From Acutalibacter sp. 1XD8-33 (lineage in GTDB: Bacteria; Bacillota; Clostridia; Oscillospirales; Acutalibacteraceae): 64,000 nt of DNA. The stretch is from the NCBI RefSeq assembly GCF_003612555.1, contig NZ_RAZF01000004.1, forward strand, positions 165,420 through 229,419, in the 5' to 3' direction. Numbering within the stretch: the first letter of the stretch is position 1; every line of letters starts with the position of its first letter. The notes beneath the pieces were generated by a model. It was given only the letters and a program-made list of their open reading frames with translations. It searched no databases and was not told where the DNA came from. A program made the translations under genes and the position numbers. Shown here piece by piece: positions 1 through 64,000 of this stretch.

Positions 1-1
1 G

Positions 2-490
2 CTAGATGGGCTGGAGGGCGAGGTCGATGCTTACACTAAGCTGATTGTCGGTATCTGCGACATGGCAAAGCGCCAGAAGCGGGTGGTCGCCAGAGAACGC
101 ACCATCACGAACGACAAGTTCACGATGCGGGTGTTCCTGATCCGGCTGGGCTTTATCGGCCCGGAATACCAGACAGCGCGGACGCTCCTGCTCCGCAATC
201 TCACCGGGAACAGCAGTTGGCTGGCGGGGCCTCCCCCAGAGCGGAGGTCGCGCAGGAGAAACCGGAAACGGGTGCCACCGCCACCGCTGAGTCCGACACT
301 TCCGTTTGCGAAAGGCTGTAATCTTCTGGAGGGACTCGCCGCATGGCTCACTTCTTCTGGCACAATTCTGTCGGACGAACAGCGCAGTAACGAATATACT
401 GGCGTTCGTATTGTGACAGTGCGCTGGCAAAACCAAAACTACCGTATTATCCAAGTGGACGGAATGACCTGTAAAATTGAACAGGCGTAG
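2..490 (+). CDS. 3' part of an unrecognised accessory-element protein, probably frameshifted
   Basis: The reading frame is open to the left edge, so the gene start is outside the window. The first 75 codons read like a real helical protein (FTMRVFLIRLGFIGPEY followed by RTLLLRNLTGNSSW), a type of tail I associate with genes next to recombinases in clostridial elements, but I cannot name the family. After position 221 the frame turns Arg/Pro-rich and unnatural. The +1 frame from about 223 instead gives an Ala/Glu-rich tail that ends at a TAA at 319-321, which looks like the original C-terminus. A second natural-looking stretch (VRIVTVRWQNQNYRIIQVDG) lies at about 400-470 and may be a separate small gene that lost its start. 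The gene lies just inside the end of the integrated element. Confidence 0.45.
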   Translation, partial: LDGLEGEVDAYTKLIVGICDMAKRQKRVVARERTITNDKFTMRVFLIRLGFIGPEYQTARTLLLRNLTGNSSWLAGPPPERRSRRRNRKRVPPPPLSPTLPFAKGCNLLEGLAAWLTSSGTILSDEQRSNEYTGVRIVTVRWQNQNYRIIQVDGMTCKIEQA

Positions 491-604
491 CACCTTATAG
501 CGGCGATTTTGCCGCAATACCAGCCCGCTCCGGCGGGCTGGCTTCAAAGGAACACCACGGAATTATGTATATATTAACAAAGAGATAACGATGGCTGGCG
601 TCCC

Positions 605-633
605 TTGCTTATAGGGGTCACCAGAGTTATAAT
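605..633 (+). promoter_or_regulatory. Sigma-A-type promoter of the left recombinase
   Basis: TTGCTT (605-610) and TATAAT (628-633) are separated by exactly 17 bp, 33 bp upstream of the recombinase start. The -10 box is perfect and the -35 box matches 4 of 6 consensus positions. Confidence 0.6.
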
Positions 634-666
634 GGTTATGAAAAACTGCGAAAGGAGGCCTTTTAG

Positions 667-2397
667 GTGAGTTTTTCTACAAACAATATGATGGAAGCGT
701 TCGTCGCTGATATGTCGCCAAAGTTCGCCGTATCCTACTTGCGTGTATCGACACGGGGACAGGCGGAGCGCGGCGGCGGTGCGGACGAGGGATTTTCCAT
801 CCCCGCCCAGCGGGAGGCGAACAAAAGAAAAGCCCTCTCCATGGGGGCGATTGTTGGCAAAGAGTTTGTCGATCGGGGCGCGTCCGCCAAGTCTGCCGAC
901 CGCCCGGAACTCCAGAAGATGCTGGAGTATGTCAAAGAAAACGCTGACCGAGTGGACTATGTCATCGTCCATAAGGTTGACCGACTGGCTCGAAACCGGG
1001 GCGACGACATCGACATTATGCGGACGCTCCGAGAGTGCGGTGTCCAGTTGGTATCTGCCTCGGAGAGTATCGACGACACCCCGGCGGGAATGTTGCTCCA
1101 TGGCATCATGAGCTCTATTGCTGAGTTCTACTCGCAAAATCTGGCGAACGAAGTCAAAAAGGGGATGGGTGAAAAAGTCAAAAGCGGCGGGACGCCAACC
1201 CGCGCACCTCTCGGTTACCTCAATATCCGCCGGATGGACGATAAGGGGCGCGAAGAGCGGACAGTTGTGCTGGACGAGGAACGCGCTCCGCTGATAAAGC
1301 TGGCGTTTGAGGAATATGCCACCGGAAATTGGACGGTGAATGATCTCGCGGAGCACTTGGCAGCTTGCGGTCTTACGACTCGTGCCACGCCCAGAATCCC
1401 TTCCGTTCCTGTCGATAAGCGAGTGCTGAACACAGTCCTTGTAAACCCTTATTATAAAGGGGTGGTGACATACAAAGGGGTGGAATATGCCGGAAACCAC
1501 CCAGCTTTGGTAGCTACGGATGTCTGGCAACAGGTTCAGGATGTTTTAGCCTCGCACGTCAACGGTGAACGCACCCGTGAACATCCGCATTTCCTCAAAG
1601 GGAGCCTCTATTGTCGCCAATGCGGGTCGCGGATGATTGTGACCTATGCCAAAGCCCGTTCTGGCGTCCGCTACCCCTATTTTATTTGCGCTGGGAGGCA
1701 TAGCAAGCGAGAGAAAGACTGTAAGCAAAAAGCCGTTCTCATTGACGAAGTTGAGCGACAGGTAGAACAGATTTATGACCGCTACTCTTTGTCGCCAGAA
1801 CTCCGCAAATACTTGGAGAAATATCTCCAGGCCAACATCAAAGCCGAGCAGGAAAAATACGAGACAGAATTGGATGGACTGCGCCGGGAGAAGGACAAAC
1901 TGGAACGTAAACGTAAGAAACTGCTGGAGGCACACTATAACGATGCGATTCCGCTCGACCTCATGAAGAGTGAACAGCAAAAAATTGCCAAACAGCTGGC
2001 GGCGATAGAACACCAAATAAAAATATACGGGCAGACTTTCGCTGGTGTCTCGGAGAGTATCTCAAAAGCACTGGAACTGATTGAGGACTGTGGGTTGACT
2101 TACCGCTTGGTAGATGATCGGTATAAGAAGATGCTCAACCAAGCCATTTTCTCGAAATTATGGGTGGGTGAAGACGGCAACGTTACGGCTGAGTTCCGGG
2201 AACCCTTCAATATGCTAATAGGCCCCATTAAAGGCGAAATTGCCCACTACAACAAAGAAAAAGCCCGTGGTGCCGAAGCACTCACGGACATCTTCTCCGT
2301 CATCGCAAACCGCATCTCGCATTTTTTTGGACATGGTTTGAATAACGACAATCTGGTGGGGATAACAGGACTCGAACCTGTGACCTCCTACGTGTGA
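667..2397 (+). CDS. Large serine recombinase (site-specific integrase)
   Basis: This enzyme cuts and rejoins DNA at attachment sites through a serine nucleophile. The N-terminal resolvase domain (about residues 20-165) has the YLRVST motif with Ser28 and the VDRLARN block. A recombinase domain follows (about 185-300), then a zinc-ribbon with CXXC at YCRQCG and a second Cys pair, and a C-terminal coiled coil (about 385-450). The length of 576 residues is normal. The GTG start has an AAAGGAGG about 8 bases upstream. The last 15 codons (GITGLEPVTSYV) are the antisense of a tRNA-Val gene, so the C-terminus was supplied by the integration site. The gene is the last one of an element that extends off the left edge. 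Confidence 0.93.
   Translation: MSFSTNNMMEAFVADMSPKFAVSYLRVSTRGQAERGGGADEGFSIPAQREANKRKALSMGAIVGKEFVDRGASAKSADRPELQKMLEYVKENADRVDYVIVHKVDRLARNRGDDIDIMRTLRECGVQLVSASESIDDTPAGMLLHGIMSSIAEFYSQNLANEVKKGMGEKVKSGGTPTRAPLGYLNIRRMDDKGREERTVVLDEERAPLIKLAFEEYATGNWTVNDLAEHLAACGLTTRATPRIPSVPVDKRVLNTVLVNPYYKGVVTYKGVEYAGNHPALVATDVWQQVQDVLASHVNGERTREHPHFLKGSLYCRQCGSRMIVTYAKARSGVRYPYFICAGRHSKREKDCKQKAVLIDEVERQVEQIYDRYSLSPELRKYLEKYLQANIKAEQEKYETELDGLRREKDKLERKRKKLLEAHYNDAIPLDLMKSEQQKIAKQLAAIEHQIKIYGQTFAGVSESISKALELIEDCGLTYRLVDDRYKKMLNQAIFSKLWVGEDGNVTAEFREPFNMLIGPIKGEIAHYNKEKARGAEALTDIFSVIANRISHFFGHGLNNDNLVGITGLEPVTSYV
2354..2397. other. Predicted attachment site inside tRNA-Val
   Basis: The recombinase gene runs 44 bp into the 3' half of the tRNA-Val gene on the opposite strand and stops there. 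An element that integrates at a tRNA 3' end normally keeps the tRNA intact by restoring the 3' sequence, which fits the intact CCA-ended tRNA seen here. The element would lie at lower coordinates and its other att copy should be a repeat of the tRNA 3' end outside the window. The exact core cannot be set without the other end. Confidence 0.6.
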
Positions 2398-2430
2398 AGC
2401 AGGCGCTCTAACCAGCTGAGCTATACCCCC
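2354..2430 (-). tRNA. tRNA-Val(CAC)
   Basis: On the minus strand the sequence folds as a full cloverleaf. The 7-bp acceptor stem has one G-U pair. The D arm is GCTC/GAGC. The anticodon arm has loop TTCACAC with anticodon CAC (codon GUG). The T arm is ACAGG/CCTGT with loop TTCGAGT. The discriminator is A and the CCA end is encoded. The 3' half is used as the integration site of the element to the left. Confidence 0.95.
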
Positions 2431-2527
2431 ATGACAGTGTTTAGTATATCAGATCTCCACCGAAAAGTCAATCCCTAATTTTGGAAACTTTTCTTTCCAT
2501 ATCCTCCAGGCTTTTCCCATCCGCGCC

Positions 2528-2556
2528 TTTACATCCTTCCTCCGTCGTGCTATAAT
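2528..2556 (+). promoter_or_regulatory. Promoter of the GH32 gene
   Basis: TTTACA (2528-2533) and TATAAT (2551-2556) are separated by 17 bp, giving a leader of about 130 nt before the sucrose hydrolase start. The gap between tRNA-Val and this gene holds nothing else except the cre-like site. Confidence 0.7.
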
Positions 2557-2624
2557 GTACGAGAGCAAACATTCCGAGGTTCGCAGCGCAGCCTGGGGTT
2601 TTTATGGGTTGTTTATTAGGAAAA

Positions 2625-2638
2625 TGACAACGATAGCA
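2625..2638 (+). promoter_or_regulatory. Possible catabolite-responsive (cre-like) site
   Basis: TGACAACGATAGCA matches 12 of 14 positions of the CcpA cre consensus TGWAARCGYTWNCW. It lies about 70 bp downstream of the -10 box and 56 bp before the sugar hydrolase start, a position where CcpA binding would block elongation. The match is imperfect and no experiment supports it. Confidence 0.35.
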
Positions 2639-2694
2639 TTCCCTCCCCCACGCCCTTATGCGCGGCTTTACAAACTCTTCAAGGAGGTCCTTCC

Positions 2695-4044
2695 ATGAGT
2701 ACCCAAGGCATCAGAGATTTTCGCCCCGAACTGCACTATACCCCTAAGACCGGCTGGATCAACGACCCCAACGGTCTGATCTTCGCCCAGGGAAAATACC
2801 ATCTTTTTGCCCAGTACGGCCCAGAACCCCATTGGGGCGACCTGCACTGGAGCCATGCCGTCAGCGGGGACCTGCTCCACTGGGAGCACCTGTCCCCGGC
2901 CCTGGCCCCTGACGAGATGGGCATGATGTTCTCCGGCAGCGCCATCCTGGACCAGGAGAACGCCTCCGGTCTGGGAGAGGAGGGCCGCCCCCCTATCCTG
3001 CTCTTCTACACCGCCCACGGCGACCACGAGCAGCAGTGCCTGGCCTATAGCCTGGACGGGGTGAACTTCACCAAATACCCGGGCAACCCCATCATCCCCA
3101 ACACGGAGATCCAGGACTTCCGGGACCCCAAGGTCTTTCCCAACCCCATCAAGGGTGGCTGGACCATGGCCCTGGCCGTGGGGGATCATGTGGAGTTCTA
3201 CGCCTCCTCCGACCTGCTCCACTGGGAAAAAACCGGCGATTTCGGCCCCCAGGGGAATTACTCAGAGGGCGTTTGGGAGTGCCCGGACCTGTTCCCCCTG
3301 GAGGTGGAAGGCAAAACCCTCTGGGTGCTGCTGGTGAGCATGGGCCCCAACCCGGTGAACCACGGGGCCCGTACCCAGTACTTCACCGGGACCTTCGACG
3401 GGGACACCTTCCGTTGCGACGGCCGGTTCACCCAGGCGGAGTTCATCGACGCCGGGTTCGACAACTACGCCGGGGTCACCTTCGCCAATCTGGACCGCCA
3501 GGTGCTGGTGGGCTGGGCTGCGAACCCGGTCTACGCGGGCAATCTGCCCACCGGGGAGTTCTGCTGTCAGCACACCCTGCCCCGGGAGCTCTCCCTGGTC
3601 AATACGGAGACGGGCGGGATCCGTCTGGCCCAGAAGCCCGCAGCCCAGGCCTTTGGCCCGGGGGTTCCCGGTAGCGCTCTGCCCGGGGAGGTGTTCCAGC
3701 TCACGGTCACCGGCAAAGGGGCCTGCACGGTCACCCTGTCCAACGAGGACGGCGAGGCCTTCCGCTTCGGGGTAGACGAGGCCAACCGGGCCTTTGCGGA
3801 CCGGACCCAGGCCGGGGCCCAGGACTTTGACGGGGAGTTCGCGGCGGACTGGAGCAGCAGGACCGCCGAGCCCCGGTTCTATCAGGGCGAATGGACCATG
3901 GAGCTGGTGTTCGACCACTCGGTCTGCGAGCTGTTTGTGGACAACGGCACCCGGACCTTCACCCAGCTGGTGTACCCCAACAAGCCCTATACCCACGTGG
4001 AGGCCGGCGCCGGGGCGGAGGTCCTGGTCCATGGCCTGAAGTGA
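2695..4044 (+). CDS. scrB: GH32 sucrose-6-phosphate hydrolase / beta-fructofuranosidase
   Basis: The product hydrolyses sucrose or sucrose-6-phosphate, releasing fructose, in the cytoplasm (no signal peptide is present). The five-bladed propeller motifs of GH32 are visible: WINDPNG at 21-27 with nucleophile Asp24, FRDP at 142-145 with the transition-state Asp144, and WECPDLF at 194-200 with acid/base Glu195. A C-terminal beta-sandwich ends with a typical ELFVDNGTRTFTQLVYP stretch. The length of 449 residues is slightly short but complete. AAGGAGG lies 8 bases before the ATG. A fructokinase follows 254 bp downstream, so both steps of sucrose use are encoded together. No PTS or sugar transporter is present in the window, so the phosphorylated or free substrate cannot be decided. 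Confidence 0.92.
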   Translation: MSTQGIRDFRPELHYTPKTGWINDPNGLIFAQGKYHLFAQYGPEPHWGDLHWSHAVSGDLLHWEHLSPALAPDEMGMMFSGSAILDQENASGLGEEGRPPILLFYTAHGDHEQQCLAYSLDGVNFTKYPGNPIIPNTEIQDFRDPKVFPNPIKGGWTMALAVGDHVEFYASSDLLHWEKTGDFGPQGNYSEGVWECPDLFPLEVEGKTLWVLLVSMGPNPVNHGARTQYFTGTFDGDTFRCDGRFTQAEFIDAGFDNYAGVTFANLDRQVLVGWAANPVYAGNLPTGEFCCQHTLPRELSLVNTETGGIRLAQKPAAQAFGPGVPGSALPGEVFQLTVTGKGACTVTLSNEDGEAFRFGVDEANRAFADRTQAGAQDFDGEFAADWSSRTAEPRFYQGEWTMELVFDHSVCELFVDNGTRTFTQLVYPNKPYTHVEAGAGAEVLVHGLK

Positions 4045-4107
4045 GGCTTCGTGGGAGACGTAGCCTGATCTATAGACTTTTCATAGCAATACTGTGTGGC
4101 CTCCGCC

Positions 4108-4262
4108 GCAAAGGGCGCGGCTACGGCAAGGTCGTGGGGTTTCGCCCCCACACGACGACCAGCTTAAGACCAGCTGGACCGGTCAAAGCTGACCAGGGAA
4201 AAAGTTTCGCCAGCCTTTTCAAAGGCTGTGGGGGACGGGGGGTGAAACCCCCAGCCGCCGGA
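4108..4262. repeat. Dispersed mosaic palindromic repeat, copy A
   Basis: The scrB-scrK gap is mostly repeat. It contains GACCAGCTGGACCGGTCAA (4168-4186), identical to 31154-31172 and 50729-50747, and an inverted GC-rich pair around AAAGGCT...GGGGGTGAAACCCCC. It belongs to the family described in the findings. No gene is seen here. Confidence 0.75.
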
Positions 4263-4298
4263 GGCCACACATAAAGCATTAAAGAAAGGACGGTTTCT

Positions 4299-5294
4299 AT
4301 GCCAGAGATTATCACGACCGGCGAGATGCTCATTGATTTCACCCCCGTCAAGGCGGAGGGATATTCCCAGGCGGTGTGCCCCAATCCCGGCGGCGCGCCG
4401 GGGAACGTGGCCGTGCAGCTGGCCCGGCTGGGGGTCAGCGCAGGCTTCATCGGCAAGGTAGGGGACGACAGCTTCGGCAAGTCCCTGGGCCGCTGCCTGC
4501 GGGAAAACGGCGTGGACGTGGAGAACCTTGTGGAGGACAAGTACTTCCGCACCACCCTGGCTTTCGTCCACCTGGACGAGCGTGGGGACCGAAGCTTCAC
4601 CTTCTACCGCAACCCCGGCGCGGACACCCAGCTGCGCCTGGAGGAGGTCCGCATGGAGGCGGTGGAGGGCTGCTCGGTGCTCCACTTCGGCTCCCTCTCC
4701 CTCACCACCGAGCCGGGGAAAACCACCACCCTGGAGCTGGTGAAGAAGGCCCGCTCCCTGGGCAAGCTCATCTCCTACGACCCCAACTGGCGGCCGGTGC
4801 TCTGGCCCTCTCAGGAGGAGGGTGTGGCGGGGATGGCCCTGGGCCTGCCCCTGTGCCACCTGCTGAAGATCTCCGAGGAGGAGCTGGGCCTGCTCACCGG
4901 CACGGACAGCATCTCCCAGGGGGTGAAGGCCCTCCACCAGATGGGCATCACCCTGATTTTGGTCACCCTGGGACCGGACGGCTGCGTCTCCTCCTATAAG
5001 GGCCAGCTGAGCCACCACCCCACCTTTGACACCAAAGTGGTGGACACCACCGGTTCGGGCGACAGCTTCTGGGGGGCGTTTCTGTCTCAGCTCTACCAGA
5101 ACGGTTTTGACAGCCCGGAAAAGCTGGACACCCTGGATCCCGGCCAGCTGGCGGATTTCTGCCGGTTTGCCAACGCGGCGGGCTCCATGTGCGCCACAAA
5201 GCCCGGCGGCATTCCCGCCCTGGCCCAGCGGGAGGAGATCCTCGCCTGCATGGAGGAGGTTCCCCTGCTGGAGACAGGCTTCTCGCCCTTCTAA
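4299..5294 (+). CDS. scrK: Fructokinase, PfkB family
   Basis: The enzyme phosphorylates fructose to fructose-6-phosphate with ATP. PfkB signatures are present: the N-terminal NPGGAPGNVAVQLARLG block (about residues 28-44) and the C-terminal DTTGSGDSFWGAFLSQL block (about 248-264), which carries the catalytic Asp251/Asp255 region and the anion hole. RNPGAD and DPNWRP blocks typical of bacterial fructokinases lie between them. The length of 331 residues is normal. The start ATG has GAAAGGA 8 bases upstream. It is downstream of the GH32 hydrolase on the same strand, with a repeat in the gap, so it may be cotranscribed or have its own promoter. Confidence 0.92.
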   Translation: MPEIITTGEMLIDFTPVKAEGYSQAVCPNPGGAPGNVAVQLARLGVSAGFIGKVGDDSFGKSLGRCLRENGVDVENLVEDKYFRTTLAFVHLDERGDRSFTFYRNPGADTQLRLEEVRMEAVEGCSVLHFGSLSLTTEPGKTTTLELVKKARSLGKLISYDPNWRPVLWPSQEEGVAGMALGLPLCHLLKISEEELGLLTGTDSISQGVKALHQMGITLILVTLGPDGCVSSYKGQLSHHPTFDTKVVDTTGSGDSFWGAFLSQLYQNGFDSPEKLDTLDPGQLADFCRFANAAGSMCATKPGGIPALAQREEILACMEEVPLLETGFSPF

Positions 5295-5313
5295 AATATA
5301 GTTCAAAAACCAG

Positions 5314-5343
5314 CAGGACCAGCCGGAAAACCGGTTGGTCCTG
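5314..5343 (+). terminator. Terminator after fructokinase
   Basis: A 13-bp stem (CAGGACCAGCCGG against CCGGTTGGTCCTG, one G-U) closes an AAAA loop 19 bp after the stop codon. The U-tract is weak (TTCTGTCTT). Confidence 0.65.
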
Positions 5344-5381
5344 TTCTGTCTTAGGGCGTGCTCACATAAGCTGAATATGGC

Positions 5382-5825
5382 CTAGGGCGGGGATGGGCTT
5401 TGCGCCGTCTGGGCCTCATAGCGCTCCATCATTTTATAGAAAGGATCGTCCGGATACTGCTCCCAATTGCCCCGGTTCGCTTTGATGTCCCCCGGGTCCA
5501 GCGTGCCCATGCGGCTGTGCTCCAGCACGTATCTGTCGCAGTCGATGATGTCCCCCACCTCCACCTGGTCATATTCCTTGGCGGGGCACTTCAAAAACGT
5601 CTCATATGCCACGCAGGTTTCGGGCTTTTCCTTGTTTCCGGAGAATTCCAGCACGCCGATATAATGAACCGGGCCGCTGCTGGCCTTATAGGATACCACC
5701 ACTTCCCTTGCGCGCCAGTGGGAAAACCAAATGCGGCCGGGGTCGGCGGCGGAGATGGCGGGACGCATAGAAGAGGCCCCCGTCAGAACGCCCAAAAAGA
5801 TCAGGGCGGAAAGAGCTGTTTTCAC
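5382..5825 (-). CDS. Small secreted protein of unknown function
   Basis: The 147-residue product begins with a short signal-peptide-like stretch (MKTALSALIFLGVLTGASS, with a possible cleavage after an AxA-like ISA site) and is therefore probably exported. The mature part is charged, with two cysteines at CVAYETFLKC and a third in IIDCDRY. I do not recognise a domain. The start is GTG, chosen because AGGAGG lies 8 bases upstream. It follows the broken peptidase gene by 13 bp on the same strand, so the two were probably an operon of exported proteins. Confidence 0.6.
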   Translation of the reverse strand: MKTALSALIFLGVLTGASSMRPAISAADPGRIWFSHWRAREVVVSYKASSGPVHYIGVLEFSGNKEKPETCVAYETFLKCPAKEYDQVEVGDIIDCDRYVLEHSRMGTLDPGDIKANRGNWEQYPDDPFYKMMERYEAQTAQSPSPP

Positions 5826-5838
5826 AAAAATGCGCCTC

Positions 5839-6970
5839 CTAATTCTTTACCCATATCTTATCTCCATTTTCAGTGTAAAAGGTTCCTTTCTTTATAAATC
5901 TCCCATACTTATACCAACCATCCATTACCATCAAATAGTTGGTTCCGCTATTGTTTTGAGCATACCCCATCGCCATAACAGAGTGGCCGTCTCTTTTTCC
6001 GTTTGAAAGCGGTTTTGTTGCCATATTGAACAGAATAGGGCAATTCCCGTTCAACGCAGTTTTATAACTTGAGAAAGATGTTCCAGAATCAAAATACTTA
6101 TAGTTCCAAGGTCCATTGCTGTCGGCCGGGTGTACAAAAAAGAATTCAAATCCATTTATAATCATATTCCCATATGTACCTTGCTTGTCATCAGTTTTCA
6201 TTCCTGTTCTCAAAGAAGTATAAATTGTATTTGCCATATCAAAATCTGAGGCCGGGAAAGGAACTCGCATATCAATACTTTTGCAGTATCGCTTCTTGCA
6301 CCAGTACCACAAAATGTTTGTGCCCGCAGCAGGAGTACACCCACCATCGGGATGGTCAAAATCTTCAACAATCCAATAGTCCCCACCAGAACCAAAATTT
6401 GATATTTTAAAAACAGACGAATTTTTTATTCCCGCTTCGCTCCAGTCGAGAATGCCACTTGATATGGAGCTTCTTGGTGATATTACCGTTTGGATACCAT
6501 CATCAACCATTTCATGATCATAAACTGAATAGTATTTCCCCCCGCCTCCATATAAATATAACTCTCCAGGCCCGGTGAAAATAATATCCTCTGTTCCGGA
6601 GTTTCCGTCAGCGGAAATTTCCGATGCCTCAAAGTCGATAATTCCAGGCCCCTCAAAAGCGAATTCGATGATTGAAGGCTCTCCTGAAATTAAGCTCAAT
6701 AAAAGATATCCAGCAGGAGCCTCTGAATCATTAAATGTGATGTAATATCCGGTCACATTACTGCCACCATCGGTCAGCGGTGAAAAGTCTCGGATCCAGA
6801 TATCATCTTTCTCTTGGGAATATGTCATAAACCCAATCGCGTAATTTCTTACTTCTTCACTCAGAATAAGGCGAAACTAGTATACCATCTTCCTTTGCAG
6901 AGCCGAACACATTCAATGAAAGGAATATGGCAAAAGCCAAAACCAACGCAATACAACGCTTCATATTCAT
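5839..6970 (-). pseudogene. Secreted papain-like (C39/C10-type) peptidase, frameshifted after the signal peptide
   Basis: Two frames make one protein. The ATG at 6970 (AAGGAGCGA just upstream) starts a 37-codon ORF with a clear signal peptide (MNMKRCIALVLAFAIFLSLN) that ends at TGA 6857-6859. The other frame takes over at once with SEEVRNYAIGF and runs to 5839. A one-base change near 6860 therefore separates the signal peptide from the enzyme. The enzyme part has a cysteine-peptidase layout: GGCTPAAGTNILWYW (Cys), RDGHSVMAMGY (His) and VMDGW (Asp/Asn). The family is uncertain (C39-like or streptopain-like). The gene is more AT-rich than its neighbours, which suggests transfer. Its own promoter is at 7078-7106. 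An internal ATG at 6828 could give an unexported product. Confidence 0.75.
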
Positions 6971-7077
6971 TCGCTCCTTTTTATTTTATGCAGTCCGTAA
7001 TATCAAAATTCTATTGCTAAGGGTGAAATCCCATCTGAACTACCTCCTTTTTGTCTGAAATATTATATAATATTTAT

Positions 7078-7106
7078 ATGTTAGCATATCATATATGTTT
7101 TGTCAA
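7078..7106 (-). promoter_or_regulatory. Promoter of the broken peptidase gene
   Basis: On the minus strand TTGACA (7106-7101) and TAACAT (7083-7078) are 17 bp apart. Between it and the peptidase lies an AAAGGAGG followed by a five-codon ORF (MGFHP), possibly a chance mini-ORF. Confidence 0.6.
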
Positions 7107-7255
7107 TTTGTTTCCTGAAATTATTTTGTGAAATTTGCCAAAAAGTTCTTTCTTTTTTCCCCGGTTTGCGGTATACTAAAGAAGAAAGGACGCGGACCGG
7201 AACCGCCCGGTCTGCCGGTTTCAAGCGAAGTCATATAAAAAGGAGTGCTTCAAAA

Positions 7256-8257
7256 ATGGCAAAAATCATTGGAAAACCCGCTCTGCCCAACATGCCCTGG
7301 CAGGATAAGCCCGCCGGCTTCGACAAGCCGGTCTGGCGCTACACGGAAAATCCCATCATCCCCCGGGACGCGATCCCCACCTCCAACAGCATCTTCAACT
7401 CCGCCGTGGTGGTCTACGGCGACGCCTATGCCGGCGTGTTCCGCTGTGACAACCGGGGCGTGGAGATGGACATTTTCGCCGGCTTCTCCAAAGACGGCAT
7501 CCACTGGGACATCAACCCGGATCCCATCGTCTTTGAGGGCGAGAAGGACGTGATCCGCAAGGAATACCGCTATGACCCCCGGGTGTGCTATATTGACGGC
7601 AAATACTATATTACCTGGTGCAACGGCTATCATGGCCCCACCATCGGCATCGGCTGGACCGAGGACTTCAAGACCTTCCACCAGCTGGAGAACGCCTTCC
7701 TGCCCTACAACCGCAACGGCGTGCTCTTCCCCCGGAAGATAGGCGGCAAATTCGCCATGGTGAGCCGCCCCAGCGACACCGGCCACACCCCCTTCGGCGA
7801 CGTTTTCTACAGCGAGAGCCCGGACCTGTGCTACTGGGGCAAGCACCGCTGGCTCTTCGGCACCGCCAACGGCTGGCAGAGCAAGAAAGTGGGCCCCGGC
7901 CCCACCCCCATCGAGACGGACGAAGGCTGGCTGATGATCTACCACGGCGTGCTGAACAGCTGCAACGGCTTTGTGTACCGCTTCGGCACCGCCCTTCTGG
8001 ATATTGACCGCCCCTGGATCGTGAAGGAGCGGGGCCGCTTCTACGTGTTCGGGCCCGAGGTGGACTACGAGCTCACCGGCGACGTGCCCAACGTGACCTT
8101 CCCCTGCGCCACCCTCACCGACCCGGAAACCGGCCGCATCACCATCTACTACGGCGCGGCGGACACCGTCACGGGTCTCGCCTTCACCACCGTGGACGAG
8201 CTGCTCTCTTATATGCACAAGTACCCCATGGACGTGGGCGACCAGGAGAATAAGTAA
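7256..8257 (+). CDS. GH130-family beta-mannoside phosphorylase-like enzyme
   Basis: GH130 enzymes split beta-1,4- or beta-1,2-mannosides by phosphorolysis, giving mannose-1-phosphate, or in some cases by hydrolysis. The five-bladed propeller blocks are visible: NSAVV near residue 45, EYRYDPRV (about 100-107), ITWCNGYHGPTIGIGWTEDF, PRKIGGKFAMVSRPSDTG and the phosphate-site block KVGPGPTPIETDEGWLMIYHG. The length of 333 residues fits GH130. I chose the ATG at 7256 because AAGGAGTG lies 8 bases upstream; the frame is open further up but has no RBS there. It is cytoplasmic. No mannoside transporter or epimerase is adjacent, so the natural substrate cannot be read from context. A TATACT at 7172-7177 is a plausible -10 box. 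Confidence 0.85.
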   Translation: MAKIIGKPALPNMPWQDKPAGFDKPVWRYTENPIIPRDAIPTSNSIFNSAVVVYGDAYAGVFRCDNRGVEMDIFAGFSKDGIHWDINPDPIVFEGEKDVIRKEYRYDPRVCYIDGKYYITWCNGYHGPTIGIGWTEDFKTFHQLENAFLPYNRNGVLFPRKIGGKFAMVSRPSDTGHTPFGDVFYSESPDLCYWGKHRWLFGTANGWQSKKVGPGPTPIETDEGWLMIYHGVLNSCNGFVYRFGTALLDIDRPWIVKERGRFYVFGPEVDYELTGDVPNVTFPCATLTDPETGRITIYYGAADTVTGLAFTTVDELLSYMHKYPMDVGDQENK

Positions 8258-8280
8258 GAAGCGTTCAGGGACGATGTTTT

Positions 8281-8515
8281 GGTCGCTGGCAAGGTCGTGG
8301 GGCGCTACCCCACACCCCGCAACCTTTGAAAAGGTTGACGAAACTTTTACCCACTCCTCGCTTTGCTCGTCGTGAACGTTTTACGGAACAACATTGACCA
8401 GTCCAGCTGGTCTTAAGCTGGCGCGGGTTTGGGGTGAGCGTTCTGCCGGATACTTGGCAAAGCCAAGTATTGCAGACCAAGCTGCGAACCGACCGGGCCG
8501 GAGGCGAGACCGTTG
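8281..8515. repeat. Dispersed mosaic palindromic repeat, copy B
   Basis: This fills the 383-bp gap after the GH130 gene. A 33-nt piece (8317-8349) is identical to 45082-45114 of copy F. A 47-nt piece (8431-8477) is identical to 31281-31327 of copy C and contains the palindrome ACTTGGCAAAGCCAAGT. At 8394-8412 the GACCAGCTGGACCGGTCAA module occurs in inverted orientation with one change. Confidence 0.8.
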
Positions 8516-8573
8516 CTTTGCCCCCGAAGGCCTTCCATTACTTCAAAAAAACACGCCCTCCTCTCCCCAGTTC

Positions 8574-8602
8574 TTGACATTTTCCCCGGTGTATGGTACG
8601 CT
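8574..8602 (+). promoter_or_regulatory. Promoter of the GNAT-DUF3795 gene
   Basis: TTGACA (8574-8579) and TACGCT (8597-8602) are 17 bp apart, about 40 bp before the start codon. The first 17 bases (TTGACATTTTCCCCGGT) are identical to the thrS promoter at 50959. Confidence 0.65.
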
Positions 8603-8640
8603 CTTTATAGAACAAGCGTTCTGTGAAAGGAGTTGTATCT

Positions 8641-9537
8641 ATGAACCCTGAGAATTCCTGCCAGGACTACCGGTACGAGACCGAGCATTTCCTCCTGCGC
8701 CAGGTGAAAAAGGAGGACGCGCCGGAGCTTCTGCGGTGCTACTCCGACCCCGCCGCAGTGGCGCTGATGAACGACGACAACTGTGTGGGGGGATTTCTCT
8801 TCCGGTCCCTGGAGGAGATGGAGACGGCCATCCACTTTTGGAACAATGACGTTTTCCAGTACGCGCGCCCCGCCGTTATAGACAAGCGCACTGGCGAGGC
8901 CGTGGGCACCCTGGAGATTTTCGGCGGGGAGACCGGCGTGCTCCGGGTGGACCTGCGCTCCGAATACGAGCGGCCGAAGGTCCTCCGGGAGCTCTATTCC
9001 CTGGCTATGGAGCGCTTCCCCAGGGACTTCCCTATGGGCAGCATGGTGACCAAAGCGCCTCTTTCGGCCCCGGCCCGCCGGGAGGTCCTGGGGGAGCTGG
9101 GCTTCACCGGGCCGGAGGAGTTCCGGGAATATGGGGACTACTACAGGCTGAGCTTCGCCGAGATGAGGCGGGAGCTGGGGATCGCCGTCTGCGCACTGGC
9201 CTGCTGCCTGTGCAGCGAAAACCGGGACTGCCCCGGATGCCGGGAGGGCGGCTGCCCCAACCACGAAACCTGCGTGAACTATCTCTGCTCCCGGGAGAGG
9301 GGCGTTTCCGCCTGCTGGGAGTGCCCGGACTTCCCCTGCGGCAAGGGGATGCACGGCAGCACGCGGATCCAAGCCTTCGCCAAATTCGCCAGGGAACAGG
9401 GCGTGGAGACCCTGCTGGACTGCCTGGAGCGCAACCGCCGGGCCGGGGTTGTCTACCACCGGCCGGGAACACTCACCGGAGATTATGATCTGCCCACAGA
9501 GCGTGAGATTTTTGATTTGCTGCTGGGAGACGGCTGA
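8641..9537 (+). CDS. GNAT acetyltransferase fused to a Cys-rich DUF3795 domain
   Basis: The N-terminal half (about residues 5-170) has the GNAT order of blocks (FLLRQVKKEDAPELLRCYSDP, then VIDKRTGEAVGTLEIF), so an acyl-CoA-dependent transfer to an amine is likely, with unknown substrate. The C-terminal part (about 175-245) has a dense Cys array, CCLCSENRDCPGC then CPNHETCVNYLC then CWECPDFPC, characteristic of the zinc-binding DUF3795 domain. The ATG at 8641 follows AAAGGAG by 8 bases; a GTG at 8623 in frame overlaps that RBS and is unlikely. It has a strong promoter and ends just before the kinase-like gene, with 96 bp between them. Confidence 0.75.
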   Translation: MNPENSCQDYRYETEHFLLRQVKKEDAPELLRCYSDPAAVALMNDDNCVGGFLFRSLEEMETAIHFWNNDVFQYARPAVIDKRTGEAVGTLEIFGGETGVLRVDLRSEYERPKVLRELYSLAMERFPRDFPMGSMVTKAPLSAPARREVLGELGFTGPEEFREYGDYYRLSFAEMRRELGIAVCALACCLCSENRDCPGCREGGCPNHETCVNYLCSRERGVSACWECPDFPCGKGMHGSTRIQAFAKFAREQGVETLLDCLERNRRAGVVYHRPGTLTGDYDLPTEREIFDLLLGDG

Positions 9538-9633
9538 CCTCCTCTGGCAGGGCGTCAATTGCATATGGCAAAAGAGGACGTGCTCTGTTTGCGCGTCCTC
9601 TTATCTTCACTTGCAGATGGAAAGGAACCTATA

Positions 9634-10449
9634 ATGACACAATATCTAGACGGGACCGCTCTTCAGGTCAGGGAGCCCTTTGACTTGGATTTTATAAAGA
9701 AATATGGGAAAGTTTTCCGGGTTTTTGACGGGCAGGACTCCGGTAACCTTTGTTTCGGCACAGTGAAAGCCGGACGAAAATTCTTCGTCAAGTTTGCCGG
9801 GGCGCCTACCATGGAGTATTCCGGCCAGCCACAGGACGCGATTGCCCGGCTTAAGGCGTCTCTGCCGGTTTACCAGAATCTGCGCCACCCCTGTCTGATC
9901 CGGCTGGTGGAGGCGGAAGAGATTGGCGGCGGATTCGCCATGGTGTTCCACTGGGAGGACGGAGACTGCATGGGCAGGATGTATCCGGAAAGCCATGCCA
10001 GGTTTCTGGCTCTGCCGCAGAAAAACCGTATGGACGTCTTTTCCCGCATTCTGGGCTTTCTGGAGTCTGTGCATTCCCAGGGCTATGTTGCGATTGACTT
10101 TTACGACGGCAGCGTGATGTATGATTTTCAGAGCGGCAGGACCATTATCTGCGATGTGGATTTTTTCGCCAGAAAGCCCTTCGTCAACCATATGGGCCGT
10201 CTGTGGGGCAGTTCCCGGTTCATGTCTCCAGAAGAATTCCAGTTGGGCGCGGAAATCGATGAGGTAACCAACGTGTACACCGCCGGGGCAATGGCGTTCG
10301 CCCTGTTCAGCCATTGCAGCCGCCGGCGGGAGGACTGGCCTCTGGGAGAAGGCTTCTTTCAGCTGGCCTCCCGGGCCGTGTGTGACAGCCGGGCAGACCG
10401 CCCACAGTCTATTCGGGAACTGCGGGAATTGTGGCAGAAACAAAAATAA
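9634..10449 (+). CDS. Protein-kinase-like protein (predicted serine/threonine or small-molecule kinase)
   Basis: The 271-residue protein has a kinase-like fold order. FFVKFAG supplies the ATP-binding Lys (about residue 51). GYVAIDFYDGSVMYDF stands where the HRD catalytic loop would be, and IICDVDFF stands for the DFG metal site. GSSRFMSPEEF resembles the activation/P+1 segment. It is a compact family I know from Firmicutes as a Ser/Thr kinase-like protein, but a phospho-acceptor is not known. The ATG at 9634 has GGAAAGGAACC upstream; the frame is open further but the extra residues look random. It starts a close series with the HD-domain gene, 34 bp downstream. Confidence 0.65.
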   Translation: MTQYLDGTALQVREPFDLDFIKKYGKVFRVFDGQDSGNLCFGTVKAGRKFFVKFAGAPTMEYSGQPQDAIARLKASLPVYQNLRHPCLIRLVEAEEIGGGFAMVFHWEDGDCMGRMYPESHARFLALPQKNRMDVFSRILGFLESVHSQGYVAIDFYDGSVMYDFQSGRTIICDVDFFARKPFVNHMGRLWGSSRFMSPEEFQLGAEIDEVTNVYTAGAMAFALFSHCSRRREDWPLGEGFFQLASRAVCDSRADRPQSIRELRELWQKQK

Positions 10450-10483
10450 TCCGATTATTTATTGAAAGGATGTTGACACTGAT

Positions 10484-11047
10484 ATGAGGGAAAAAGCCCT
10501 TACACTATTGAAAGAATACAATGAAAGCGAGGCCCTGGTCCGCCACGGGATGCAGGTGGAGGCCATCATGCGCCATTACGCAAAAATGGCGGGAGAAGAC
10601 AATGCCCCGGAAGGCGTGGAATACTGGGGTTGCGTGGGACTCCTGCACGATGTGGACTATGAAAAATATCCGGAGGAGCACTGCAAAAAGGCAGTGGAGA
10701 TTCTGCAAAACGCCGGCTATGGCGAGGATTTCATCCACGCGGTGGTCAGCCACGGCTACGGGCTGGTTTCAGACGTGGAACCGGAGCGGTATATGGAGAA
10801 GGTGTTATACACCATCGATGAGCTCAGCGGCCTCATCAACGCCGCAGCTATTATGCGCCCCTCCAAGTCTGTGATGGATTTGGAAGTGAAGTCAGTGAAG
10901 AAGAAATTTAAGGATAAGAAATTCGCCGCCGGGGTGGATCGCGGCGTAATCCTGGACGGATGCGCGCGTCTGGGGGCGGAGCTGGACCAGGTGATCGAAC
11001 AGTGCATTCTAGGGATGCGGGAAAACCATGAGGAAATCGGACTGTAA
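10484..11047 (+). CDS. HD-domain phosphohydrolase
   Basis: The 187-residue protein carries an HD metal-binding fold: RHGMQVEAIMRHYA (first His, about residue 21), LLHDVDYEKYPEEHCKKA (HD pair, about 54-55) and AVVSHGYG (third His, about 88), followed by DELSGL with the final Asp. This matches HDIG/HD-superfamily proteins of unknown substrate, usually nucleotide phosphohydrolases. AAAGGA precedes the ATG. It is followed by the NYN-domain gene after 12 bp, so the two are probably cotranscribed. Confidence 0.8.
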   Translation: MREKALTLLKEYNESEALVRHGMQVEAIMRHYAKMAGEDNAPEGVEYWGCVGLLHDVDYEKYPEEHCKKAVEILQNAGYGEDFIHAVVSHGYGLVSDVEPERYMEKVLYTIDELSGLINAAAIMRPSKSVMDLEVKSVKKKFKDKKFAAGVDRGVILDGCARLGAELDQVIEQCILGMRENHEEIGL

Positions 11048-11059
11048 GGAGGTTACAAT

Positions 11060-11890
11060 ATGCCCAGCGACAGCCGGTTCGCCGTGCTCATCGACGCGGA
11101 TAATGTGTCCGTGCGGTACATCAAGCTCATTTTGGACGAGATTTCCAAGGACGGGATCGCCACCTACAAGCGCATTTATGGCGACTGGACCAACCCCGCC
11201 CTGATCTCCTGGAAATCCGCCCTTTTGGATAACTCGGTGATCCCTATCCAACAGTATAGCTATACTACTGGGAAGAATTCCACCGACTCCGCCATGATTA
11301 TCGACGCCATGGACATCCTCTATTCCGGCCAGGTGGAGGGCTTCTGCCTGGTATCTTCAGACAGCGACTTCACCCGGCTGGCGGCCCGGCTGCGGGAGTC
11401 CGGCATGACGGTGGTGGGCATGGGGGAGAGCAAAACCCCCAACTCTTTCATCGCCGCCTGCAATAAATTCAAATATTTGGACATCCTTTCCGCCGCAGAC
11501 GAGGACGACCCGGAAGAGCCTGTCAAGCTGGAACCGGGGCGGAAGCCCGCTCTCCAGAAAGAGAAAAAGCCCGCTCCCCGGAAAGCCGCCAAGGCCGCGC
11601 CAAAGTCCCGGGAGGACCCAAAGCCCGATGCCCAGGAGGAGCCCAAAACCAGCCTGCGCACCATCCGTAAAGCTCTGCGCACCATTGTGCGAGAGAATTC
11701 CGATGAGGACAATTGGATTTTCATCGGCAAGGTGGGGAATATCCTGGGCAAACGCTATCCGGACTTTGACGTGCGGAATTTCGGCTTTTCCAAGCTCACG
11801 CCTTTTTTGGATTCCCTGGACCTCTTTGAAATCAAATCCGAACGTAAGGACAACAACAGCTCCCCGCAGATGTATGTGCGGCTGAAATAG
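11060..11890 (+). CDS. NYN-domain RNase with C-terminal OST-HTH/LOTUS domain
   Basis: The NYN domain (about residues 5-145) has the PIN-like acidic sites of this RNase family: AVLIDADNVS, STDSAMIIDAMDIL and LVSSDSDFTRLA. A Lys/Ala/Pro-rich linker (about 155-200) follows, then an OST-HTH/LOTUS domain (about 205-275) which in other proteins binds RNA. The predicted role is ribonuclease action on structured RNA, but the target is unknown. TAAGGAGG lies 8 bases before the ATG. It ends with TAG and is followed by a 170-bp gap that holds the next promoter. Confidence 0.85.
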   Translation: MPSDSRFAVLIDADNVSVRYIKLILDEISKDGIATYKRIYGDWTNPALISWKSALLDNSVIPIQQYSYTTGKNSTDSAMIIDAMDILYSGQVEGFCLVSSDSDFTRLAARLRESGMTVVGMGESKTPNSFIAACNKFKYLDILSAADEDDPEEPVKLEPGRKPALQKEKKPAPRKAAKAAPKSREDPKPDAQEEPKTSLRTIRKALRTIVRENSDEDNWIFIGKVGNILGKRYPDFDVRNFGFSKLTPFLDSLDLFEIKSERKDNNSSPQMYVRLK

Positions 11891-12002
11891 TCAGTCCCTG
11901 CGCGGCAGGATTCCGCAGGGGCTCAGCGGGGACGGCGCTCTCCGTCCTTGGCCAATCTGGGAGGTTTTTTCCGGATAACGGCCTGTTTTGACCGGGAATC
12001 TG

Positions 12003-12031
12003 TTGACAAGGATTGCCAAATTTGATAATAT
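12003..12031 (+). promoter_or_regulatory. Promoter of the sugar isomerase gene
   Basis: TTGACA (12003-12008) is followed after 17 bp by TAATAT (12026-12031); an overlapping perfect TATAAT at 12029 has a 20-bp spacer. The start codon is 33 bp further on, preceded by AGGAGGTC. Confidence 0.6.
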
Positions 12032-12063
12032 AATAGTACAATATTACCAGGAGGTCGATTCCC

Positions 12064-12951
12064 ATGAAAGTCAATATCGGTACATACTCCTTTGGCGGCG
12101 TGGCCAGTTATCTCGGCCTGGGCCCCACCCTGCTGGAAAAATTCAAAACCATCAAATCCCTGGGCTTCACCGGCGTGGAGCTGTTGCCTGTAGACCTGGA
12201 CAACGATGTGGAGGACATTAAAAAGTGGGCGGCGGAAACCGGGCTGGAGATTGTATCTGTTCATGCCGAGCCCACCGAGGAGATCGTGAAAAAGATGGCG
12301 GCCCTGGGCGGCAAGGCCGTTATCTGGGCCAGCACCAACTTCTGCAATGAGGAAGAGGCCATTGAGGTGGCCCACAAGCTGGACGCTATGGCCGAAATGG
12401 CGGAGCCCTATGGCATTAAAATCGGCTACCACAACCACAGCAAGGAGTTCTATGTGGACAACGGCCTGCCCTTGTTGGAGCATCTGGCCAACCATTCCAG
12501 CAAGTGTTATTTCCAGCTGGACTGCGGCTGGACCATGAACGCCGGCACCTACCCGCCCTCGTTCATCCGCCGCTATAAGGACCGGATCGTGGCCATTCAT
12601 GTAAAGGAGAACTGCCGGGTGCAGGGCCCTGGACCTAAGCCCGTTTCCGCCCATGCCGAGGGCAACCATGAGAGTCCCTTTGCCCATGTGGGAGAAATGT
12701 CCCTGGAAGAGCGCCAGAAGATGCTGGACAGCTTGAACGCCAGAAACCAGAGTCCCGAGGGGAAAAAGCGGTTTGAGGTCCAGTGCAAGCTGGGCGCGCC
12801 GGAATCCAACATTGATTGGCAGGAAATCAAGAACGCCCTGGACGAGCAGAGCTTTGAAGCCTTCTGGGTGGTAGAGCGGGAAGGCTTCTACGACGAACAT
12901 GACAAGTGCATTGCAGAGGACTGCCAGTGGATCAAGGAAAACATTAAATAA
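12064..12951 (+). CDS. Sugar phosphate isomerase/epimerase, TIM-barrel (AP endonuclease 2 fold)
   Basis: The 295-residue protein has the xylose-isomerase-like TIM-barrel pattern. KSLGFTGVELLPVD opens strand 2, and GLEIVSVHAEP, KIGYHNHSKEF, FQLDCGWTMNAG and RIVAIHVKEN supply the metal-binding His, Glu and Asp residues, with a final FWVVEREGF strand carrying Glu. Such proteins isomerise or epimerise free or phosphorylated sugars or inositols; the substrate cannot be read here. It is a single gene with its own promoter. The 298 bp after it contain no gene that I can see, only a short GC-rich inverted pair near 13035. Confidence 0.8.
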   Translation: MKVNIGTYSFGGVASYLGLGPTLLEKFKTIKSLGFTGVELLPVDLDNDVEDIKKWAAETGLEIVSVHAEPTEEIVKKMAALGGKAVIWASTNFCNEEEAIEVAHKLDAMAEMAEPYGIKIGYHNHSKEFYVDNGLPLLEHLANHSSKCYFQLDCGWTMNAGTYPPSFIRRYKDRIVAIHVKENCRVQGPGPKPVSAHAEGNHESPFAHVGEMSLEERQKMLDSLNARNQSPEGKKRFEVQCKLGAPESNIDWQEIKNALDEQSFEAFWVVEREGFYDEHDKCIAEDCQWIKENIK

Positions 12952-13249
12952 GGCAGGACTTCCTTTTCAAAAGATCCTCACACAGAAAATCATCAAAGAC
13001 GCGCGGACACACGTAAAGCCGCCAGATGATAAAGGCCAGCACGGTGGAATGCCGCGCCGGCCTTCTCTATGTCCAGGGGTCTCCGGGAATATAGCAAACG
13101 CACTTAAAAATCGGTATATACCTGTTTTTAAGCTGGACGGCTCTGCCGCCTGGTTCAAAAGAATCTTTTGAAGTTAATTAACTATAACTATACCGCCTGA
13201 CTTTATCAAACAAAATCGCAGTTCATCCATTCTTTTGGGAGGAGTTTTC

Positions 13250-14227
13250 ATGAAACGCATCCTGCTCATCGCCACCGGCGGCACCATTGCCTGCGCTAAA
13301 ACAGAAGGAGGGCTGGCTCCGGCTTTGTCCCCGGAGGAGCTTCTGGCCCGTGTCCCAGACGCCCAGTCTCTGTGCCATACCGAGGCTGTCCAGCCTTTCA
13401 ATCTGGACAGCACGAATATTTCCCCCCGGCACTGGCTTTTGCTGGCTCAGGTCATAGAGAAGCATTACCTTGACTTCGACGGCTTTGTCATCTGCCACGG
13501 CACGGACACGCTGGCCTATACCGCCGCAGCCCTGTCGTATCTGATTCAGCACACCCGCAAGCCCATTGTGCTCACCGGCGCCCAGAAGCCCATTGACCAA
13601 GAGGATACCGATGCCCGGCAGAATCTGCTGGACAGCCTGCGCTATGCCTGTTCTGGGGACAGCGGCGTATGCATTCTCTTTGGCGGGCATGTGATTGCCG
13701 GAACCCGGGCCCGTAAAACCCGGACCAAAAGCTATAACGCGTTTTCCAGCATCAATTTCCCTGACCTGGCCGAAGTTCGGGACCATAGAGTGGCACGGTT
13801 TATTCCCTGCCCCCAGACAGGTTCTCCTTCTTTCTTCCACCGGCTGGACACCGATGTGGCCCTGCTCAAGCTCGTTCCCGGCCTGCCCGCTGAAGCCTTT
13901 GCCGCCATAGGCCGGCTGTGTGACGGCCTTGTGATTGAAAGCTACGGCGTAGGGGGAATTCCGGACCTCTATCTGGAGCAGCTGGACACTCTGGCCCAGG
14001 CCGGAAAGACCATCGTGCTGGCGACCCAGGTTCCCCAGGAGGGCAGCGATATCTCCGTATACCAGGTGGGCCACCGGGTGAAAGAGCGGTATCATCTTCT
14101 GGAGCCTTACGACATGACTTTGGAGGCCACTGTCACCAAGCTCATGTGGGTGCTGGGCCAGTCCCAGAACCCTGAGGAAATCCGCCGCCTGTTCTATTCT
14201 CCAGTGAATTTTGACCTGATCTTCTAA
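13250..14227 (+). CDS. ansA: L-asparaginase, type I cytoplasmic
   Basis: Asparaginase hydrolyses asparagine to aspartate and ammonia. Both threonine-site motifs are present: LLIATGGTIAC (residues 5-15, nucleophile Thr12) and FVICHGTDTLAYTAAAL (Thr and Asp of the second site, about 76-92). There is no signal peptide, and 325 residues is the type I length. I chose the ATG at 13250 because GGGAGGAG sits 7 bases upstream; an in-frame GTG 15 bases earlier lies on that RBS. It stands alone between two gaps of 265-300 bp and directly precedes the split sigK gene. Confidence 0.88.
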   Translation: MKRILLIATGGTIACAKTEGGLAPALSPEELLARVPDAQSLCHTEAVQPFNLDSTNISPRHWLLLAQVIEKHYLDFDGFVICHGTDTLAYTAAALSYLIQHTRKPIVLTGAQKPIDQEDTDARQNLLDSLRYACSGDSGVCILFGGHVIAGTRARKTRTKSYNAFSSINFPDLAEVRDHRVARFIPCPQTGSPSFFHRLDTDVALLKLVPGLPAEAFAAIGRLCDGLVIESYGVGGIPDLYLEQLDTLAQAGKTIVLATQVPQEGSDISVYQVGHRVKERYHLLEPYDMTLEATVTKLMWVLGQSQNPEEIRRLFYSPVNFDLIF

Positions 14228-14492
14228 TTTCCTTTTGGAGTACAGGCAGTAAATCATAAACGCCTTCATACAATTGAAACAATATTGCCGGATTCGGGTT
14301 TGCTTTCAAAACGCGGGAAGGGATGCGGCCGCATCCAGAGACAGAGGCTTTCCATGCGAAACCCGCCTGTTGCCAGGATAACCGATCCTGTTCTCTCTTT
14401 TTAAAGCAATCCCCGGTATTCTGCTATCTATAGCCGGAATTTCCAAGAGCAAGGCTGTGGATACAGGTTCCAAGTATGAAGGAGGGAATGCT

Positions 14493-14840
14493 ATGTTCTT
14501 CTTGCACCTGCTGGATGTCTTTTCCCATATGATCTACCTGATGCTTCACGTTACCGGAGGAAACAGTTTTCCTAAAGCCCTCTCCTCTGCCCAAGAAAAG
14601 AGATGCCTGATGGAAATGTCCCAGGGCAGCGCCGCCGCCCGCCAGGATCTCATTGAACACAATCTCCGCCTGGTAGCTCATATCGTGAAGAAATATTATG
14701 TCAGCGGCAACGACCAGGAAGATCTGATTTCCATCGGCACCATTGGGCTGATCAAAGCCGTTGATACTTTCGATGCGAGCAAGGGAATCCGTCTTTCCAG
14801 TTACGCTTCCAAATGTATTGAAAATGGTATTATCACATGA
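14493..14840 (+). CDS. sigK: sigK, 5' part (pro-sigma-K N-terminal half), interrupted
   Basis: Sigma-K is the late mother-cell sigma factor of sporulation. The first 20 or so residues (MFFLHLLDVFSHMIYLMLHV) form a hydrophobic pro-sequence like that of Bacillus pro-sigma-K. NSFPKALSSAQEKRCLM and IEHNLRLVAHIVKKYY with DLISIGTIGLIKA are sigma region 2. The frame breaks off at KCIENGIIT with a TGA at 14838-14840. The real region 2 ends CIENEILMFFR, and that continuation is at 24381. The ATG at 14493 has AAGGAGG 7 bases upstream. The last true sigK base is within the AAATG core at 14822-14826. Joining 14493-14826 to 24381-24739 gives an open frame of 230 residues, a normal sigma-K length. Confidence 0.92.
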   Translation: MFFLHLLDVFSHMIYLMLHVTGGNSFPKALSSAQEKRCLMEMSQGSAAARQDLIEHNLRLVAHIVKKYYVSGNDQEDLISIGTIGLIKAVDTFDASKGIRLSSYASKCIENGIIT

Positions 14841-14843
14841 CTT
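14822..14843 (+). other. Left attachment site of the skin-like element
   Basis: The core AAATG (14822-14826) is shared with 24376-24380. The element-side arm (GGTATTATCACAT) is an imperfect inverted copy of the right arm (ATGTGAGGATAGC): ATGTGA and ATA align in both. In the joined circle the two arms form a 30-bp near-palindrome whose centre is the dinucleotide AA, as expected for a serine recombinase site with a directional 2-bp overlap. Confidence 0.75.
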
Positions 14844-15399
14844 CCGCTTGGCAGGCAAGAGTGTCCCTGGGGAATGGGCTGTATTTGATGGGCAGGGATG
14901 GGAGGCTTGCGCCGCTGTATGTGCTCTCTTTCCGGCTGGGAAAGGTGCGGAAGGCTTCAGAGGCTCAACGGTATTCCTGCAAGTACGAGGATCTGCACAC
15001 AGTCCCGGAGCGGTTGCGCTGGTGCCGGTACCGGCTGGGGCTGATGCAGAAAGAGGTGGCCCAGCAGCTCGGGATTCCCCTGAGTCAATATGAGGAAATG
15101 GAGCGGGGGTCTTGCCAGGAGTATCCCGCTCAGGCGATGGACAAGCTGGCAGAGTTGTATGGGGTGCCGGTTGAAGACTTGCTGGACGAGTACAGCCGGT
15201 TCCTTTATGACGGGCCAGGTGACCGGATACGGCGCGCTCGGGAGAGATTAGGGCTGAGCCGGAAAGCATTTGCCAAGCTGGTAGGTACTGGGGGAAAATG
15301 CGCGATTGGGAGATGGGACGGAAAAAGGTCAGTAAAAAGAGCTGGGAGAAGCTAAAAGAGTATCTTTCCCCTTTCTATTCCGAGCGTGATGTGCTATAA
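14837..15399 (+). pseudogene. Double-HTH (XRE) protein, frameshifted near its end
   Basis: The ATG overlaps the premature stop of the sigK 5' part (ATGA at 14837-14840), so translation may be coupled to it. Two XRE-type helix-turn-helix units are present: LRWCRYRLGLMQKEVAQQLG with YEEMERG (about residues 60-85) and DRIRRARERLGLSRKAFAKLVG (about 130-151). The frame then runs into TGGKCAIGRW and ends at 15355. One missing G in the GGGGG run near 15292 would restore KMRDWEMGRKKVSKKSWEKLKEY and a stop at 15397-15399, which is the normal end of the second HTH. This may be a real mutation or a homopolymer error. It lies directly before the zeta-toxin gene and could be its antitoxin, as in PezAT. 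Confidence 0.7.
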
Positions 15400-15434
15400 T
15401 TTTAGATAATGAAGCACAAACGGGGGTACACATC

Positions 15435-15992
15435 GTGAAACTATACACCATTATCGGCGGCGTGAATGGCTGTGGCAAGTCCAGCCTTACCGGCGCGCTG
15501 AAAGCGGAGCGTGACGACCTGGGCATCATCATCGACCCGGACAAGCTGTCGGCCAAGTTGGGCGGCTATGGGGCAGGCGGCAGGGCGGCGGTCGAGAAGA
15601 TAAACGAGTGCCTTGAGAAGGGTCTGAACTTTACTCAAGAGACTACCCTTGCCGGAGCGCGGACGGAGCGCACTATCCGGCGGGCTAAGGAGCTGGGCTA
15701 TACCATCCGGCTCTACTATATCGGCCTGGACAGCCTTGAGGAAAGCCTTTCGCGCATTGAGAACCGTGTCAGGAAGGGCGGGCACAATATCCCCCAGCGG
15801 GACGTGGAGCGGCGGTATGCAGGGCGGTTCGATGCTCTTGTGAAGGTGCTGCCCTACTGTGACGAGGCCCGGTTCTTTGACAATGGCAACGGCTTTGTGG
15901 AGGTGGCGCGGTATGAGAACGGGGAACTGCTGGCTATCAACCCAGCTCCTCCTAAATGGCTCACAGAGCTCATGGGCATTTTGTCCGTTTGA
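15435..15992 (+). CDS. Zeta-toxin-family kinase
   Basis: The 185-residue protein has a Walker A site GGVNGCGKSSL (residues 8-18) and the zeta-toxin acidic block IIIDPDKLSAKLGG, followed by NFTQETTLAG and a basic LSRIENRVRKGGHNI segment used as the lid. Zeta/PezT toxins phosphorylate UDP-N-acetylglucosamine and poison wall synthesis; chromosomal relatives also include non-toxic kinases. The start is GTG with a weak GGGGGT RBS. It lies 36 bp after the restored end of the HTH gene, a PezA-PezT-like order. An intrinsic terminator follows. Inside a sigK element it could act as a maintenance module, but that is inference. Confidence 0.75.
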   Translation: MKLYTIIGGVNGCGKSSLTGALKAERDDLGIIIDPDKLSAKLGGYGAGGRAAVEKINECLEKGLNFTQETTLAGARTERTIRRAKELGYTIRLYYIGLDSLEESLSRIENRVRKGGHNIPQRDVERRYAGRFDALVKVLPYCDEARFFDNGNGFVEVARYENGELLAINPAPPKWLTELMGILSV

Positions 15993-16007
15993 TTTGCACA
16001 ATATGAA

Positions 16008-16048
16008 AGTCCCGGAGAGAATCAAAACCTCCGGGACTGTTTTTATTT
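16008..16048 (+). terminator. Terminator of the HTH/zeta unit
   Basis: AGTCCCGGAG (16008-16017) pairs with CTCCGGGACT (16029-16038) and is followed by GTTTTTATTT, a classic intrinsic terminator. Confidence 0.9.
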
Positions 16049-16098
16049 ATATATTTTTTAACAACATAGTTTGTTGGTTTTTTCCTTTTTGGTATAGG

Positions 16099-16335
16099 TC
16101 AACGACCTATTTCACTTTGTTCTTTTGAAATTTGCCGTTCTGTTTTTGCAGTATTAGCTACAGCTTGCATCATCGCGATTTTTTCTTTGACAGAGCTTCT
16201 CGCACTGCTGATTTTATGTATCACTGCCTCCGCATGGGCCTGGGCTACACGCAGGGACAACTGGCGCATTCCTTCCTCGGTCTTGGGGTAGTGCATGACG
16301 AGCTTGATGGGCTGGCTTTTGGGCAAAGGCGGCAC
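16099..16335 (-). CDS. Small protein of a mobilisation region, function unknown
   Basis: The 78-residue product starts MPPLPKSQPIKLVMHYPKTE and continues with a helical, charged body rich in Ala, Gln and Lys. Such small proteins are common beside mobC/relaxase genes in clostridial elements, but I cannot assign a domain. The GTG start is poorly supported, because the GGAG upstream is too close; an internal ATG at codon 14 is possible. It follows mobC on the same strand after 63 bp. Confidence 0.45.
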   Translation of the reverse strand: MPPLPKSQPIKLVMHYPKTEEGMRQLSLRVAQAHAEAVIHKISSARSSVKEKIAMMQAVANTAKTERQISKEQSEIGR

Positions 16336-16398
16336 CTCCGTTTCAGCTACTCATATGTCTGGTGGCTTGTACAATATGCTTGCTAACGGTGGCAAATC

Positions 16399-16752
16399 CT
16401 AACTTTCTTCCTCAAAGTCAACCTTATCCACTTGCCCGATAACAGCCCGCTCAATCCGCTGTAAGGCATCCCGCAGATGCATTACCTCTTCATAGTACCG
16501 CTCCTCGTCAACCAGCCCGGTAGCGTTCGCCATGAACGCAATCTGGTTCATGTTGCCGCCAATCTCTTTTAGCTCCCGGGTCATACCAAAGTAATCAGCG
16601 GGCGGAGCCTCACGGGGGTTGTAGTCGTGAATCAAGAGTCGAATATAGCCTGACCTTGTCAGCCCACATTTGCGAGCTTTGCGGGTAAGCCGCTTGTAGT
16701 CCTGCTCGGTCATCCTCATGTCAAACTTCTTTTGATTGCCTATAAAAATCAT
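16399..16752 (-). CDS. MobC-like plasmid mobilisation (relaxosome) protein
   Basis: The 117-residue protein has a ribbon-helix-helix-like start (FDMRMTEQDYKRLTRKARKCG with SGYIRLLIHDYNP) and the C-terminal helix MTRELKEIGGNMNQIAFMANATG that is diagnostic for MobC/MobA-accessory proteins. It would help a relaxase nick an oriT. No relaxase gene is seen on either side, so this is a leftover of a mobilisable element inside the skin-like element. The RBS is weak. The 278 bp before it (16753-17030) hold no gene, only short palindromes such as GGCCCCTACGGGGCC. Confidence 0.75.
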   Translation of the reverse strand: MIFIGNQKKFDMRMTEQDYKRLTRKARKCGLTRSGYIRLLIHDYNPREAPPADYFGMTRELKEIGGNMNQIAFMANATGLVDEERYYEEVMHLRDALQRIERAVIGQVDKVDFEEES

Positions 16753-17030
16753 CCTTTCTATTATGTTATAACTCTAAAAATCGGGGTTACAGGGTTCTCC
16801 CTGTCCAAGCTGCATTGTCCGCACACGTGTCCGCACGGGTGTCTGGACAAATGCGATGCTGGCTCGTTCCGAAACCTCGAAAACTCTCGTTTTCAAAACT
16901 CTGGCCCCTACGGGGCCATTTCTACCGCCAAGGCTCTTGCGTGTTCCAGGTGTTCCAGCGAAATATAGGGGTAAAAATATTTGCTTTCGCGTGGGAGGGT
17001 ATGTTTTTGCCTGGAACACTCGGAACACCG

Positions 17031-18353
17031 TCATGTTTGCTGAAAGTAAAGGCCGCCCATTTTAAGCTGTATGCCACAGAACATGGCTGTCGGATTGACG
17101 GCTTTTCCGGCACCTGTTGGCTGCTTTTTTCTGATTTGAGCATACCCTTCCATACCCTGTTTGAATGTGGGGTAAGCATCCGCGTACTGACCGTTTTGCG
17201 TACACCAGTCCCGGTATTCACGGTAAACATCTTCGGTTCTGACTTCACCGTCTGGGTCGGGCGTGAGCATTTCCTCAACGAATCTTGTCAGCTTGTCGCT
17301 GTCATGCTGATACTTTGCGGTAGCATTTTGCACCGATTCCGGCGGCTCAAACCCTGTTTCCTGCATGAGCCAAAGACCATCCAGACACCAATTCAACACG
17401 CCGGGCAGCTCATTTTCCAAGCGTTTTTTGAGGGTTTTATCCTGTTCTTCCGGCGAAAAATGCCGGTTAAACGGCAAGACTTTCACCCTTCCCGAGCTGA
17501 AAACCGTCACGTCATTTGCTTTTGGCAGGTGATTTGTGTTGATGAAAAGTTTGAACTTGGGCTTGAACTCGAAGCTGTTTTCGTTGAGAAACCGGGTGAT
17601 CATGGTGTCGTTGCCGGTCAGTGTCTTCACCAAAGCCGCGCTCAAAACCATCTACTTGTCCGGCTCTGAGATGTTCACAGCCCTGGCTCCGGCCAGCTTT
17701 GCTATGTCCTCCGAGGGCCCGGAGCTGTTGTAGTTCTGCCGCAGGGCTATGGTTTCGGGCCGTGCCGCCTTGCCGTAGCCCAGGGCCTTTTGGAGGTAAG
17801 CGGCAAGGTCAAAATCGCCCAGCATAACGTCCTTGATGGTGCGCTCCCACAGTTCTGAGCGGGCCTCCGGGTCGTACTTCACGCCGGAAATTGTTGCCAG
17901 CATATCGGCAGGGTTGTGTTCATGGAACACCATCGTTTGTAAATCCAGCGTGCCATTTGTGCAGTTGAACAAGTCTGGCTTGCTATCAAAGTCGCTGAGT
18001 TTTTCCGGGTAAATGCCCATCGCGTCTTTCAGAATTATCTCCCGGTAGTGGCGAATCTGCCACCGCTCCACGGCCTTGCGGTACTCGTTGCGTTCGCGGC
18101 CCTCGGGTAGGGAGAGGGCATAAATCACCAGCTCATCCGCAAGTTTTTTACATAGCTCCATGACTTGGAGGTTGCAGGGGTCCGGCTCCCAGGGCTTGCC
18201 GGTGAAGATGCACCACATCTTCCGCTCGGGGACGTAGCGGGCGACGTCGCGGTAATAATCGGCGAACAGATTGCTGTTGCCGATGTCGGTCGTTGTGTAT
18301 CGGGAGTTAGCTTCAGGCACGAATTTAACCAGACAGTTAGAGAAATTTGTCAT
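17031..18353 (-). pseudogene. Phage/plasmid DNA primase-helicase (D5/P4 type), deleted and interrupted
   Basis: The N-terminal part (ATG 18353, AAGGAGG upstream) has the D5-N block DIGNSNLFADYYRDVARYVPE, LFNCTNGTLDLQTM and SGVKYDPEAR. It then passes from LQKALGY straight to GKAARPETIA; the Walker A segment (FILYGATTRNGKGT in relatives) is deleted. The frame reaches EPDK and hits TAG at 17652-17654, and the same frame goes on with MVLSAALVKTLTGND to 17031, carrying SSGRVKVLPFNRHF and ILNWCLDGL. Two independent lesions, a loss of the ATP site and an in-frame nonsense codon, make it inactive. It was once the replication gene of a plasmid-like or phage-like element. Confidence 0.85.
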
Positions 18354-18514
18354 CGCTTCACCCCCTCCTTTGCCTTCTCCCAGGCCTTTTTCTCCCAATA
18401 GCGGCGGTTCATCTCCCTCACTTTATCGGGATTTTTCTTGCGCCATTGGCGCTGGTACTCTCGCTGGGCCTCACGCGCCAGCTCTTGAATGGCTTTTGTT
18501 TCTGCTGTAGAAAT
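18350..18514 (-). CDS. Small basic phage-type protein upstream of the primase, start damaged or non-canonical
   Basis: The minus-strand frame reads TAETKAIQELAREAQREYQ, QRQWRKKNPDKV and NRRYWEKKAWEKAKEG and stops with TGA overlapping the primase ATG (ATGA), so the two were translationally coupled. Similar short basic proteins precede primases in clostridial phage-like elements. A GGAGG is present just upstream, but the only codons at the right distance are ATT or ACA, so the ATG seems to have been lost. It is too short for a gene call by length. Confidence 0.45.
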   Translation of the reverse strand: MSTAETKAIQELAREAQREYQRQWRKKNPDKVREMNRRYWEKKAWEKAKEGVKR

Positions 18515-18534
18515 TCCTCCTTTGTGATAGCCGC

Positions 18535-18577
18535 TTGACAGTGGCTGTATTTCTTGCTATACTCAGTATATAGCAAG
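18535..18577 (+). promoter_or_regulatory. Promoter and self-operator of the XRE regulator
   Basis: TTGACA (18535-18540) and TATACT (18558-18563) are 17 bp apart. The inverted repeat CTTGCTATA (18553-18561) / TATAGCAAG (18569-18577), with a 7-nt centre, covers the -10 box, the usual place for binding of a lambda-like repressor to its own promoter. The primase unit diverges to the left, so it may control both sides. Confidence 0.65.
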
Positions 18578-18655
18578 AAAAAGATAAAGCCAATGTTTCT
18601 TTCTACATTTACAAAATCGCAAGAAAATCGCACACTACAAAAGGAGGTAGATTTC

Positions 18656-19294
18656 TTGTCAGACAAATATAATGACATATTCCCAACCCGGCTCAGACAG
18701 CTAATTGAAGAAAAACCTACTACCATCACAGCGGTTGCAAGGGAGCTGGGTATATCACGACAGGCAGTTAGCCAATACACCATGGGTATAGGACAGCCGA
18801 ACGCTGACAAGCTGCTGCAAATAGCAGAGTATTTCGATGTGTCCTGTGACTGGCTGGTGGGGCGGCAGGGCGGGGCCAAGAGCCTTGATATGGATTTGGC
18901 TGGGGTGTGTAAGTTTCTCAATATGAGCGAGGAAAGTGTTGCGTTTTTGCGAGAATTTGGAGAATTTTCAAAAGACTATCCCGGAACATTGGGCGCGCTC
19001 TTTGCCAGTGAGGAGTTCCGTGAGGTTATGAAAAGTATGCTGAGATACCGCTTCAGCCTGGAAGTACAGAAGATTGCCGAGGGCAAAAAAATGGAAAGAA
19101 GAGAGAAAAACAAATTGCTGAACGCCGTTTTCATTGAACACTTTCTCGCTACAAACAGCCTGGGGAATGTTATTCGAGATTGGGAAACTGAAATAATAGG
19201 AGAGAAGAAAAGCGTTTCTGATAGTATCTACGAAACACTAAAAGCTGAGCAAGATAAAGACTCTGAGCTAAAACCGTCATTTTGTCGGTTTTAG
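18656..19294 (+). CDS. XRE-family repressor
   Basis: The 212-residue protein has an N-terminal HTH (RLRQLIEEKPTTITAVARE, then GISRQAVSQYTMGIGQPNADK, about residues 11-50) and the linker FDVSCDWLVG that is typical of phage-type XRE repressors. The rest is a helical domain of unknown function. The TTG start is chosen because AAAGGAGG lies 8 bases upstream. The frame is open earlier but overlaps the promoter/operator. It probably represses itself through the palindrome at 18553-18577. It is convergent with nothing and ends in a hairpin. Confidence 0.8.
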   Translation: MSDKYNDIFPTRLRQLIEEKPTTITAVARELGISRQAVSQYTMGIGQPNADKLLQIAEYFDVSCDWLVGRQGGAKSLDMDLAGVCKFLNMSEESVAFLREFGEFSKDYPGTLGALFASEEFREVMKSMLRYRFSLEVQKIAEGKKMERREKNKLLNAVFIEHFLATNSLGNVIRDWETEIIGEKKSVSDSIYETLKAEQDKDSELKPSFCRF

Positions 19295-19295
19295 A

Positions 19296-19322
19296 ACGTG
19301 ACGGAAATAATTTCCGTCACGT
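19296..19322 (+). terminator. Hairpin after the XRE regulator
   Basis: ACGTGACGGAAA (19296-19307) and TTTCCGTCACGT (19311-19322) form a perfect 12-bp stem with a 3-nt loop starting 2 bases after the stop codon. No U-tract follows, so it may be a weak terminator or an operator. The 370 bp after it hold no gene; GCGGACAAAATGTCCGTGA near 19470 is another short hairpin. Confidence 0.55.
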
Positions 19323-19550
19323 CAAGACAGTAATTTGCTCAGCGATAAAAAGTCGTTGACCAGAACAGCAATTTGTCGTTTTGATTTTGCGGGGTGGTGG
19401 TTGCGGATTACGCCACCACCAGAAAACAACGTGGGCGAAACTGTTTCGGCGACGTTGCAACAAAATGGTCGCGGACAAAATGTCCGTGACCATCCTTACA
19501 GAATATTTTGTGTCTATAAGTTCATTTTCCCTCAAATCCCCATTGCGTAA

Positions 19551-19579
19551 TTGAAATATCTCTGCGAATATGGTATAAT
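19551..19579 (+). promoter_or_regulatory. Promoter of the kinase-ASCH cassette
   Basis: TTGAAA (19551-19556) and TATAAT (19574-19579) are 17 bp apart, with a 113-nt leader before the kinase gene. Confidence 0.65.
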
Positions 19580-19692
19580 TACTTATAAATAGTGCAGTTT
19601 GTGTCGAACACCTATTCTCACTATAGACAAAGCGATATAATTTGATAAAATGAAACTATAATGTCATTACAATAAAAAAGAGAGGACAGAAA

Positions 19693-20238
19693 ATGGAAAC
19701 TATTTTTATCGCAGGAGTTTATGGCGTAGGAAAGAGTACCTTGTGTAGGTCGTTAGGCAATTCCTTAAACATTCCATCTTTCTCTGCTGGAGATTTAATA
19801 AGCAAGATAAATGGCGAAGATTACAAACAAAGCAAGGCCGTAAAGGATGCGGTATACAATCAAGAAGTACTTGTTTCTGAGGTCGAACTAAAACTGAAAA
19901 AGCATCCAATAATTTTGCTTGCGGGACATTTTTGCATTTTTAATGAACAGAATCATGTTGAGGTGTTGCCATATGGGGTGTTTGAAAAGCTACATATAAA
20001 ACAAATACTGCTTTTGGACGCTGATACAAACCAGATAATTAGCAATTTACTGTCAAGGGATAAGAAATTCTACGACTATGAACAGGTTGTATGCCTGCAA
20101 AAAGAAGAACAAACTGTTGCTAGACATATTGCGAATCTCATAGAGTGTCCGCTTGATGTCCATTATATGTCTTATGACGCAAACGATTCAGCGCATTGCG
20201 TTTCTATACTTACGAAAAACGGCATCATTTTTGATTGA
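19693..20238 (+). CDS. P-loop kinase-like ATPase
   Basis: The 181-residue protein starts with a Walker A motif (FIAGVYGVGKSTL, residues 5-17), continues with IILLAGHFCIF as a probable Walker B strand and has an adenylate-kinase-like layout with a LSRDKKFYDYE lid region. Such small AAA-18-type kinases act on nucleotides or other small molecules; the substrate is unknown. AGAGGA precedes the ATG. It is the first gene of an AT-rich unit with the ASCH gene 33 bp downstream. Base composition is clearly lower in GC than the chromosome, so it is imported cargo of the skin-like element. Confidence 0.7.
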   Translation: METIFIAGVYGVGKSTLCRSLGNSLNIPSFSAGDLISKINGEDYKQSKAVKDAVYNQEVLVSEVELKLKKHPIILLAGHFCIFNEQNHVEVLPYGVFEKLHIKQILLLDADTNQIISNLLSRDKKFYDYEQVVCLQKEEQTVARHIANLIECPLDVHYMSYDANDSAHCVSILTKNGIIFD

Positions 20239-20271
20239 AAACTTATATCACTATTCGACGGAGGTACATGC

Positions 20272-20682
20272 GTGACAGCTATTCTTATATCGATCAAGCC
20301 TAAATACATTGAGAAGATATTATCTGGCGAGAAAACATATGAATACCGCAGAAAAATGGCTCGTAAGAAACCCTCCATAATGATTATCTATTGTACTGCT
20401 CCTGTCAGTAAAGTAATTGCATATACGAAGATCATCAGCCAATTAAGCGCTTCTCCAGATGCTTTATGGAACATGACTAAATCAGGTGCAGGAATCAGTT
20501 ATGATGAATACATGAGATACTTTTCCAATTCTAAGATAGCATACGCATATGAGATTGGAGAAGTAATAAAATTCAATTGTCCCAGGGAACTTCTGGATTA
20601 TGGCATAGATCATGCGCCGCAATCATTTATATACATCAATACTGACCATGAAATCTGTGTGCCGAACTGTGATAGGCTATGA
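20272..20682 (+). CDS. ASCH-domain protein
   Basis: ILISIKPKYIEKILSGEKTYEYRRKM (residues 4-29) is the first strand and loop of an ASCH domain, a PUA-like fold that binds RNA or nucleotides and in some proteins hydrolyses N4-acetylcytidine or similar. The rest (SKIAYAYEIGEVIKF) fits the beta barrel. The GTG start has GGAGGTAC 9 bases upstream. It sits between the kinase-like gene and a membrane-anchored protein with 10 bp to the latter, so the three are probably one operon. Confidence 0.72.
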   Translation: MTAILISIKPKYIEKILSGEKTYEYRRKMARKKPSIMIIYCTAPVSKVIAYTKIISQLSASPDALWNMTKSGAGISYDEYMRYFSNSKIAYAYEIGEVIKFNCPRELLDYGIDHAPQSFIYINTDHEICVPNCDRL

Positions 20683-20692
20683 GGTGAGAATA

Positions 20693-21754
20693 ATGGAGAG
20701 TTTTGCGTTTTGGTATAAAGAACGCGAGAATGAATCTGGTGTATCTGTGTCAGATGAGTCTGGTGAATTGGCTGCGCATGTGCATTTCAATTTATGGTGT
20801 GAATGTGGTTGGAAAAAAGAGAAGGAACACTTACAAGGCACTGATTACCCGTATTTGGATATTGGATTCCGGGTGAAGAGACTTTCAAAAGCACAGGCAT
20901 TATTTTTCTTCCTGCCTTTTTCTATAACTGAAGCGAAAAAAATGCAATGTATCGAGGATCTTGGGAGAAAATTTCTTGAAAACGCTTTGCTGGCTGATGC
21001 TCTATTCAATGATAGCCATCACGTTACGATTTCTGCTAACAAGAAAGAAATTGATGTGCGCTGTACATCGAAGGATGATCATTTTAAAATCTATCAATTG
21101 GATATCGTAAATGACATAAGTCTCGAAGCCTTTGGTGAAGGAACCATACTCGAGATAAAAACAGGTCGTATACTAAGTAATATGGATGAATCTGAGCAGG
21201 AATCGGACTACTATTTCCGATTTCGCATAAAAAACCAACCCCTTGATTTTCTGATTCATCGATATAAGCCGCCGACCGGAGTCATCCAAGGGCTATTTAA
21301 TACTACATATATGATTGATTTTCGTTACCATAACATTCGCGGACTTCATAATACTCTCGTCGAGCGTTTCCACGAAAAACTGAATCATCCCGTTCCGGTT
21401 CAACAACTTCATTTCTTCTTAATGACGAAGGCATACGTCGATGTATCCAACACAAATTTCAAAGTCAGGAAAATCGAACAAGATGTTTGGAAAGACTATG
21501 TTGATGGGCTTGATACAGAAGATTTGGTGGCCTACCATTATGCTGACAAACCCAAGACAGAGAGTAACTCGAAATATATCGATTCCAGTGAACTTTTCGC
21601 TAAATTCAGAGTTGAGCAGCAGGTTATATGGCGGTATGTTCTTATTACTCTCGGACTTGGTGCAGTGGGATCACTCTTAGGAAGTAGTATTTTGGCGTTG
21701 AAAGACATTATTTGGCAACTGATTTGCAAATTTCTCTTGACACCGCCTACCTAA
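20693..21754 (+). CDS. Unrecognised protein with a single C-terminal membrane anchor
   Basis: I do not recognise this 353-residue protein. It is mostly soluble, with mixed beta/alpha character and no obvious catalytic motif. Near the end, VIWRYVLITLGLGAVGSLLG (about residues 314-333) is a membrane segment, followed by a second hydrophobic stretch to the C-terminus, so the bulk would face the cytoplasm as a tail-anchored protein. The ATG at 20693 is preceded by GAGGTGAG. The ORF is open further upstream but overlaps the ASCH gene. It is AT-rich like its two operon partners. A role as a membrane effector is a guess. Confidence 0.6.
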   Translation: MESFAFWYKERENESGVSVSDESGELAAHVHFNLWCECGWKKEKEHLQGTDYPYLDIGFRVKRLSKAQALFFFLPFSITEAKKMQCIEDLGRKFLENALLADALFNDSHHVTISANKKEIDVRCTSKDDHFKIYQLDIVNDISLEAFGEGTILEIKTGRILSNMDESEQESDYYFRFRIKNQPLDFLIHRYKPPTGVIQGLFNTTYMIDFRYHNIRGLHNTLVERFHEKLNHPVPVQQLHFFLMTKAYVDVSNTNFKVRKIEQDVWKDYVDGLDTEDLVAYHYADKPKTESNSKYIDSSELFAKFRVEQQVIWRYVLITLGLGAVGSLLGSSILALKDIIWQLICKFLLTPPT

Positions 21755-21776
21755 AAGCATATAATATATTACCTTC

Positions 21777-21805
21777 TTGACAATATTGGCTCAACTGTGT
21801 ATAAT
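21777..21805 (+). promoter_or_regulatory. Strong promoter of the GNAT gene
   Basis: Perfect TTGACA (21777-21782) and TATAAT (21800-21805) are spaced 17 bp, with a 26-nt leader to the ATG and AAGGGAGG as the RBS. Confidence 0.85.
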
Positions 21806-21830
21806 GTAATATGGAAGGGAGGCTCTACTT

Positions 21831-22379
21831 ATGGACAATATAACTATCCAGCAACTTAGAAAAGTTGACTCGGATTCAGTTCGGATGGTTGGTACTTCCT
21901 TGGCTTTTCTGCGGGACGATTATCCTGGTTTTGGACACTGGTATAATCAGACAGTTGTTCCTTCCATTGGAGACAATCGGATGGTTTTCTTTGCGTCGCC
22001 TCAAGGCGACTGCAATCGTTTGGCTGGTGCAATGATATTGAAGAAGACTTTCTATGAAAAAAAGATTTGCACATTATACATTCCTGACGACTTCCGTGGA
22101 CGCGGTATTGGTACGGCGTTTATGAAGAAAGCAATCATAACACTAGGTGACAGACATCCCGTCATTACGGTTTCAGAGCCGCGAGTAACTGAGTTTGATT
22201 CTTTCCTACAGCGATTTGGTTTCAAGTTGTATGACAGCTATAGTGGGTATTATCGTTCTGGTTTTCACGAGTTATCATATAATGGCCCTATCGAGCCATT
22301 GGAGTGTAACCCCAAAAAGGTCGTCTACTATTTTATGCCTGGATTCATTTCACAAGTGCCTTCTGTCACTTGTTGTTAA
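21831..22379 (+). CDS. GNAT N-acetyltransferase
   Basis: The 182-residue protein carries the GNAT acetyl-CoA site ICTLYIPDDFRGRGIGTAFMKKA (about residues 79-101, the R/Q-x-x-G-x-G/A motif) and a C-terminal FLQRFGFKLYDSYSGYY block. The substrate is unknown; toxin-type, antibiotic-modifying and protein acetyltransferases share this fold. It has its own consensus promoter and a strong terminator, so it is expressed independently within the skin-like element, beside the kinase-ASCH cassette. It is AT-rich. Confidence 0.8.
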   Translation: MDNITIQQLRKVDSDSVRMVGTSLAFLRDDYPGFGHWYNQTVVPSIGDNRMVFFASPQGDCNRLAGAMILKKTFYEKKICTLYIPDDFRGRGIGTAFMKKAIITLGDRHPVITVSEPRVTEFDSFLQRFGFKLYDSYSGYYRSGFHELSYNGPIEPLECNPKKVVYYFMPGFISQVPSVTCC

Positions 22380-22384
22380 GAGAC

Positions 22385-22428
22385 AAGAAGAGAACCATCT
22401 TTGGTTTCAAGGATGGTTCTCTTCTTTT
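22385..22428 (+). terminator. Terminator of the GNAT gene
   Basis: AAGAAGAGAACCATC (22385-22399) pairs with GATGGTTCTCTTCTT (22412-22426) over 15 bp and is followed by TT. The 260 bp between it and the recombinase hold a TATACT (22656-22661) as a possible -10 but no gene. Confidence 0.85.
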
Positions 22429-22695
22429 GGCAAAAACGATGGCAATAGAAATGCAAGCGCACGCTAAAAAAATATTGAGCATACTAAAAGGTAAATCTGA
22501 GCGCTCAAGACTTCTAGCGAAGAGATTTAGCACCTCCGTAATCCGGGTATCTTCCTTCGAAATACAGTGTGGATAGTTGATGTTCTATATTTCTTTCTGT
22601 TATAAGGTGGTAAAATTTTTTCCAATTTATTCTGTACTCCTCCGCTACTCTATGCTATACTATACCAAAACACCTATCATGAAGGAGCCCCCACC

Positions 22696-24381
22696 ATGCC
22701 AACCGCCATCTACTCCCGCAAATCCAAATTCACAGGCAAAGGCGAAAGCATCGGCAACCAGATCGACCTCTGCCGCGAATACATCGCACTGCACTCCGGC
22801 GAGGAAACCGCCCGCACCGCCCTAATCTTCGAGGACGAGGGCTTCTCCGGCGGCAACCTAAACCGCCCGGCCTTCCAGCAGATGCTGAAAGCCGCCCGCA
22901 ACCACGAGATCAGCGCCATCGTGGTCTACCGCCTTGACCGTATCAGCCGCAACATCAGCGACTTCTCGGCGCTCATTGAGGAGCTGAGCCGCTTGAATGT
23001 GGCCTTCATCTCCATTCGGGAGCAGTTCGACACCGGCAGCCCCATGGGCCGGGCCATGATGTACATCGCCTCGGTGTTCTCTCAGCTGGAGCGGGAGACC
23101 ATCGCCGAGCGCATCCGGGACAACATGCACGAGCTGGCAAAGACAGGCCGCTGGCTGGGGGGCAACACCCCCACCGGCTACGCCTCCGAGAGCGTCCAGA
23201 CTGTCACGGTGGACGGCAAGGCACGCAAAGCCTGCAAGCTCCGGCTTATCCCGGAGGAGGCCGGACTGGTCAAGGAAATTTTCGCTCTCTACGCCGAGAG
23301 CGACTCCCTCTCCAAAACCGAGGCTGAGCTTCGCCGCCAGAATGTCAAGACCAAGACGGGCCGGGACTTCACCCGGTTCGCTGTCAAGAATATCCTGCAA
23401 AACCCGGTCTACCTGCTGGCCGACCAGGAGGCATACCAATATTTCACAGAGAACGAGGCTGAGCTGTTCTCTCCTCCCGCCGACTTTGACGGCCTCCACG
23501 GTATTCTCGCCTACAACCGCACTGACCAGGAGAAGGGCCGGGCCACTGTCTACCTGCCGGTCAAGGAGTGGATTGTCACCGTGGGCCAGCATGAGGGGCT
23601 GATACCGGGCCGCGAGTGGGTGAAGGTGCAGGCGAGCCTGGAGCAGAACCGCTCCAAGTCCTACCGCAAGCCCAGGAGCAACCAGGCCCTCCTTACCGGC
23701 CTGCTGTTCTGCTCCTGCGGCAGCCGGATGTACCCCAAGACCTCCAAGCGGCTGGGTGCGGACGGTCAGCCCCTTTACACCTACATCTGCAAGCGCAAGG
23801 AGCACAGCCAGGGGAGCCAATGCGCCCAGAAAAACCTCAGCGGCAACCGGCTTGACGCCGCTGTTATTGAGGAAATCAAGGGGCTTACTGAGGACAAAGC
23901 GGCATTTCTCAGCCAGCTTGAAAAAAGCAAGAGCTTCTACTCCGGCGATCGCACCGGCTATGATGAACAGTTAGCCGGTCTACGCAAGGAGTGTGCCGAC
24001 GTTGAAAGCAAGCTCACCGCGCTGATTGATTCCCTTGCGGGGCTGGACAGTGCTACAGCCAAAAATCAGGTAGCAAAGCGCATAGATGAACTGAGCGGGC
24101 AGCAGGAAACCCTCCAAGCCCGGATAACCGAGCTGGAGGGCCTGACGGCTCAAAATGAGCTGAGTGCCGAAGAATTTGACATACTCGTTCAAATGCTTGC
24201 CAGCTTCCGCACCACCATAGACCTGCTGTCTATAGAGGAAAAACGCGCCGCCATCCGCACCGTGGTACAGAAGGTGATTTGGGACGGGGAAGCCGCCCAT
24301 GTGGTGCTGTTCGGGGCAGAGGGCGATGTTGACTATACCACTATCCCAGATTTGACTCTCTTATGTGAGGATAGCAAATGA
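22696..24381 (+). CDS. Serine recombinase of the sigK element (SpoIVCA-type)
   Basis: This is the expected excisionase of the skin-like element. The resolvase domain begins at once (AIYSRKSKFTGKGESI; YxRxS with Ser10) and has VVYRLDRISRN, FDTGSPMGRAMMYIASVFSQ and LERETIAERIRDN. A recombinase domain (about residues 150-260), a zinc ribbon (LFCSCGSRMYPKTSK, then YICKRKEHSQGSQCAQKN) and a coiled coil (about 425-500) follow. GAAGGAG precedes the ATG. Its stop TGA (24379-24381) is made of the last two element bases and the first base of the sigK 3' part, so the gene ends exactly at the junction. In the excised circle it would lose the stop. Known relatives are expressed in the mother cell; no clear sigma-E promoter could be set here. 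Confidence 0.9.
   Translation: MPTAIYSRKSKFTGKGESIGNQIDLCREYIALHSGEETARTALIFEDEGFSGGNLNRPAFQQMLKAARNHEISAIVVYRLDRISRNISDFSALIEELSRLNVAFISIREQFDTGSPMGRAMMYIASVFSQLERETIAERIRDNMHELAKTGRWLGGNTPTGYASESVQTVTVDGKARKACKLRLIPEEAGLVKEIFALYAESDSLSKTEAELRRQNVKTKTGRDFTRFAVKNILQNPVYLLADQEAYQYFTENEAELFSPPADFDGLHGILAYNRTDQEKGRATVYLPVKEWIVTVGQHEGLIPGREWVKVQASLEQNRSKSYRKPRSNQALLTGLLFCSCGSRMYPKTSKRLGADGQPLYTYICKRKEHSQGSQCAQKNLSGNRLDAAVIEEIKGLTEDKAAFLSQLEKSKSFYSGDRTGYDEQLAGLRKECADVESKLTALIDSLAGLDSATAKNQVAKRIDELSGQQETLQARITELEGLTAQNELSAEEFDILVQMLASFRTTIDLLSIEEKRAAIRTVVQKVIWDGEAAHVVLFGAEGDVDYTTIPDLTLLCEDSK
24363..24380 (+). other. Right attachment site of the skin-like element
   Basis: ATGTGAGGATAGC (24363-24375) followed by the core AAATG (24376-24380), then sigK sequence (AAATCCTG). 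Recombination with the left core gives TGTATTGAAAATGAAATCC, which reads CIENEI in the sigK frame. Confidence 0.75.
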
Positions 24382-24739
24382 AATCCTGATGTTCTTCCGT
24401 TCTGGGAAAAAGTCCGCTCAGGATGTATCCATCAACGAGCCCATTGACTCTGACAAGGATGGCAATGCCCTGACCCTGATGGATACCATGGCTGTGGACG
24501 ACACGGTGATTGACGATATTGATATCCGTATGAAAAGCGAAAAGCTCTATGACTATCTTCCTGTTCTGGAGCCCAGGGAGCGCAGCGTAATCTGCATGCG
24601 CTACGGCCTGGGAGGGCGCAAGCCGCTGGCCCAGCGGGAAGTAGCGGGAAAACTGGGGATCTCCCGTTCCTATGTGTCCCGTATTGAAAAACGCGCTTTG
24701 GAAAAATTACGGGTGCAATTTGAAACCGGGGATACTTGA
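24381..24739 (+). CDS. sigK: sigK, 3' part (regions 3-4 of sigma-K), interrupted
   Basis: This fragment begins at EILMFFRSGKKSAQDVSI, the exact continuation of the 5' part, and contains sigma region 4: RERSVICMRYGLG, then KLGISRSYVSRIEKRALEKL, the helix-turn-helix that reads the -35 box. It ends at 24739. There is no own ribosome-binding site at the junction; a GTG at 24365 in the same frame lies inside the recombinase gene. It is functional only after the element has been removed. The match of ISRSYVSRIEKRAL with sigma-K/sigma-E family members and the hydrophobic pro-sequence in the 5' part identify it as sigma-K and not sigma-E. Confidence 0.92.
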
Positions 24740-24828
24740 TTATTCCTGTAGAATGCTGTATAATATGACAGAAATATGCAAAATGCTCGTGATACCTGTT
24801 GCACAAAAATGAGGAAAGTGATGATGGT

Positions 24829-26394
24829 ATGAAGAAATTTCTAGCTGCTGTTTTGGCCGCGGGAATTTTCCTGTCCCTGCCTTTGGATGCCTCTGCTCAG
24901 GAGGGGGATTCCGGGCTTCCTGTGGCTTCGGATCTCTCTGAGAACGCTGCCCCCGAGGGAGAGACCCCTTCCCTTATGGAGGAAGATGTGCTCGATTCTC
25001 TGGCGGACTCAGACAGCCCGGGAGACGATTCCGGAATCACCGCGAATCCTTCTCCTACTCCGGGCCCGGACGCGACTCCCGAACCAGATCCCGCTCCCAC
25101 TCCCGTGCCGGGACCGGATCCCAGCCCTGCTCCCAGCCCCATTACCCCCGGACTGGAAACCACAGAGCACCCGGCCTATATTACCGGCAACAAGGATATG
25201 GCCAATCCGGAAGGCCGGCTTACCCGGGCCGAAGCTGCCAGCATGATCTATTCTCTGCTAGAGTCTGAGCCCATCCCTGACCCGGAAACCCAGATCGCCT
25301 ATTCCGATGTAAAAGAGAGCGATTGGTTTGCGGAGAAGGTTCTGGCTCTGTCTCAGATCGGAGCCCTGAATGGCTACGCGGACGGTACTTTCCGCCCTGG
25401 CAAGAATATCTCCCGGGCAGAATTTGTAGTTATTCTCTCCCGGTTTTTCCCTCTTGATGACAGCGCGGATACCATCTTTACCGATGTGGACCCAGAATCC
25501 TATCCCTGGGCCTACCGGCAGATTGCCCAGGCTGCGGATAAGGGATGGATTGAGGGCTTTGCCGGAGGCGTATTCAAACCGGACGATCCTGTCACCCGGG
25601 CCCAGGCCATCAAGATTATCAACCGGGCTCTGGGACGCTCCCCGGATAAGGCCAAAATCGACGCCGATGGCAAGGTCCTGCTGTTTTTGGATCTGCCATA
25701 CACCCACTGGGCCTACTATGAGATCATGGAGGCCGCTCTGCCCCACAGCCCGATGACGGAGGATGCGGATGCGGAATCTTGGCTTTCATATACCGTCCCC
25801 GCTGCTTCTCGCGCCCCTGGGTATCACTCCATTGGCGGGGAGCTCTACAAGGTGGACAGTGCGGGCCATTGGGTACGCAACGCTACAGACGGCGTGCTGA
25901 AATTCGACAATAACGGTCGCTACACCACCGGTAATGCCAGCCTGGACAGCCAGCTTACCGCTTTCGTGAAGGCCAACACGGTTTCTGGCGACAGCAACTA
26001 TAACAATTACCGGCGCCTGCACAACAAAGTGGCCTCCCTCCCCTACCGGGCAGGCAGCTACCTGGGGAAAGGCTCGGAGGACGGACAGACTGGCTGGGAA
26101 GCTGCCATGGCTTTGGATATGCTGAAAAACAGCAAGGGAAACTGCTACCGCTACGCTGGTCTAGGCACCATGTTGGCTCGGAAAATGGGCTATCAGGCCA
26201 CTGGGATTTCCGGCAAGGTGGACATCGGCTATGGCTATGTGCTTCATGGCTGGGTAGAAATCAAACTGGACGGGGAAACGCTTTTCTGCGACCCCCAGCA
26301 ACAAAACCGTTTCCCCAAGGAAAATCTGTATATGAGTCAGTACAGCCAGTTTACCAAACGGCATTATTCCGTAAAGGGAGTTCAGAAAAAGTAA
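24829..26394 (+). CDS. SLH-domain surface protein with a transglutaminase-like domain
   Basis: A signal peptide (KKFLAAVLAAGIFLSLPLDASA) is followed by a Pro/Thr-rich spacer (about residues 70-115). Three S-layer homology repeats follow: LTRAEAASMIYSLLE, NISRAEFVVILSRFF with GYADGTFRPG, and PVTRAQAIKIINRALG (about 125-310). These hold the protein to secondary wall polymers. The last 150 residues have a transglutaminase/papain-like core with GNCYRYAGLG (Cys), YVLHGWVEI (His) and FCDPQQ (Asp). The ATG at 24829 is chosen because AGGAAAG precedes it. It is 90 bp after sigK and heads the run of genes that ends with TrmO; the lipoprotein starts 15 bp downstream. Confidence 0.82.
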   Translation: MKKFLAAVLAAGIFLSLPLDASAQEGDSGLPVASDLSENAAPEGETPSLMEEDVLDSLADSDSPGDDSGITANPSPTPGPDATPEPDPAPTPVPGPDPSPAPSPITPGLETTEHPAYITGNKDMANPEGRLTRAEAASMIYSLLESEPIPDPETQIAYSDVKESDWFAEKVLALSQIGALNGYADGTFRPGKNISRAEFVVILSRFFPLDDSADTIFTDVDPESYPWAYRQIAQAADKGWIEGFAGGVFKPDDPVTRAQAIKIINRALGRSPDKAKIDADGKVLLFLDLPYTHWAYYEIMEAALPHSPMTEDADAESWLSYTVPAASRAPGYHSIGGELYKVDSAGHWVRNATDGVLKFDNNGRYTTGNASLDSQLTAFVKANTVSGDSNYNNYRRLHNKVASLPYRAGSYLGKGSEDGQTGWEAAMALDMLKNSKGNCYRYAGLGTMLARKMGYQATGISGKVDIGYGYVLHGWVEIKLDGETLFCDPQQQNRFPKENLYMSQYSQFTKRHYSVKGVQKK

Positions 26395-26409
26395 AGGAAG
26401 GATATCCTC

Positions 26410-26976
26410 ATGAAAAATTTCTTTCGTGTTCTCTTGGCATTGATTACATTCGCCCTGCTTCTGGTTTCCTGTAGCGGCGAAGAGGAGCAATCCTCTCTGG
26501 CTCCTAGCGCTGGGCCCTCAGCCTCTCCCAGTGCTGCTGCAAGCCCCTCTGCCAGTCCCAAGGCCTCTGCCAGTCCTAAGGCCCGGAGTACCGCCAAGCC
26601 AAGAGCTTCCGCGTCTCCCACAGCGGAACCGACAGAAAAGCCAGAGCCCACGCCCGAGCCTACGGAAGAGCCTGCCGCTCCTTCCTACCCCACGCCTGAT
26701 CCGGACGACATCCGTGTGGAGCCCTCCGGCGACGATGATCCCACCCCCGCGCCGGAACCTACGCCTGAGCCCACCCCGGAACCTCCCGCCGCCAATCCTG
26801 CCGACTATATTGGCGGGGATGTAAACTCCCTCTATGCCGCTCTCGGCTATCCCAACAGCTCGGAATACGGCCCCAGCTGCATCGGCCCCGGAGAGGACGG
26901 TGTGCTCTACTACAACGGCTTTACTGTCTACACCTACCGGGAGAACGGCTATGAGCGCGTGGAGGATGTGGGATAA
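26410..26976 (+). CDS. Ser/Pro/Ala-rich lipoprotein
   Basis: An N-terminal lipobox (LLLVSC, Cys21) after a hydrophobic stretch predicts a lipid-anchored exported protein. Residues about 25-130 are low-complexity (repeats of ASPSA, PKAS, EPTPEPT), a flexible wall spacer. The small C-terminal domain (ADYIGGDVNSLYAALGYPNS, then GVLYYNGFTVYTYREN) is unrecognised but compact and probably binds or modifies something outside. Its 15-bp distance from the SLH protein and 3-bp distance to the MBOAT gene show a single operon. Confidence 0.72.
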   Translation: MKNFFRVLLALITFALLLVSCSGEEEQSSLAPSAGPSASPSAAASPSASPKASASPKARSTAKPRASASPTAEPTEKPEPTPEPTEEPAAPSYPTPDPDDIRVEPSGDDDPTPAPEPTPEPTPEPPAANPADYIGGDVNSLYAALGYPNSSEYGPSCIGPGEDGVLYYNGFTVYTYRENGYERVEDVG

Positions 26977-26979
26977 TCC

Positions 26980-28380
26980 ATGGTATTTAGTTCACCGGCG
27001 TTTCTTTTCGCCTTTCTTCCCGTTACTTTCTTGCTCTCCCGGCTGATTCCCCACCGCACCGCCCAAAACGCCCTACTGGCGGTCCTGAGTCTGGTGTTTT
27101 ATGCTTTTGGGGAGCCTGTCTATGTACTGCTGCTCCTGGGCTCTGTGGGGATAAACTATCTCTCCGGCGTGCTCCTTTGCTCCCGGCTGAACAAAAAGGC
27201 GGTACTGGCCGCAGCCGTTCTGTTGAATCTTGGGATCCTCTGCGTTTTTAAATATGCTGACTTTGCCGTGGATACGTTGAACCGGCTGGGGCTTTCCTTG
27301 CCTCAGCCGGGCATTGCTTTGCCCATTGGGATCTCCTTTTTCACTTTCCAGGGCCTGTCCTATCTCATCGACTGCTACCGGGACCGGTCGCTTGTGAGCC
27401 GCAGCTTTTTGAAGCTCACCCTATATATCGCGTTTTTCCCTCAGCTCATCGCCGGGCCCATTGTGAAATACCACCAGGTTTCCCAGCAGATTGACCATCG
27501 GGAGATGTACCCCGCCCTCACTGCGGACGGCATCCGCCGGTTTATTCTGGGTCTGGGGAAGAAGCTCCTGCTGTCGAACACACTGGGGCAGATGGCCGAT
27601 CTGGTTTTTCTGGCATCTCCCGCCCAGCTGGACGCCCGCTCCGCCTGGCTGGGCGCATTCTGCTATATGCTGCAAATCTACTTTGACTTTTCCGGTTATT
27701 CGGATATGGCCATCGGACTGGGGCGGATGTTTGGCTTCCAATTTGAAGAAAACTTCCGTTATCCCTATGCCAGCGGGTCCATCAAGGAGTTCTGGCGGCG
27801 GTGGCATATCTCCCTGTCCTCCTGGTTTCGGGATTACCTCTACATCCCCCTGGGCGGCAACCGGAAAGGCCGCTTCCGCACAGAGCTGAACAAGTGCCTG
27901 GTATTCTTCTGCACCGGCCTGTGGCATGGGGCTTCTTGGAGCTTTGTGCTCTGGGGTCTCTGGCATGGATTTTTCATTATTCTGGAGGACCTCCTGCCTC
28001 CGCCAGGGAAACTTCGCCGGATTTTGTGGAGGCCTGTTACCTTGCTGGCCGTGCTGCTGGGCTTTGTGCTCTTCCGGGCGGATTCCCTCCCAGTGGCGGG
28101 AACAGTTTACAGCGCCATGGCCGGGACTCTTCCTGTAACCCTGGAAAGTGCCGCGCTATTGCGGGCTCTGCTCAGCCCTCTGAATATTCTCATCCTTGTG
28201 GCCGCGTGCTTCTGCGCCCTGCCCCTGCTGCCCCGGATCAAGGCTTTCGCCTCGGGAGAGAGCGCTGGGGCCTCCGTCCTGCGGATTGCCTCCTATGGGG
28301 CCGCGATAGGGATTTTCCTGCTGTGCGTGCTGAACCTGTCCTCTACTCAGTTTAACCCCTTCATCTATTTCCGCTTTTGA
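26980..28380 (+). CDS. MBOAT-family membrane O-acyltransferase (AlgI/DltB-like)
   Basis: The 466-residue protein is a multi-pass membrane enzyme (about 10 hydrophobic segments). The MBOAT signatures are intact: SIKEFWRRWHISLSSWFRDY and IPLGGNRKGRFRTELNK (about residues 267-305), and the active-site His in GLWHGASWSFVLWGLWHG (about 311-328). AlgI-type enzymes bring acyl groups across the membrane for transfer to extracellular polysaccharides; DltB does so for teichoic acid D-alanine. The DHHW gene immediately after is the usual partner. The acceptor polymer is not identifiable here. The start ATG is 3 bp after the lipoprotein stop. Confidence 0.9.
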   Translation: MVFSSPAFLFAFLPVTFLLSRLIPHRTAQNALLAVLSLVFYAFGEPVYVLLLLGSVGINYLSGVLLCSRLNKKAVLAAAVLLNLGILCVFKYADFAVDTLNRLGLSLPQPGIALPIGISFFTFQGLSYLIDCYRDRSLVSRSFLKLTLYIAFFPQLIAGPIVKYHQVSQQIDHREMYPALTADGIRRFILGLGKKLLLSNTLGQMADLVFLASPAQLDARSAWLGAFCYMLQIYFDFSGYSDMAIGLGRMFGFQFEENFRYPYASGSIKEFWRRWHISLSSWFRDYLYIPLGGNRKGRFRTELNKCLVFFCTGLWHGASWSFVLWGLWHGFFIILEDLLPPPGKLRRILWRPVTLLAVLLGFVLFRADSLPVAGTVYSAMAGTLPVTLESAALLRALLSPLNILILVAACFCALPLLPRIKAFASGESAGASVLRIASYGAAIGIFLLCVLNLSSTQFNPFIYFRF

Positions 28381-28388
28381 GGTAGCCT

Positions 28389-29864
28389 ATGAAAAAAACA
28401 TTCCACCTGCTGTTTGTGATCCTTTTTTTCGGGGCCTGCCTGATTCCAGGATTGGGGCTTCTCCTCAACGGCCCCAGCCCTGCCGCCGCCAATGAAACCG
28501 CTGTCCGCGCCCCCAGCTTTGTCAATCCGGACGGCAGCCTCAATCTGAACCTGCTCTCCGACGCTGCGGACTGGTTCTCCCACAGCTATGGTTTCCGCCG
28601 GGAGTTGATTACAGCCGACTCCGCCTGGAAGGCCGGCCTGTTCCGGAGCTCTACCCAGCCTCTGGTGGCCCTGGGGAAAGAGGGCTGGCTCTATTATGCC
28701 GAAACCCTGGACGACTACACCGGCGCGGACTCCCTCTCTCCCCGGCAGACCTGGTGTATCGCCCGTTCCCTGAAGCTGGCTCAGGACTACGTCCAAAGCC
28801 AGGGAGCGGCGTTTGTGTTTACAGTTGCGCCGAACAAAGCCTCCATTTACCCAGAATATCTCCCGGATGGGCTCAGCCCCGCCCCCTCGGAGTATTCCGC
28901 CCCGCTGGCAGAGGTGCTCCAGGAACAGGACGTCCAATATGCCAGCCTGTTTGAACCCTTGCGGACCATGAGCGGGAGGTCAGAGCAATCGCGCTCTCTA
29001 AATGGCGAGCCCCTATATTTTGCCCTGGACTCCCACTGGACCAACCGGGGAGCCGCCCTGGCCCACGATGTCCTGCTGGAGGCCTTGGGGCTTCCCTCTG
29101 AGGACGCCTTTGGCAAGGCGGGAGGCTATCAGCCCAGCCATCTAGGCGACTTATATGAGATGCTCTATCCTGCCTCTCTCCGGCTGGATCTGGAGTTTGC
29201 CTTTGATCCGCCCTTGGATTTCCAGTACGCCAGACCCATTCGGGATGTAGACGATCTGACCATTGAAACCGCCAGCGCCTCAGAGAACGGTCCCCTGCTT
29301 ATGTTCCGGGACTCCTTCGGCAACGCCCTGCATAGCCTGATGGCAGAGAGCTTTTCCACCGCCCTCTTCTCCCGGGCCATGCCCTACAATTTGGAGCGCA
29401 TGGAAAGCATAGGGACGGAATATGTGGTGGTAGAGATTGTGGAGCGGAATCTGCCTCTCTTGGCAGAAGGCGCTTTCCTTTTCCCCGCGCCGGAGGTGGA
29501 CCTGTTCCAGCCTCCCTGGGGGAATACGCGGCTGTTCCAGGGAGAGCGCTGGCCGGCGGAGTCCCCCCTGGCCATAGAGAGAGCCGGGGCCTATAATAGA
29601 ATCACTGCCAGCGCGGACATTCCCTGCGACTTGGACTCCCCGGTCTATCTGATCCATATGCCCGCTGCCGGAGGTTCGGTCACCGCCTGGGAGGCTCTGC
29701 CTCTGTATCAGGAAGATGGTGCTCGGGCTGCCTGCACTGCCTGTCTCCCCACCGACCGGCTTCCCGAGGGCACCCTCTATATGGCCTTTCAACAGGAGGG
29801 AAAATGGCAGATGACCTATTGGGAAGAACCGTTTCCCGGCCCGGCTCCCAGCGGGGAGGGTTGA
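28389..29864 (+). CDS. DHHW-family protein, extracytoplasmic partner of the MBOAT enzyme
   Basis: An N-terminal signal anchor (TFHLLFVILFFGACLIPGLGLL) is followed by an SGNH/AlgX-like domain. LDSHWTNRGAALAHDVLLEA (about residues 212-231) contains the catalytic Asp/His pair, MFRDSFGNALHSLMA carries the Ser block (about 305), and PNKASIYPEYLPDGL is the typical early block. The probable role is to transfer acyl groups delivered by the MBOAT protein to a polymer outside the membrane. It starts 8 bp after the MBOAT stop. The length of 491 residues fits. The order SLH protein, lipoprotein, MBOAT, DHHW suggests a cell-surface acylation unit. Confidence 0.85.
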   Translation: MKKTFHLLFVILFFGACLIPGLGLLLNGPSPAAANETAVRAPSFVNPDGSLNLNLLSDAADWFSHSYGFRRELITADSAWKAGLFRSSTQPLVALGKEGWLYYAETLDDYTGADSLSPRQTWCIARSLKLAQDYVQSQGAAFVFTVAPNKASIYPEYLPDGLSPAPSEYSAPLAEVLQEQDVQYASLFEPLRTMSGRSEQSRSLNGEPLYFALDSHWTNRGAALAHDVLLEALGLPSEDAFGKAGGYQPSHLGDLYEMLYPASLRLDLEFAFDPPLDFQYARPIRDVDDLTIETASASENGPLLMFRDSFGNALHSLMAESFSTALFSRAMPYNLERMESIGTEYVVVEIVERNLPLLAEGAFLFPAPEVDLFQPPWGNTRLFQGERWPAESPLAIERAGAYNRITASADIPCDLDSPVYLIHMPAAGGSVTAWEALPLYQEDGARAACTACLPTDRLPEGTLYMAFQQEGKWQMTYWEEPFPGPAPSGEG

Positions 29865-29866
29865 TC

Positions 29867-30553
29867 ATGGAATGGAAGCCCATTGCGCATATTCACAGCC
29901 CGTTCCCCGAAAAATTCGGCGTGCCCCGGCAGAGCGGACTCATCGACAGCCTGCGGGCCTGGGTGGTCTTTGAGCCGGAGTGCCGGGTGCGGGAGGCGTT
30001 CCGGGGGCTAGAGGAGTTCTCCCATCTATGGCTGATCTGGCTGTTCTCCCAGGTGCCGGAGGGAAAGTGGTCCCCCACAGTACGCCCGCCCCGGCTGGGC
30101 GGCAACCGGCGGGTGGGGGTGTTCGCCAGCCGTTCCCCTTTCCGGCCCAACCCCATCGGACTGTCCTGTGTGGCCTTGGAAAAGGTGGAACTGGAAGGAC
30201 CAGATGGTCCCCGGCTGCTGGTCTGTGGGGCAGACCTGGTAGACGGCACCCCCATCCTGGATGTGAAGCCCTACCTGCCCCAGGCAGACTGCCATCCGGA
30301 GGCCTCCGGCGGCTTCACCGACAGGAATCCATGGACCGCTCTGAAGGTGGACTTTCCCCCAGCTCTGGAGAAGGCCATTCCCCCAGAGCTTCTGGAGGCG
30401 CTCCGGCAAGTCTTGGCCGCAGACCCCCGCCCCCATTACCACAGCGATCCCAAGCGGGTCTACGGAATGGGCTTTGGGGGGATACAGGTACGGTTTACAG
30501 TAGAGGACAGCGTGCTCCACGTAGTGTCCGTGGAGGCGCGGAAGGACCCCTGA
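29867..30553 (+). CDS. trmO: tRNA (N6-threonylcarbamoyladenosine37)-methyltransferase TrmO
   Basis: TrmO methylates t6A37 in tRNA-Thr. The TsaA beta-barrel is obvious: GVPRQSGLIDSLRAWVVFEP, FSHLWLIWLF, RRVGVFASRSPFRPNPIGLSC (about residues 83-105, containing the S-adenosylmethionine site) and DGTPILDVKPYLPQAD. The C-terminal half (about 150-228) is the longer TrmO-specific extension with RVYGMGFG. The ATG at 29867 lies 2 bases after the previous stop with GGGAGGGTTG upstream; translation is likely coupled to the DHHW gene although the function is unrelated. Confidence 0.9.
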   Translation: MEWKPIAHIHSPFPEKFGVPRQSGLIDSLRAWVVFEPECRVREAFRGLEEFSHLWLIWLFSQVPEGKWSPTVRPPRLGGNRRVGVFASRSPFRPNPIGLSCVALEKVELEGPDGPRLLVCGADLVDGTPILDVKPYLPQADCHPEASGGFTDRNPWTALKVDFPPALEKAIPPELLEALRQVLAADPRPHYHSDPKRVYGMGFGGIQVRFTVEDSVLHVVSVEARKDP

Positions 30554-30559
30554 AAGAGC

Positions 30560-30612
30560 AGAATTTTACCCTGGCTGGCGGTTTCGCATTCCGCTGGCCA
30601 AGGTAAAATTCT
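30560..30612 (+). terminator. Hairpin after trmO
   Basis: AGAATTTTACC (30560-30570) pairs with GGTAAAATTCT (30602-30612), with an inner GGCTGGCGG/CCGCTGGCC stem. It lies 6 bp after the trmO stop and probably ends the operon, although the U-tract is short. Confidence 0.65.
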
Positions 30613-30613
30613 T

Positions 30614-31345
30614 GCCGGCCTTATGCTGTGTATTTTTTGACGGGGGCTTCGAGCACGACGGCACGGCAAGGAGCACAAGTTTGGGCGGGCATTTCGGCTG
30701 ATTTCATGCGCACAGAGCTGGCTCTCTCCGCATCCACCCCCGCTCGGGTTCGTCCTTCGGACGAACCGCCGGGCAAACGGGATTTACCCGTTTGCCCACG
30801 GCCATTTTGCGGCAGGCCGCAAAATGCGAGCGGGGCACACCGCACCAAGCCAGGTGGTGGGAGGAGCAGGCTGGGTTTCGCGGTAGTGTCAAAAAGATAA
30901 ACACTCGCGCAGCTCGGTTTATCTTTCCGTTTTCCTGAGCAAAACTCGGATAGTTAACCGAGCGCAGCGAGTGTTAACCTATTATTCACCACCCGCAAAA
31001 ATTGCGCTTCTCAGGTGTTAAGGTCAAGGACAAGACCTTGAGGGCTGCGCGAGTCTCGCCTGCCGGCTCGGTCGGTTCACGGCCTGTCCGCCCCCGGCGG
31101 ACGCTCACCCCTCAAACTCCTCGCCAGCTGTAAACTTGGCTTTGCCAAGTTTTGACCAGCTGGACCGGTCAATCTTGTTCCACAAAACGTTCACGACGAA
31201 CGAAGTGAGGAAGCAGGGTAAAATGTTTCGTAGACTTCGCTCTGCGAAGTCTTACCTTTCTCAAAGGTGGCAGGGGTTTGGGGGTGAGCGTTCTGCCGGA
31301 TACTTGGCAAAGCCAAGTATTGCAGACAACGCCGCGGACCGACCG
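30614..31345. repeat. Palindrome-rich intergenic zone and mosaic repeat, copy C
   Basis: The 835-bp gap between trmO and the iron transporter holds no credible gene. It carries a series of hairpins (GTTCGTCCTTCGGACGAAC, CAAACGGGATTTACCCGTTTG, CATTTTGCGGCAGGCCGCAAAATG in two parts near 30770-30830) and the repeat family: GACCAGCTGGACCGGTCAA at 31154-31172, and a 47-nt piece (31281-31327) identical to 8431-8477. Short ORFs here are chance readings of repeats. Confidence 0.75.
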
Positions 31346-31388
31346 AAGCGGCAGCCGAGACAACCCCACAGTCTTAAAAGCACACTTT

Positions 31389-32150
31389 TCAATAAAACAG
31401 ATACCGCTCCCGGTCGTCCAACCATAGCCTCTGAAATTTTACGCCGAACGCCTTTGCCGCAGCCTCCGCCGCCTCTTCCGGCGCACCGAAGGCCCGTAGC
31501 TCCCCTTTTTCCAGCACCGCCACACGGTCGCAATACCCAAAGGCCAGATCCAGGTCGTGGAGCACCGCCAGCACAGTCTTTCCCCGAGCATTCAGGGCCC
31601 GGATCAGCTCCATTACCTGGACCTTTTGGCCGATATCCAGATACGTTGTGGGCTCGTCCAGAAGAAGCGCTTCGCTGTCCTGGGCCAGAGCCATGGCGAT
31701 ATATGCCCGCTGCCGCTCTCCTCCGGAAAGGGCTTTCAGCTCCCTGTGGCGCAGGGAGGAAGCTCCAGCTTCTTCCAGAGCCGCGTCCACCAGCCGCCGG
31801 TCCTCCCGGCTCAGGCTTTTTCCCCATCCCATGTGGGGATACCGGCCGTATGCCGCCAGCCGTTCTACCGTGAGGCTGGGCGTTTCCCGAGTCTGAGGCA
31901 GCACCGCCAGAATCCTGGCCAACTCCCGCCGGCTGTAGCTTCTCACTCCCTTACCGCACACCAGCACCTCTCCGCTTGCAGGGCGGAGTAAACCGCAGGC
32001 GGTTTTCAGAAGGGTCGTTTTTCCACAGCCATTGGGGCCAATCAAGGCTGTGATCTTTCCCCGAGGCACGGCAAAGCTCACCTGGCGGAGCACCTCCCGG
32101 CTGGGATAACCCCCGGAAATCCTGTGAAACACGATCGCAGGATCAGTCAC
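31389..32150 (-). CDS. Iron-siderophore ABC transporter, ATP-binding subunit (FecE/FhuC-like)
   Basis: The ATPase drives import. It has Walker A IGPNGCGKTTLLK (about residues 36-48), the Q-loop LPQTRE, the signature LSGGERQRAYIAMALAQ (about 138-154), Walker B ALLLDEPTTYLD and the switch His in VLHDLDLAF. These are the features of FepC/FhuC-type importers for siderophores, haem or cobalamin. It overlaps the permease gene by 8 bp and is the last gene of a three-gene operon read leftward. The downstream gap is the repeat zone C. The cargo of the system is uncertain. Confidence 0.92.
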   Translation of the reverse strand: MTDPAIVFHRISGGYPSREVLRQVSFAVPRGKITALIGPNGCGKTTLLKTACGLLRPASGEVLVCGKGVRSYSRRELARILAVLPQTRETPSLTVERLAAYGRYPHMGWGKSLSREDRRLVDAALEEAGASSLRHRELKALSGGERQRAYIAMALAQDSEALLLDEPTTYLDIGQKVQVMELIRALNARGKTVLAVLHDLDLAFGYCDRVAVLEKGELRAFGAPEEAAEAAAKAFGVKFQRLWLDDRERYLFY

Positions 32151-33168
32151 CGTCCCGCCCCCTTTGTCGCAGAATTAGCAGCAAGAAGAAGGGGCCCCCC
32201 ACAAAGCTCAGCAGAATCCCCACCGGGATCTCATAAGGCGCGAAGAGCACCCGGCTCAAAAGATCACAGAGAGTGACGAAGCCCGCCCCCAGCAGCGCCG
32301 CCGCAGGCAGCAGAAGCCGATGGCTGGTTCTGGCCTCCCCCAGAAGCCTGCGCACCATATGGGGGGCCAGCAGGCCCACAAAGCTCAGCAGCCCCGAAAA
32401 GCTCACTGCGCATCCCGCCAGGACGCAGGCCAGCACGATCAGGGAGAAGCGGGCCAGGGGCACGTTCATGCCCAGAGTGCGGGCGGCATCCTCCCCCAGG
32501 CAGAGCAGGTCCGCTTGTCCTCCCAGGAGAAACGCGGCTCCCAGAGCCAGCAGGATCACCCCCCAGGCAGGGGTGAAGTCTCGGATGGAGACTCCGGAAA
32601 AGCCCCCGATCAGAAAGGCGCTGCCGTTATACAGAGTCTCGGGGAAGAAGGTCTTGACCGTGTTGATCCCGGCAGTGAAGATGCTGCTCACGGCCACCCC
32701 GGCCAGGATGATCCCCAGCTTGCCCGAGCCCGCCCCCGCCGCCACGGCGCAGACCACCAGCGTGGCCAGGAGGGCCCCGGCAAAGGCCCCGGCGGGAGCA
32801 GCTCCCGGCACGCCGGGGAAGAGGGCCATGGCGAGAAAGGTGAAGAACCCGGCTCCCGCGTTGGCCCCGATCACATTGGGGGAGGCCAGGGGATTGCCCA
32901 GCACCGCCTGGATCACCATGCCGCTGACGGCCAGGGCAGCCCCGGAGAGCAAAGAGGCGCACACCCTGGGCCAGCGCACATAGAGGAGGATCCGGGCCCC
33001 AGGGGACAGGGCCTCCCCGGCCAGAAGCTCCCGGAGAGCCTCCCAGAGGTCCAGCCGGGAGGACCCGGCCGCCAGCCCGGAGAGGGCGCACACCAGGGCA
33101 AAGCCCCCCAGAGCGGTCAGCCAGACCCCGTCAGTCCTCCCCCTGGAGGATTTTCCCCAGATACTCAT
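32143..33168 (-). CDS. Iron-siderophore ABC transporter, permease subunit (FecCD family)
   Basis: A 341-residue membrane protein with about ten hydrophobic helices and FecCD motifs: YVRWPRVCASLLSGAALAVSG (two parts, about residues 64-85), NPLASPNVIGANAGAGFF and SGLLSFVGLLAPHMVRRLLG (about 268-287), the coupling helix that meets the ATPase. It forms the channel, probably as a homodimer since only one permease gene is present. The start ATG lies 38 bp inside the end of the substrate-binding gene, with a GGGGGGA upstream, so translation is coupled. Confidence 0.92.
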   Translation of the reverse strand: MSIWGKSSRGRTDGVWLTALGGFALVCALSGLAAGSSRLDLWEALRELLAGEALSPGARILLYVRWPRVCASLLSGAALAVSGMVIQAVLGNPLASPNVIGANAGAGFFTFLAMALFPGVPGAAPAGAFAGALLATLVVCAVAAGAGSGKLGIILAGVAVSSIFTAGINTVKTFFPETLYNGSAFLIGGFSGVSIRDFTPAWGVILLALGAAFLLGGQADLLCLGEDAARTLGMNVPLARFSLIVLACVLAGCAVSFSGLLSFVGLLAPHMVRRLLGEARTSHRLLLPAAALLGAGFVTLCDLLSRVLFAPYEIPVGILLSFVGGPFFLLLILRQRGRDGD

Positions 33169-34105
33169 AGCTATCCCCCCAGCGGTTGTTGGGCTTGTAG
33201 TGGAACAGGTCCTTGGGCAGCACCACGTATCGGCCCTCCTTCACGGCGGTGAGGCCGGACCAGGCGGGGTTCCCGTCGATGAGGGAGTCCAGGTACCCGA
33301 GAGCCTTGGCCTCGTCCCCCATGGTGGTGACGAAGATGAAGTCCGGGTCCGCAGCGATGGCCTCCTCCAGGCTCAGATCCTCCAGCATGGAGGGGTGCTC
33401 ATCCGCGATGTTTTGACAGCCCAGGTCCTTAAGGATGGCCCCGGCCAGCTCGTCGTCGGTCTTGGCCTTGATACCGGTGGCGAAGGCCCGGATCAGCAGC
33501 ACGGAGGGCCCGTCCTCCCCGAAGGCATAGGTCTCCCGAGCGCCGGCGATCTGCTGTTCCACCCGTGTCACGTGCTCCTCGTAGAGGTCGGGCCGTCCGG
33601 TGGCCCCGCAGAACTGCTCCATCATGGCGGCGTAGTCCCCGAAGGTGTCCACCCGGTAGCTCAGGCAGGGGAGACCGGCGTTTTTCAGCACGTCCAACAT
33701 ATCCTGCTGAGCGGCGATGTCCAGGGAAAGGATCACCAGATCCGGCTCCAGAGCGATGATCTCCTCGGCGTTGGGCTCCTTCACGGTGCCCACGACTTTG
33801 GCCTCGCCCACGTCCAGGGCCCGCTCCTCCACGGCGTCCTCCGTGACCCCGCAGAGCTGGCCCCCGGCCAGCAGCCAGGCCTCGCAGTACGAGCCGTAGA
33901 GACAGGCCACCCGGGGGGCATCCGGCAGCTGGACGGTGTCGCCGTTGGTGTCGGTGATGGTAGTTTGTGTTTTTTGGGGGCGGGCAGAGCCCGCCGGGGC
34001 CGCCCCGGAGGCTGGCGCGCCCTCATCTGGGACGGCGGTCCCGCAGGCGCTCAGCAGGGCGCAGGCACAGAGCAGGACGCCCATCAAAGTCTTTCTGTAT
34101 CTCAT
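33131..34105 (-). CDS. Iron-siderophore ABC transporter, substrate-binding lipoprotein
   Basis: A lipobox (LLSAC, Cys21) after a short hydrophobic start predicts an anchored lipoprotein. The periplasmic-binding fold of the FepB/BtuF class follows: VACLYGSYCEAWLLAG, EEIIALEPDLVILS (about residues 115-128), AGLPCLSYRVDTFGDY and a long central helix, then DPDFIFVTTMGDEA. It binds a metal chelate or a cofactor outside the cell. GAAAGGAG lies 7 bases before the ATG. It is the first gene of the leftward operon. The gap before it is repeat copy D. Confidence 0.9.
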   Translation of the reverse strand: MRYRKTLMGVLLCACALLSACGTAVPDEGAPASGAAPAGSARPQKTQTTITDTNGDTVQLPDAPRVACLYGSYCEAWLLAGGQLCGVTEDAVEERALDVGEAKVVGTVKEPNAEEIIALEPDLVILSLDIAAQQDMLDVLKNAGLPCLSYRVDTFGDYAAMMEQFCGATGRPDLYEEHVTRVEQQIAGARETYAFGEDGPSVLLIRAFATGIKAKTDDELAGAILKDLGCQNIADEHPSMLEDLSLEEAIAADPDFIFVTTMGDEAKALGYLDSLIDGNPAWSGLTAVKEGRYVVLPKDLFHYKPNNRWGDSYEYLGKILQGED

Positions 34106-34124
34106 GGCAGCTCCTTTCTAAGAT

Positions 34125-34415
34125 CAAGGTCAAGACCGTGGGACGCTGGTCTCGCCTGCCGGCTCGGTCGGTTCGCAGCTTGTCTGCCACTGGCAGACGC
34201 TCACCCCACACCCTGCCAGGGGCCTAGACGCCTGAGACTTGGCGAAGCCAAGTCTTGGACCGCGAATGTCACTCCTCACTTCGTTCGTCATGAACGTTTT
34301 CAATGTTTTGACGAGCTAACCGAACAACCGTAAAAGTTTTTGAGACTTACCGAAGGTAACGTCTTAAACTTCTTTTCAAAAAGTTTGTGGGGTTTGGGGT
34401 GAAACCCCAAGGTCT
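34125..34415. repeat. Dispersed mosaic palindromic repeat, copy D
   Basis: It fills the 309-bp gap between the AAA+ gene and the transporter. A 41-nt piece (34375-34415) is identical to 37362-37402 (copy E) in the same orientation, and TAAAAGTTTTTGA-type text also recurs. The palindrome AGACTTGGCGAAGCCAAGTCT occurs near 34237. The direct repeat ends at the first base of the AAA+ stop codon. Confidence 0.8.
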
Positions 34416-36427
34416 CAGGCAGGCGCGCCCTGAAAGTCCTCCGGCAGCAGAAGCTCCAGGTCCCGTTCCGCGTCCGGGGCCTTCATGTTCCGCCGGGAGC
34501 AGGCGATCACAGCGGCCTCCGCCTTGTTCCGGGCCATGCGGCCGTTGCCGTTCACCCGGGGGTCTCCCAGAAGCTGGGCCCGGCGGTACTCCTCCAGCAG
34601 AGGGGCCTCGCAGGCGGGGTCCAGCCGGTAGCCCATGCCCGCCACAATGCTTTTGGTAATCTCCAGAAGCTCCTCTGGGGTGTAGTCCGGGAACTCGATG
34701 ATATTGGGGAACCGGGACCGCAGGCCGGAGTTGGCCGAGAGAAACTCCTCCATCTCCCGGGAGTACCCCGCCAGAATCACCACCAGCTTGTCCCGGTGGT
34801 CCTCCATGCCCTTCACCAGGGCGTCGATGGCCTCCAGGCCAAAGCTGTCGTCCCGGCCCCGGTACAGGGAGTAGGCCTCGTCGATGAACAGCACGCCCCC
34901 CATGGCGGACTGGATGGCCTTTTGGGTCAGGGGCGCGGTGTGGCCCACGTACTGGCCCACCAGATCCGCCCGGCTCACCTCCACCAGCTGGCCCCCGGTG
35001 AGGGCCCCGATGGCCTTCAGATACCGGGATACGATCCGGGCCACGGTGGTCTTGCCGGTACCGGGGTTCCCCGTGAAGATCATGTGCATGGAGGGCAGCT
35101 CGGCCTTCAGTCCCCGCTGGCGGCGGAGCTGCTGGATCTTGAAATTGTCCTCCAGGGACAGGATGTGCTCCTTCACGCTGCCAAGGCCCACGATCCCCGC
35201 CAGCTCCTCCTTGATGGCCTGGAGCTCCCTCGCCTGGGCCTCCTCCTCCGGGGCACGCAGGGCGATGACGCCGGAGATGTTCTCCCCCTGGTAGGAGACG
35301 GTCAGCGCCCCGCCTTCCGCCCGCACCTGGGCTTTCAGCTGCGGGCGCAGGGATTTGCGTAGCTTTTCCTCGCTCATGGCCTTGTAGAGGGCCTGGGCCT
35401 TGCCCACGATGGCCGCCGCCCCCTCCTCCTTGGTATAGGCCCCGGCCAAGACCCGGACCGCCTCCTCCTCAAAGTCCAGCTGGAAGCCCAGCTGCTTCTC
35501 CCCCCGGCGGCACAGGTCCTCCAGGCGGTACCGGGCGATCTGTTCCAGGCTCTCCGGCGAGAAGTCCCCGGTGCGGAGCACGTCGTCCAGCCCGGCCACG
35601 AAATTGCCCCCGAAGGCCCCCGCCAGCCGGGAGGAATCCTCCCCGGCCAGGAGGAACAGGTATTTCCCACCGGCGGACAGCCGGGACACCGCGCCGGGGG
35701 CCAGGGCCGTGCCCACCTCCACCAGCAGTCCCTTCTGCTCCGCGTAGCGGCCCGGCAGGGGCACGCTGCCCGTGGTAAACAGCGCCGCCGCCATGGGCAG
35801 CACCGAGGGGTGGCACTTGGCATAGCCCTGGAAGAGGATGGACGAGGCCCCGCTTTTCAGGGCGGTGTACAGGTCCTGGGCGAAGAGCTTCTCCGAGCCC
35901 GGGGCGGCGTAGGCCGAAAGGTCGATCTCCGTGGTCTTGGGGCTTTTCAGCACCCCCTGCCTGCCCAAGGACTCGGTGACCGCCTTCACCGCGCTGCGCC
36001 GCCCGGTGCCCGGTTTCCCCAGAAGGGCCGCCCGACACAGGGGGGCTTCCACAGAGGCCCCCGCCACAAAAGGCCGCTTAAAGGCCAGGATCAGCCCGTT
36101 CACGAACTCCTCCTGGCCCAACACCTGCACCAGCACTTCTTGGCGGGCCTGCTGGAAAGCGGCGTCCAGGTCCTGGGCATTGCCGCCGTTGCTGGCGGTC
36201 TCCTGGGTGATCCCATCCCCTTGCAAGTGGCGCTGCAGGTCCGCCATGTCGGCCTGGGCCTCCCGAGTCATGCGCTCGATGCTCTCCTGCAAGGACTCCG
36301 CCAACCCCTGCTGAGCGTTCTGAACTGCTTCTACAGCCTCTTCCGCCTCCTTGGCGGCGGGGCTCTTCACGTTCAGCCTGCCGTCCCGGAACATGGAGTT
36401 CAGCAGGGAATCGATATCGTTTTTCAT
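34415..36427 (-). CDS. Tandem AAA+ ATPase (CbxX/CfqX, SpoVK-like)
   Basis: The 670-residue protein has a helical N-terminal part (about residues 1-100), a degenerate AAA module (ALLGKPGTGRRSAVKAV, where the usual Walker A Lys is replaced, so it is probably non-hydrolytic), a spacer and a complete C-terminal CbxX-type module. That module has MIFTGNPGTGKTTVARIV (Walker A), GVLFIDEAYSLYRG (Walker B), VILAGYSREMEEFL and LRSRFPNIIEFPDY (sensor/Arg finger). CbxX proteins remodel partners (SpoVK, Rubisco activase); no client is evident. Its ATG overlaps the aroD stop (ATGA), so it is cotranslated with the shikimate gene, an unusual pairing. Confidence 0.85.
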   Translation of the reverse strand: MKNDIDSLLNSMFRDGRLNVKSPAAKEAEEAVEAVQNAQQGLAESLQESIERMTREAQADMADLQRHLQGDGITQETASNGGNAQDLDAAFQQARQEVLVQVLGQEEFVNGLILAFKRPFVAGASVEAPLCRAALLGKPGTGRRSAVKAVTESLGRQGVLKSPKTTEIDLSAYAAPGSEKLFAQDLYTALKSGASSILFQGYAKCHPSVLPMAAALFTTGSVPLPGRYAEQKGLLVEVGTALAPGAVSRLSAGGKYLFLLAGEDSSRLAGAFGGNFVAGLDDVLRTGDFSPESLEQIARYRLEDLCRRGEKQLGFQLDFEEEAVRVLAGAYTKEEGAAAIVGKAQALYKAMSEEKLRKSLRPQLKAQVRAEGGALTVSYQGENISGVIALRAPEEEAQARELQAIKEELAGIVGLGSVKEHILSLEDNFKIQQLRRQRGLKAELPSMHMIFTGNPGTGKTTVARIVSRYLKAIGALTGGQLVEVSRADLVGQYVGHTAPLTQKAIQSAMGGVLFIDEAYSLYRGRDDSFGLEAIDALVKGMEDHRDKLVVILAGYSREMEEFLSANSGLRSRFPNIIEFPDYTPEELLEITKSIVAGMGYRLDPACEAPLLEEYRRAQLLGDPRVNGNGRMARNKAEAAVIACSRRNMKAPDAERDLELLLPEDFQGAPA

Positions 36428-37176
36428 AGGCGCTCTCCTTCCTCCTGTGGGGTGAATTCCTCCAGCAACTCCGAAAGCCGGGCGGCGGGGATCTGTCCCG
36501 GCGCGGAGGCGCTGGCCCCGGCCCCGAAGGTCATGCAGGAGCCGGTGAGGCCCCCGCTGACCCGGCTCAGACGCCCCAGCGCCCCCATACTCATGGTGAT
36601 GACGGGCCCCAGGGTTTCGCTGGTCTCCAGAGTTGCCTCCATCAAGGCCAGCACGTCTCCTGGGAAACGAGGCGTCACCGCCAGCTTGGGCAGGTCCGCG
36701 CCCAGGGACTTCATCTCCCGGAGAAGCTCCACCATGGGGGCCGCGTCCGGGGTTTTCTGAAAATCATGGTGGGAGACGATGACCCCCACGCCCTTCTCGT
36801 GGGCGGCCCGGATCAACCGGGAGACCGTCTCCCGGCCCCAGGAGAACTCAATGTCCAGGAGCTGGAAGCCCCCCTGACCCAGCAGGTCCAGCAATTGAGC
36901 CTCATATTTTTGAGGGGAGGGGTCTGCCGCGCCCCCCTGGCCCTTTGTGCGCAGGGTGGCCAGAAGGGGCAGGCGGGCTTTCTCCCTGAGAAGGGCCAGC
37001 CCGGAGGCCGGGTCGCCCTGGAAGCAGTCCAGCCGCCACTCGAAGAGGTCCGCAGGAAGGGCGGCGGCAGCGGCCAACTCCCTCTCAAGGCCGGGGAGGT
37101 CCCCGGCGGTGAGGGGAACGCAGATTTTGGGCAGGCCCGCCCCAAAGGCCAGACCCGCCAGATGAATGGTACGCAA
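36424..37176 (-). CDS. aroD: 3-Dehydroquinate dehydratase, type I
   Basis: AroD converts 3-dehydroquinate to 3-dehydroshikimate through a Schiff base. Class I motifs are present: ICVPLTAGD, DLFEWRLDCF (active-site Glu/Arg), FQLLDIEFSW, GVIVSHHDFQKTP (His, about residue 117) and LPKLAVTPRF with Schiff-base Lys. MSMGALGRLSR and SCMTFGAGASASAPGQ carry the Arg and loop. The length of 250 is normal. A TTG start (37176) is assumed because no better codon exists; the RBS is poor. The promoter at 37639-37667 with a long leader containing repeat E is the best candidate. No other shikimate genes are in the window. Confidence 0.88.
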   Translation of the reverse strand: MRTIHLAGLAFGAGLPKICVPLTAGDLPGLERELAAAAALPADLFEWRLDCFQGDPASGLALLREKARLPLLATLRTKGQGGAADPSPQKYEAQLLDLLGQGGFQLLDIEFSWGRETVSRLIRAAHEKGVGVIVSHHDFQKTPDAAPMVELLREMKSLGADLPKLAVTPRFPGDVLALMEATLETSETLGPVITMSMGALGRLSRVSGGLTGSCMTFGAGASASAPGQIPAARLSELLEEFTPQEEGERL

Positions 37177-37213
37177 ATGAATCGCCCCGATTTCTTTTGA
37201 GAATGAAGAAAAG

Positions 37214-37402
37214 ACCTTGGGGGCGCCGCCCCCAAATCCCTGCGGCCTTTGAAAAGGCCGGCGAAACTTTTACCCTGCTTCCTCACTTCGTTCGTCGCAG
37301 ACAATTAACGTATTTTTATCGAGCTAACTTAACAACCGTAAAAGTTTTTGATCAAACTTTCTTCAAAAAGTTTGTGGGGTTTGGGGTGAAACCCCAAGGT
37401 CT
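37214..37402. repeat. Dispersed mosaic palindromic repeat, copy E
   Basis: The leader of aroD is largely repeat. It shares the 41-nt piece with copy D (37362-37402) and GGCGCCGCCCCC-type hairpins near 37220. Together with copy D it brackets aroD and the AAA+ gene as direct repeats. The rest of the 620-bp gap to mazF (37403-37796) holds two more hairpins (AGTCCGGTGGACT and AGAAACCCACGTATGGGGTTTCT near 37440-37485) but no gene. Confidence 0.8.
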
Positions 37403-37638
37403 TAACACCTGAGAAAGCAACGCAGGAAGATAGGGAAACAGTCCGGTGGACTGTTTCCTGTAAGAAACCCACGTATGGGGTTTCTTATCCCGGCTGCGGA
37501 GCAGACGGGACAAAGCCCTTGGGCCCCGGAGAAAACCAGCGGCAGGCGCAGGGAATCAGCCAAAAGGCGCTCTGAGCCAGCTGGAATCTGGACGCGCTGC
37601 CGCGCGTACAGGCCCCCCCATAATATTCTCATCCTTAT

Positions 37639-37667
37639 AGTATACTTTGGGCGGGGGAAAAAGTCAA
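37639..37667 (-). promoter_or_regulatory. Promoter toward aroD
   Basis: On the minus strand TTGACT (37667-37662) and TATACT (37644-37639) are 17 bp apart, and the spacer starts TTTTCCCCCG, like the spacers at 8580 and 50965. The leader to aroD would be about 460 nt. Confidence 0.55.
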
Positions 37668-37796
37668 TGCGCCCGGCCGTCACCAATTCTTGTCCTTTCG
37701 AGTACTATGGGAGTGGAAGTTTTTTCTTTTCATGATTAAACTTCCCGGTTTTCGGCCAAACTAACAGCGAAAATCAAAACGGGAGAGTGAAAAGCC

Positions 37797-38147
37797 GTGA
37801 ACGTGCGAAGAGGAGACATCTATTACGCGGATTTGAGCCCCGTGGTGGGCTCTGAGCAGGGCGGCGTCAGGCCGGTACTCATCATACAGAACGACGTGGG
37901 GAACAAGTTCAGCCCCACGGTGATCGCCGCGGCCATCACCAGCCAGCGGGACAAAGCCAGCCTGCCCACCCACATCGAGGTGGACGCCCAGGGCAGCGGG
38001 CTCATCAAGGACTCCGTGGTGCTGCTGGAACAGGTCCGCACTCTGGATAAACACCGCCTGCGGGAAAAAATGGGCAAGCTGGACTCCGACTCCATGAGTA
38101 AGGTGAACCAAGCGCTGTCCATCAGCTTCGGGCTAGGGGCTACATAG
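37797..38147 (+). CDS. MazF/PemK-type endoribonuclease toxin without a neighbouring antitoxin
   Basis: The 116-residue protein matches the NdoA/MazF fold: [21 protein letters not shown] with the substrate-binding loop, [19 protein letters not shown] with the catalytic Arg, and [17 protein letters not shown] with the conserved Thr/Ser, then [20 protein letters not shown]. Such toxins cut single-stranded RNA at short sites. The start is GTG with GGGAGAG upstream. No antitoxin-like gene precedes it; the 390 bp before it are noncoding. Its last 8 bp overlap the convergent cca gene. It could be controlled by an antitoxin elsewhere. Confidence 0.88.
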
Positions 38148-39495
38148 GGCGAGCCCCGTCCCCCAGCAATTCTCCGGCCCGGGCCAGAAGCCCGGGCTTT
38201 TCGTTTGCCAGTTCGCCAGAGAGCACCTCTTCCAACAGGGTCTTCAGGGATTTTCCCAGCGCCGGGCCAGGCCGGTATCCCAGATTCATCAGGTCCTGTC
38301 CATCGACCGCCAGGTCCTTCACCGCCAGGCAGCTTCCCCGGGCCAGGATGTCCTCTGCCAAGACCTCTGCCTGGTCCACCAGAGGCAGGCGTTTTGCCGC
38401 CACCCAGGCCGTCTGGGCAGAAATGTCCCCCCGAACCAGGGCCAGAAGTGCCCAAAAGTCCTCCTCTCCCAGAGCGCCCAGCAGTCGCTTCACCCGCTTT
38501 TCCCCCATGGGCAGAATCTCCCCGTGGCCCTCCACCAGCCGGACAACCGCCTCCAGCTCCCGCCGGGGGAACCGTAGCCGGGCCAGAAGCTCCCCGGCAA
38601 GCCGTGCCCCGACCTCTGCGTGGCCGTAAAAATGGGCCGTGCCCTGGCTATCAAATGTTTTGACGAGAGGCTTTCCACAATCGTGGAGGAGCGCCGCCCA
38701 CCGCAGAATGGGCTTCGCCGGGACTGCCTCTGTCGCGTGAAGCGTATGTTCCCAGCAATCATATTGATGGTAGGGATTCTCCTGGCCGCAGCCGGAAAGG
38801 GCCTCCAGCTCCGGCAGGGCGGCGAAGAGTACCAGGGCGTTTTCCTCCAACACGGGGTACATCCAGTCTCCGCACAGGAGCTTCGTCAACTCTTCCCGGA
38901 CCCGCTCCCCGGAGAGGGCGGCAATCAGCCCCCGGCAGTCCAGAGCCATCCGGCGGGTTTCCGGCTGGATCCCGAAGCCCAGCACGGCGGCGAAGCGCAG
39001 GCAGCGGAGGATTCTCAAAGCGTCCTCCTGAAACCGGGATTTCGGGTCCCCAACGCACCGCAGCATCCTCCGCTTCAGGTCCTCTTGCCCGCCAAAGGGA
39101 TCCTGCAATCCTCTGTCTGGATGGTAGGCCATGGCGTTCACGGTGAAGTCCCGGCGGGAGAGGTCCTCCCGGAGGCTCTGGGAAAACTGCACCTCCACCG
39201 GGCGGCGGAATCCGGCGTAGTCCCCGTCCACCCGGAAGGTGGTGGCCTCCACCAGTCCCCCTTCCGTGACGATGCCGATGGTGCCGTGGCGGCGGCCAGT
39301 CTCCACGGCGGGCCTGTTCGGGAAGCAGGCCAGAATCTCCTCCGGCCGGGCGTTGGTGGCCACGTCCCAGTCGGCGGGCTCCCGGCCCAGAAGGCTGTCC
39401 CGCACGCAGCCCCCCACGCACCAGGCCTCAAACCCTGCGGCCTCCAGGGTGATGATCACTTGGGCGGTGTGGGGCGAGATGGACAGAGTTTTCAT
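38140..39495 (-). CDS. cca: CCA tRNA nucleotidyltransferase with HD domain
   Basis: The enzyme adds or repairs the CCA end of tRNAs. The class II nucleotidyltransferase head has [20 protein letters not shown] (about residues 25-44, with the Asp pair) and [12 protein letters not shown], followed by [32 protein letters not shown] and the neck block [16 protein letters not shown]. An HD domain follows ([14 protein letters not shown], about residue 265; [16 protein letters not shown]). The length of 451 residues fits the HD-type of Firmicutes. GAAAGGAG precedes the ATG. It is convergent with the MazF gene and overlaps its end by 8 bp. Confidence 0.92.
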
Positions 39496-39663
39496 GGCGG
39501 CTCCTTTCTCTCGGCGGGGAAAATGAGTGTTCCTGGAAAAGCATACCCTAAAACACGGCGGAATGCAAGGGCTTTCCCGCCGCCTTCCCCCAAGGCATTG
39601 ACAGGCATTCCCAAAGATGCTAAGATATAGATGGATTCACATCATTTTTGAGGAGTGGTTAGT

Positions 39664-40158
39664 TTGGCATTGCTGGAAGAATGGAGAAATTATGCGGAGG
39701 AGCAACAGCGCGAAAAGGGCGCCAGGTTTTGGCAGGACTATTTTAAGCAGGAAACGGAATTTTATAAACAGATCCTTGCCAGCAAGCCCAGAAAAAGCAC
39801 GGTGCAGTCCTACGCCAAGAAATTCGGAGTCACGCCGGTGATCATGATGGGGTTTCTGGATGGCATTAACGACAGCCTGAAAAATCCCAACAGTCTGGAA
39901 GAGCTGGAGGCTGATTCCGAGGTAAGCCTGGCGTATGACAAGGAATTGCTCTATAAGAACATGGTAGAGGCTAAGGCAGAGTGGCTCTATAACCTGCCGG
40001 AGTGGGAGCCCCTGTTGACCCAGGAACGCCGCCAAGAGCTTTACCGGGAGCAGAAGAGCTCTAAAACCGTGGTAAAAGGCCCCAAAATTGGCCGAAACGA
40101 TCCCTGCCCCTGCGGCAGTGGCAAGAAATATAAAAAATGTTGCGGACGGGATCTCTAA
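39664..40158 (+). CDS. SEC-C-motif protein
   Basis: The 164-residue protein ends with a complete SEC-C zinc motif ([19 protein letters not shown]), also found at the end of SecA, where the Cys cluster binds zinc. The rest is helical and charged, without similarity that I recognise; the block [20 protein letters not shown] is typical of this small family. The TTG start is chosen because GAGGAG lies 9 bases upstream; a GTG 9 bases earlier is too near that site. The 230 bp after it hold no gene. Confidence 0.75.
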
Positions 40159-40388
40159 AAACACTCGAAAGGGAAAGACCGCTAAATCGAGCCATGCCAG
40201 CTTGCTGTTTCGCGAAAGCGGCGTGCCGCATTCAGTTTAGCACATTCCATAGACCTTTTGTTTCATCCGGTGCATAATAATTTTTTCGTCAAAGGCGAGT
40301 AAAATAAAGTTCCTACGGCGGCTTACTTTCCTGGAAAGCAGGCCGTCTATTATTATAGAAGAAAGGGTGCGGATAGGGTGGTGAGGAA

Positions 40389-40904
40389 GTGGAAAAATGG
40401 GTGCGCAAAGCGCAAAACGGCGACAAGGATGCTTTCGTGCGGCTGATGGAGGAGAACCAGTTGGCCATGTACCGCACAGCAAAAGCGATTCTCCATAATG
40501 AAAGCGATGTGGAGGACGCGGTCCAAGAAGCCGTGTGCCGAGCTTTCTATAAGATATGTACTATCAAGCAGCCCAAATACTTCAAGACCTGGCTGACCCG
40601 CGTGGTGATTAATTGCTGCTATGACCTGCTGCGCCAGCAGAAAGGACTGATCCCTCTGGAGCTTCTTCCCGAGGAAGGCCGTACCGAGGATATGGACTTG
40701 CCCCTGGACGTGCGCAGGACGCTGCAGTCCCTGGGAGAGAACGACCGGCTGGTCCTCACCCTTTTCTATTTGAACGATATGCCTGTCAAAGAGATCGCTA
40801 AGCTCCTTTCCATCACGGAGGGAGCGGCAAAAATGCGCCTTTCCCACGGACGAAAAAAGTTTCGGGAAACCTATGGAAGCAGAGAACAGGAGGTGGGACT
40901 GTAA
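40389..40904 (+). CDS. ECF-type RNA polymerase sigma factor
   Basis: The 171-residue protein has region 2 (YRTAKAILHNESDVEDAVQE, then AVCRAFYKI; DNA-melting and -10 reading) and region 4 (LTLFYLNDMPVKEIAKLLSI, then TEGAAKMRLSHGRKKFRE; HTH). Region 3 is absent, which is the ECF arrangement. The GTG start follows GAGGAA. The next gene begins within its stop codon (TAATG), so the pair is translated together, as expected for an ECF sigma with its membrane anti-sigma factor. No promoter of the self-regulated kind could be assigned. Confidence 0.88.
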   Translation: MEKWVRKAQNGDKDAFVRLMEENQLAMYRTAKAILHNESDVEDAVQEAVCRAFYKICTIKQPKYFKTWLTRVVINCCYDLLRQQKGLIPLELLPEEGRTEDMDLPLDVRRTLQSLGENDRLVLTLFYLNDMPVKEIAKLLSITEGAAKMRLSHGRKKFRETYGSREQEVGL

Positions 40905-42844
40905 TGGCGAAAGGGAAGCACAGCAGGGCTCGGAAAGAACCTCGTTTTTGTGGGTTCCGCCAGGAAAAAGCCTTTCGGGAACAGCTGGCCCGGGAATACA
41001 GTGTGGAAAAGGTTCCGGAGCATTTCCAACAGATGATGGAAAAAACGTACCGCCAGCTGCCCGACGAATTGCCCGCGCGCCATAGACCGGTGCTTCGGGC
41101 CTTCCGCAGCATGGCTACAGCGGCCGCCACATTGGCCCTTACCTTCGCGGCCCTTTTGGGCGTGAACACCACCTATCCCCAGCTCACCGAGGCTCTTCCA
41201 GGCCTGGGACCGGTATTCCAGGCGGTGAACGGCGGCAGGCAGGTCGCGCCCCAGCCCACGCCCCAGCCCGGCCTGCCCACGCCGGAGCCTACGCCTCAAC
41301 CGGTATTCCAGCCGGTTACTCTGGCTCCGGAGAAAGAGACCTTGGACGTCCTTGGGGATCTGACGGTTTCCGACGCCTGGTGCGACGGGAAAAACCTGTG
41401 CATGGAGCTGAGACTTTCTATGAACAGCGAGGTCAAGGACATGCTGGACAAAGATCTGGAGTCCTATACCCTGCGGTCTTTGTACTATTGGAGCGACGAC
41501 GACGGAGTGAACCATCTGGAAAATACCTCGGTCTGGCGGGTAAGCGCCGGAACGAACAATATAACCGCGATGGGAGTGGGGGAGGACGCGGACGCCCTCG
41601 TGTTCGCCCCGGCAGAGGCAAGCGGCTTTACCGCCCAATGGAGGATTCCCTTAAGCAAACTGGATACGGACGGGGAAGCGAAAATTCGGGTGGATATTTC
41701 CATACCAGACCTGGCGGTGGTAGGTGACTATGATGTAGAGTATGTCCCGGCCTATTGGAGCCCCGGTTATGAAGGGGAATTCGAGGTGTCTCTGGATACC
41801 GCCGGGCAGCGGATGATCTCCGCTCCCGCCATGGACAACGGCGCCACCCTTCAGGCGGTGGAATACGCTCCCAGCCAGGTAGACATTACGATGACTTTGC
41901 CCTATATTGGCCGGTATGGAGACCTGCTGGTCAATCTGGATCGGGATCCGGAGAGCTATCTGGGCCTGTACGCCACCCTGGAGAGCGAGAATGGAGAAGT
42001 AAAGTATCACCAGATCAGAGGATTGGACGAGCAGACGGACAGAGGGGCAGAGCCTACAGGAGGAATTGCCGTCCAATACCGGTTCATAAGCGACAATCCC
42101 CAGAAAGCCGTTCCAGGCATCCTGCGCCTGACGGTTCACGAAACCGGCCCAGTCGAAGGGCTGGGAGAGTCCGGCCGGGTGGTGGCGGAGTTTACTATCG
42201 ACCTGAACGCCGGCATGATCTATGCCAGCCAGAACTATCTGGCCAAGGGCCGGGAGAAGGTGGGGACCGCTACGCCCTGGGAGCGCTTCCAGTATGAAAG
42301 CCTGATGGAAGGCGGCTATCTGAGCTGTTATCAATTTGTGGAGCTGGATGGCTATGAGGACGAATTCGGCAGAAACAACCAGTGCACCATGTTCTATCTG
42401 GTCAGAGAGGGCGATCCGGAAGTGAACGCGGGCTGGCCGCTGGTGATCCGGGCATACCACGAGGAGGCGATTGCGCAGGAATTCACGATTGTCACCGGAG
42501 ATGAAGTGGAGGACGATACCACTTTCAGCTATTGGGAGCAACCCGACTACCTGCCCAGCACTGGAAAAACTTACACTCTGATGTGCTTTACCCTCAACTA
42601 TCAGGAGTGGAACTATAACGAGCAGGGTGAGCTCATGCAGTATGACCGGTTGGAACTGGTCGATGGGGAGACCGGGCTATCCTTGATTGAAGATATCGAA
42701 GCATCTTATAAAAGGAATGTTCAGACGATCCTGGGCTTGTCCATGGTGGGGAGCCCTCTTGAAACGGAGGCTGATTCGCAGTCCTCGCCGAATGTGGAAG
42801 GCAATGATGGCGGCGCGGCAGCGAGGTCGGCAGAGCCCTGGTAA
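40904..42844 (+). CDS. Putative membrane anti-sigma factor with large extracellular domain (DUF4179-like)
   Basis: The N-terminal 65 residues are cytoplasmic and basic, followed by one membrane helix (ATAAATLALTFAALLGVNTT, about residues 67-86). The remaining 560 residues lie outside: a Pro-rich linker with repeats of PQPTPQPG, then two or more beta-rich domains of unknown identity, ending in an acidic tail. This matches the design of anti-sigma factors that release an ECF sigma on an external signal. The neighbouring ECF gene overlaps it by 1 bp. The ligand is unknown, and the cytoplasmic segment lacks a recognisable zinc anti-sigma motif. Confidence 0.7.
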   Translation: MAKGKHSRARKEPRFCGFRQEKAFREQLAREYSVEKVPEHFQQMMEKTYRQLPDELPARHRPVLRAFRSMATAAATLALTFAALLGVNTTYPQLTEALPGLGPVFQAVNGGRQVAPQPTPQPGLPTPEPTPQPVFQPVTLAPEKETLDVLGDLTVSDAWCDGKNLCMELRLSMNSEVKDMLDKDLESYTLRSLYYWSDDDGVNHLENTSVWRVSAGTNNITAMGVGEDADALVFAPAEASGFTAQWRIPLSKLDTDGEAKIRVDISIPDLAVVGDYDVEYVPAYWSPGYEGEFEVSLDTAGQRMISAPAMDNGATLQAVEYAPSQVDITMTLPYIGRYGDLLVNLDRDPESYLGLYATLESENGEVKYHQIRGLDEQTDRGAEPTGGIAVQYRFISDNPQKAVPGILRLTVHETGPVEGLGESGRVVAEFTIDLNAGMIYASQNYLAKGREKVGTATPWERFQYESLMEGGYLSCYQFVELDGYEDEFGRNNQCTMFYLVREGDPEVNAGWPLVIRAYHEEAIAQEFTIVTGDEVEDDTTFSYWEQPDYLPSTGKTYTLMCFTLNYQEWNYNEQGELMQYDRLELVDGETGLSLIEDIEASYKRNVQTILGLSMVGSPLETEADSQSSPNVEGNDGGAAARSAEPW

Positions 42845-42946
42845 GGAAACTGTGCAGCAAAGGCGGGAGGCGAATGCTTAGACCAGGCGGCATAGCCGCC
42901 CCGCTTTAAAATCGGTATTTACCAATTTTAAAGTGTGTTTGCTTAA

Positions 42947-44986
42947 TCATAGCGCCACCCGGTCTGAGCCGGTGCGGGAGAAGAGCAGGCGGATCTCTTC
43001 CCGGAGCAGGCGGTATTCCTCCTTTTCCAGTTCTCCGGCGCGAATAAGCCGCCGGGCGCACTTCTGGGCCTCTTGAAGCAGGTCCAGATTCATGGCGGAC
43101 CCGGCCAGCTTCAGCTGGGGCAGGCCGTGCTGGCGCTGGCCGAAAAAGTCGCCGGGGCCCCGGAGCTTCAGATCCGCGTCGGCAATGGCAAAGCCGTCGT
43201 TGGTGCTTTTGAACAGCCGCAGCCGCTCCAGAGAGCCGGGGCTATCACTGCCAGCGACCAAGATGCCGGTGGACTGCCAGGCCCCCCGGCCAATCCGCCC
43301 CCGCAGCTGGTGGAGCTGAGAGAGGCCGTAGCGTTCAGCGTTCTCAATGAGCATGATAGCGGCGTTGGGGACGTCCACGCCCACCTCCACCACAGTGGTC
43401 GCCACCAGCAACTGGGTCCGGCCCTCAGCAAAGTTCTCCATCACCCGCTCTTTCTGAGCGGGTTTCATTTTTCCGTGGAGCACATCTACCACAGTGCCGG
43501 GGAAAGCCTTGCGCACCAGGGTGGCATAGGTTTCCACGTCCATCACGCCGCCGGTTTCTCCCTCCTCCACCAAAGGGCAGATCAGGTATCCCTGGCGTCC
43601 CTCATCCAGGTACTTCTGCACGTAGCGAAAGGCCCGCTCCCGCTTGTCTGGACCGATGAGGTAGGTCTCAACCTGGCGGCGGCCGGGGGGAAGCTCGTCC
43701 AGCACAGAGACGTCCAGGTCCCCATAGGCCATAAGGGCCAACGTGCGGGGGATGGGCGTGGCGCTCATGACCAGCAGGTGAGGGGAGGCGCCCTTCTGGG
43801 CCAGGGCCACCCGCTGGTTCACCCCAAACCGGTGCTGCTCGTCTGTAATGACAAGCCCCAAATTATGGAAGGCGATCTTCTCTCCAATGAGGGCGTGGGT
43901 GCCGATGGCCAGGCCGGTCTCCCCCCGGGCCAGGGCTTCGGCCTGCTTTCTCCGTTCAGCGGCGGGTATGCTGCCTGTAAACAGGGCGCAGCGCACCCCG
44001 GCGGGCTCCAATAAAGCGGAAAGAGACTGATAGTGCTGGGCGGCGAGAATTTCTGTGGGGGCCATGAGCGCGGCCTGGCAGCCAGACTGGATGACCGGCC
44101 AGCAGAGGGCGGCGGCCACAGCGGTTTTTCCGCTTCCCACGTCTCCCTGAATGAGACGGTTCATCGGGGACTTCCCGGCCATATCCGCCACGCCCTGGGC
44201 AATGGCCCTCTGCTGGGCCCCGGTGAGCCGGAAGGGCAGCAGCGCCGCGAAATCTTCGGGATAGCGGTTGGGGATGGGGTGGAGATTGGGCTCCTGCCGG
44301 CCGTCTTTGATCTGCATCAGTCCCAGCTGCAGGACCAGAAATTCTTCGAAGATCAGCCGCCGCCGGGCGATCTCCAGGTCCTCCATGGACCGGGGAAAGT
44401 GGATGTTCTCCAGGGCGTAGCCCAGGTGGCAGAGGGAATAGCACTCTCGCAGAGGCAGAGGCAGGGGGTCGTCCAGTGGGTCGGGCAGCAGGGACAAGGC
44501 GTTTCCCACAGCATGGGAGATCATTCGGGAGGTGAGGCCCTGGGTGGCCGGGTAGACGGGGACAATAGCGGAGGCCTTCTCCTCCCCGGAAAATTCCGGC
44601 GAGATCATGGCCCGCCCCCCTCGGGCGGAAATTTTCCCCCGGAAGAGATAAGTACGCCCCTCTTCCAGCAGGCTGGGGATGTACTTGTTGTTGAAGAAGG
44701 TGAGGTGCAGGTCGGATTCCCCATCGGTGACAGTGCAGCGGCACATCAGCCGGCCTCCAGGGATCCGTACCTGAGAGGGCTTTCGCGCGACAGTGGCCCG
44801 CACCACGCAGACTGTATCCAAAGGAGCCTGTGCGATGGGTAGGGGCTGGGACCAGTCCTGGTAGTCTCGGGGGTAGAGGCGGAGCAACGCGCCCACACTG
44901 GGCGCGCCAATTTTCTCAAACAGCCGGGTCCGCTGGGTCCCCACACCTTTGAGGCTTTGAATGGGCAGATCAGATAGGAGTGGCAT
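42947..44986 (-). CDS. recG: ATP-dependent DNA helicase RecG
   Basis: RecG reverses stalled forks and branch-migrates Holliday junctions. The 679-residue product has the wedge/OB region (about residues 60-150), Walker A in IQGDVGSGKTAVAAALC, motif ITDEQHRFGVNQR (DEQH-type Walker B), VMSATPIPRTLALMAYGD, and the C-terminal LVATTVVEVGVDVPNA, HQLRGRIGRG blocks, then the TRG-like end FKSTNDGFAIADADLKLRGPGDFFG. The ATG at 44986 has AAGGTGAT upstream; the open frame continues upstream across repeat F but that part is not protein-like. It is a single gene on this strand. Confidence 0.93.
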   Translation of the reverse strand: MPLLSDLPIQSLKGVGTQRTRLFEKIGAPSVGALLRLYPRDYQDWSQPLPIAQAPLDTVCVVRATVARKPSQVRIPGGRLMCRCTVTDGESDLHLTFFNNKYIPSLLEEGRTYLFRGKISARGGRAMISPEFSGEEKASAIVPVYPATQGLTSRMISHAVGNALSLLPDPLDDPLPLPLRECYSLCHLGYALENIHFPRSMEDLEIARRRLIFEEFLVLQLGLMQIKDGRQEPNLHPIPNRYPEDFAALLPFRLTGAQQRAIAQGVADMAGKSPMNRLIQGDVGSGKTAVAAALCWPVIQSGCQAALMAPTEILAAQHYQSLSALLEPAGVRCALFTGSIPAAERRKQAEALARGETGLAIGTHALIGEKIAFHNLGLVITDEQHRFGVNQRVALAQKGASPHLLVMSATPIPRTLALMAYGDLDVSVLDELPPGRRQVETYLIGPDKRERAFRYVQKYLDEGRQGYLICPLVEEGETGGVMDVETYATLVRKAFPGTVVDVLHGKMKPAQKERVMENFAEGRTQLLVATTVVEVGVDVPNAAIMLIENAERYGLSQLHQLRGRIGRGAWQSTGILVAGSDSPGSLERLRLFKSTNDGFAIADADLKLRGPGDFFGQRQHGLPQLKLAGSAMNLDLLQEAQKCARRLIRAGELEKEEYRLLREEIRLLFSRTGSDRVAL

Positions 44987-45047
44987 AGTATCACCTTGCA
45001 GAAAAGTCAACAGGGAAGCATGAAATTCTTTTTTTGAGTGTTGGAAG

Positions 45048-45262
45048 GCCTCCGGCGGCTGGGGGCTCTGCCCCCCGTCCCCCGCAACCTTTGAAAAGGT
45101 TGACGAAACTTTTATCCTGGATAGTTGTGTGCGCCCCAATGAAACACATTGCGCGGTCAAGGGGCGGAAAACTTGGCTTTGCCAAGTTTCGGCCCCATTG
45201 CAGGGTGTGGGGCAGCGCCCCACGACATTGCCGTAGTCGCCGACCTGTGGCGACGAAGGCCA
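45048..45262. repeat. Dispersed mosaic palindromic repeat, copy F
   Basis: It fills the 401-bp gap before recG. The 33-nt piece 45082-45114 is identical to 8317-8349, and the palindrome AAACTTGGCTTTGCCAAGTTT occurs near 45171. A GGCAGCGCCCC-type hairpin follows. No gene is present. Confidence 0.8.
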
Positions 45263-45315
45263 CTCCGTATGACTTCCACTACTCCAAAAAACATCTTAGA
45301 CACTCTCATTCAGAG

Positions 45316-45345
45316 AAAAAGAGAAGGCCATCCTCTGGCCTTCTC
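45316..45345 (-). terminator. Terminator of the DAK2/DegV-type gene
   Basis: GAGAAGGCCA (45321-45330) and TGGCCTTCTC (45336-45345) form a 10-bp stem; on the minus strand it is followed by TTTTT. Confidence 0.85.
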
Positions 45346-45387
45346 CCTTGACTCAGAAGTCTACTTTCAAGCAGGCTCCGGCCCTTC

Positions 45388-47055
45388 TCATTCCACGGAA
45401 ATAATGAAGTAATACACTGGCTGGCCGCCCTCCACCAGATTGATCTCCACGTCCGAATGGACCTTGCCGGAAAGCAACCGTTTGGCTTCCTGAGCCTGCT
45501 CGGCGGTAATCCCTTCGCCGTAGATCAACGTGATGAAAGACGTCTGCTTAGTGGCAAGAGATCGGGCCACCCGCACGCAGGTTGCCACGGGATCCTTTTC
45601 AATATAGTGCAACTTGCCGTTCTTCAGGCCCAGAATGTCTCCGTGGCGGATGGCGTCGCTACCGAATTCGGAGTCCCGGGCGGCAAAGGTGACCAGACCG
45701 GTGTCCACATGGGAGGCAGCCTCCAGCATGGCCTCCTGGTTCTCCTCGGCGGAACTGTCCGGATCAAAGGCCAGCATGGCGGACAGACCCTGGGGGATGG
45801 TCTTGGTGGGCAACACGATCACCTCCCGGTCCTCAGCCAGGGGAATCGTCTGCTCCGCGGCCATGAGGATGTTCTTGTTGTTGGGCAGCACGAACACTTT
45901 TTTGGCGGGCGTGGCCAGTACCGCGCTGAGGATGTCCTCCGTGCTGGGATTCATGGTCTGTCCGCCGCTAACCACCACCGCGCAGCCCAGCTCCAAAAAC
46001 AGGGATTTAAGCCCCTCCCCGGCCGCTACGGAAATGAAGCCCAGCTCCTCTGTGGGCTCCTGGCGTTCTAGCCTGGCCGGTTCTACCGGAGCAGAAACGG
46101 CGGCTTCGCCCAGCTTCTCATGCTGCTGCTTCATGTTGTCGATTTTCACCGTAAGCAGCTGGCCATATTGCAGCCCGGCCTGCAAAGCCTCGCCGGGAGC
46201 TTCTGTGTGTACATGAACCTTGATGATCTCTTCATCGTCCGCCACCAGCACGCAATCGCCGATAGTTTCCAGGAAAAGCCGCAGCTCCAAAGGATCTTTA
46301 GAAATCTCCTGGTCCCGTCCGATGACGAATTCCGTGCAGTAGGTAAAATTGATCTCAGAGTCGAACTCCGCGGCGGCGTTGCGGAAGAACTCTTGGGTTT
46401 CCTGGGCCCGTTCCTCCTCGGACATGCCGGACTCCAGAATAATCCCGCTGCGGAACACGCTGAGCATTCCCTCGAAGATCAGGCAGAGGCCTTGCCCTCC
46501 CGCGTCCACTACACCCGCTCGTTTGAGCACAGGCAGCAGTTCGGGGGTTTCCTCCAGCGCTTTGGCAGCGCCCTGGCATACCGCGTCCCATACCCGTACC
46601 GGCTCGTCGGCCCCGTGAGAGAGGGAATCCCGGCCCTGCTCGGCGGCTACCCGGGCCACGGTGAGGATAGTGCCCTCTGTGGGCCGGGTGACGGCTTTAT
46701 ACGCCTCCTCCACCCCCAGGTCCAGTGCGCGGACCAGCTCCTCGGGGCCAATGGAATCCAGCTCCTCGCAACCCTTGGCAATTCCCCGGAACAGCAGGGA
46801 GAGGATGACGCCGGAGTTGCCCCGGGCGCCCCGCAACATGGCCGAAGCGGCCTTTTTAGCCACCTCCCCGACAGTGCAGGTGTCCGGCAGGTCTTTCAGC
46901 CCGGCAGCCGCCGCGCCAATAGTCATGGACATGTTGGAGCCAGTGTCGCCGTCAGGCACGGGGAAAATATTCAGGTCGTTCACTTGCTTTCTGTATTTCG
47001 CGATATTGTTGGAGCCGGAGATGATGGCGTTTTTCAGCTGAGCGCCTTGAATCAC
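45388..47055 (-). CDS. DAK2-domain protein with DegV-like C-terminal part (FakA/YloV-like)
   Basis: The N-terminal DhaL/DAK2 domain (about residues 8-205) has the phosphate-binding blocks IFPVPDGDTGSNMSMTIGAA and MLRGARGNSGVILSLLFRGI, and DAGGQGLCLIFEGML. The C-terminal half has VLPNNKNILMAAEQ and VHVHTEAPGEALQ. This order is that of FakA, which phosphorylates fatty acids bound to FakB in the acyl-phosphate pathway. The GTG at 47055 is taken as start because AAAAGGA lies about 11 bases upstream; an ATG at 47076 is in frame but lacks an RBS. A terminator follows. No Asp23/rpmB neighbour is visible. Confidence 0.78.
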   Translation of the reverse strand: MIQGAQLKNAIISGSNNIAKYRKQVNDLNIFPVPDGDTGSNMSMTIGAAAAGLKDLPDTCTVGEVAKKAASAMLRGARGNSGVILSLLFRGIAKGCEELDSIGPEELVRALDLGVEEAYKAVTRPTEGTILTVARVAAEQGRDSLSHGADEPVRVWDAVCQGAAKALEETPELLPVLKRAGVVDAGGQGLCLIFEGMLSVFRSGIILESGMSEEERAQETQEFFRNAAAEFDSEINFTYCTEFVIGRDQEISKDPLELRLFLETIGDCVLVADDEEIIKVHVHTEAPGEALQAGLQYGQLLTVKIDNMKQQHEKLGEAAVSAPVEPARLERQEPTEELGFISVAAGEGLKSLFLELGCAVVVSGGQTMNPSTEDILSAVLATPAKKVFVLPNNKNILMAAEQTIPLAEDREVIVLPTKTIPQGLSAMLAFDPDSSAEENQEAMLEAASHVDTGLVTFAARDSEFGSDAIRHGDILGLKNGKLHYIEKDPVATCVRVARSLATKQTSFITLIYGEGITAEQAQEAKRLLSGKVHSDVEINLVEGGQPVYYFIISVE

Positions 47056-47299
47056 AGGGAAACACATCCTTTTCATGAGCGCGCGGCTCGAGGACGGGCA
47101 GCGCGGGAAGCAAATTTTTCTATTCTTGCTTATTTTAACACAGAACTTTCAAAAATACAAGCGGGGGAAGCGTTTCTTCCTTTTCTCTTTCGCATTGGTG
47201 GCTCTGGCCACTGACGATTTCACTAACAGCCGCTTGAAACGGAAAAAGGGTTGCGATCTATGGGCTCGATAAAAGCTGAATTTGTCGAGTTCCATATTT

Positions 47300-47602
47300 C
47301 TAAATTTCGTATAACAAATAGGTTTTAATAATACTATATTGCCTTATCAATTCTTTATCCTTATCTGAAAGCTCTTGATTGGGGAAATTAGCCACTAAAG
47401 AGCAAAGATAAAGGTAACCAGGACTGTACCGTTGAGAAAAACCCTCTCGCCCGAATTTACCTTGTATAATATCAAACTCATGCTGAATTTGACTGATACT
47501 GTTGCACTGGGATAACTTCATCACATCGTCTAAACTATTTTTACTCGTATTGTCAATGATTGATTTAGCTGTATTAACTGCTACAAAAAGCCACTGGTCC
47601 AA
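47300..47602 (-). CDS. AT-rich small protein of unknown function, start uncertain
   Basis: The 100-residue reading frame is helical (MDQWLFVAVNTAKSIIDNTS, later VANFPNQELSDKDKELIRQY) and has no recognised domain. The frame is open upstream to about 47665 with KIVSISKIKAVLKHKPKELS but lacks ATG, GTG or TTG before the chosen TTG. A separate ATG with AGGTG upstream (47675) runs into a stop after 15 codons, so a small indel may have broken the start. The stretch 47260-47760 is clearly AT-rich, unlike both neighbours, which marks it as an insertion between two core genes. Confidence 0.4.
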   Translation of the reverse strand: MDQWLFVAVNTAKSIIDNTSKNSLDDVMKLSQCNSISQIQHEFDIIQGKFGREGFSQRYSPGYLYLCSLVANFPNQELSDKDKELIRQYSIIKTYLLYEI

Positions 47603-47793
47603 ATTTGACAGTTCCTTTGGTTTATGCTTTAATACCGCTTTTATTTTTGATATAGATACTATCTTTCATCACCTAATTACCTCATAAATAATGATTTATC
47701 AGGCAGTGGGTTATCCGGCTCACTACCTATTCCATCATTTTGACGATTGTAAAAATTTGCAATCGTTTTGGAAGTGGCCAAACCACGAAGCCG

Positions 47794-48567
47794 TCAGGTC
47801 AGCGTCAGCCGTTCTACTCCGGTACACAGACCGGTGGCCTCATCAGCGGAGAAAATCACACAATCCATCTTGCAGGCGCCTTTGGCCAAATCAAACCGGG
47901 CGGGCATCTTGGTAGTATAGCGGCCAATGATGATCTCCGGTTTTACTCCCAGCACAGATTGGATGGGCCCGGTCATGCCCACATCGGTGATATAGCCGGT
48001 TCCTTTGGGCAAAACAGACTCGTCGGCGGTAGGCACATGGGTGTGGGTGCCGAACAGCGCCGTGGCCCGCCCATCGGCAAAAAAGCCCAGCGCCCGCTTT
48101 TCTCCTGTGGCCTCCGCGTGAAAATCCACCACACAGAGCTTGGGCAGGCCGGGAGTTTTCAGCAGCTCATCCAGCATTTCAAAAGGTGACCGCAGGCTCT
48201 CCAGATAGACCGTGCCCATCAGGTTGATGACGGCCACCTGGGTCCGGCCCAGATCCGCAATGTACAGGCCTTTCCCCGGAGCGGCGGGCGGATAATTGGC
48301 GGGGCGCAGCAGCGGTTCGCAGCTGTCATAGAAGGGATAGCTCTCCTTTCGGCGGAAACTATGGTTGCCGGTCGTAATGACGTCCGCGCCGCTGTCCAGC
48401 AGGTACTGGGCGGAATTGGGGGTGACGCCGTTGCCATCGGCGGAGTTTTCTCCGTTGACGATGCACAGATCAATGGACTTCAGCTTTTTCAGGGCGGGCA
48501 AATGCCTGCGGAGAAACTCGCATCCGATGCTTCCCACCACGTCGCCCACACAGAGAATATTGATCAT
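47794..48567 (-). CDS. ymdB: YmdB-type metallophosphoesterase (2',3'-cyclic nucleotide phosphodiesterase)
   Basis: The calcineurin-like fold shows ILCVGDVVGSIG (metal Asp), CIVNGENSADGNGVT (Asn/Glu), ADVITTGNHSFRRKE (His), VVDFHAEATGEKRALG (His) and FGTHTHVPTADE (His pair), the layout of the TIGR00282 family. In B. subtilis YmdB hydrolyses cyclic nucleotides and influences sporulation and biofilm development. The 257-residue length is normal. It lies 230 bp downstream of rny on the same strand, the known rny-ymdB order, but a hairpin in the gap suggests attenuated read-through. Confidence 0.9.
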   Translation of the reverse strand: MINILCVGDVVGSIGCEFLRRHLPALKKLKSIDLCIVNGENSADGNGVTPNSAQYLLDSGADVITTGNHSFRRKESYPFYDSCEPLLRPANYPPAAPGKGLYIADLGRTQVAVINLMGTVYLESLRSPFEMLDELLKTPGLPKLCVVDFHAEATGEKRALGFFADGRATALFGTHTHVPTADESVLPKGTGYITDVGMTGPIQSVLGVKPEIIIGRYTTKMPARFDLAKGACKMDCVIFSADEATGLCTGVERLTLT

Positions 48568-48757
48568 AAATGCTCCTTCCTAAGAATCTGTATTCATAAC
48601 CGAAATTACCGGATGAGTGAGAATTTTTCGGGCTGCTCAAGGCAAATTTTCGCAGATATGCTTTCGGTATTTCAAGGGGATTTAACGTGGAGCAGCTCCA
48701 AAAAGGCCACTCAGACGGTAATTGCAGGTTGTAAGCACAGGTTCTGATATTCAACAA

Positions 48758-48782
48758 GGGCGCGCTATCAGGCAGCGCGCCC
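48758..48782 (-). terminator. Hairpin between rny and ymdB
   Basis: GGGCGCGCT (48758-48766) and AGCGCGCCC (48774-48782) form a 9-bp GC stem with a 7-nt loop. On the minus strand it is followed by TTGTTG. It lies 16 bp after the rny stop. Confidence 0.65.
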
Positions 48783-48797
48783 TCTTAAAATTCCAAT

Positions 48798-50360
48798 CTA
48801 TTTGGCGTAGTCCACAGCCCGACTCTCCCGAATCATGGTCACTTTGATCTGGCCGGGATAGTCCAGATCGGTTTCGATCTTTTTGCAGATGTCCCGGGCC
48901 AAGAGGGTCATGCGGTCGTCATTAACCGCCTCGGGCTTGACCATAATGCGCACCTCCCGGCCGGCCTGGATGGCGTAGCAGTTCTCCACACCGTCAAAGG
49001 AAGAGGCCAACTCCTCCAGCTTTTCCAGCCGCTTGATGTAGTTTTCCAAATTTTCCCGGCGGGCTCCAGGACGCGCGGCAGAGATGGCATCCGCCGCCTG
49101 GACGATACAGGCAATGATAGTCTTGGCCTCCACATCCCCATGATGGGCGGCAATGGCGTGGACCACGGCCTCGCTCTCTTTATATTTCTTGGCGACCTCC
49201 ACGCCGATCTGTACATGAGAACCTTCCATCTCATGGTCCAGAGCTTTGCCGATGTCGTGGAGCAGGCCTGCCCGCTTGGCGGTAGTAGGATTCAACCCCA
49301 GCTCAGAGGCGATCATTCCGGAGAGATAAGCCACCTCCAGAGAGTGGTTCAGCACATTCTGTCCGTAGCTGGTGCGGTAGCGCAGACGGCCCAGGAGCTT
49401 CACCAGCTCGTGGTGCACGCCGTTGACGCCCACCTCCAGCACGGCCCGTTCGCCTTCTGCCTTGATGGTAGCCTCCACCTCTCGGCGGGCTTTCTCTACG
49501 GTTTCTTCAATACGGGTGGGATGGATGCGCCCGTCGGAGATCAGCTTCTCCAGGGCCACCCGGGCAACCTCTCGGCGCACCGGCTCAAAGCTGGAGAGGG
49601 TAATGGCCTCGGGGGTATCGTCAATAATCAGGTCCACGCCGGTCAGGGTTTCAATGGCCCGGATATTCCGCCCTTCCCGGCCGATAATCCGCCCCTTCAT
49701 CTCGTCATTGGGCAGGGGCACCACGCTGATCGCCGCCTCGGACACATGGTCGGCGGCACAGCGCTGGATGGCCACGGCAATCACTTCCCGGGCGAGCTGG
49801 TCGCTCTCGTCTTTGGTCTGCTGCTCCAGCTCCCGAACCTTCACGGCCTTTTCGTGAATAAGCTCGTTTTCCAGGTTATTCAGCAGGTATTCTTTTGCCT
49901 GTTCCATGGAGAAGGAAGAGATTTTCTCCAGCATGTCGAACTGACTTTTCCGGACGGCCTCGGCTTCCTTCAGCCGCTCCTCAGCCTTCTTGTTCCTCTG
50001 GTCGATCTGGCCCTCCTTCCGCTCCATGCTCTCCAGCTTCTTTTCCAGGCTCTCTTCCTTTTGCAAATTCCGCCTTTCCTGGTGTTGGATCTCCCGGCGG
50101 CGGTCGGACAATTCTTTTTCGCTCTCGTTTCGCAAACGGTGTATTTCGTCTTTACCCTCTAACACGATCTCCTTCTTTTTGGCCTCGGCGGTTTTTACCG
50201 CGTCGCCCACAATGCGCTTGGCTTCCTCTTCAGCGGAACCGATAGCGGCTTCCGCCTTGGATTTTCGGTAGTTTATCCCGAGGAAAAACGCGGCGCCGCC
50301 GGTAAGAACGGCTGCCAGAACAGCAATGAGGACGCACAGCCATACAGGTATCTGGCCCAA
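48798..50360 (-). CDS. rny: Ribonuclease Y
   Basis: RNase Y starts mRNA decay at the membrane. The N-terminal helix ([20 protein letters not shown]) anchors it, a long coiled coil follows (about residues 30-190), then a KH domain ([20 protein letters not shown]) and an HD domain with [18 protein letters not shown] and [14 protein letters not shown]. The end has [16 protein letters not shown]. The 520-residue length is normal. The start is TTG, chosen because GGAGGTG lies 6 bases upstream. The 190 bp before it hold no gene. Its partner ymdB lies downstream. Confidence 0.95.
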
Positions 50361-50682
50361 TCGGGCACCTCCTTTTCAGAATTATAAAATGATAACAGGT
50401 AAGTTTCAGGCCCGGGAAGAACTCCCGGGAAAATGCATGGCTGCTTTTAGAATCCGTTCGCTTTTATATATTGCATATGTTAATTCCGGCAGAAAATAAT
50501 ATAATATATAAAAAGTACATAAAAAGCACCCAGATGCACTCTATTATTTATTGTATCTCTATCAAGGGGTGCTTGTCAAGAAATTTGTGAACATTTCTTT
50601 AAAGTTTCTTGACATGGGCGGGGAGGAGTATGCGTGTTTCTTGAAGTATTGGGAGGCCTCCATGCGCACAAAGACGCGCATT

Positions 50683-50860
50683 CCGGCAAGGTCGTGGGGC
50701 TCCGCGCCCCACACCCCCGCCAGCTTAAGACCAGCTGGACCGGTCAATGTGTCTGGCTTTGGCGCACTCAGCTAACCAGGGTAAAAGTTTGGTCAAGCTG
50801 AGAGCGCCCGCACCCAGCTTGGCAGAGTTTTGCGAAGCAAAACTCATGACACACCGCGAA
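50683..50860. repeat. Dispersed mosaic palindromic repeat, copy G
   Basis: This lies between rny and the thrS promoter. GACCAGCTGGACCGGTCAA (50729-50747) is identical to copies A and C, GGTCGTGGGGCT...GCCCCACACCCC recalls copy B, and AGTTTTGCGAAGCAAAACT (50827-50845) is a palindrome. The 1,017-bp stretch 50361-51377 otherwise holds the thrS promoter and T-box, and no gene. Confidence 0.8.
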
Positions 50861-50958
50861 ACCCAGCCTGCTCATTTCGTCTCACTTGGCACGGTGTGCC
50901 GGGGGCCTCCTATTACTCCCCCAACACACGCTTTTGGCTCGCCCCCTGCATCTCCCTC

Positions 50959-50987
50959 TTGACATTTTCCCCGGTTCCGGGTATAAT
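50959..50987 (+). promoter_or_regulatory. Promoter of thrS
   Basis: TTGACA (50959-50964) and TATAAT (50982-50987) are spaced 17 bp. The 17 bases TTGACATTTTCCCCGGT are identical to the promoter at 8574. Confidence 0.85.
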
Positions 50988-50994
50988 CGTACAA

Positions 50995-51295
50995 AACAAA
51001 ACGCCATGAAAAGGAAGCCCCGGCTTCCGGTCCCTTCTTTCAGAGAGCCCGCGCCATTGGCTGCAAGCGCGGACGGCGGGGGGAGCTCGGGGACACCGCC
51101 TTGGAGCGGCTGCCGAAAGGACAGACGGATGGCCCCGTTACCAGCCAATACGAGGAAGGGCGGAAGCTCCGCTCTTTGAATCCGGGTGGAACCGCGTCGC
51201 GCCTTAAATCTTACCTCAAAAGGCTGCGCCGCCCCAGAGAGAGCCGCCGGGCAGATGTGCCCCGGCTTGGAAACTGGGGCGGCATTTTGATTTTT
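50995..51295 (+). ncRNA. T-box riboswitch for threonine
   Basis: The leader has the diagnostic T-box sequence GGGTGGAACCGCG (51184-51196), which base-pairs with the acceptor end of uncharged tRNA. The long stem I upstream contains GACACCGCC, where ACC (Thr) may be the specifier codon; I could not fold the stem fully. A terminator follows: GCCGCCCCAG (51228-51237) with CTGGGGCGGC (51274-51283), then ATTTTGATTTTT. Uncharged tRNA-Thr is expected to allow read-through into thrS. Confidence 0.88.
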
Positions 51296-51377
51296 ATCCA
51301 TGTTCCGGCCACTCTGCGCGGCCCGGGAATTGGACCAAACGTCACGTTTGCGTTGCCCCAGGGAAAGGAGAAAAGCT

Positions 51378-53282
51378 ATGATTACCATCGATCTGAAAGG
51401 CCAGCCCAAAGAGTTCCCGGCGGGCGTCACCCCCGCCGAGGTGGCCAAGTCCATCGGCATGGGGCTCTACAAGTCCGCCTGCGCTGCCCGTATCAATGGG
51501 GAGGTGAAGGACCTCCGCACACCTCTCACAGAGGACTGCGCCTTGGAAATTCTCACCTTTGACGATCTGGACGGCAAAAAGGCCTATTGGCACACCGCAT
51601 CCCACATCCTAGCCCAGGCGGTACGGAGGCTTTATCCAGGAACGAAATTTGCCATCGGCCCCGCCATTGACAGCGGCTTCTACTACGACTTCGACCTGCC
51701 CGCCCCCATCTCCCCGGAAGATCTGCCGAAGATTGAGGACGAGATCAAGAAGATCACCAAGGAGAATATAGAGCTCACCCGCTTCGAGCTGGAGCCCGCC
51801 GCCGCGAAAGAAAAGATGGGCGGCCAGGACTATAAGCAGGAGCTGATAGACGAGCATTCCGGCAACGGGGAGAAGATCAGCTTCTACGAGCAGGGGGATT
51901 TCTGCGACCTGTGCGCTGGTCCCCACCTGATGTCTACCGGCGGAGTGAAGGCGGTGAAGCTTACCTCCATCACCGGGGCCTACTGGCGGGGGGACGCGAA
52001 GAACAAGATGCTCACCCGGATCTACGGCATCGCCTTCCCCAAGGCCTCCCAGCTGGAGGAGCACCTGCAAATGCTGGAGGAGGCCAAAAAGCGGGACCAC
52101 CGGAAGCTGGGGAAAGAGCTGGGGCTCTTCATGCTTCGGGACGAGGGGCCTGGCTTTCCCTTCTTCCTGCCCAAAGGCATGGTGCTGAAGAACACCCTGC
52201 TGGACTACTGGCGAGAGGTCCACAAGCGGTACGGATACGTAGAGATCAGCACGCCTATCATGCTCAACCGCCAGCTCTGGGAGCGTAGCGGCCACTGGGA
52301 CCACTATAAGGACAACATGTACACCACGGAAATCGATGAAACCACCTTTGCCGTCAAGCCCATGAACTGCCCCGGCGGCATGCTGGTCTATCAGAGCGAG
52401 CCCCACTCCTACCGGGAGCTGCCCCTGCGGGTGGGGGAGCTGGGCCTTGTCCACCGCCACGAGCTCTCCGGCGCGCTGCACGGCCTCTTCCGGGTGCGCT
52501 GCTTCACCCAGGACGACGCCCATATCTTCATGACCCAGGACCAGATGCAGGACGTGATCCAAGAGGTAGTACGGCTCTTTGACGAGGTATACTCCACCTT
52601 CGGCCTCAACTACAACATTGAGCTCTCCACCATGCCCGAGGACCACATCGGCGAGGTGGAAGAATGGGAGCGCAACCAGGATATCCTGAAGAACGCCATC
52701 ACCGCCATGGGCAAGGACTATGTGGTCAACGAGGGTGACGGCGCTTTCTACGGCCCCAAGCTGGACTTCCATATCGCCGACTCTCTGGGGCGCACCTGGC
52801 AGTGCGGCACCATCCAGCTGGACAGCCAGCTGCCCGAGCGGTTTGAGCTGGAGTACACCGGCGAGGACGGTCAGAAGCACCGGCCCGTGATGATCCACCG
52901 GGTGGTGCTGGGCTCCATCGAGCGGTTCATCGGCGTGATCACCGAGCATCTGGCCGGCAAATTTCCCCTGTGGCTCAGCCCCGTGCAGGCTGTGGTGCTG
53001 CCCATCTCCGAGAGGCACCACGCCTACGCCAAGGCCCTGACAGAGAAGCTGGAATCCGCCGGGCTGCGGGTAGAGTGCGACCTGCGGGCGGAAAAGATCG
53101 GGTACAAAATCCGGGAGGCCCAGGTCCAGCAGACCCCCTATATGCTGGTGGTGGGGGACAAAGAAATCGAGACCGCCAGCATCTCCGTGCGCCACCGCAA
53201 GGAGGGCGACCTGGGCGCCATGAGCGCGGAGGACTTTCTGGAGAAGGCCCGGGCAGAAATCAAGAGCCGGGAGATCAAGTAG
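51378..53282 (+). CDS. thrS: Threonyl-tRNA synthetase
   Basis: The enzyme charges tRNA-Thr. The TGS domain (residues 1-62, ITIDLKGQPKEFPAGVTPAE), the editing domain (about 65-225, HTASHILAQAVRRLYPG with HxxxH, FCDLCAGPHL with the Cys), the class II core (motif 1 near FPFFLPKGMVL; MNCPGGMLVYQ with zinc Cys; motif 2 RVRCFTQDDAHIF; motif 3 at HRVVLGSIERFIG) and the anticodon-binding domain (VVLPISERHHAYAKAL) are all present in 634 residues. The ATG at 51378 follows AAAGGAG. It is controlled by the T-box and has no operon partners. Confidence 0.97.
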   Translation: MITIDLKGQPKEFPAGVTPAEVAKSIGMGLYKSACAARINGEVKDLRTPLTEDCALEILTFDDLDGKKAYWHTASHILAQAVRRLYPGTKFAIGPAIDSGFYYDFDLPAPISPEDLPKIEDEIKKITKENIELTRFELEPAAAKEKMGGQDYKQELIDEHSGNGEKISFYEQGDFCDLCAGPHLMSTGGVKAVKLTSITGAYWRGDAKNKMLTRIYGIAFPKASQLEEHLQMLEEAKKRDHRKLGKELGLFMLRDEGPGFPFFLPKGMVLKNTLLDYWREVHKRYGYVEISTPIMLNRQLWERSGHWDHYKDNMYTTEIDETTFAVKPMNCPGGMLVYQSEPHSYRELPLRVGELGLVHRHELSGALHGLFRVRCFTQDDAHIFMTQDQMQDVIQEVVRLFDEVYSTFGLNYNIELSTMPEDHIGEVEEWERNQDILKNAITAMGKDYVVNEGDGAFYGPKLDFHIADSLGRTWQCGTIQLDSQLPERFELEYTGEDGQKHRPVMIHRVVLGSIERFIGVITEHLAGKFPLWLSPVQAVVLPISERHHAYAKALTEKLESAGLRVECDLRAEKIGYKIREAQVQQTPYMLVVGDKEIETASISVRHRKEGDLGAMSAEDFLEKARAEIKSREIK

Positions 53283-53344
53283 ACAGGGCGAAAGAGCTGC
53301 CCGGAAGAGAAGCAAAAGACAATATAACCATTTTGGGGAAAGCG

Positions 53345-53545
53345 GTCTGGCCTTGGGCTATGCCGCTTTTCGTTTTTTCGCCGTTCAGGATGGATGAGCC
53401 GCCGCTCAGTTCATCCCGCACTGATGTGGAGTAGCAGTGGCTGAAAATGTAATCCAGCTCCCAACCCGCTCTATCCAGGCTTGCCCTGGCGGTCCGGTAC
53501 TCCTCCTCGCTGGGCAGCTCCTCTTTCCACCAGGGCAGGGGTAAG
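53345..53545 (-). pseudogene. Fragment of a calcineurin-like metallophosphoesterase
   Basis: On the minus strand the frame reads PWWKEELPSEEEYRTARASL, then DRAGWELDYIFSHCYSTSVR and loses identity after SGGSSILNG. The block before IFSHC resembles the part of Ser/Thr-phosphatase-like phosphoesterases that leads to the metal-binding His. It has no start and no N-terminal or C-terminal parts, so it is a remnant. The identification rests on these 50 residues only. Confidence 0.45.
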
Positions 53546-53749
53546 CCCGCCAGAATTTACGTCAAGCGGTTCACGACCAGGGAGGCACCTGATACTGACA
53601 GCCGCCCTTCTCCCCCGCCCCGAAATCCAGACTTCGGAAAATCGGAGTGTAATTATACTTATAAAAATCAGACTGAAAGGAGCTATACCGATCCATCTAT
53701 CCAGCCATTGACCGATGGGATAGGTCAGCAGGCTTGTCGGGAGGAGGTG

Positions 53750-54409
53750 ATGGGGAATATCAGTTTCGACCAGCTTGTGGAGGAATATGGCAGAGAGGGC
53801 GTGGAGAACGGCATCTTCCAGCTGGTGAAGATGGCCCATTCCAGCGTAGTCGCCCTGTTCGGCACCTATCAGATCGCCGCCAACGGCATCGCCCAAAGCA
53901 TTTGGTCTTTAGCCGCCCTGGCCGGAGTGACCATGGGCTTGGTGTTCATCACGGTGATAGGCCAGTGCATGGGGGCGGGGGACGCGGCCCAGGCAGAGCA
54001 ATACTTTAAAAAACTGCTGAAAATCACCTTGACGGTTTCCCTTGCGTGGAATGTCCTGGTATTCGCTGTCACGCCGGTCATGATGAACTTCTACCAGATA
54101 TCTGACGAGGCTAAGCAGCTAGTCATTATCCTGGTGCTCATCCACAACGTGTTCAACACTGTGGCCTTCCCCATGTCTGGACCGCTCTCCAACGGCCTGC
54201 GGGCCGCCAGGGACATCAAATTCACCATGATCGTGTCTATCGCCTCTACCGTGGGCGGACGGCTGGTATTTTCCCTGCTGCTGGGGCTCTGGCTGAATCT
54301 GGGCGTGATCGGCATTGCCTGGGCCATGTGCCTAGACTCTGCGATCCGAGTGGTCATTTTTGCCCTGTGGCTGAAGTCCGGCAAGTGGAAGGAATTTAAG
54401 GTGATCTAA
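53750..54409 (+). pseudogene. Truncated MATE-family efflux transporter (C-terminal half)
   Basis: From ENGIFQLVKMAHSSVVALFG (about 53800) to the end the protein is the second half of a MATE transporter: YQIAANGIAQSIWSLAALAG, then VTMGLVFITVIGQCMGAGD and the last four membrane helices. The first 15-18 residues (MGNISFDQLVEEYGREG) are unrelated to MATE proteins, and the first six helices are missing. The ATG at 53750 has GGAGGTG upstream, so a truncated product may still be made. It and the phosphoesterase fragment suggest a deletion or recombination near 53550-53790. A hairpin terminator follows. Confidence 0.8.
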
Positions 54410-54412
54410 GCG

Positions 54413-54448
54413 AGAAAAGCAGGAGGGACGAAGCCATCCTGCTTTTCT
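54413..54448 (+). terminator. Terminator after the MATE remnant
   Basis: AGAAAAGCAGGA (54413-54424) and TCCTGCTTTTCT (54437-54448) form a perfect 12-bp stem 4 bases after the stop codon. The U-rich arm serves as a short T-tract. Confidence 0.6.
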
Positions 54449-54663
54449 ATGGAGGAATGGTGTATAGTCCCGGATGCACGTCCCGCCAGCATTCCAGGCT
54501 CAAAAGGAGAACACCACTCTCCATGCACTAGTTGAAGGTGTTAGGGTTGCAGCTGGAGGCAGTGAGCGCTGATCTTTGCCTAGAGCTCTATAAAAGCGTT
54601 GCGGGGGTAGAATACGGACGTTCCCACCCAGATAGCTATGGTTTCGCAAAATTTACCTTTGGG

Positions 54664-55245
54664 TCAAAAGCTCTTTTCCAACACCAACCCATCATATACT
54701 TCCCCGTCCACAATATAAATACCTGTCTGGCGTTTCACTTCCGCAAACCCCAGTTTTCGTGCACATCCCAGCATCCGTTCATTGCCGCTCCAGGTTTCCA
54801 AAACAAACCGACGTTCACCCAGCCCGCGATAATAGTCCATAAAAGCGGTCAAAGCCTTTGTGCCGATTCCCTTACCCCAAAAGGCCATCTCGCAGATTTC
54901 AATGCCAAGCGCCCGGACAGCACGATTCTCTTCGGCATTTTTACTCTGATCAATCGATTCCCAGGGAACGGATTCATAATCCTTATTCAAATAATAAGAG
55001 GACACCGTGCCGATGTGACGCCCGGCAGCTTCGATCTCAAACCGCCAGCGGACCGCATCCTCAGATAGATTTGATATAATGTGAGTCATATCTGTGCGCA
55101 ATTCATCAGGGTCCACAGGTTCCAGTGTCATCCAGGGGGTATCAGCATAAAACCACGCGGTATCCGTATTCGTCCATCGGACTTCATCCTCCACATCTGA
55201 AAGGTGATAATCGCGCAGAGTGACTTCATCAAAAGCGATTTTCAT
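54664..55245 (-). CDS. GNAT N-acetyltransferase (RimJ/RimL-like)
   Basis: The 193-residue protein has the acetyl-CoA-binding block GIEICEMAFWGKGIGTKALTAF (about residues 112-133, with GKGIG) and the C-terminal VLETWSGNERMLGCARKLGF, EVKRQ block of RimJ/RimL-type enzymes. The N-terminal TLRDYHLSDVEDEVRW is also typical. The substrate is unknown; relatives act on ribosomal proteins or small amines. The start ATG follows GGAGGTTGAA. It is between two remnant regions and looks complete. Confidence 0.82.
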   Translation of the reverse strand: MKIAFDEVTLRDYHLSDVEDEVRWTNTDTAWFYADTPWMTLEPVDPDELRTDMTHIISNLSEDAVRWRFEIEAAGRHIGTVSSYYLNKDYESVPWESIDQSKNAEENRAVRALGIEICEMAFWGKGIGTKALTAFMDYYRGLGERRFVLETWSGNERMLGCARKLGFAEVKRQTGIYIVDGEVYDGLVLEKSF

Positions 55246-55481
55246 ATTTCAACCTCCTATAAAAGCCTTTGTGCAGGCAGAATAAATGTGCAATTTCCAT
55301 TTATCGGATTGTCATTGAATCAAGTATAGCATAACCATATGAATGGGTCAATTCTATGGAAAAGCTGAGAGACCCAAAATGACTATTCCATACGAAGGAT
55401 ATCCGGGGACTGGCAGACAGGGCGGGGTGAACAGCCATAGTTTTTGGGCATTTCTGACGATAGGCAATAAGCATTTGACAT

Positions 55482-55703
55482 CTATCCGCGAACCCAATAC
55501 AATGTCCTCTTGACATTGAAACAGCACTTTGTCTGAAACAGAGCACGCCGCCGGGCAGGCTGCGCCAGCATTTCTTCCAGATGGGGATCAGAATACCCGC
55601 CAGCATTGATCTGCGAAATGATTTCAGCAAGCATAGGAGCGACTATCCTTTCGAAATCTATAATCTTGCGCTGTATACTTAATGGATACTTGGGTAACTT
55701 CAT
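55482..55703 (-). CDS. Possible small helical protein, unrecognised
   Basis: A 73-residue reading frame (start MKLPKYPLSIQRKIIDFERI) with a natural-looking amphipathic first half and a Cys/Arg-rich end (FQTKCCFNVKRTLYWVRG). There is no clear RBS and no family that I recognise. The 518-bp gap between the GNAT and DUF2806 genes otherwise holds nothing that I can support. Confidence 0.3.
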   Translation of the reverse strand: MKLPKYPLSIQRKIIDFERIVAPMLAEIISQINAGGYSDPHLEEMLAQPARRRALFQTKCCFNVKRTLYWVRG

Positions 55704-55763
55704 ATTTCATAAGAGACTTCTTATCTCCACGAGGCATTTAGTGCCTTTTGAAATATCCATAGC

Positions 55764-57212
55764 TTAGCTTAATTCGTCCAACAAATTTGTGTCAAAGTCC
55801 AGTTCCAAATCATTCCCCTCTCTGGAAGTTACACGATATGCGCAGACGTCAATCTTTTCCCGCAAATCTTCTTTCAATATCTTACCTAGATCAATCAAAT
55901 AATCATCGTTGGATTCTTCCCGCACGATAGGCAGAAGCTGTTTGCCAACCTCGGATAAAGGATAGCTTCGGTAGTGGAAAGTGCTGGACCGCTCATCATT
56001 TGACTCAAATAGAATCATCAGGTCAGAACCATTGAAGAATCCGTCGGCTCCTTCGTTATTGACCTCGATTTCATTATCTACCCGAAGAGCACTAATCACG
56101 CCGATTTCTTCCAAGGTAAGAATATCGCCCATACTCAAACCGTATTTCTGATTAACTGAGACGTCTGAGAGATCAGTGTCGCAAAACAGAAAGATGGTTC
56201 CGTCGGATTCCTGCAAAACAAGCGCCGCCGCATTTTTGAAAGCCAATGCTTCATGGGTGGTCATGTTCCGCAGAACTTCGACTGCTCGAAGAGAGAAACT
56301 TCTGGGTTGCTTAATCTCTCCGGCGAGCACGCGCGCCCATAGCTGCTGCATGTCATCGGCGCGAATATTTCCGGCAGCCTCAAAGAAGCGCAAAAACCAA
56401 TCGAAATCAAATTCAGAAGGGTCTGCAATGGCTCCTTTTCCAAGTTCGCTATCCGCTTTTTGAGCAATCTTCAGGATATTATTCCATTTATAGAAGTCAT
56501 AGGCTGTCAGCTTACCTTCACTTGCCAGTGACTTGATGGCGGAAGAAAAATTGCCGGATTGAATCTGCGCTATCATTGCCGGGGAAGAATTCTTGTCAGC
56601 AAATAGTATCGTCATTACACCCTGCACCACCATAGGAACGGCAGTATCAACTATTGTCGGGAGAACATTACCGGCTTCCTCCTCTTGCGCAAGAGTTTCT
56701 TTCTGTAATTGAAACAGATCGGGCGCGTGGCTGTTTTTATGCAGATTTTGCAATTCAATCTTAAGTTCCTTTATAATGTATTCTTTTGGTGCTTTCGTAA
56801 AGAACAGCGACTCTCGTAAGGCAACTACATAATATCGGTACGGATCTTTGTATTTCCACACGCTGTCCTCTAAAGAACCAACGGTTTCTTCACTTATCTG
56901 AATTCTCTCTCGTAAAAAGGCATGAAAAGCAGATATGGTGGTTTTTATATCCTGTACGTTCAACTTCCGGATGCGGGCAAGAAGTTTCTCATCGGATAGC
57001 GCAAATATTTCTTTGCGGCGTTCCGATGAAATACGTTCTGTTCCGTTAATATATTTATTCGCGGTTATGCGATCTACTTTTAGCCAATCGGATGTTTCAT
57101 TCTCAGTCCGTCCGCTAATCAATATATTAAGAACATCTGGCTGTGAATAAATTGTACGGTTGGCGATTAAGCCATGATAGAATACCGGAAAACAAAAAGG
57201 AATCTTATCCAT
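55764..57212 (-). CDS. DUF2806-domain protein
   Basis: The 482-residue protein has an N-terminal part with HTH-like character (ENETSDWLKVDRITANKYIN, about residues 37-56), then a central DUF2806 region with DEFDFDWFLRFFEAAGNI-type text (FDFDWFLRFFEAAGNIRAD and MQQLWARVLAGEIKQPRSFS, about 250-300) and LRAVEVLRNMTTHEALAF. The C-terminal region (SLMGDILTL-like block to the end) is mixed. DUF2806 proteins have no known biochemical role and are often in accessory regions. The ATG at 57212 follows GGAGG. It is an isolated gene in an AT-rich region between remnants. Confidence 0.7.
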   Translation of the reverse strand: MDKIPFCFPVFYHGLIANRTIYSQPDVLNILISGRTENETSDWLKVDRITANKYINGTERISSERRKEIFALSDEKLLARIRKLNVQDIKTTISAFHAFLRERIQISEETVGSLEDSVWKYKDPYRYYVVALRESLFFTKAPKEYIIKELKIELQNLHKNSHAPDLFQLQKETLAQEEEAGNVLPTIVDTAVPMVVQGVMTILFADKNSSPAMIAQIQSGNFSSAIKSLASEGKLTAYDFYKWNNILKIAQKADSELGKGAIADPSEFDFDWFLRFFEAAGNIRADDMQQLWARVLAGEIKQPRSFSLRAVEVLRNMTTHEALAFKNAAALVLQESDGTIFLFCDTDLSDVSVNQKYGLSMGDILTLEEIGVISALRVDNEIEVNNEGADGFFNGSDLMILFESNDERSSTFHYRSYPLSEVGKQLLPIVREESNDDYLIDLGKILKEDLREKIDVCAYRVTSREGNDLELDFDTNLLDELS

Positions 57213-57415
57213 AGAAATCCTCCATTCCTTATGGCCTGTTCGCAATCACTGTGGACAGGTCTATTTTTGGCAATAATTTCGTAACAAGCTCCCAATATCG
57301 GGGGCAGACTTTTGCCTCTATAATGAAATCATCAAGAAAAGCAAGAATACAATATTTTTCCTATATTATAAAGCACTTCTTGCTTTTCTTCAAGCCATCA
57401 GAAGGAGGTGAAAAC

Positions 57416-57720
57416 GCATGAGAAAATGAATCTCATTCCCAGCGGACACTTCGGTGACCGCCGGGAATGCCACTCTCTTCCGATCGGGGCTTTCTGTTGG
57501 TCTTGGAGCGGCTAAGTGTAGGCGAAGTCTCATTATGGAGGCTCTCGTCTCTCGTCATTCAAATGAGACGGAGGGGATATGAAATAGAGCGAAGTCATGT
57601 TCGCTTGGACTAGTGGACATCAGACCTATTGCTCTCTTATTCTAACAGCTTGGGCAACAAGACGGTAGAAGCCACGACTGGCTGCCGTGCCTTTCACCGT
57701 AACTATATTTTAGGAGGTAT
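57416..57720 (+). other. Structured, non-coding leader
   Basis: No gene fits here. The stretch contains a clear hairpin CATTCCCAGCGG/CCGCCGGGAATG (57434-57470, with ACTTCGGT between), AGGAGGTGAAAACGCATGAG just before it, and a second pair of GAGACGAGAGCC-like arms near 57560. A strong TTTTAGGAGG lies directly upstream of the next gene. It looks like a regulatory leader or small RNA of a conjugative element; the class is unknown to me. Confidence 0.4.
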
Positions 57721-57725
57721 TAAAA

Positions 57726-58140
57726 ATGACAGTTAAAAAAGAATCTAGAACCTACCTTATTACTGAGGAAGTTTTCTCTCAAATCCATGAGAGCATCGGT
57801 TCTCATACTCCGGAAACCGGAGGTATTCTCGGCAGCTCCGACGGAAAACATATTGACCACTTTTACTTTGACGCAACTGCCAACATAACCGGAGCAACCT
57901 GTGAGCCTGATCATAACGAGCTTAATCGCGTCATTGGATCATGTATGAATTCAGCGGCGAGCCTCATTGGCAAGATTTTCAAATGGGCATTTGCCCTTTT
58001 CATAGCAGCAATTGTAATTTGCTGGACCGTGTGCATCATCATGGAAATCTAGTGGATACTCATACTCTTCGCCGCTATTGGCATTGGCATTTATGTCGCC
58101 TTTCGTGCCTGGAAGAACCGTCATGGAGGACAATGGTAAG
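57726..58140 (+). pseudogene. Remnant of a JAB/MPN-like protein with an in-frame TAG and membrane tail
   Basis: The start MTVKKESRTYLITEEVFSQI and the block ETGGILGSSDGKHIDHFYFD with EPDHNELNRVI resemble the first half of prokaryotic JAB/Mov34 peptidases, but the metal site (HSHP block) is missing. A membrane segment (FKWAFALFIAAIVICWTVCI) follows directly. The frame then meets TAG at 58050-58052 and goes on as WILILFAAIGIGIYVAFRAW to TAA at 58138-58140. The gene is thus a hybrid or a deletion product with an additional nonsense codon. AGGAGGT precedes the ATG. Confidence 0.55.
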
Positions 58141-58156
58141 TAAAGGAGGGCGAGCT

Positions 58157-58542
58157 ATGACCGGGCATCAAATCGAACTCATATGCTGGAAGGCGTCTGT
58201 CTGGCGGCGGTCATTCAAACGAGAACAGGTTCATGAGATGCTGGTGCACCTGGCTACTATATCTTCCCGTGGAGCCGTCATTTGGAAAATCCATGCGAGG
58301 AAAAGAACGATACCCGTATCTCTCTGGATGTTTCCCAGCGTGGGAAGTACGCGGTTTCCAAAGAGCCGCTAAGGCTGGGAGATATGGAGGTACACCTCCA
58401 AGTTCCTGAGTCCAATAAAGGGTTGAATAATTATGCCAGCCTTATGCTGGTAACAGGTGGTGTACATAAGCGCATTCATGCCACTGACCCTGACACCACA
58501 CGGAAATACCTGGACAAGCTGAAGGACGTGAAAACCGAATAA
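58157..58542 (+). pseudogene. Frameshifted remnant of an unrecognised accessory-element gene
   Basis: The ATG at 58157 follows AAAGGAGGGCGAG and the frame reads TGHQIELICWKASVWRRSFK, then REQVHEMLVHLATISSRGAV. The sense shifts to another frame at about 58282, which reads RISLDVSQRGKYAVSKEPLR, LGDMEVHLQVPES and ends KYLDKLKDVKTE at 58542. Both pieces look like protein, and they overlap, so I regard them as one gene broken by an indel near 58280. The family is not recognised; it may come from a conjugative element. Confidence 0.45.
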
Positions 58543-58668
58543 AAGCGTTGGGCATATCTGGATAGTATTTCTGATAAATTTTCCGAAATATGGTCTGGAA
58601 CAAAGACAGAAAATATCATGCAATTATTACAAACCTACAAGGCGCACCAACAAAAAATGAAAATTCCA

Positions 58669-58697
58669 TTGACAACACGCCCCTAAAGGAGTATAAT
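58669..58697 (+). promoter_or_regulatory. Promoter of tRNA-Gly
   Basis: TTGACA (58669-58674) and TATAAT (58692-58697) are both perfect and 17 bp apart, 10 bp before the tRNA. Confidence 0.9.
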
Positions 58698-58707
58698 TAA
58701 GAAAATT

Positions 58708-58781
58708 GCGGGCGTAGTTCAATGGCAGAACATCAGCTTCCCAAGCTGAATACGAGGGTTCGATTCCCTTCGCCCGCTCCA
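58708..58781 (+). tRNA. tRNA-Gly(CCC)
   Basis: GCGGGCG pairs with CGCCCGC in the acceptor stem; the D arm is GTTC/GAAC; the anticodon loop TTCCCAA gives anticodon CCC (codon GGG); the T arm is GAGGG/CCCTT-like with TTCGATT; the discriminator is T and CCA is encoded. A near-perfect promoter and terminator flank it. The region to its right changes to AT-rich accessory genes, so it may be an integration hotspot. Confidence 0.95.
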
Positions 58782-58784
58782 AAA

Positions 58785-58822
58785 GGAGACAAAAGCAATT
58801 TAGAGGCTTTTGCCTCCTTTTT
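58785..58822 (+). terminator. Terminator of tRNA-Gly
   Basis: GGAGACAAAAGC (58785-58796) pairs with GCTTTTGCCTCC (58806-58817, one mismatch) and is followed by TTTTT. Confidence 0.85.
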
Positions 58823-59029
58823 ATGCTCCAAAATTCTATAGATGAACCAAAAAGCGTGGGATAACATCATAATCCACGCTTTTTGTGTTCTTATCAAAAA
58901 GGGAACGCTTGATAAGTCACTAATAATCATGTTTAGTAGAGATAGAAAAAGAAATTTATACCACTAATTTGTAGGTTCTACTTGAAAATGTTCGAGCAAC
59001 CCACTATAATTTAAGAAAGGAAGATCCTC

Positions 59030-59425
59030 GTGAAGTTGTCCCCATTGGAATCAAAAATCTTCGGCAAAGTATGCTATGGCTTTCGACGTGACAAGAACAA
59101 GAGAATAGAAACAGTTGAGCCGGAGGCCGAAATTGTGCGGGAGATATTTGCCCTTTGCCTGTCAGGAAACAGTTTGGAGAAAATCCAGGAGCATTTACGC
59201 AAGCAAGGTATTCCTTCTCCATCTGGGAGAACGGTGTGGAGCCGTGATGTGCTGAATAAGCTGTTAAACAACTATAAGTACACGTTTGGCATTATTGACC
59301 ACGCCACATACTTTGCTGTGGAGGAAATGAAATCAAGTCGGTGTAGAAATCCCAATCGGAATATTGAGGACGATGAAGAATGGAACAAGCAAGTCAATCT
59401 GAACTATTATGGGCCTATGCGATAA
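59030..59425 (+). CDS. Isolated DNA-binding (Recombinase) domain of a serine recombinase
   Basis: The 131-residue product has only the central recombinase domain: FGKVCYGFRRDKNKRIETVE, PEAEIVREIFALCLSGNSLE, KIQEHLRKQGIPSPSGRTVW and VLNKLLNNYKYTFG. The resolvase catalytic domain and the zinc ribbon/coiled coil are absent. It has an own GTG start with AAGGAAG upstream. This may be a decayed integrase or a free DNA-binding protein that regulates an integrase. Its end overlaps the KilA-N gene by 46 bp in another frame. The 248 bp between the tRNA terminator and it hold no gene. Confidence 0.6.
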   Translation: MKLSPLESKIFGKVCYGFRRDKNKRIETVEPEAEIVREIFALCLSGNSLEKIQEHLRKQGIPSPSGRTVWSRDVLNKLLNNYKYTFGIIDHATYFAVEEMKSSRCRNPNRNIEDDEEWNKQVNLNYYGPMR

Positions 59426-59949
59426 CGAGGGATGAGTATGCCAAGAGGCTAAGTGAAAAATCACTGATCAAAACGGAATACCTGGAGTTTATACGAGACC
59501 GTATCTTTGAACTTATCAACCGTGGAGAGGCCAACATTCACGATCCGAAAGAGAAGCAACAGCTTCAAGCGGTTGTAGAAAAATATTTATATCCTGAAGT
59601 TGGCTATATCTCGCTGACAGATATCGCAAAGCGCTTTAACCCAGAGAACCCAAGCTATGTGATCCAAAGCTGGCTACGTAGTAGGAATACGATTGCGTTT
59701 CTAGGCCAGTGGGAAAGAGAAAACAATCCCAACTTTGACGAGCAGGCATTCCAGCAATTACTTGGAGATGTTCGCTCCCCTTCTTATACCTTGACTCCTG
59801 CCAGATGGATCGAAAGGGCAAATGCTGCTGGGATTATCTCTAAGCGAGGAAAGAAGGGGGGCACTACGGCTCATCCTTTTATAGCTTGTGATTTTGCGAT
59901 GTGGAACAACGTGGCATTTCGATACAGAGTAATATCTATATTTGGTTAA
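59380..59949 (+). CDS. KilA-N-domain protein
   Basis: The protein (189 residues) has the KilA-N DNA-binding block: YISLTDIAKRFNPENPSYVI, IQSWLRSRNTIAFLGQWERE, RSPSYTLTPARWIERANAAG and GISKRGKKGGTTAHPFIACD-like text (IISKRGKKGGTTAHPFIACD), about residues 75-180. KilA-N proteins are common in phages and mobile elements. The C-terminus ends with WNNVAFRYRVISIFG earlier than in many relatives, and may be truncated. The ATG start lies in the overlapping recombinase fragment, with GAGGA 9 bases upstream. A 95-bp gap leads to the PHP/TrlF gene. Confidence 0.7.
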   Translation: MEQASQSELLWAYAITRDEYAKRLSEKSLIKTEYLEFIRDRIFELINRGEANIHDPKEKQQLQAVVEKYLYPEVGYISLTDIAKRFNPENPSYVIQSWLRSRNTIAFLGQWERENNPNFDEQAFQQLLGDVRSPSYTLTPARWIERANAAGIISKRGKKGGTTAHPFIACDFAMWNNVAFRYRVISIFG

Positions 59950-60044
59950 CAGAAATTTGCATTTTCAAACTCCAGGCATCTTAAAATAAGAATCAGCATT
60001 TCGCTTCAAGCCAAACCATTAAGTAAATTATCAGGGTGGAATTT

Positions 60045-62414
60045 ATGGATAAAATCGTAAAGACGGGCTTAAAGATCGACTTACACATTCATTCCTGTTT
60101 TTCAGCTAAAAAGGATGGAAAAAAGGTCAAGGACAATACGATTCAAAATGTGCCCGTGCTTATAGAAAAGCTAATAACGCAAGGTGTCAATATTTGTGCA
60201 ATTACTGACCATGACAGTTTTTCATATGAAATGTATTCTACTCTTAAATCCGCTGAGACTCAAAATGGCTCAATCTGCAAGGTTCTCCCAGGAGTAGAGT
60301 TTTCAGTTACCTTTGAAACAGATGATTCTTCGCCAAGCACAGTTCACATTGTGACAATTTTCTCCGATGAGGAACCACAAAAAGTCCAACTGTTGGAATC
60401 TGTTTTAAATACAATACCCCCTAATTTGGATGGAACTTATTCCGAGGAATGCTTTTTACGGGTACTCCGCGAAATCGATTTAGATACGATTCTAATTGCT
60501 CATCAAAAGAATTCTTTAGGTAGTCGTAAGCCAAGAAAACATGATGCAAATTCATTAGGGGATGCAAAATTTCATGAATTTATCTATTCAGACTATTTTG
60601 AGGCATTTGAATTTAAAAATCGTAAAAATGAAGTCTTAAACAAAAATTACCTTGTTCAAACAAATCTTGATGAGAAAGTCACTTTTGTAACCGGAACAGA
60701 TTGCCACGATTGGAGTGTATATCCCAAAGAAGACACTTCCGATTCTTTGGTTGAGTTTCCATATACATTTGCAAAATGCCTTCCAACTTTTAAGGGCTTA
60801 GTAATGGCAATTACAGATTCCTCTCGCCTAAAAATGGTTAATAGTTTTTTCAGCCCGGATAAATTTTCGTTAGAAAGTTTATCCTTCAAAACCAGGAATA
60901 AAGAACTTTCTATTCCTCTTTCTAAAGGAATTAATGTTATTATCGGAGATAATTCAATAGGTAAATCGTTATTACTACATTCCATAACAGGATTTGAAAA
61001 AACCGGAGACGCCCTTGCACCTGCAATAAAAAGAGGGTATAAGAGTTACTTAAAACGAAACAGTTTGGTTATTCCAAAGAAACTATCTATTGAGAATATT
61101 TTTTATTTTGATATGCAAGGTGAGATTCGAGCGAAGTTTGAAGAAAACCACTTAGATGCCACTGAATTTCTTTCAAGATACTTCCCTCCAAACATTGATG
61201 AGCAACCTTATAAACGTCTTGTCGAAAATGAGCTCAATCGTATGATTGATTATTTGACTAACAAGTTTTCTATAGATGCTGAAATCCACAATCTTGCTTC
61301 CTTTACAATTGCTGTTTCGGATAAACCCTCAGAAAGCTTGGTCTTTAGTCACAATCTTCGCTCACAAAAAGTAGAAACAAAGCAATTCATTGATATCATT
61401 TCAAAGATTGACGAACTGGTTATTTTGTTAAATCAGATGGCGGATTTGCAGGTAGATGAAGATGATAGGACATATTTTGAAACGCAACGTGCCAACATAT
61501 TGAAAATGCGGTCAAAATACCAAACACGCGCCAATGAAATAAGTCTAGAAAACCAACGTATAGAAGCCATAGCCAAATCAATTCAGAATGTGGCCTCACG
61601 CCATAATAGAAGTATTTCTGATAGGCAAAAGAAACTTGAATCTTTTGAGAGCAATACGAACACCCTCAAAGAAACTGTGATTTCTATACTTAAAAAGCTA
61701 CAAAAACTTCAGCGATATTCACCATGCATCGAAGAAGTCTCTATTGCACCAAACACCAATACGATTTTTGATTATCAGTTTATATCTCGTCTAAATGTTG
61801 ATAAATTGAATACAGAATACTTCTTGTCACATATCGCTAAAGTGATTCGGTCTAAGTCATCTATTGATTGGGAGACTATTACCGAAAAGAAACTTAGAGA
61901 TATTCTTTTGAAGTATGATGAGTCCAAACCAGTTCTACAATTTTTTAAAGAGGCAATGCTTGACAGTATAGAGAATGATTTTCTGCCCAAAAAAGCCATA
62001 ATTTATCAAGGAATGGACAAATCAGATGAGTTATCTTCGGGTCTCAACTCCAAAATATATTTTGACCTGCTTTCCTATGAAAACACCAGAGATGGAATCT
62101 ATATTGTCGATCAGCCAGAGGATAATGTTTCTCAAACAGCGATAAAAACTTACTTATTGGCTCGATTTAAAACGATGGGAGAAAATCGGCAAATAATTAT
62201 GGTTACGCATAACCCTCAGTTTATTGTCAACCTTGATGTTGATAATATTATTTATATTTTCCAAGATGGAGATGGGTTCAACGCATATTCTGGCGCGTTA
62301 GAATATGCAGATGATACCTATAGCATTCTTGATATCGTCGCTAAGAATATAGATGGTGGACTGGATTCAATTAAAAAGAGGTGGAAACGCTATGAAAAGA
62401 TTACTGCGATTTGA
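60045..62414 (+). CDS. PHP-domain TrlF-family AAA-like ATPase
   Basis: The N-terminal PHP phosphoesterase domain (about residues 10-260) has DLHIHSCFSA (metal His pair), ITDHDSFSYEMYSTLK, VLPGVEFSV, ILIAHQKNSL and TGTDCHDWSVYP, all metal sites of PHP enzymes. A SMC/Rad50-like ATPase follows: INVIIGDNSIGKSLLLHSIT (Walker A, about 305), a coiled region (about 490-570), and IYIVDQPEDNVSQTAIKTYL (signature/Walker B region) then IIMVTHNPQFI (switch His). NCBI calls such proteins TrlF-family AAA-like ATPases. A role as a nuclease in phage defence is plausible but unproven. The ATG at 60045 follows GGGTGGA. It overlaps the next gene by 23 bp. Confidence 0.82.
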   Translation: MDKIVKTGLKIDLHIHSCFSAKKDGKKVKDNTIQNVPVLIEKLITQGVNICAITDHDSFSYEMYSTLKSAETQNGSICKVLPGVEFSVTFETDDSSPSTVHIVTIFSDEEPQKVQLLESVLNTIPPNLDGTYSEECFLRVLREIDLDTILIAHQKNSLGSRKPRKHDANSLGDAKFHEFIYSDYFEAFEFKNRKNEVLNKNYLVQTNLDEKVTFVTGTDCHDWSVYPKEDTSDSLVEFPYTFAKCLPTFKGLVMAITDSSRLKMVNSFFSPDKFSLESLSFKTRNKELSIPLSKGINVIIGDNSIGKSLLLHSITGFEKTGDALAPAIKRGYKSYLKRNSLVIPKKLSIENIFYFDMQGEIRAKFEENHLDATEFLSRYFPPNIDEQPYKRLVENELNRMIDYLTNKFSIDAEIHNLASFTIAVSDKPSESLVFSHNLRSQKVETKQFIDIISKIDELVILLNQMADLQVDEDDRTYFETQRANILKMRSKYQTRANEISLENQRIEAIAKSIQNVASRHNRSISDRQKKLESFESNTNTLKETVISILKKLQKLQRYSPCIEEVSIAPNTNTIFDYQFISRLNVDKLNTEYFLSHIAKVIRSKSSIDWETITEKKLRDILLKYDESKPVLQFFKEAMLDSIENDFLPKKAIIYQGMDKSDELSSGLNSKIYFDLLSYENTRDGIYIVDQPEDNVSQTAIKTYLLARFKTMGENRQIIMVTHNPQFIVNLDVDNIIYIFQDGDGFNAYSGALEYADDTYSILDIVAKNIDGGLDSIKKRWKRYEKITAI

Positions 62415-63072
62415 GTTTCGGCAGAACTCTTATATTCTTCTTGAAAATGAAAAAACAGTCTTTTCTATTAACGCAGGAGACCTCAAATTCAATGCGTTAC
62501 AATTTTATAAAGGAGTATACTCCGAAAAAGGTATATCTACCAATATAGAAATTGAAAACCGTGTTGATGATTCAGATAAAACAGGCAAGTATGTATTCGT
62601 GTGGTTACTTGAGATAGTCCAAGCCATATCTGAAGCTTTGCCAGAAGAAAATAGTGATAGTGAAGATATTACCCCTTCTGAAAAGAATAGTGAAGAATCT
62701 CTACCATCCAAAATTATTCCCTTGTTTGAGTTTGCAGCTTGTGCAGGAGATGGTTTTTTCAATGATGACACTATTCCCCATATAGATTATTCCACTGATG
62801 TTATCGAGGCAGATTATGCGGTGACTATAGCTGGTCATAGCATGGAACCGACTATCCAAGATGGCGCGGTTGCGTTAGTAAAGAAAGTTGATTGTCTTGA
62901 ACACAATGAAATCGGAATATTTATTGTTGATGGATCAATTATGTGTAAGCGGTATGTCAAAAAGGGCCGGGAGGTTCTTTTGTGTCCAGATAATCAATCA
63001 GGCGAATATTCTTCTATAAAGGCATCTTCAGTAAACTCATGTATACTACAAGGAAAGGTGCTTGGGGTATAA
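62392..63072 (+). CDS. S24/LexA-like serine peptidase with a novel N-terminal domain
   Basis: The C-terminal half is an S24 peptidase: ADYAVTIAGHSMEPTIQDGAVALV (catalytic Ser150), IGIFIVDGSIMCKRYVKKG (catalytic Lys186) and SVNSCILQGKVLG. LexA and phage repressors self-cleave at this domain after RecA activation. The N-terminal 85 residues (MKRLLRFEFRQNSYILLENE, then FSINAGDLKFNALQF) are not the usual HTH and are unrecognised; an acidic linker (about 85-110) joins both parts. The ATG at 62392 lies in the end of the PHP/ATPase gene (23-bp overlap), so the two are cotranslated. It may sense DNA damage or be a regulatory partner of the ATPase. Confidence 0.78.
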   Translation: MKRLLRFEFRQNSYILLENEKTVFSINAGDLKFNALQFYKGVYSEKGISTNIEIENRVDDSDKTGKYVFVWLLEIVQAISEALPEENSDSEDITPSEKNSEESLPSKIIPLFEFAACAGDGFFNDDTIPHIDYSTDVIEADYAVTIAGHSMEPTIQDGAVALVKKVDCLEHNEIGIFIVDGSIMCKRYVKKGREVLLCPDNQSGEYSSIKASSVNSCILQGKVLGV

Positions 63073-63304
63073 GCATAAATCCTTCAGCAAAAGATGTACC
63101 GTGGGATTTTAACTCCCCAGAATTGTCATACGTGGTAATATTTTGTGAGAGTTCGAATGCATACCTTGATTGGGCAAAAATATCTTTTTGGTCGTGGGTT
63201 CACATCTAAGGACGGTTATTCTGATACAATGGGTATCGGGATAACTGTCCTTGATTTTTACCAAAAGTCACTGAAAACGGCTGTTTCTCCAACATTTTTG
63301 AGAG

Positions 63305-63354
63305 AAGGCCCACCGCTGGCTGGATAAATCTCCAGACCAGCGGTGGGCCTTTTT
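63305..63354 (+). terminator. Strong terminator of the PHP/S24 unit
   Basis: AAGGCCCACCGCTGG (63305-63319) pairs with CCAGCGGTGGGCCTT (63337-63351) over 15 bp, followed by TTTTT-type text. The 232 bp between the S24 stop codon and it hold only a 60-codon ORF with no support. Confidence 0.9.
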
Positions 63355-63485
63355 GCATTTCTGGGGCATTGGAGGTAGGGTTATCGTGGATTTATTGGGT
63401 ATCGTTATTTTATGGAGGCAATCGTCAAATTTCTGCACAGGAAACGTCCTTGGCCACGCTATTCGCAACAAGGCCAGGGATGTTT

Positions 63486-63905
63486 TTAGCCCTCAATAGC
63501 AATCAGGTTCTTTTGCTCCACCTGAACCACCTGGCTCACTTTGGGGATGAACAGGCGCAGGATGCCGTCCTCGAACTTGCCGTGGATGTCCCTCCTGTTT
63601 GATCTTATCCCCCACATAAAAGCTGCGGCGGCAGGAGCCGATGAAGCGTTCCCGGCGCAGATATGCTCATTCTGAACATTGTCGTTGTGCGTCTGCTCCA
63701 CAGTCGCGCTGATGCAGAGGTAGCCGTCCTTCAGTTCAGCAGCGAATTTTTCCTTGTAAACACCGGGCAGATCAACATCCAACTCGTATCCCTGGTCGCT
63801 CTCTTTGATGTCCGTGTTCATCCTGCCGCGCAGGGTAGTTGCGCTGAAAGTGGATTCAGCCAGCTCATCAAACATATTCTTTGCCATCAGATCAGGGGTT
63901 AGCAT
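63486..63905 (-). pseudogene. Hsp20/alpha-crystallin small heat-shock protein with two compensating frameshifts
   Basis: Small heat-shock proteins hold unfolded proteins. The start (MLTPDLMAKNMFDELAES), IKESDQGYELDVDLPGVYKE and the end FEDGILRLFIPKVSQVVQVE are Hsp20 text in the annotated frame. Between about 63592 and 63660 the annotated frame reads AGNASSAPAAAAFMWGIRSN, which is not Hsp20-like, while the next frame reads YLRRERFIGSCRRSFYVGD-like text (LRRERFIGSCRRSFYVGD, KIKQE), the true strand of the domain. One base was lost near 63660 and one G gained near 63592, so reading frame returns to normal. About 23 residues are altered and the protein is probably inactive. GAAAGGAG precedes the ATG. 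Confidence 0.7.
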
Positions 63906-64000
63906 AAGAATTGCTCCTTTCAGACTTGCGCGTACTGTAAACTAAAATGAAAGTTGAAGACCCGTCAGCCCTTCTGGTACAATGGTTTCACCACAAATCC

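What the first reader, a model, noticed from the sequence alone, without database searches (positions are those of the whole stretch)
14493..24739. sigK is split by a 9.6-kb skin-like element carrying its own serine recombinase
The 5' part ends CIEN, the 3' part starts EILM, and a shared AAATG core allows exact joining to a 230-residue pro-sigma-K with hydrophobic pro-sequence. The recombinase ends at the right junction, with its stop codon partly made of sigK. The site in sigK is the one used by known sigK-intervening elements, so excision in the mother cell is likely to control late sporulation. The element seems to be an undescribed, compact example with its own cargo.
Basis: partly seen in the sequence, partly recalled or inferred. 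Interest (0 to 1): 0.93.

Follow-up and report, generated by a model that had tools for sequence, protein, structure and literature searches.

The report
Mobile element splitting a sporulation gene
In a relative of the gut bacterium Acutalibacter, a 9.6-kb mobile element splits sigK, the gene for a late spore-making switch protein, and carries its own recombinase, which is predicted to cut the element out and rejoin the gene in the cell that builds the spore; close relatives of that recombinase sit beside sigK in many other Clostridia.

Summary
sigK is split after codon 111 by a 9,554-bp element bounded by an AAATG core (14822-14826 and 24376-24380). Joining the halves gives a 230-residue pro-sigma-K that scores like intact sigK of the genus; no other sigK was found in the genome. 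The recombinase is intact, and its TGA stop is completed by sigK's own GAA codon; that overlap recurs in 50 of 80 related loci. It moves between species: its DNA is 91-95% identical to one in a species whose sigE is only 76% identical. I add a control hypothesis: the first element gene (ORF1, tandem Xre helix-turn-helix) follows the sigK 5' half in 8 of 8 strong class-wide hits (window included), so it is likely transcribed from sigK's sigma-E-type promoter and would time excision. In this genus the elements carry different defence-like cargo. Excision is untested; ORF1 is C-terminally frameshifted here and absent from many relatives, so its role is inferred. A new variant of the known skin kind. 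A different serine recombinase splits sigK at another site in sister species.

The parts
14240..14275 (+). sigma-E-type promoter of sigK (consensus by recall): GTACAGGCAG, then CATACAATT starting 27 nt later
   Evidence: 25 of 26 upstream regions carry a CATA box within 140 nt (all but the window, whose box lies further up); in 21 the best partner box starts 27 nt upstream, but five of those 21 partners match at only 5-6 of 10 positions
14493..14840 (+). sigK 5' half (pro-sequence and region 2), ends CIEN then GIIT*
14822..14826 (+). attL core AAATG
14837..15355 (+). ORF1, 172 aa, tandem Xre helix-turn-helix; its ATG overlaps the sigK' stop (ATGA); C-terminal end frameshifted relative to relatives
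   Evidence: fold of a relative
15435..15992 (+). zeta-toxin-like P-loop protein, 185 aa
   Evidence: Pfam PF06414 E 1e-9
16099..16335 (-). small 78-aa protein conserved in the genus elements; rival directionality-factor candidate
   Evidence: no Pfam match
16399..16752 (-). NikA/MbpA-like mobilisation protein
17031..18398 (-). P4-type primase/helicase, broken by an in-frame stop and an internal deletion
   Evidence: a 477-aa unbroken homologue in G003
18554..19294 (+). phage-type repressor (helix-turn-helix), 246 aa
19693..20238 (+). AAA_17 kinase-like cargo
   Evidence: PADLOC VakA E 1e-7
20272..20682 (+). ASCH-domain cargo matching PDC-M11B (E 1.5e-40)
20693..21754 (+). 353-aa protein of unknown family
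21831..22379 (+). GNAT acetyltransferase cargo, partial match to PDC-M11A
22651..22661 (+). sigma-A-like extended -10 (TATGCTATACT) upstream of the recombinase, by eye
22696..24381 (+). large serine recombinase, 561 aa; stop TGA completed by sigK
24376..24380 (+). attR core AAATG
24380..24739 (+). sigK 3' half (EILMFFRS... to stop)

Best explanation
This is a 9.55-kb mobile element of the skin kind that splits sigK and carries its own large serine recombinase, which is predicted to excise it in the sporulating mother cell by recombining the two AAATG-core sites, leaving an uninterrupted pro-sigma-K gene. Shown: the split, the core sites, the intact recombinase, no second sigK in the genome search, and movement of the element between species. 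Inferred: the recombinase is made constitutively from a sigma-A-like promoter and alone would only integrate. The switch to excision is likely set by ORF1, the first element gene, which lies directly behind the truncated sigK and would be transcribed from sigK's own sigma-E-type promoter, so that the gene being interrupted times its own repair. ORF1 may act as the directionality factor itself or switch one on. The forespore copy would keep the element and pass it on.
For: Joined sigK scores within the range of intact relatives. No other sigK found. Purifying selection, window against G020/G003/G008: recombinase Ka/Ks 0.13-0.14; sigK 3' half 0.03-0.10; ORF1 0.14-0.24 (Ks of the sigK 5' half is saturated in those pairs). 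70 of the 80 loci kept (best of 500) have the sigK 3' half within 400 nt downstream of the recombinase, same strand. In a tree of 140 recombinases one clade (support 1.0) has 92 of 103 beside sigK; a group of 3 has 2; the other side of the midpoint root has 0 of 34. The recombinase stop overlaps the sigK codon identically in 50 of 80 loci. ORF1: 8 of 8 strong hits (E below 1e-20, the window's own included) among 391 class genomes begin 0-62 nt behind a sigK 5' half, and one public protein (P0145) fuses sigK' in frame to ORF1. Sigma-E-type promoter at 14240-14275; a spoIIID gene, slightly under the model's cut-off. Six public recombinase clusters end ...EDSKWYYNMTSA, that is, right end joined to left end. 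Horizontal movement.
Against: No excision data. The right-end/left-end pattern is in 0 of 29 genus assemblies (exact pattern, which would miss some variants). ORF1 is frameshifted near its C-terminus in this window, damaged in several relatives, and not recognised in 9 of 14 loci outside the genus where the left end is visible. Of the 16 class genomes with the recombinase that were in both samples, 7 (window included) have a strong ORF1. Against its nearest relative G001, ORF1 Ka/Ks is 0.51 on few changes. ORF1's best folds are repressors and no hit reaches E 0.001. In L040, L132 and L193 the recombinase end faces the sigK 5' half in the opposite direction; there a left-end gene could not be read from sigK. 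A 78-aa gene is an equally possible directionality factor. 18 of 29 species have intact sigK, so the element is not needed.
Confidence: 0.58

Rival explanations
1. The element is an ordinary mobile element that merely uses sigK as its attachment site; excision is sporadic and not timed by sporulation, and ORF1 is a repressor unrelated to directionality.
For: Mobilisation, primase and repressor genes; recent transfer between species; ORF1 and the second helix-turn-helix resemble phage repressors; ORF1 decays in several relatives.
Against: The sigK 3' half stays under strong selection, which suggests regular rejoining at sporulation; ORF1 lies behind sigK' in 8 of 8 strong hits.
Confidence: 0.22
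2. Same skin-like mechanism, but the directionality factor is the 78-aa gene at 16099-16335 or another small gene, not ORF1.
For: Conserved in the other four genus elements with both ends sequenced, even the divergent G012; known factors are small: 64 aa Skr (PMC6957869) and 72 aa CD1234 (PMC5025042).
Against: Opposite strand, next to mobilisation genes; no sporulation-type promoter was looked for there; by recollection related small proteins occur in unrelated transposons.
Confidence: 0.25
3. The element is stuck: sigK is permanently broken and this strain cannot finish sporulation.
For: Primase broken, ORF1 frameshifted; no circle junction in the assembly.
Against: Recombinase, both cores, sigK halves and sigK promoter are intact; right-end/left-end joins exist in public proteins about 96% identical to this recombinase.
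Confidence: 0.1

Closest known systems
skin element of Clostridioides difficile (CD1231 recombinase, CD1234 directionality factor)
   Same: Interrupts sigK; large serine recombinase gene immediately upstream of the 3' half of sigK; recombinase promoter of sigma-A type there (PMC5025042, passages read) and, by eye, here.
   Different: There sigma-K has no pro-sequence and CD1234 is controlled by sigma-E and SpoIIID; here a hydrophobic pro-region is present and the candidate switch gene lies behind sigK's promoter. Sequence relation of the recombinases not tested.
skin element of Bacillus subtilis (SpoIVCA, Skr)
   Same: Splits sigK with a five-nucleotide core; serine recombinase; pro-sequence on sigma-K.
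   Different: 48-kb prophage-like region; the 64-aa Skr gene overlaps the start of spoIVCA behind a sigma-E promoter (PMC6957869, PMC13141910, PMC5025042, passages read). Here a 9.6-kb element with mobilisation and defence-like genes.
sigK prophages of Alicyclobacillus (MMB025) and Clostridium perfringens (phiS63)
   Same: Integrate in sigK (PMC13141910, passages read; phiS63 only through citations).
   Different: Those form infectious phage; no phage structural gene appeared among the window proteins scanned.
22-kb sigK insertion of Bacillus cereus biovar anthracis
   Same: Insertion in sigK reported as excised (PMC10745906, start of abstract in a search listing only).
   Different: Not compared in sequence; longer.
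gin (gerE), yin (yabG) and SP-beta (spsM) intervening elements
   Same: Elements that split other sporulation genes and are excised (PMC5595907 and PMC4191935: start of abstract in listings; PMC10747680 passages).
   Different: Other target genes, other cargo.

Membership tests
sigK-intervening (skin) elements | sigK split into two halves that rejoin exactly | tested here: met
sigK-intervening (skin) elements | no other functional sigK in the genome | tested here: met
   (106-contig assembly, 99.98% complete)
sigK-intervening (skin) elements | own site-specific serine recombinase, intact | tested here: met
sigK-intervening (skin) elements | short shared core at both junctions | tested here: met
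   AAATG
sigK-intervening (skin) elements | excision as a circle in the mother cell during sporulation | not testable with these tools
   needs PCR or reads from sporulating cells; one search found no circle junction in assemblies
sigK-intervening (skin) elements | directionality factor under mother-cell control | tested here: inconclusive
   ORF1 behind the sigK promoter but function unknown; rival 78-aa gene
large serine recombinases | Resolvase + Recombinase + zinc-ribbon domains | tested here: met
   PF00239, PF07508, PF13408 over cut-off
integrative mobilisable elements | relaxase gene | tested here: not met
   only a NikA/MbpA-like accessory protein among the window proteins scanned
prophages | structural or packaging genes | tested here: not met
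   none among the window proteins scanned (Pfam and NCBIfam; PHROGs on 6 proteins)
candidate defence system PDC-M11 | both M11A and M11B present | tested here: inconclusive
   M11B E 1.5e-40; M11A only a partial match, E 8e-7

The most novel reading that the evidence does not exclude
A widespread family of sigK-splitting elements in Clostridia is timed by the gene it breaks: a dedicated regulator read from the sigK promoter triggers excision in the mother cell. In one genus these elements act as swappable phage-defence islands that the dying mother cell discards and the spore keeps.
Probability: 0.32. Interest if true: 0.86.

Novelty: new variant of a known kind. Interest (0 to 1): 0.72.

Why it matters
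[quoted passage not shown] Here one recombinase clade lies beside sigK in dozens of named records, among them Lachnospiraceae, Oscillospiraceae, Faecalibacterium, Gemmiger and Holdemania, and was found in 19 of 393 sampled class genomes, the window's own included, at E 1e-130. The position of ORF1 gives a directly testable answer to how such an element could be cell-type specific without its own sporulation promoter. The genus, with intact sigK and two insertion sites, is a natural comparison set for what interruption of sigK does.

Tried and rejected
Rejected: 'the sigma-E promoter is lost in the window'. The first 140 nt upstream of sigK have no CATA box, but reading further up showed an intact one at 14240-14275.

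Rejected: P0055 (736 aa) as a recombinase-ORF1 fusion on the circle. Its tail is the reverse strand of a sigK 5' half (by eye), like L040.

Rejected: a small overlapping frame at the recombinase start as a Skr-like gene; by eye it does not look conserved as a protein. L110 first looked like a recombinase-only element, but its sigK 3' half is not next to the recombinase.

Led nowhere or little: the family-wide sigK search of 200 genomes cut its list before any split genes; of 41 viral-contig loci only 4 had a sigK match; the circle pattern was in 0 of 29 genus genomes. Defence cargo as a general rule for the clade was not supported: of 10 proteins scanned from loci outside the genus (of 40 listed), none looked like a known defence gene by its Pfam match; they were a permease, shikimate enzymes, PTS, ADP-ribosylglycohydrolase, ATPases, a CBS transporter and a recombinase. 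PADLOC was not run on them.

Literature: no paper describing this element or this recombinase clade was seen in the listings (open-licence PMC only).

I lowered the mechanism's confidence from 0.60 to 0.58 and the novel case from 0.33 to 0.32 for the ORF1 counts.
Full report
What is there. The window lies in G000:C50 (3.62 Mb, 106 contigs). Its genus includes G008, whose contig C21 has the same length (585,383) as the Acutalibacter sp. 1XD8-36 record of L038. sigK begins at 14493 and runs in frame to codon 111 (AAT), where the element starts; the rest of sigK continues at 24380. Both junctions contain AAATG (14822-14826 and 24376-24380). The joined gene encodes 230 residues and scores 435 bits against a profile built from 14 intact genus sigK proteins, which themselves score 425-477; the own sigE scores 200 (the script extracted 14 of the 18 intact loci). 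The genome-wide SigK search (E 0.001) lists the two halves and other sigma-factor stretches; the single full-length hit is taken as sigE, beside a spoIIGA-like gene (that gene name is by recall).

How common. In the genus, 29 genomes were searched. sigK is intact in 18. It is split at this place with both halves present in 5 (G000, G003, G008, G012, G020); G001 has the 5' half followed by ORF1. It is split near codon 64 in 3 (G014, G006, G017), and G005 shows only the 3' part of that split. None was found in G023. The search for related loci found 500 recombinase relatives in genome contigs and kept the best 80 (two of these are the records of G008 and G020). Of the 80, 70 have the sigK 3' half within 400 nt downstream on the same strand. 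The other 10: it is 1.4-4.5 kb away in 3 (L076, L086, L117); 2 end near the recombinase (L041, with a partial match, and L090); 3 show only a sigK 5' half (L040 inverted, L102, L110); 2 show neither (L108, L114). In a class sample of 393 genomes, 19 (window included) carry the recombinase at E 1e-130 or better; 16 of 19 have the sigK 3' half downstream (L192 at 1.2 kb), L193 has an inverted 5' half, L200 and L202 have neither. In a midpoint-rooted tree of 140 recombinases a clade with support 1.0 holds 103, of which 92 are within 700 nt of a sigK half; a group of 3 has 2; the other side of the root has 0 of 34. Two of 142 sequences (L133, L162) were dropped before the tree as too short.

The shared stop codon. 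The recombinase reads ...GAG GAT AGC AAA TGA, in which AAATG is the core and the final GA belongs to sigK's GAA/GAG codon. The same overlap at the same offset occurs in 50 of 80 loci, and 97 of the 120 listed public proteins end in K after S, R, N, C or G, as this overlap gives. On the excised circle the frame would run on into the left end: it is open into ORF1 in 4 of 5 genus elements with both ends known (window, G003, G008, G012; G020 stops earlier, by eye). Public clusters P0004, P0005, P0008, P0016, P0045 and P0051 end ...EDSKWYYNMTSA, which fits this right-end/left-end junction; P0005 stands for 109 contigs, longest 164 kb, and is named A. muris. Whether these are free circles or tandem copies cannot be told. 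The exact junction pattern is in 0 of 29 genus assemblies.

att sites. Left ends outside the genus commonly read AAAT|GCTATCCTCTCAC, and right ends GTGAGGATAGC|AAAT, so attP is nearly an inverted repeat. In G008 the shared core shrinks to AAA, which points to AA as the crossover dinucleotide (inference).

Mobility. Between window and G020 the element is 95.0% and 90.6% identical in blocks of 6.9 and 3.1 kb: recombinase Ks 0.29; kinase, ASCH and 353-aa cargo at most 0.03; GNAT 0.10. The sigK 5' half has saturated Ks and the 3' half Ks 1.5. By sigE, G020 is sister to G008 (97.3%) and far from the window (75.6%), yet the G008 element matches the window's only in parts and at 77-82%. The element therefore crossed species.

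Control. The sigK promoter box GTACAGGCAG with CATACAATT 27 nt on lies at 14240-14275. In 25 of 26 upstream regions scanned a CATA box lies within 140 nt of sigK (the window's is further up); in 21 the best partner box starts 27 nt upstream, five of these matching at only 5-6 of 10 positions, and four have another spacing. It resembles a sigma-E promoter with a SpoIIID-like box (consensus by recall). The recombinase has a sigma-A-like extended -10 (by eye). ORF1 is the first gene after sigK'. In the window, G001, G008 and G020 its ATG overlaps the sigK' stop. In a 391-genome class sample all 8 strong ORF1 hits (E below 1e-20; window included) begin within 62 nt of a sigK 5' half; five weaker hits (E 1e-12 to 1e-16) do not, though one, L178, lies beside a sigK 3' half on the other strand. 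Seven of the 8 genomes also carry the recombinase; the eighth, G530 (80% complete), was outside that sample. Conversely, 7 of the 16 recombinase genomes that were in both samples have a strong ORF1 (handles up to G588; G650, G663 and G665 appear only). P0145 fuses sigK' to ORF1. The model of P0126 with a 32-sequence ORF1 alignment (pLDDT 83) is mostly helical and matches repressor helix-turn-helix folds; the best PDB hit is SinR at E 3e-3, and Pfam finds two helix-turn-helix stretches. I therefore propose ORF1 as the mother-cell-timed switch. Against this: the window's own ORF1 is frameshifted near its end; outside the genus it is recognisable in 5 of 14 loci with a visible left end (one of the 5 by eye) and damaged in these (by eye); known factors are small proteins (PMC6957869, PMC5025042); and a 78-aa gene is also conserved.

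Cargo. The window and G020 carry a kinase, an ASCH protein matching PDC-M11B, a 353-aa unknown and a GNAT protein with a partial PDC-M11A match. G003 carries a type II methyltransferase, a GmrSD-like restriction enzyme and PDC-M49A/B. G008 carries a type III methyltransferase/helicase pair and a weak TIR-effector match. G012 carries a cytosine methylase-Vsr fusion and a UvrD helicase, a family that is not specific to defence (10 cargo proteins of these three were scanned, one only in part). The four distinct genus elements with both ends known thus all hold defence-like genes; ten proteins scanned from loci outside the genus do not show this as a rule.

A second site. In G014, G006 and G017 a different large serine recombinase (Pfam; no match to the window's at E 1e-10) lies against the left end on the opposite strand.

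Literature. Passages read: PMC5025042, PMC6957869, PMC10747680, PMC13141910, PMC11913394. Start of abstract in listings only: PMC5595907, PMC4191935, PMC10745906. PMC3442830 was not held.

Noticed in passing
L124 (G014), L125 (G006), L126 (G017), L127 (G005): A second class of sigK element: sigK is split near codon 64 by 5-11 kb insertions whose 542-551 aa large serine recombinase lies on the opposite strand against the left end; G005 shows only the 3' part.
   Followed up: partly
L042, L058, L064, L072, L079, L080, L101: Gemmiger and Faecalibacterium records, genera usually regarded as non-spore-forming (recalled), also carry the recombinase next to a sigK-like 3' half.
   Followed up: no
L040, L132, L193; protein P0055: The recombinase end faces the sigK 5' half in the opposite direction, as if the element had entered inverted; the near-palindromic attP may allow it.
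   Followed up: partly
L081:3945-7927: Chorismate synthase, shikimate kinase and EPSP synthase genes lie between the sigK 5' half and the recombinase.
   Followed up: no
protein P0145: Public 314-aa protein fusing the sigK 5' half in frame to ORF1.
   Followed up: no
G204:C8:18186-18854 and 27813-28481: Two full-length sigK-like genes with identical scores in opposite orientation 9 kb apart.
   Followed up: no
protein P0040: A recombinase cluster ending ...EDSKSDICVARR: a junction that looks like neither sigK nor the element's left end.
   Followed up: no
window 20693-21754: 353-aa protein with 72 database matches (itself included) and no significant Pfam, NCBIfam, PHROGs or PADLOC family.
   Followed up: no
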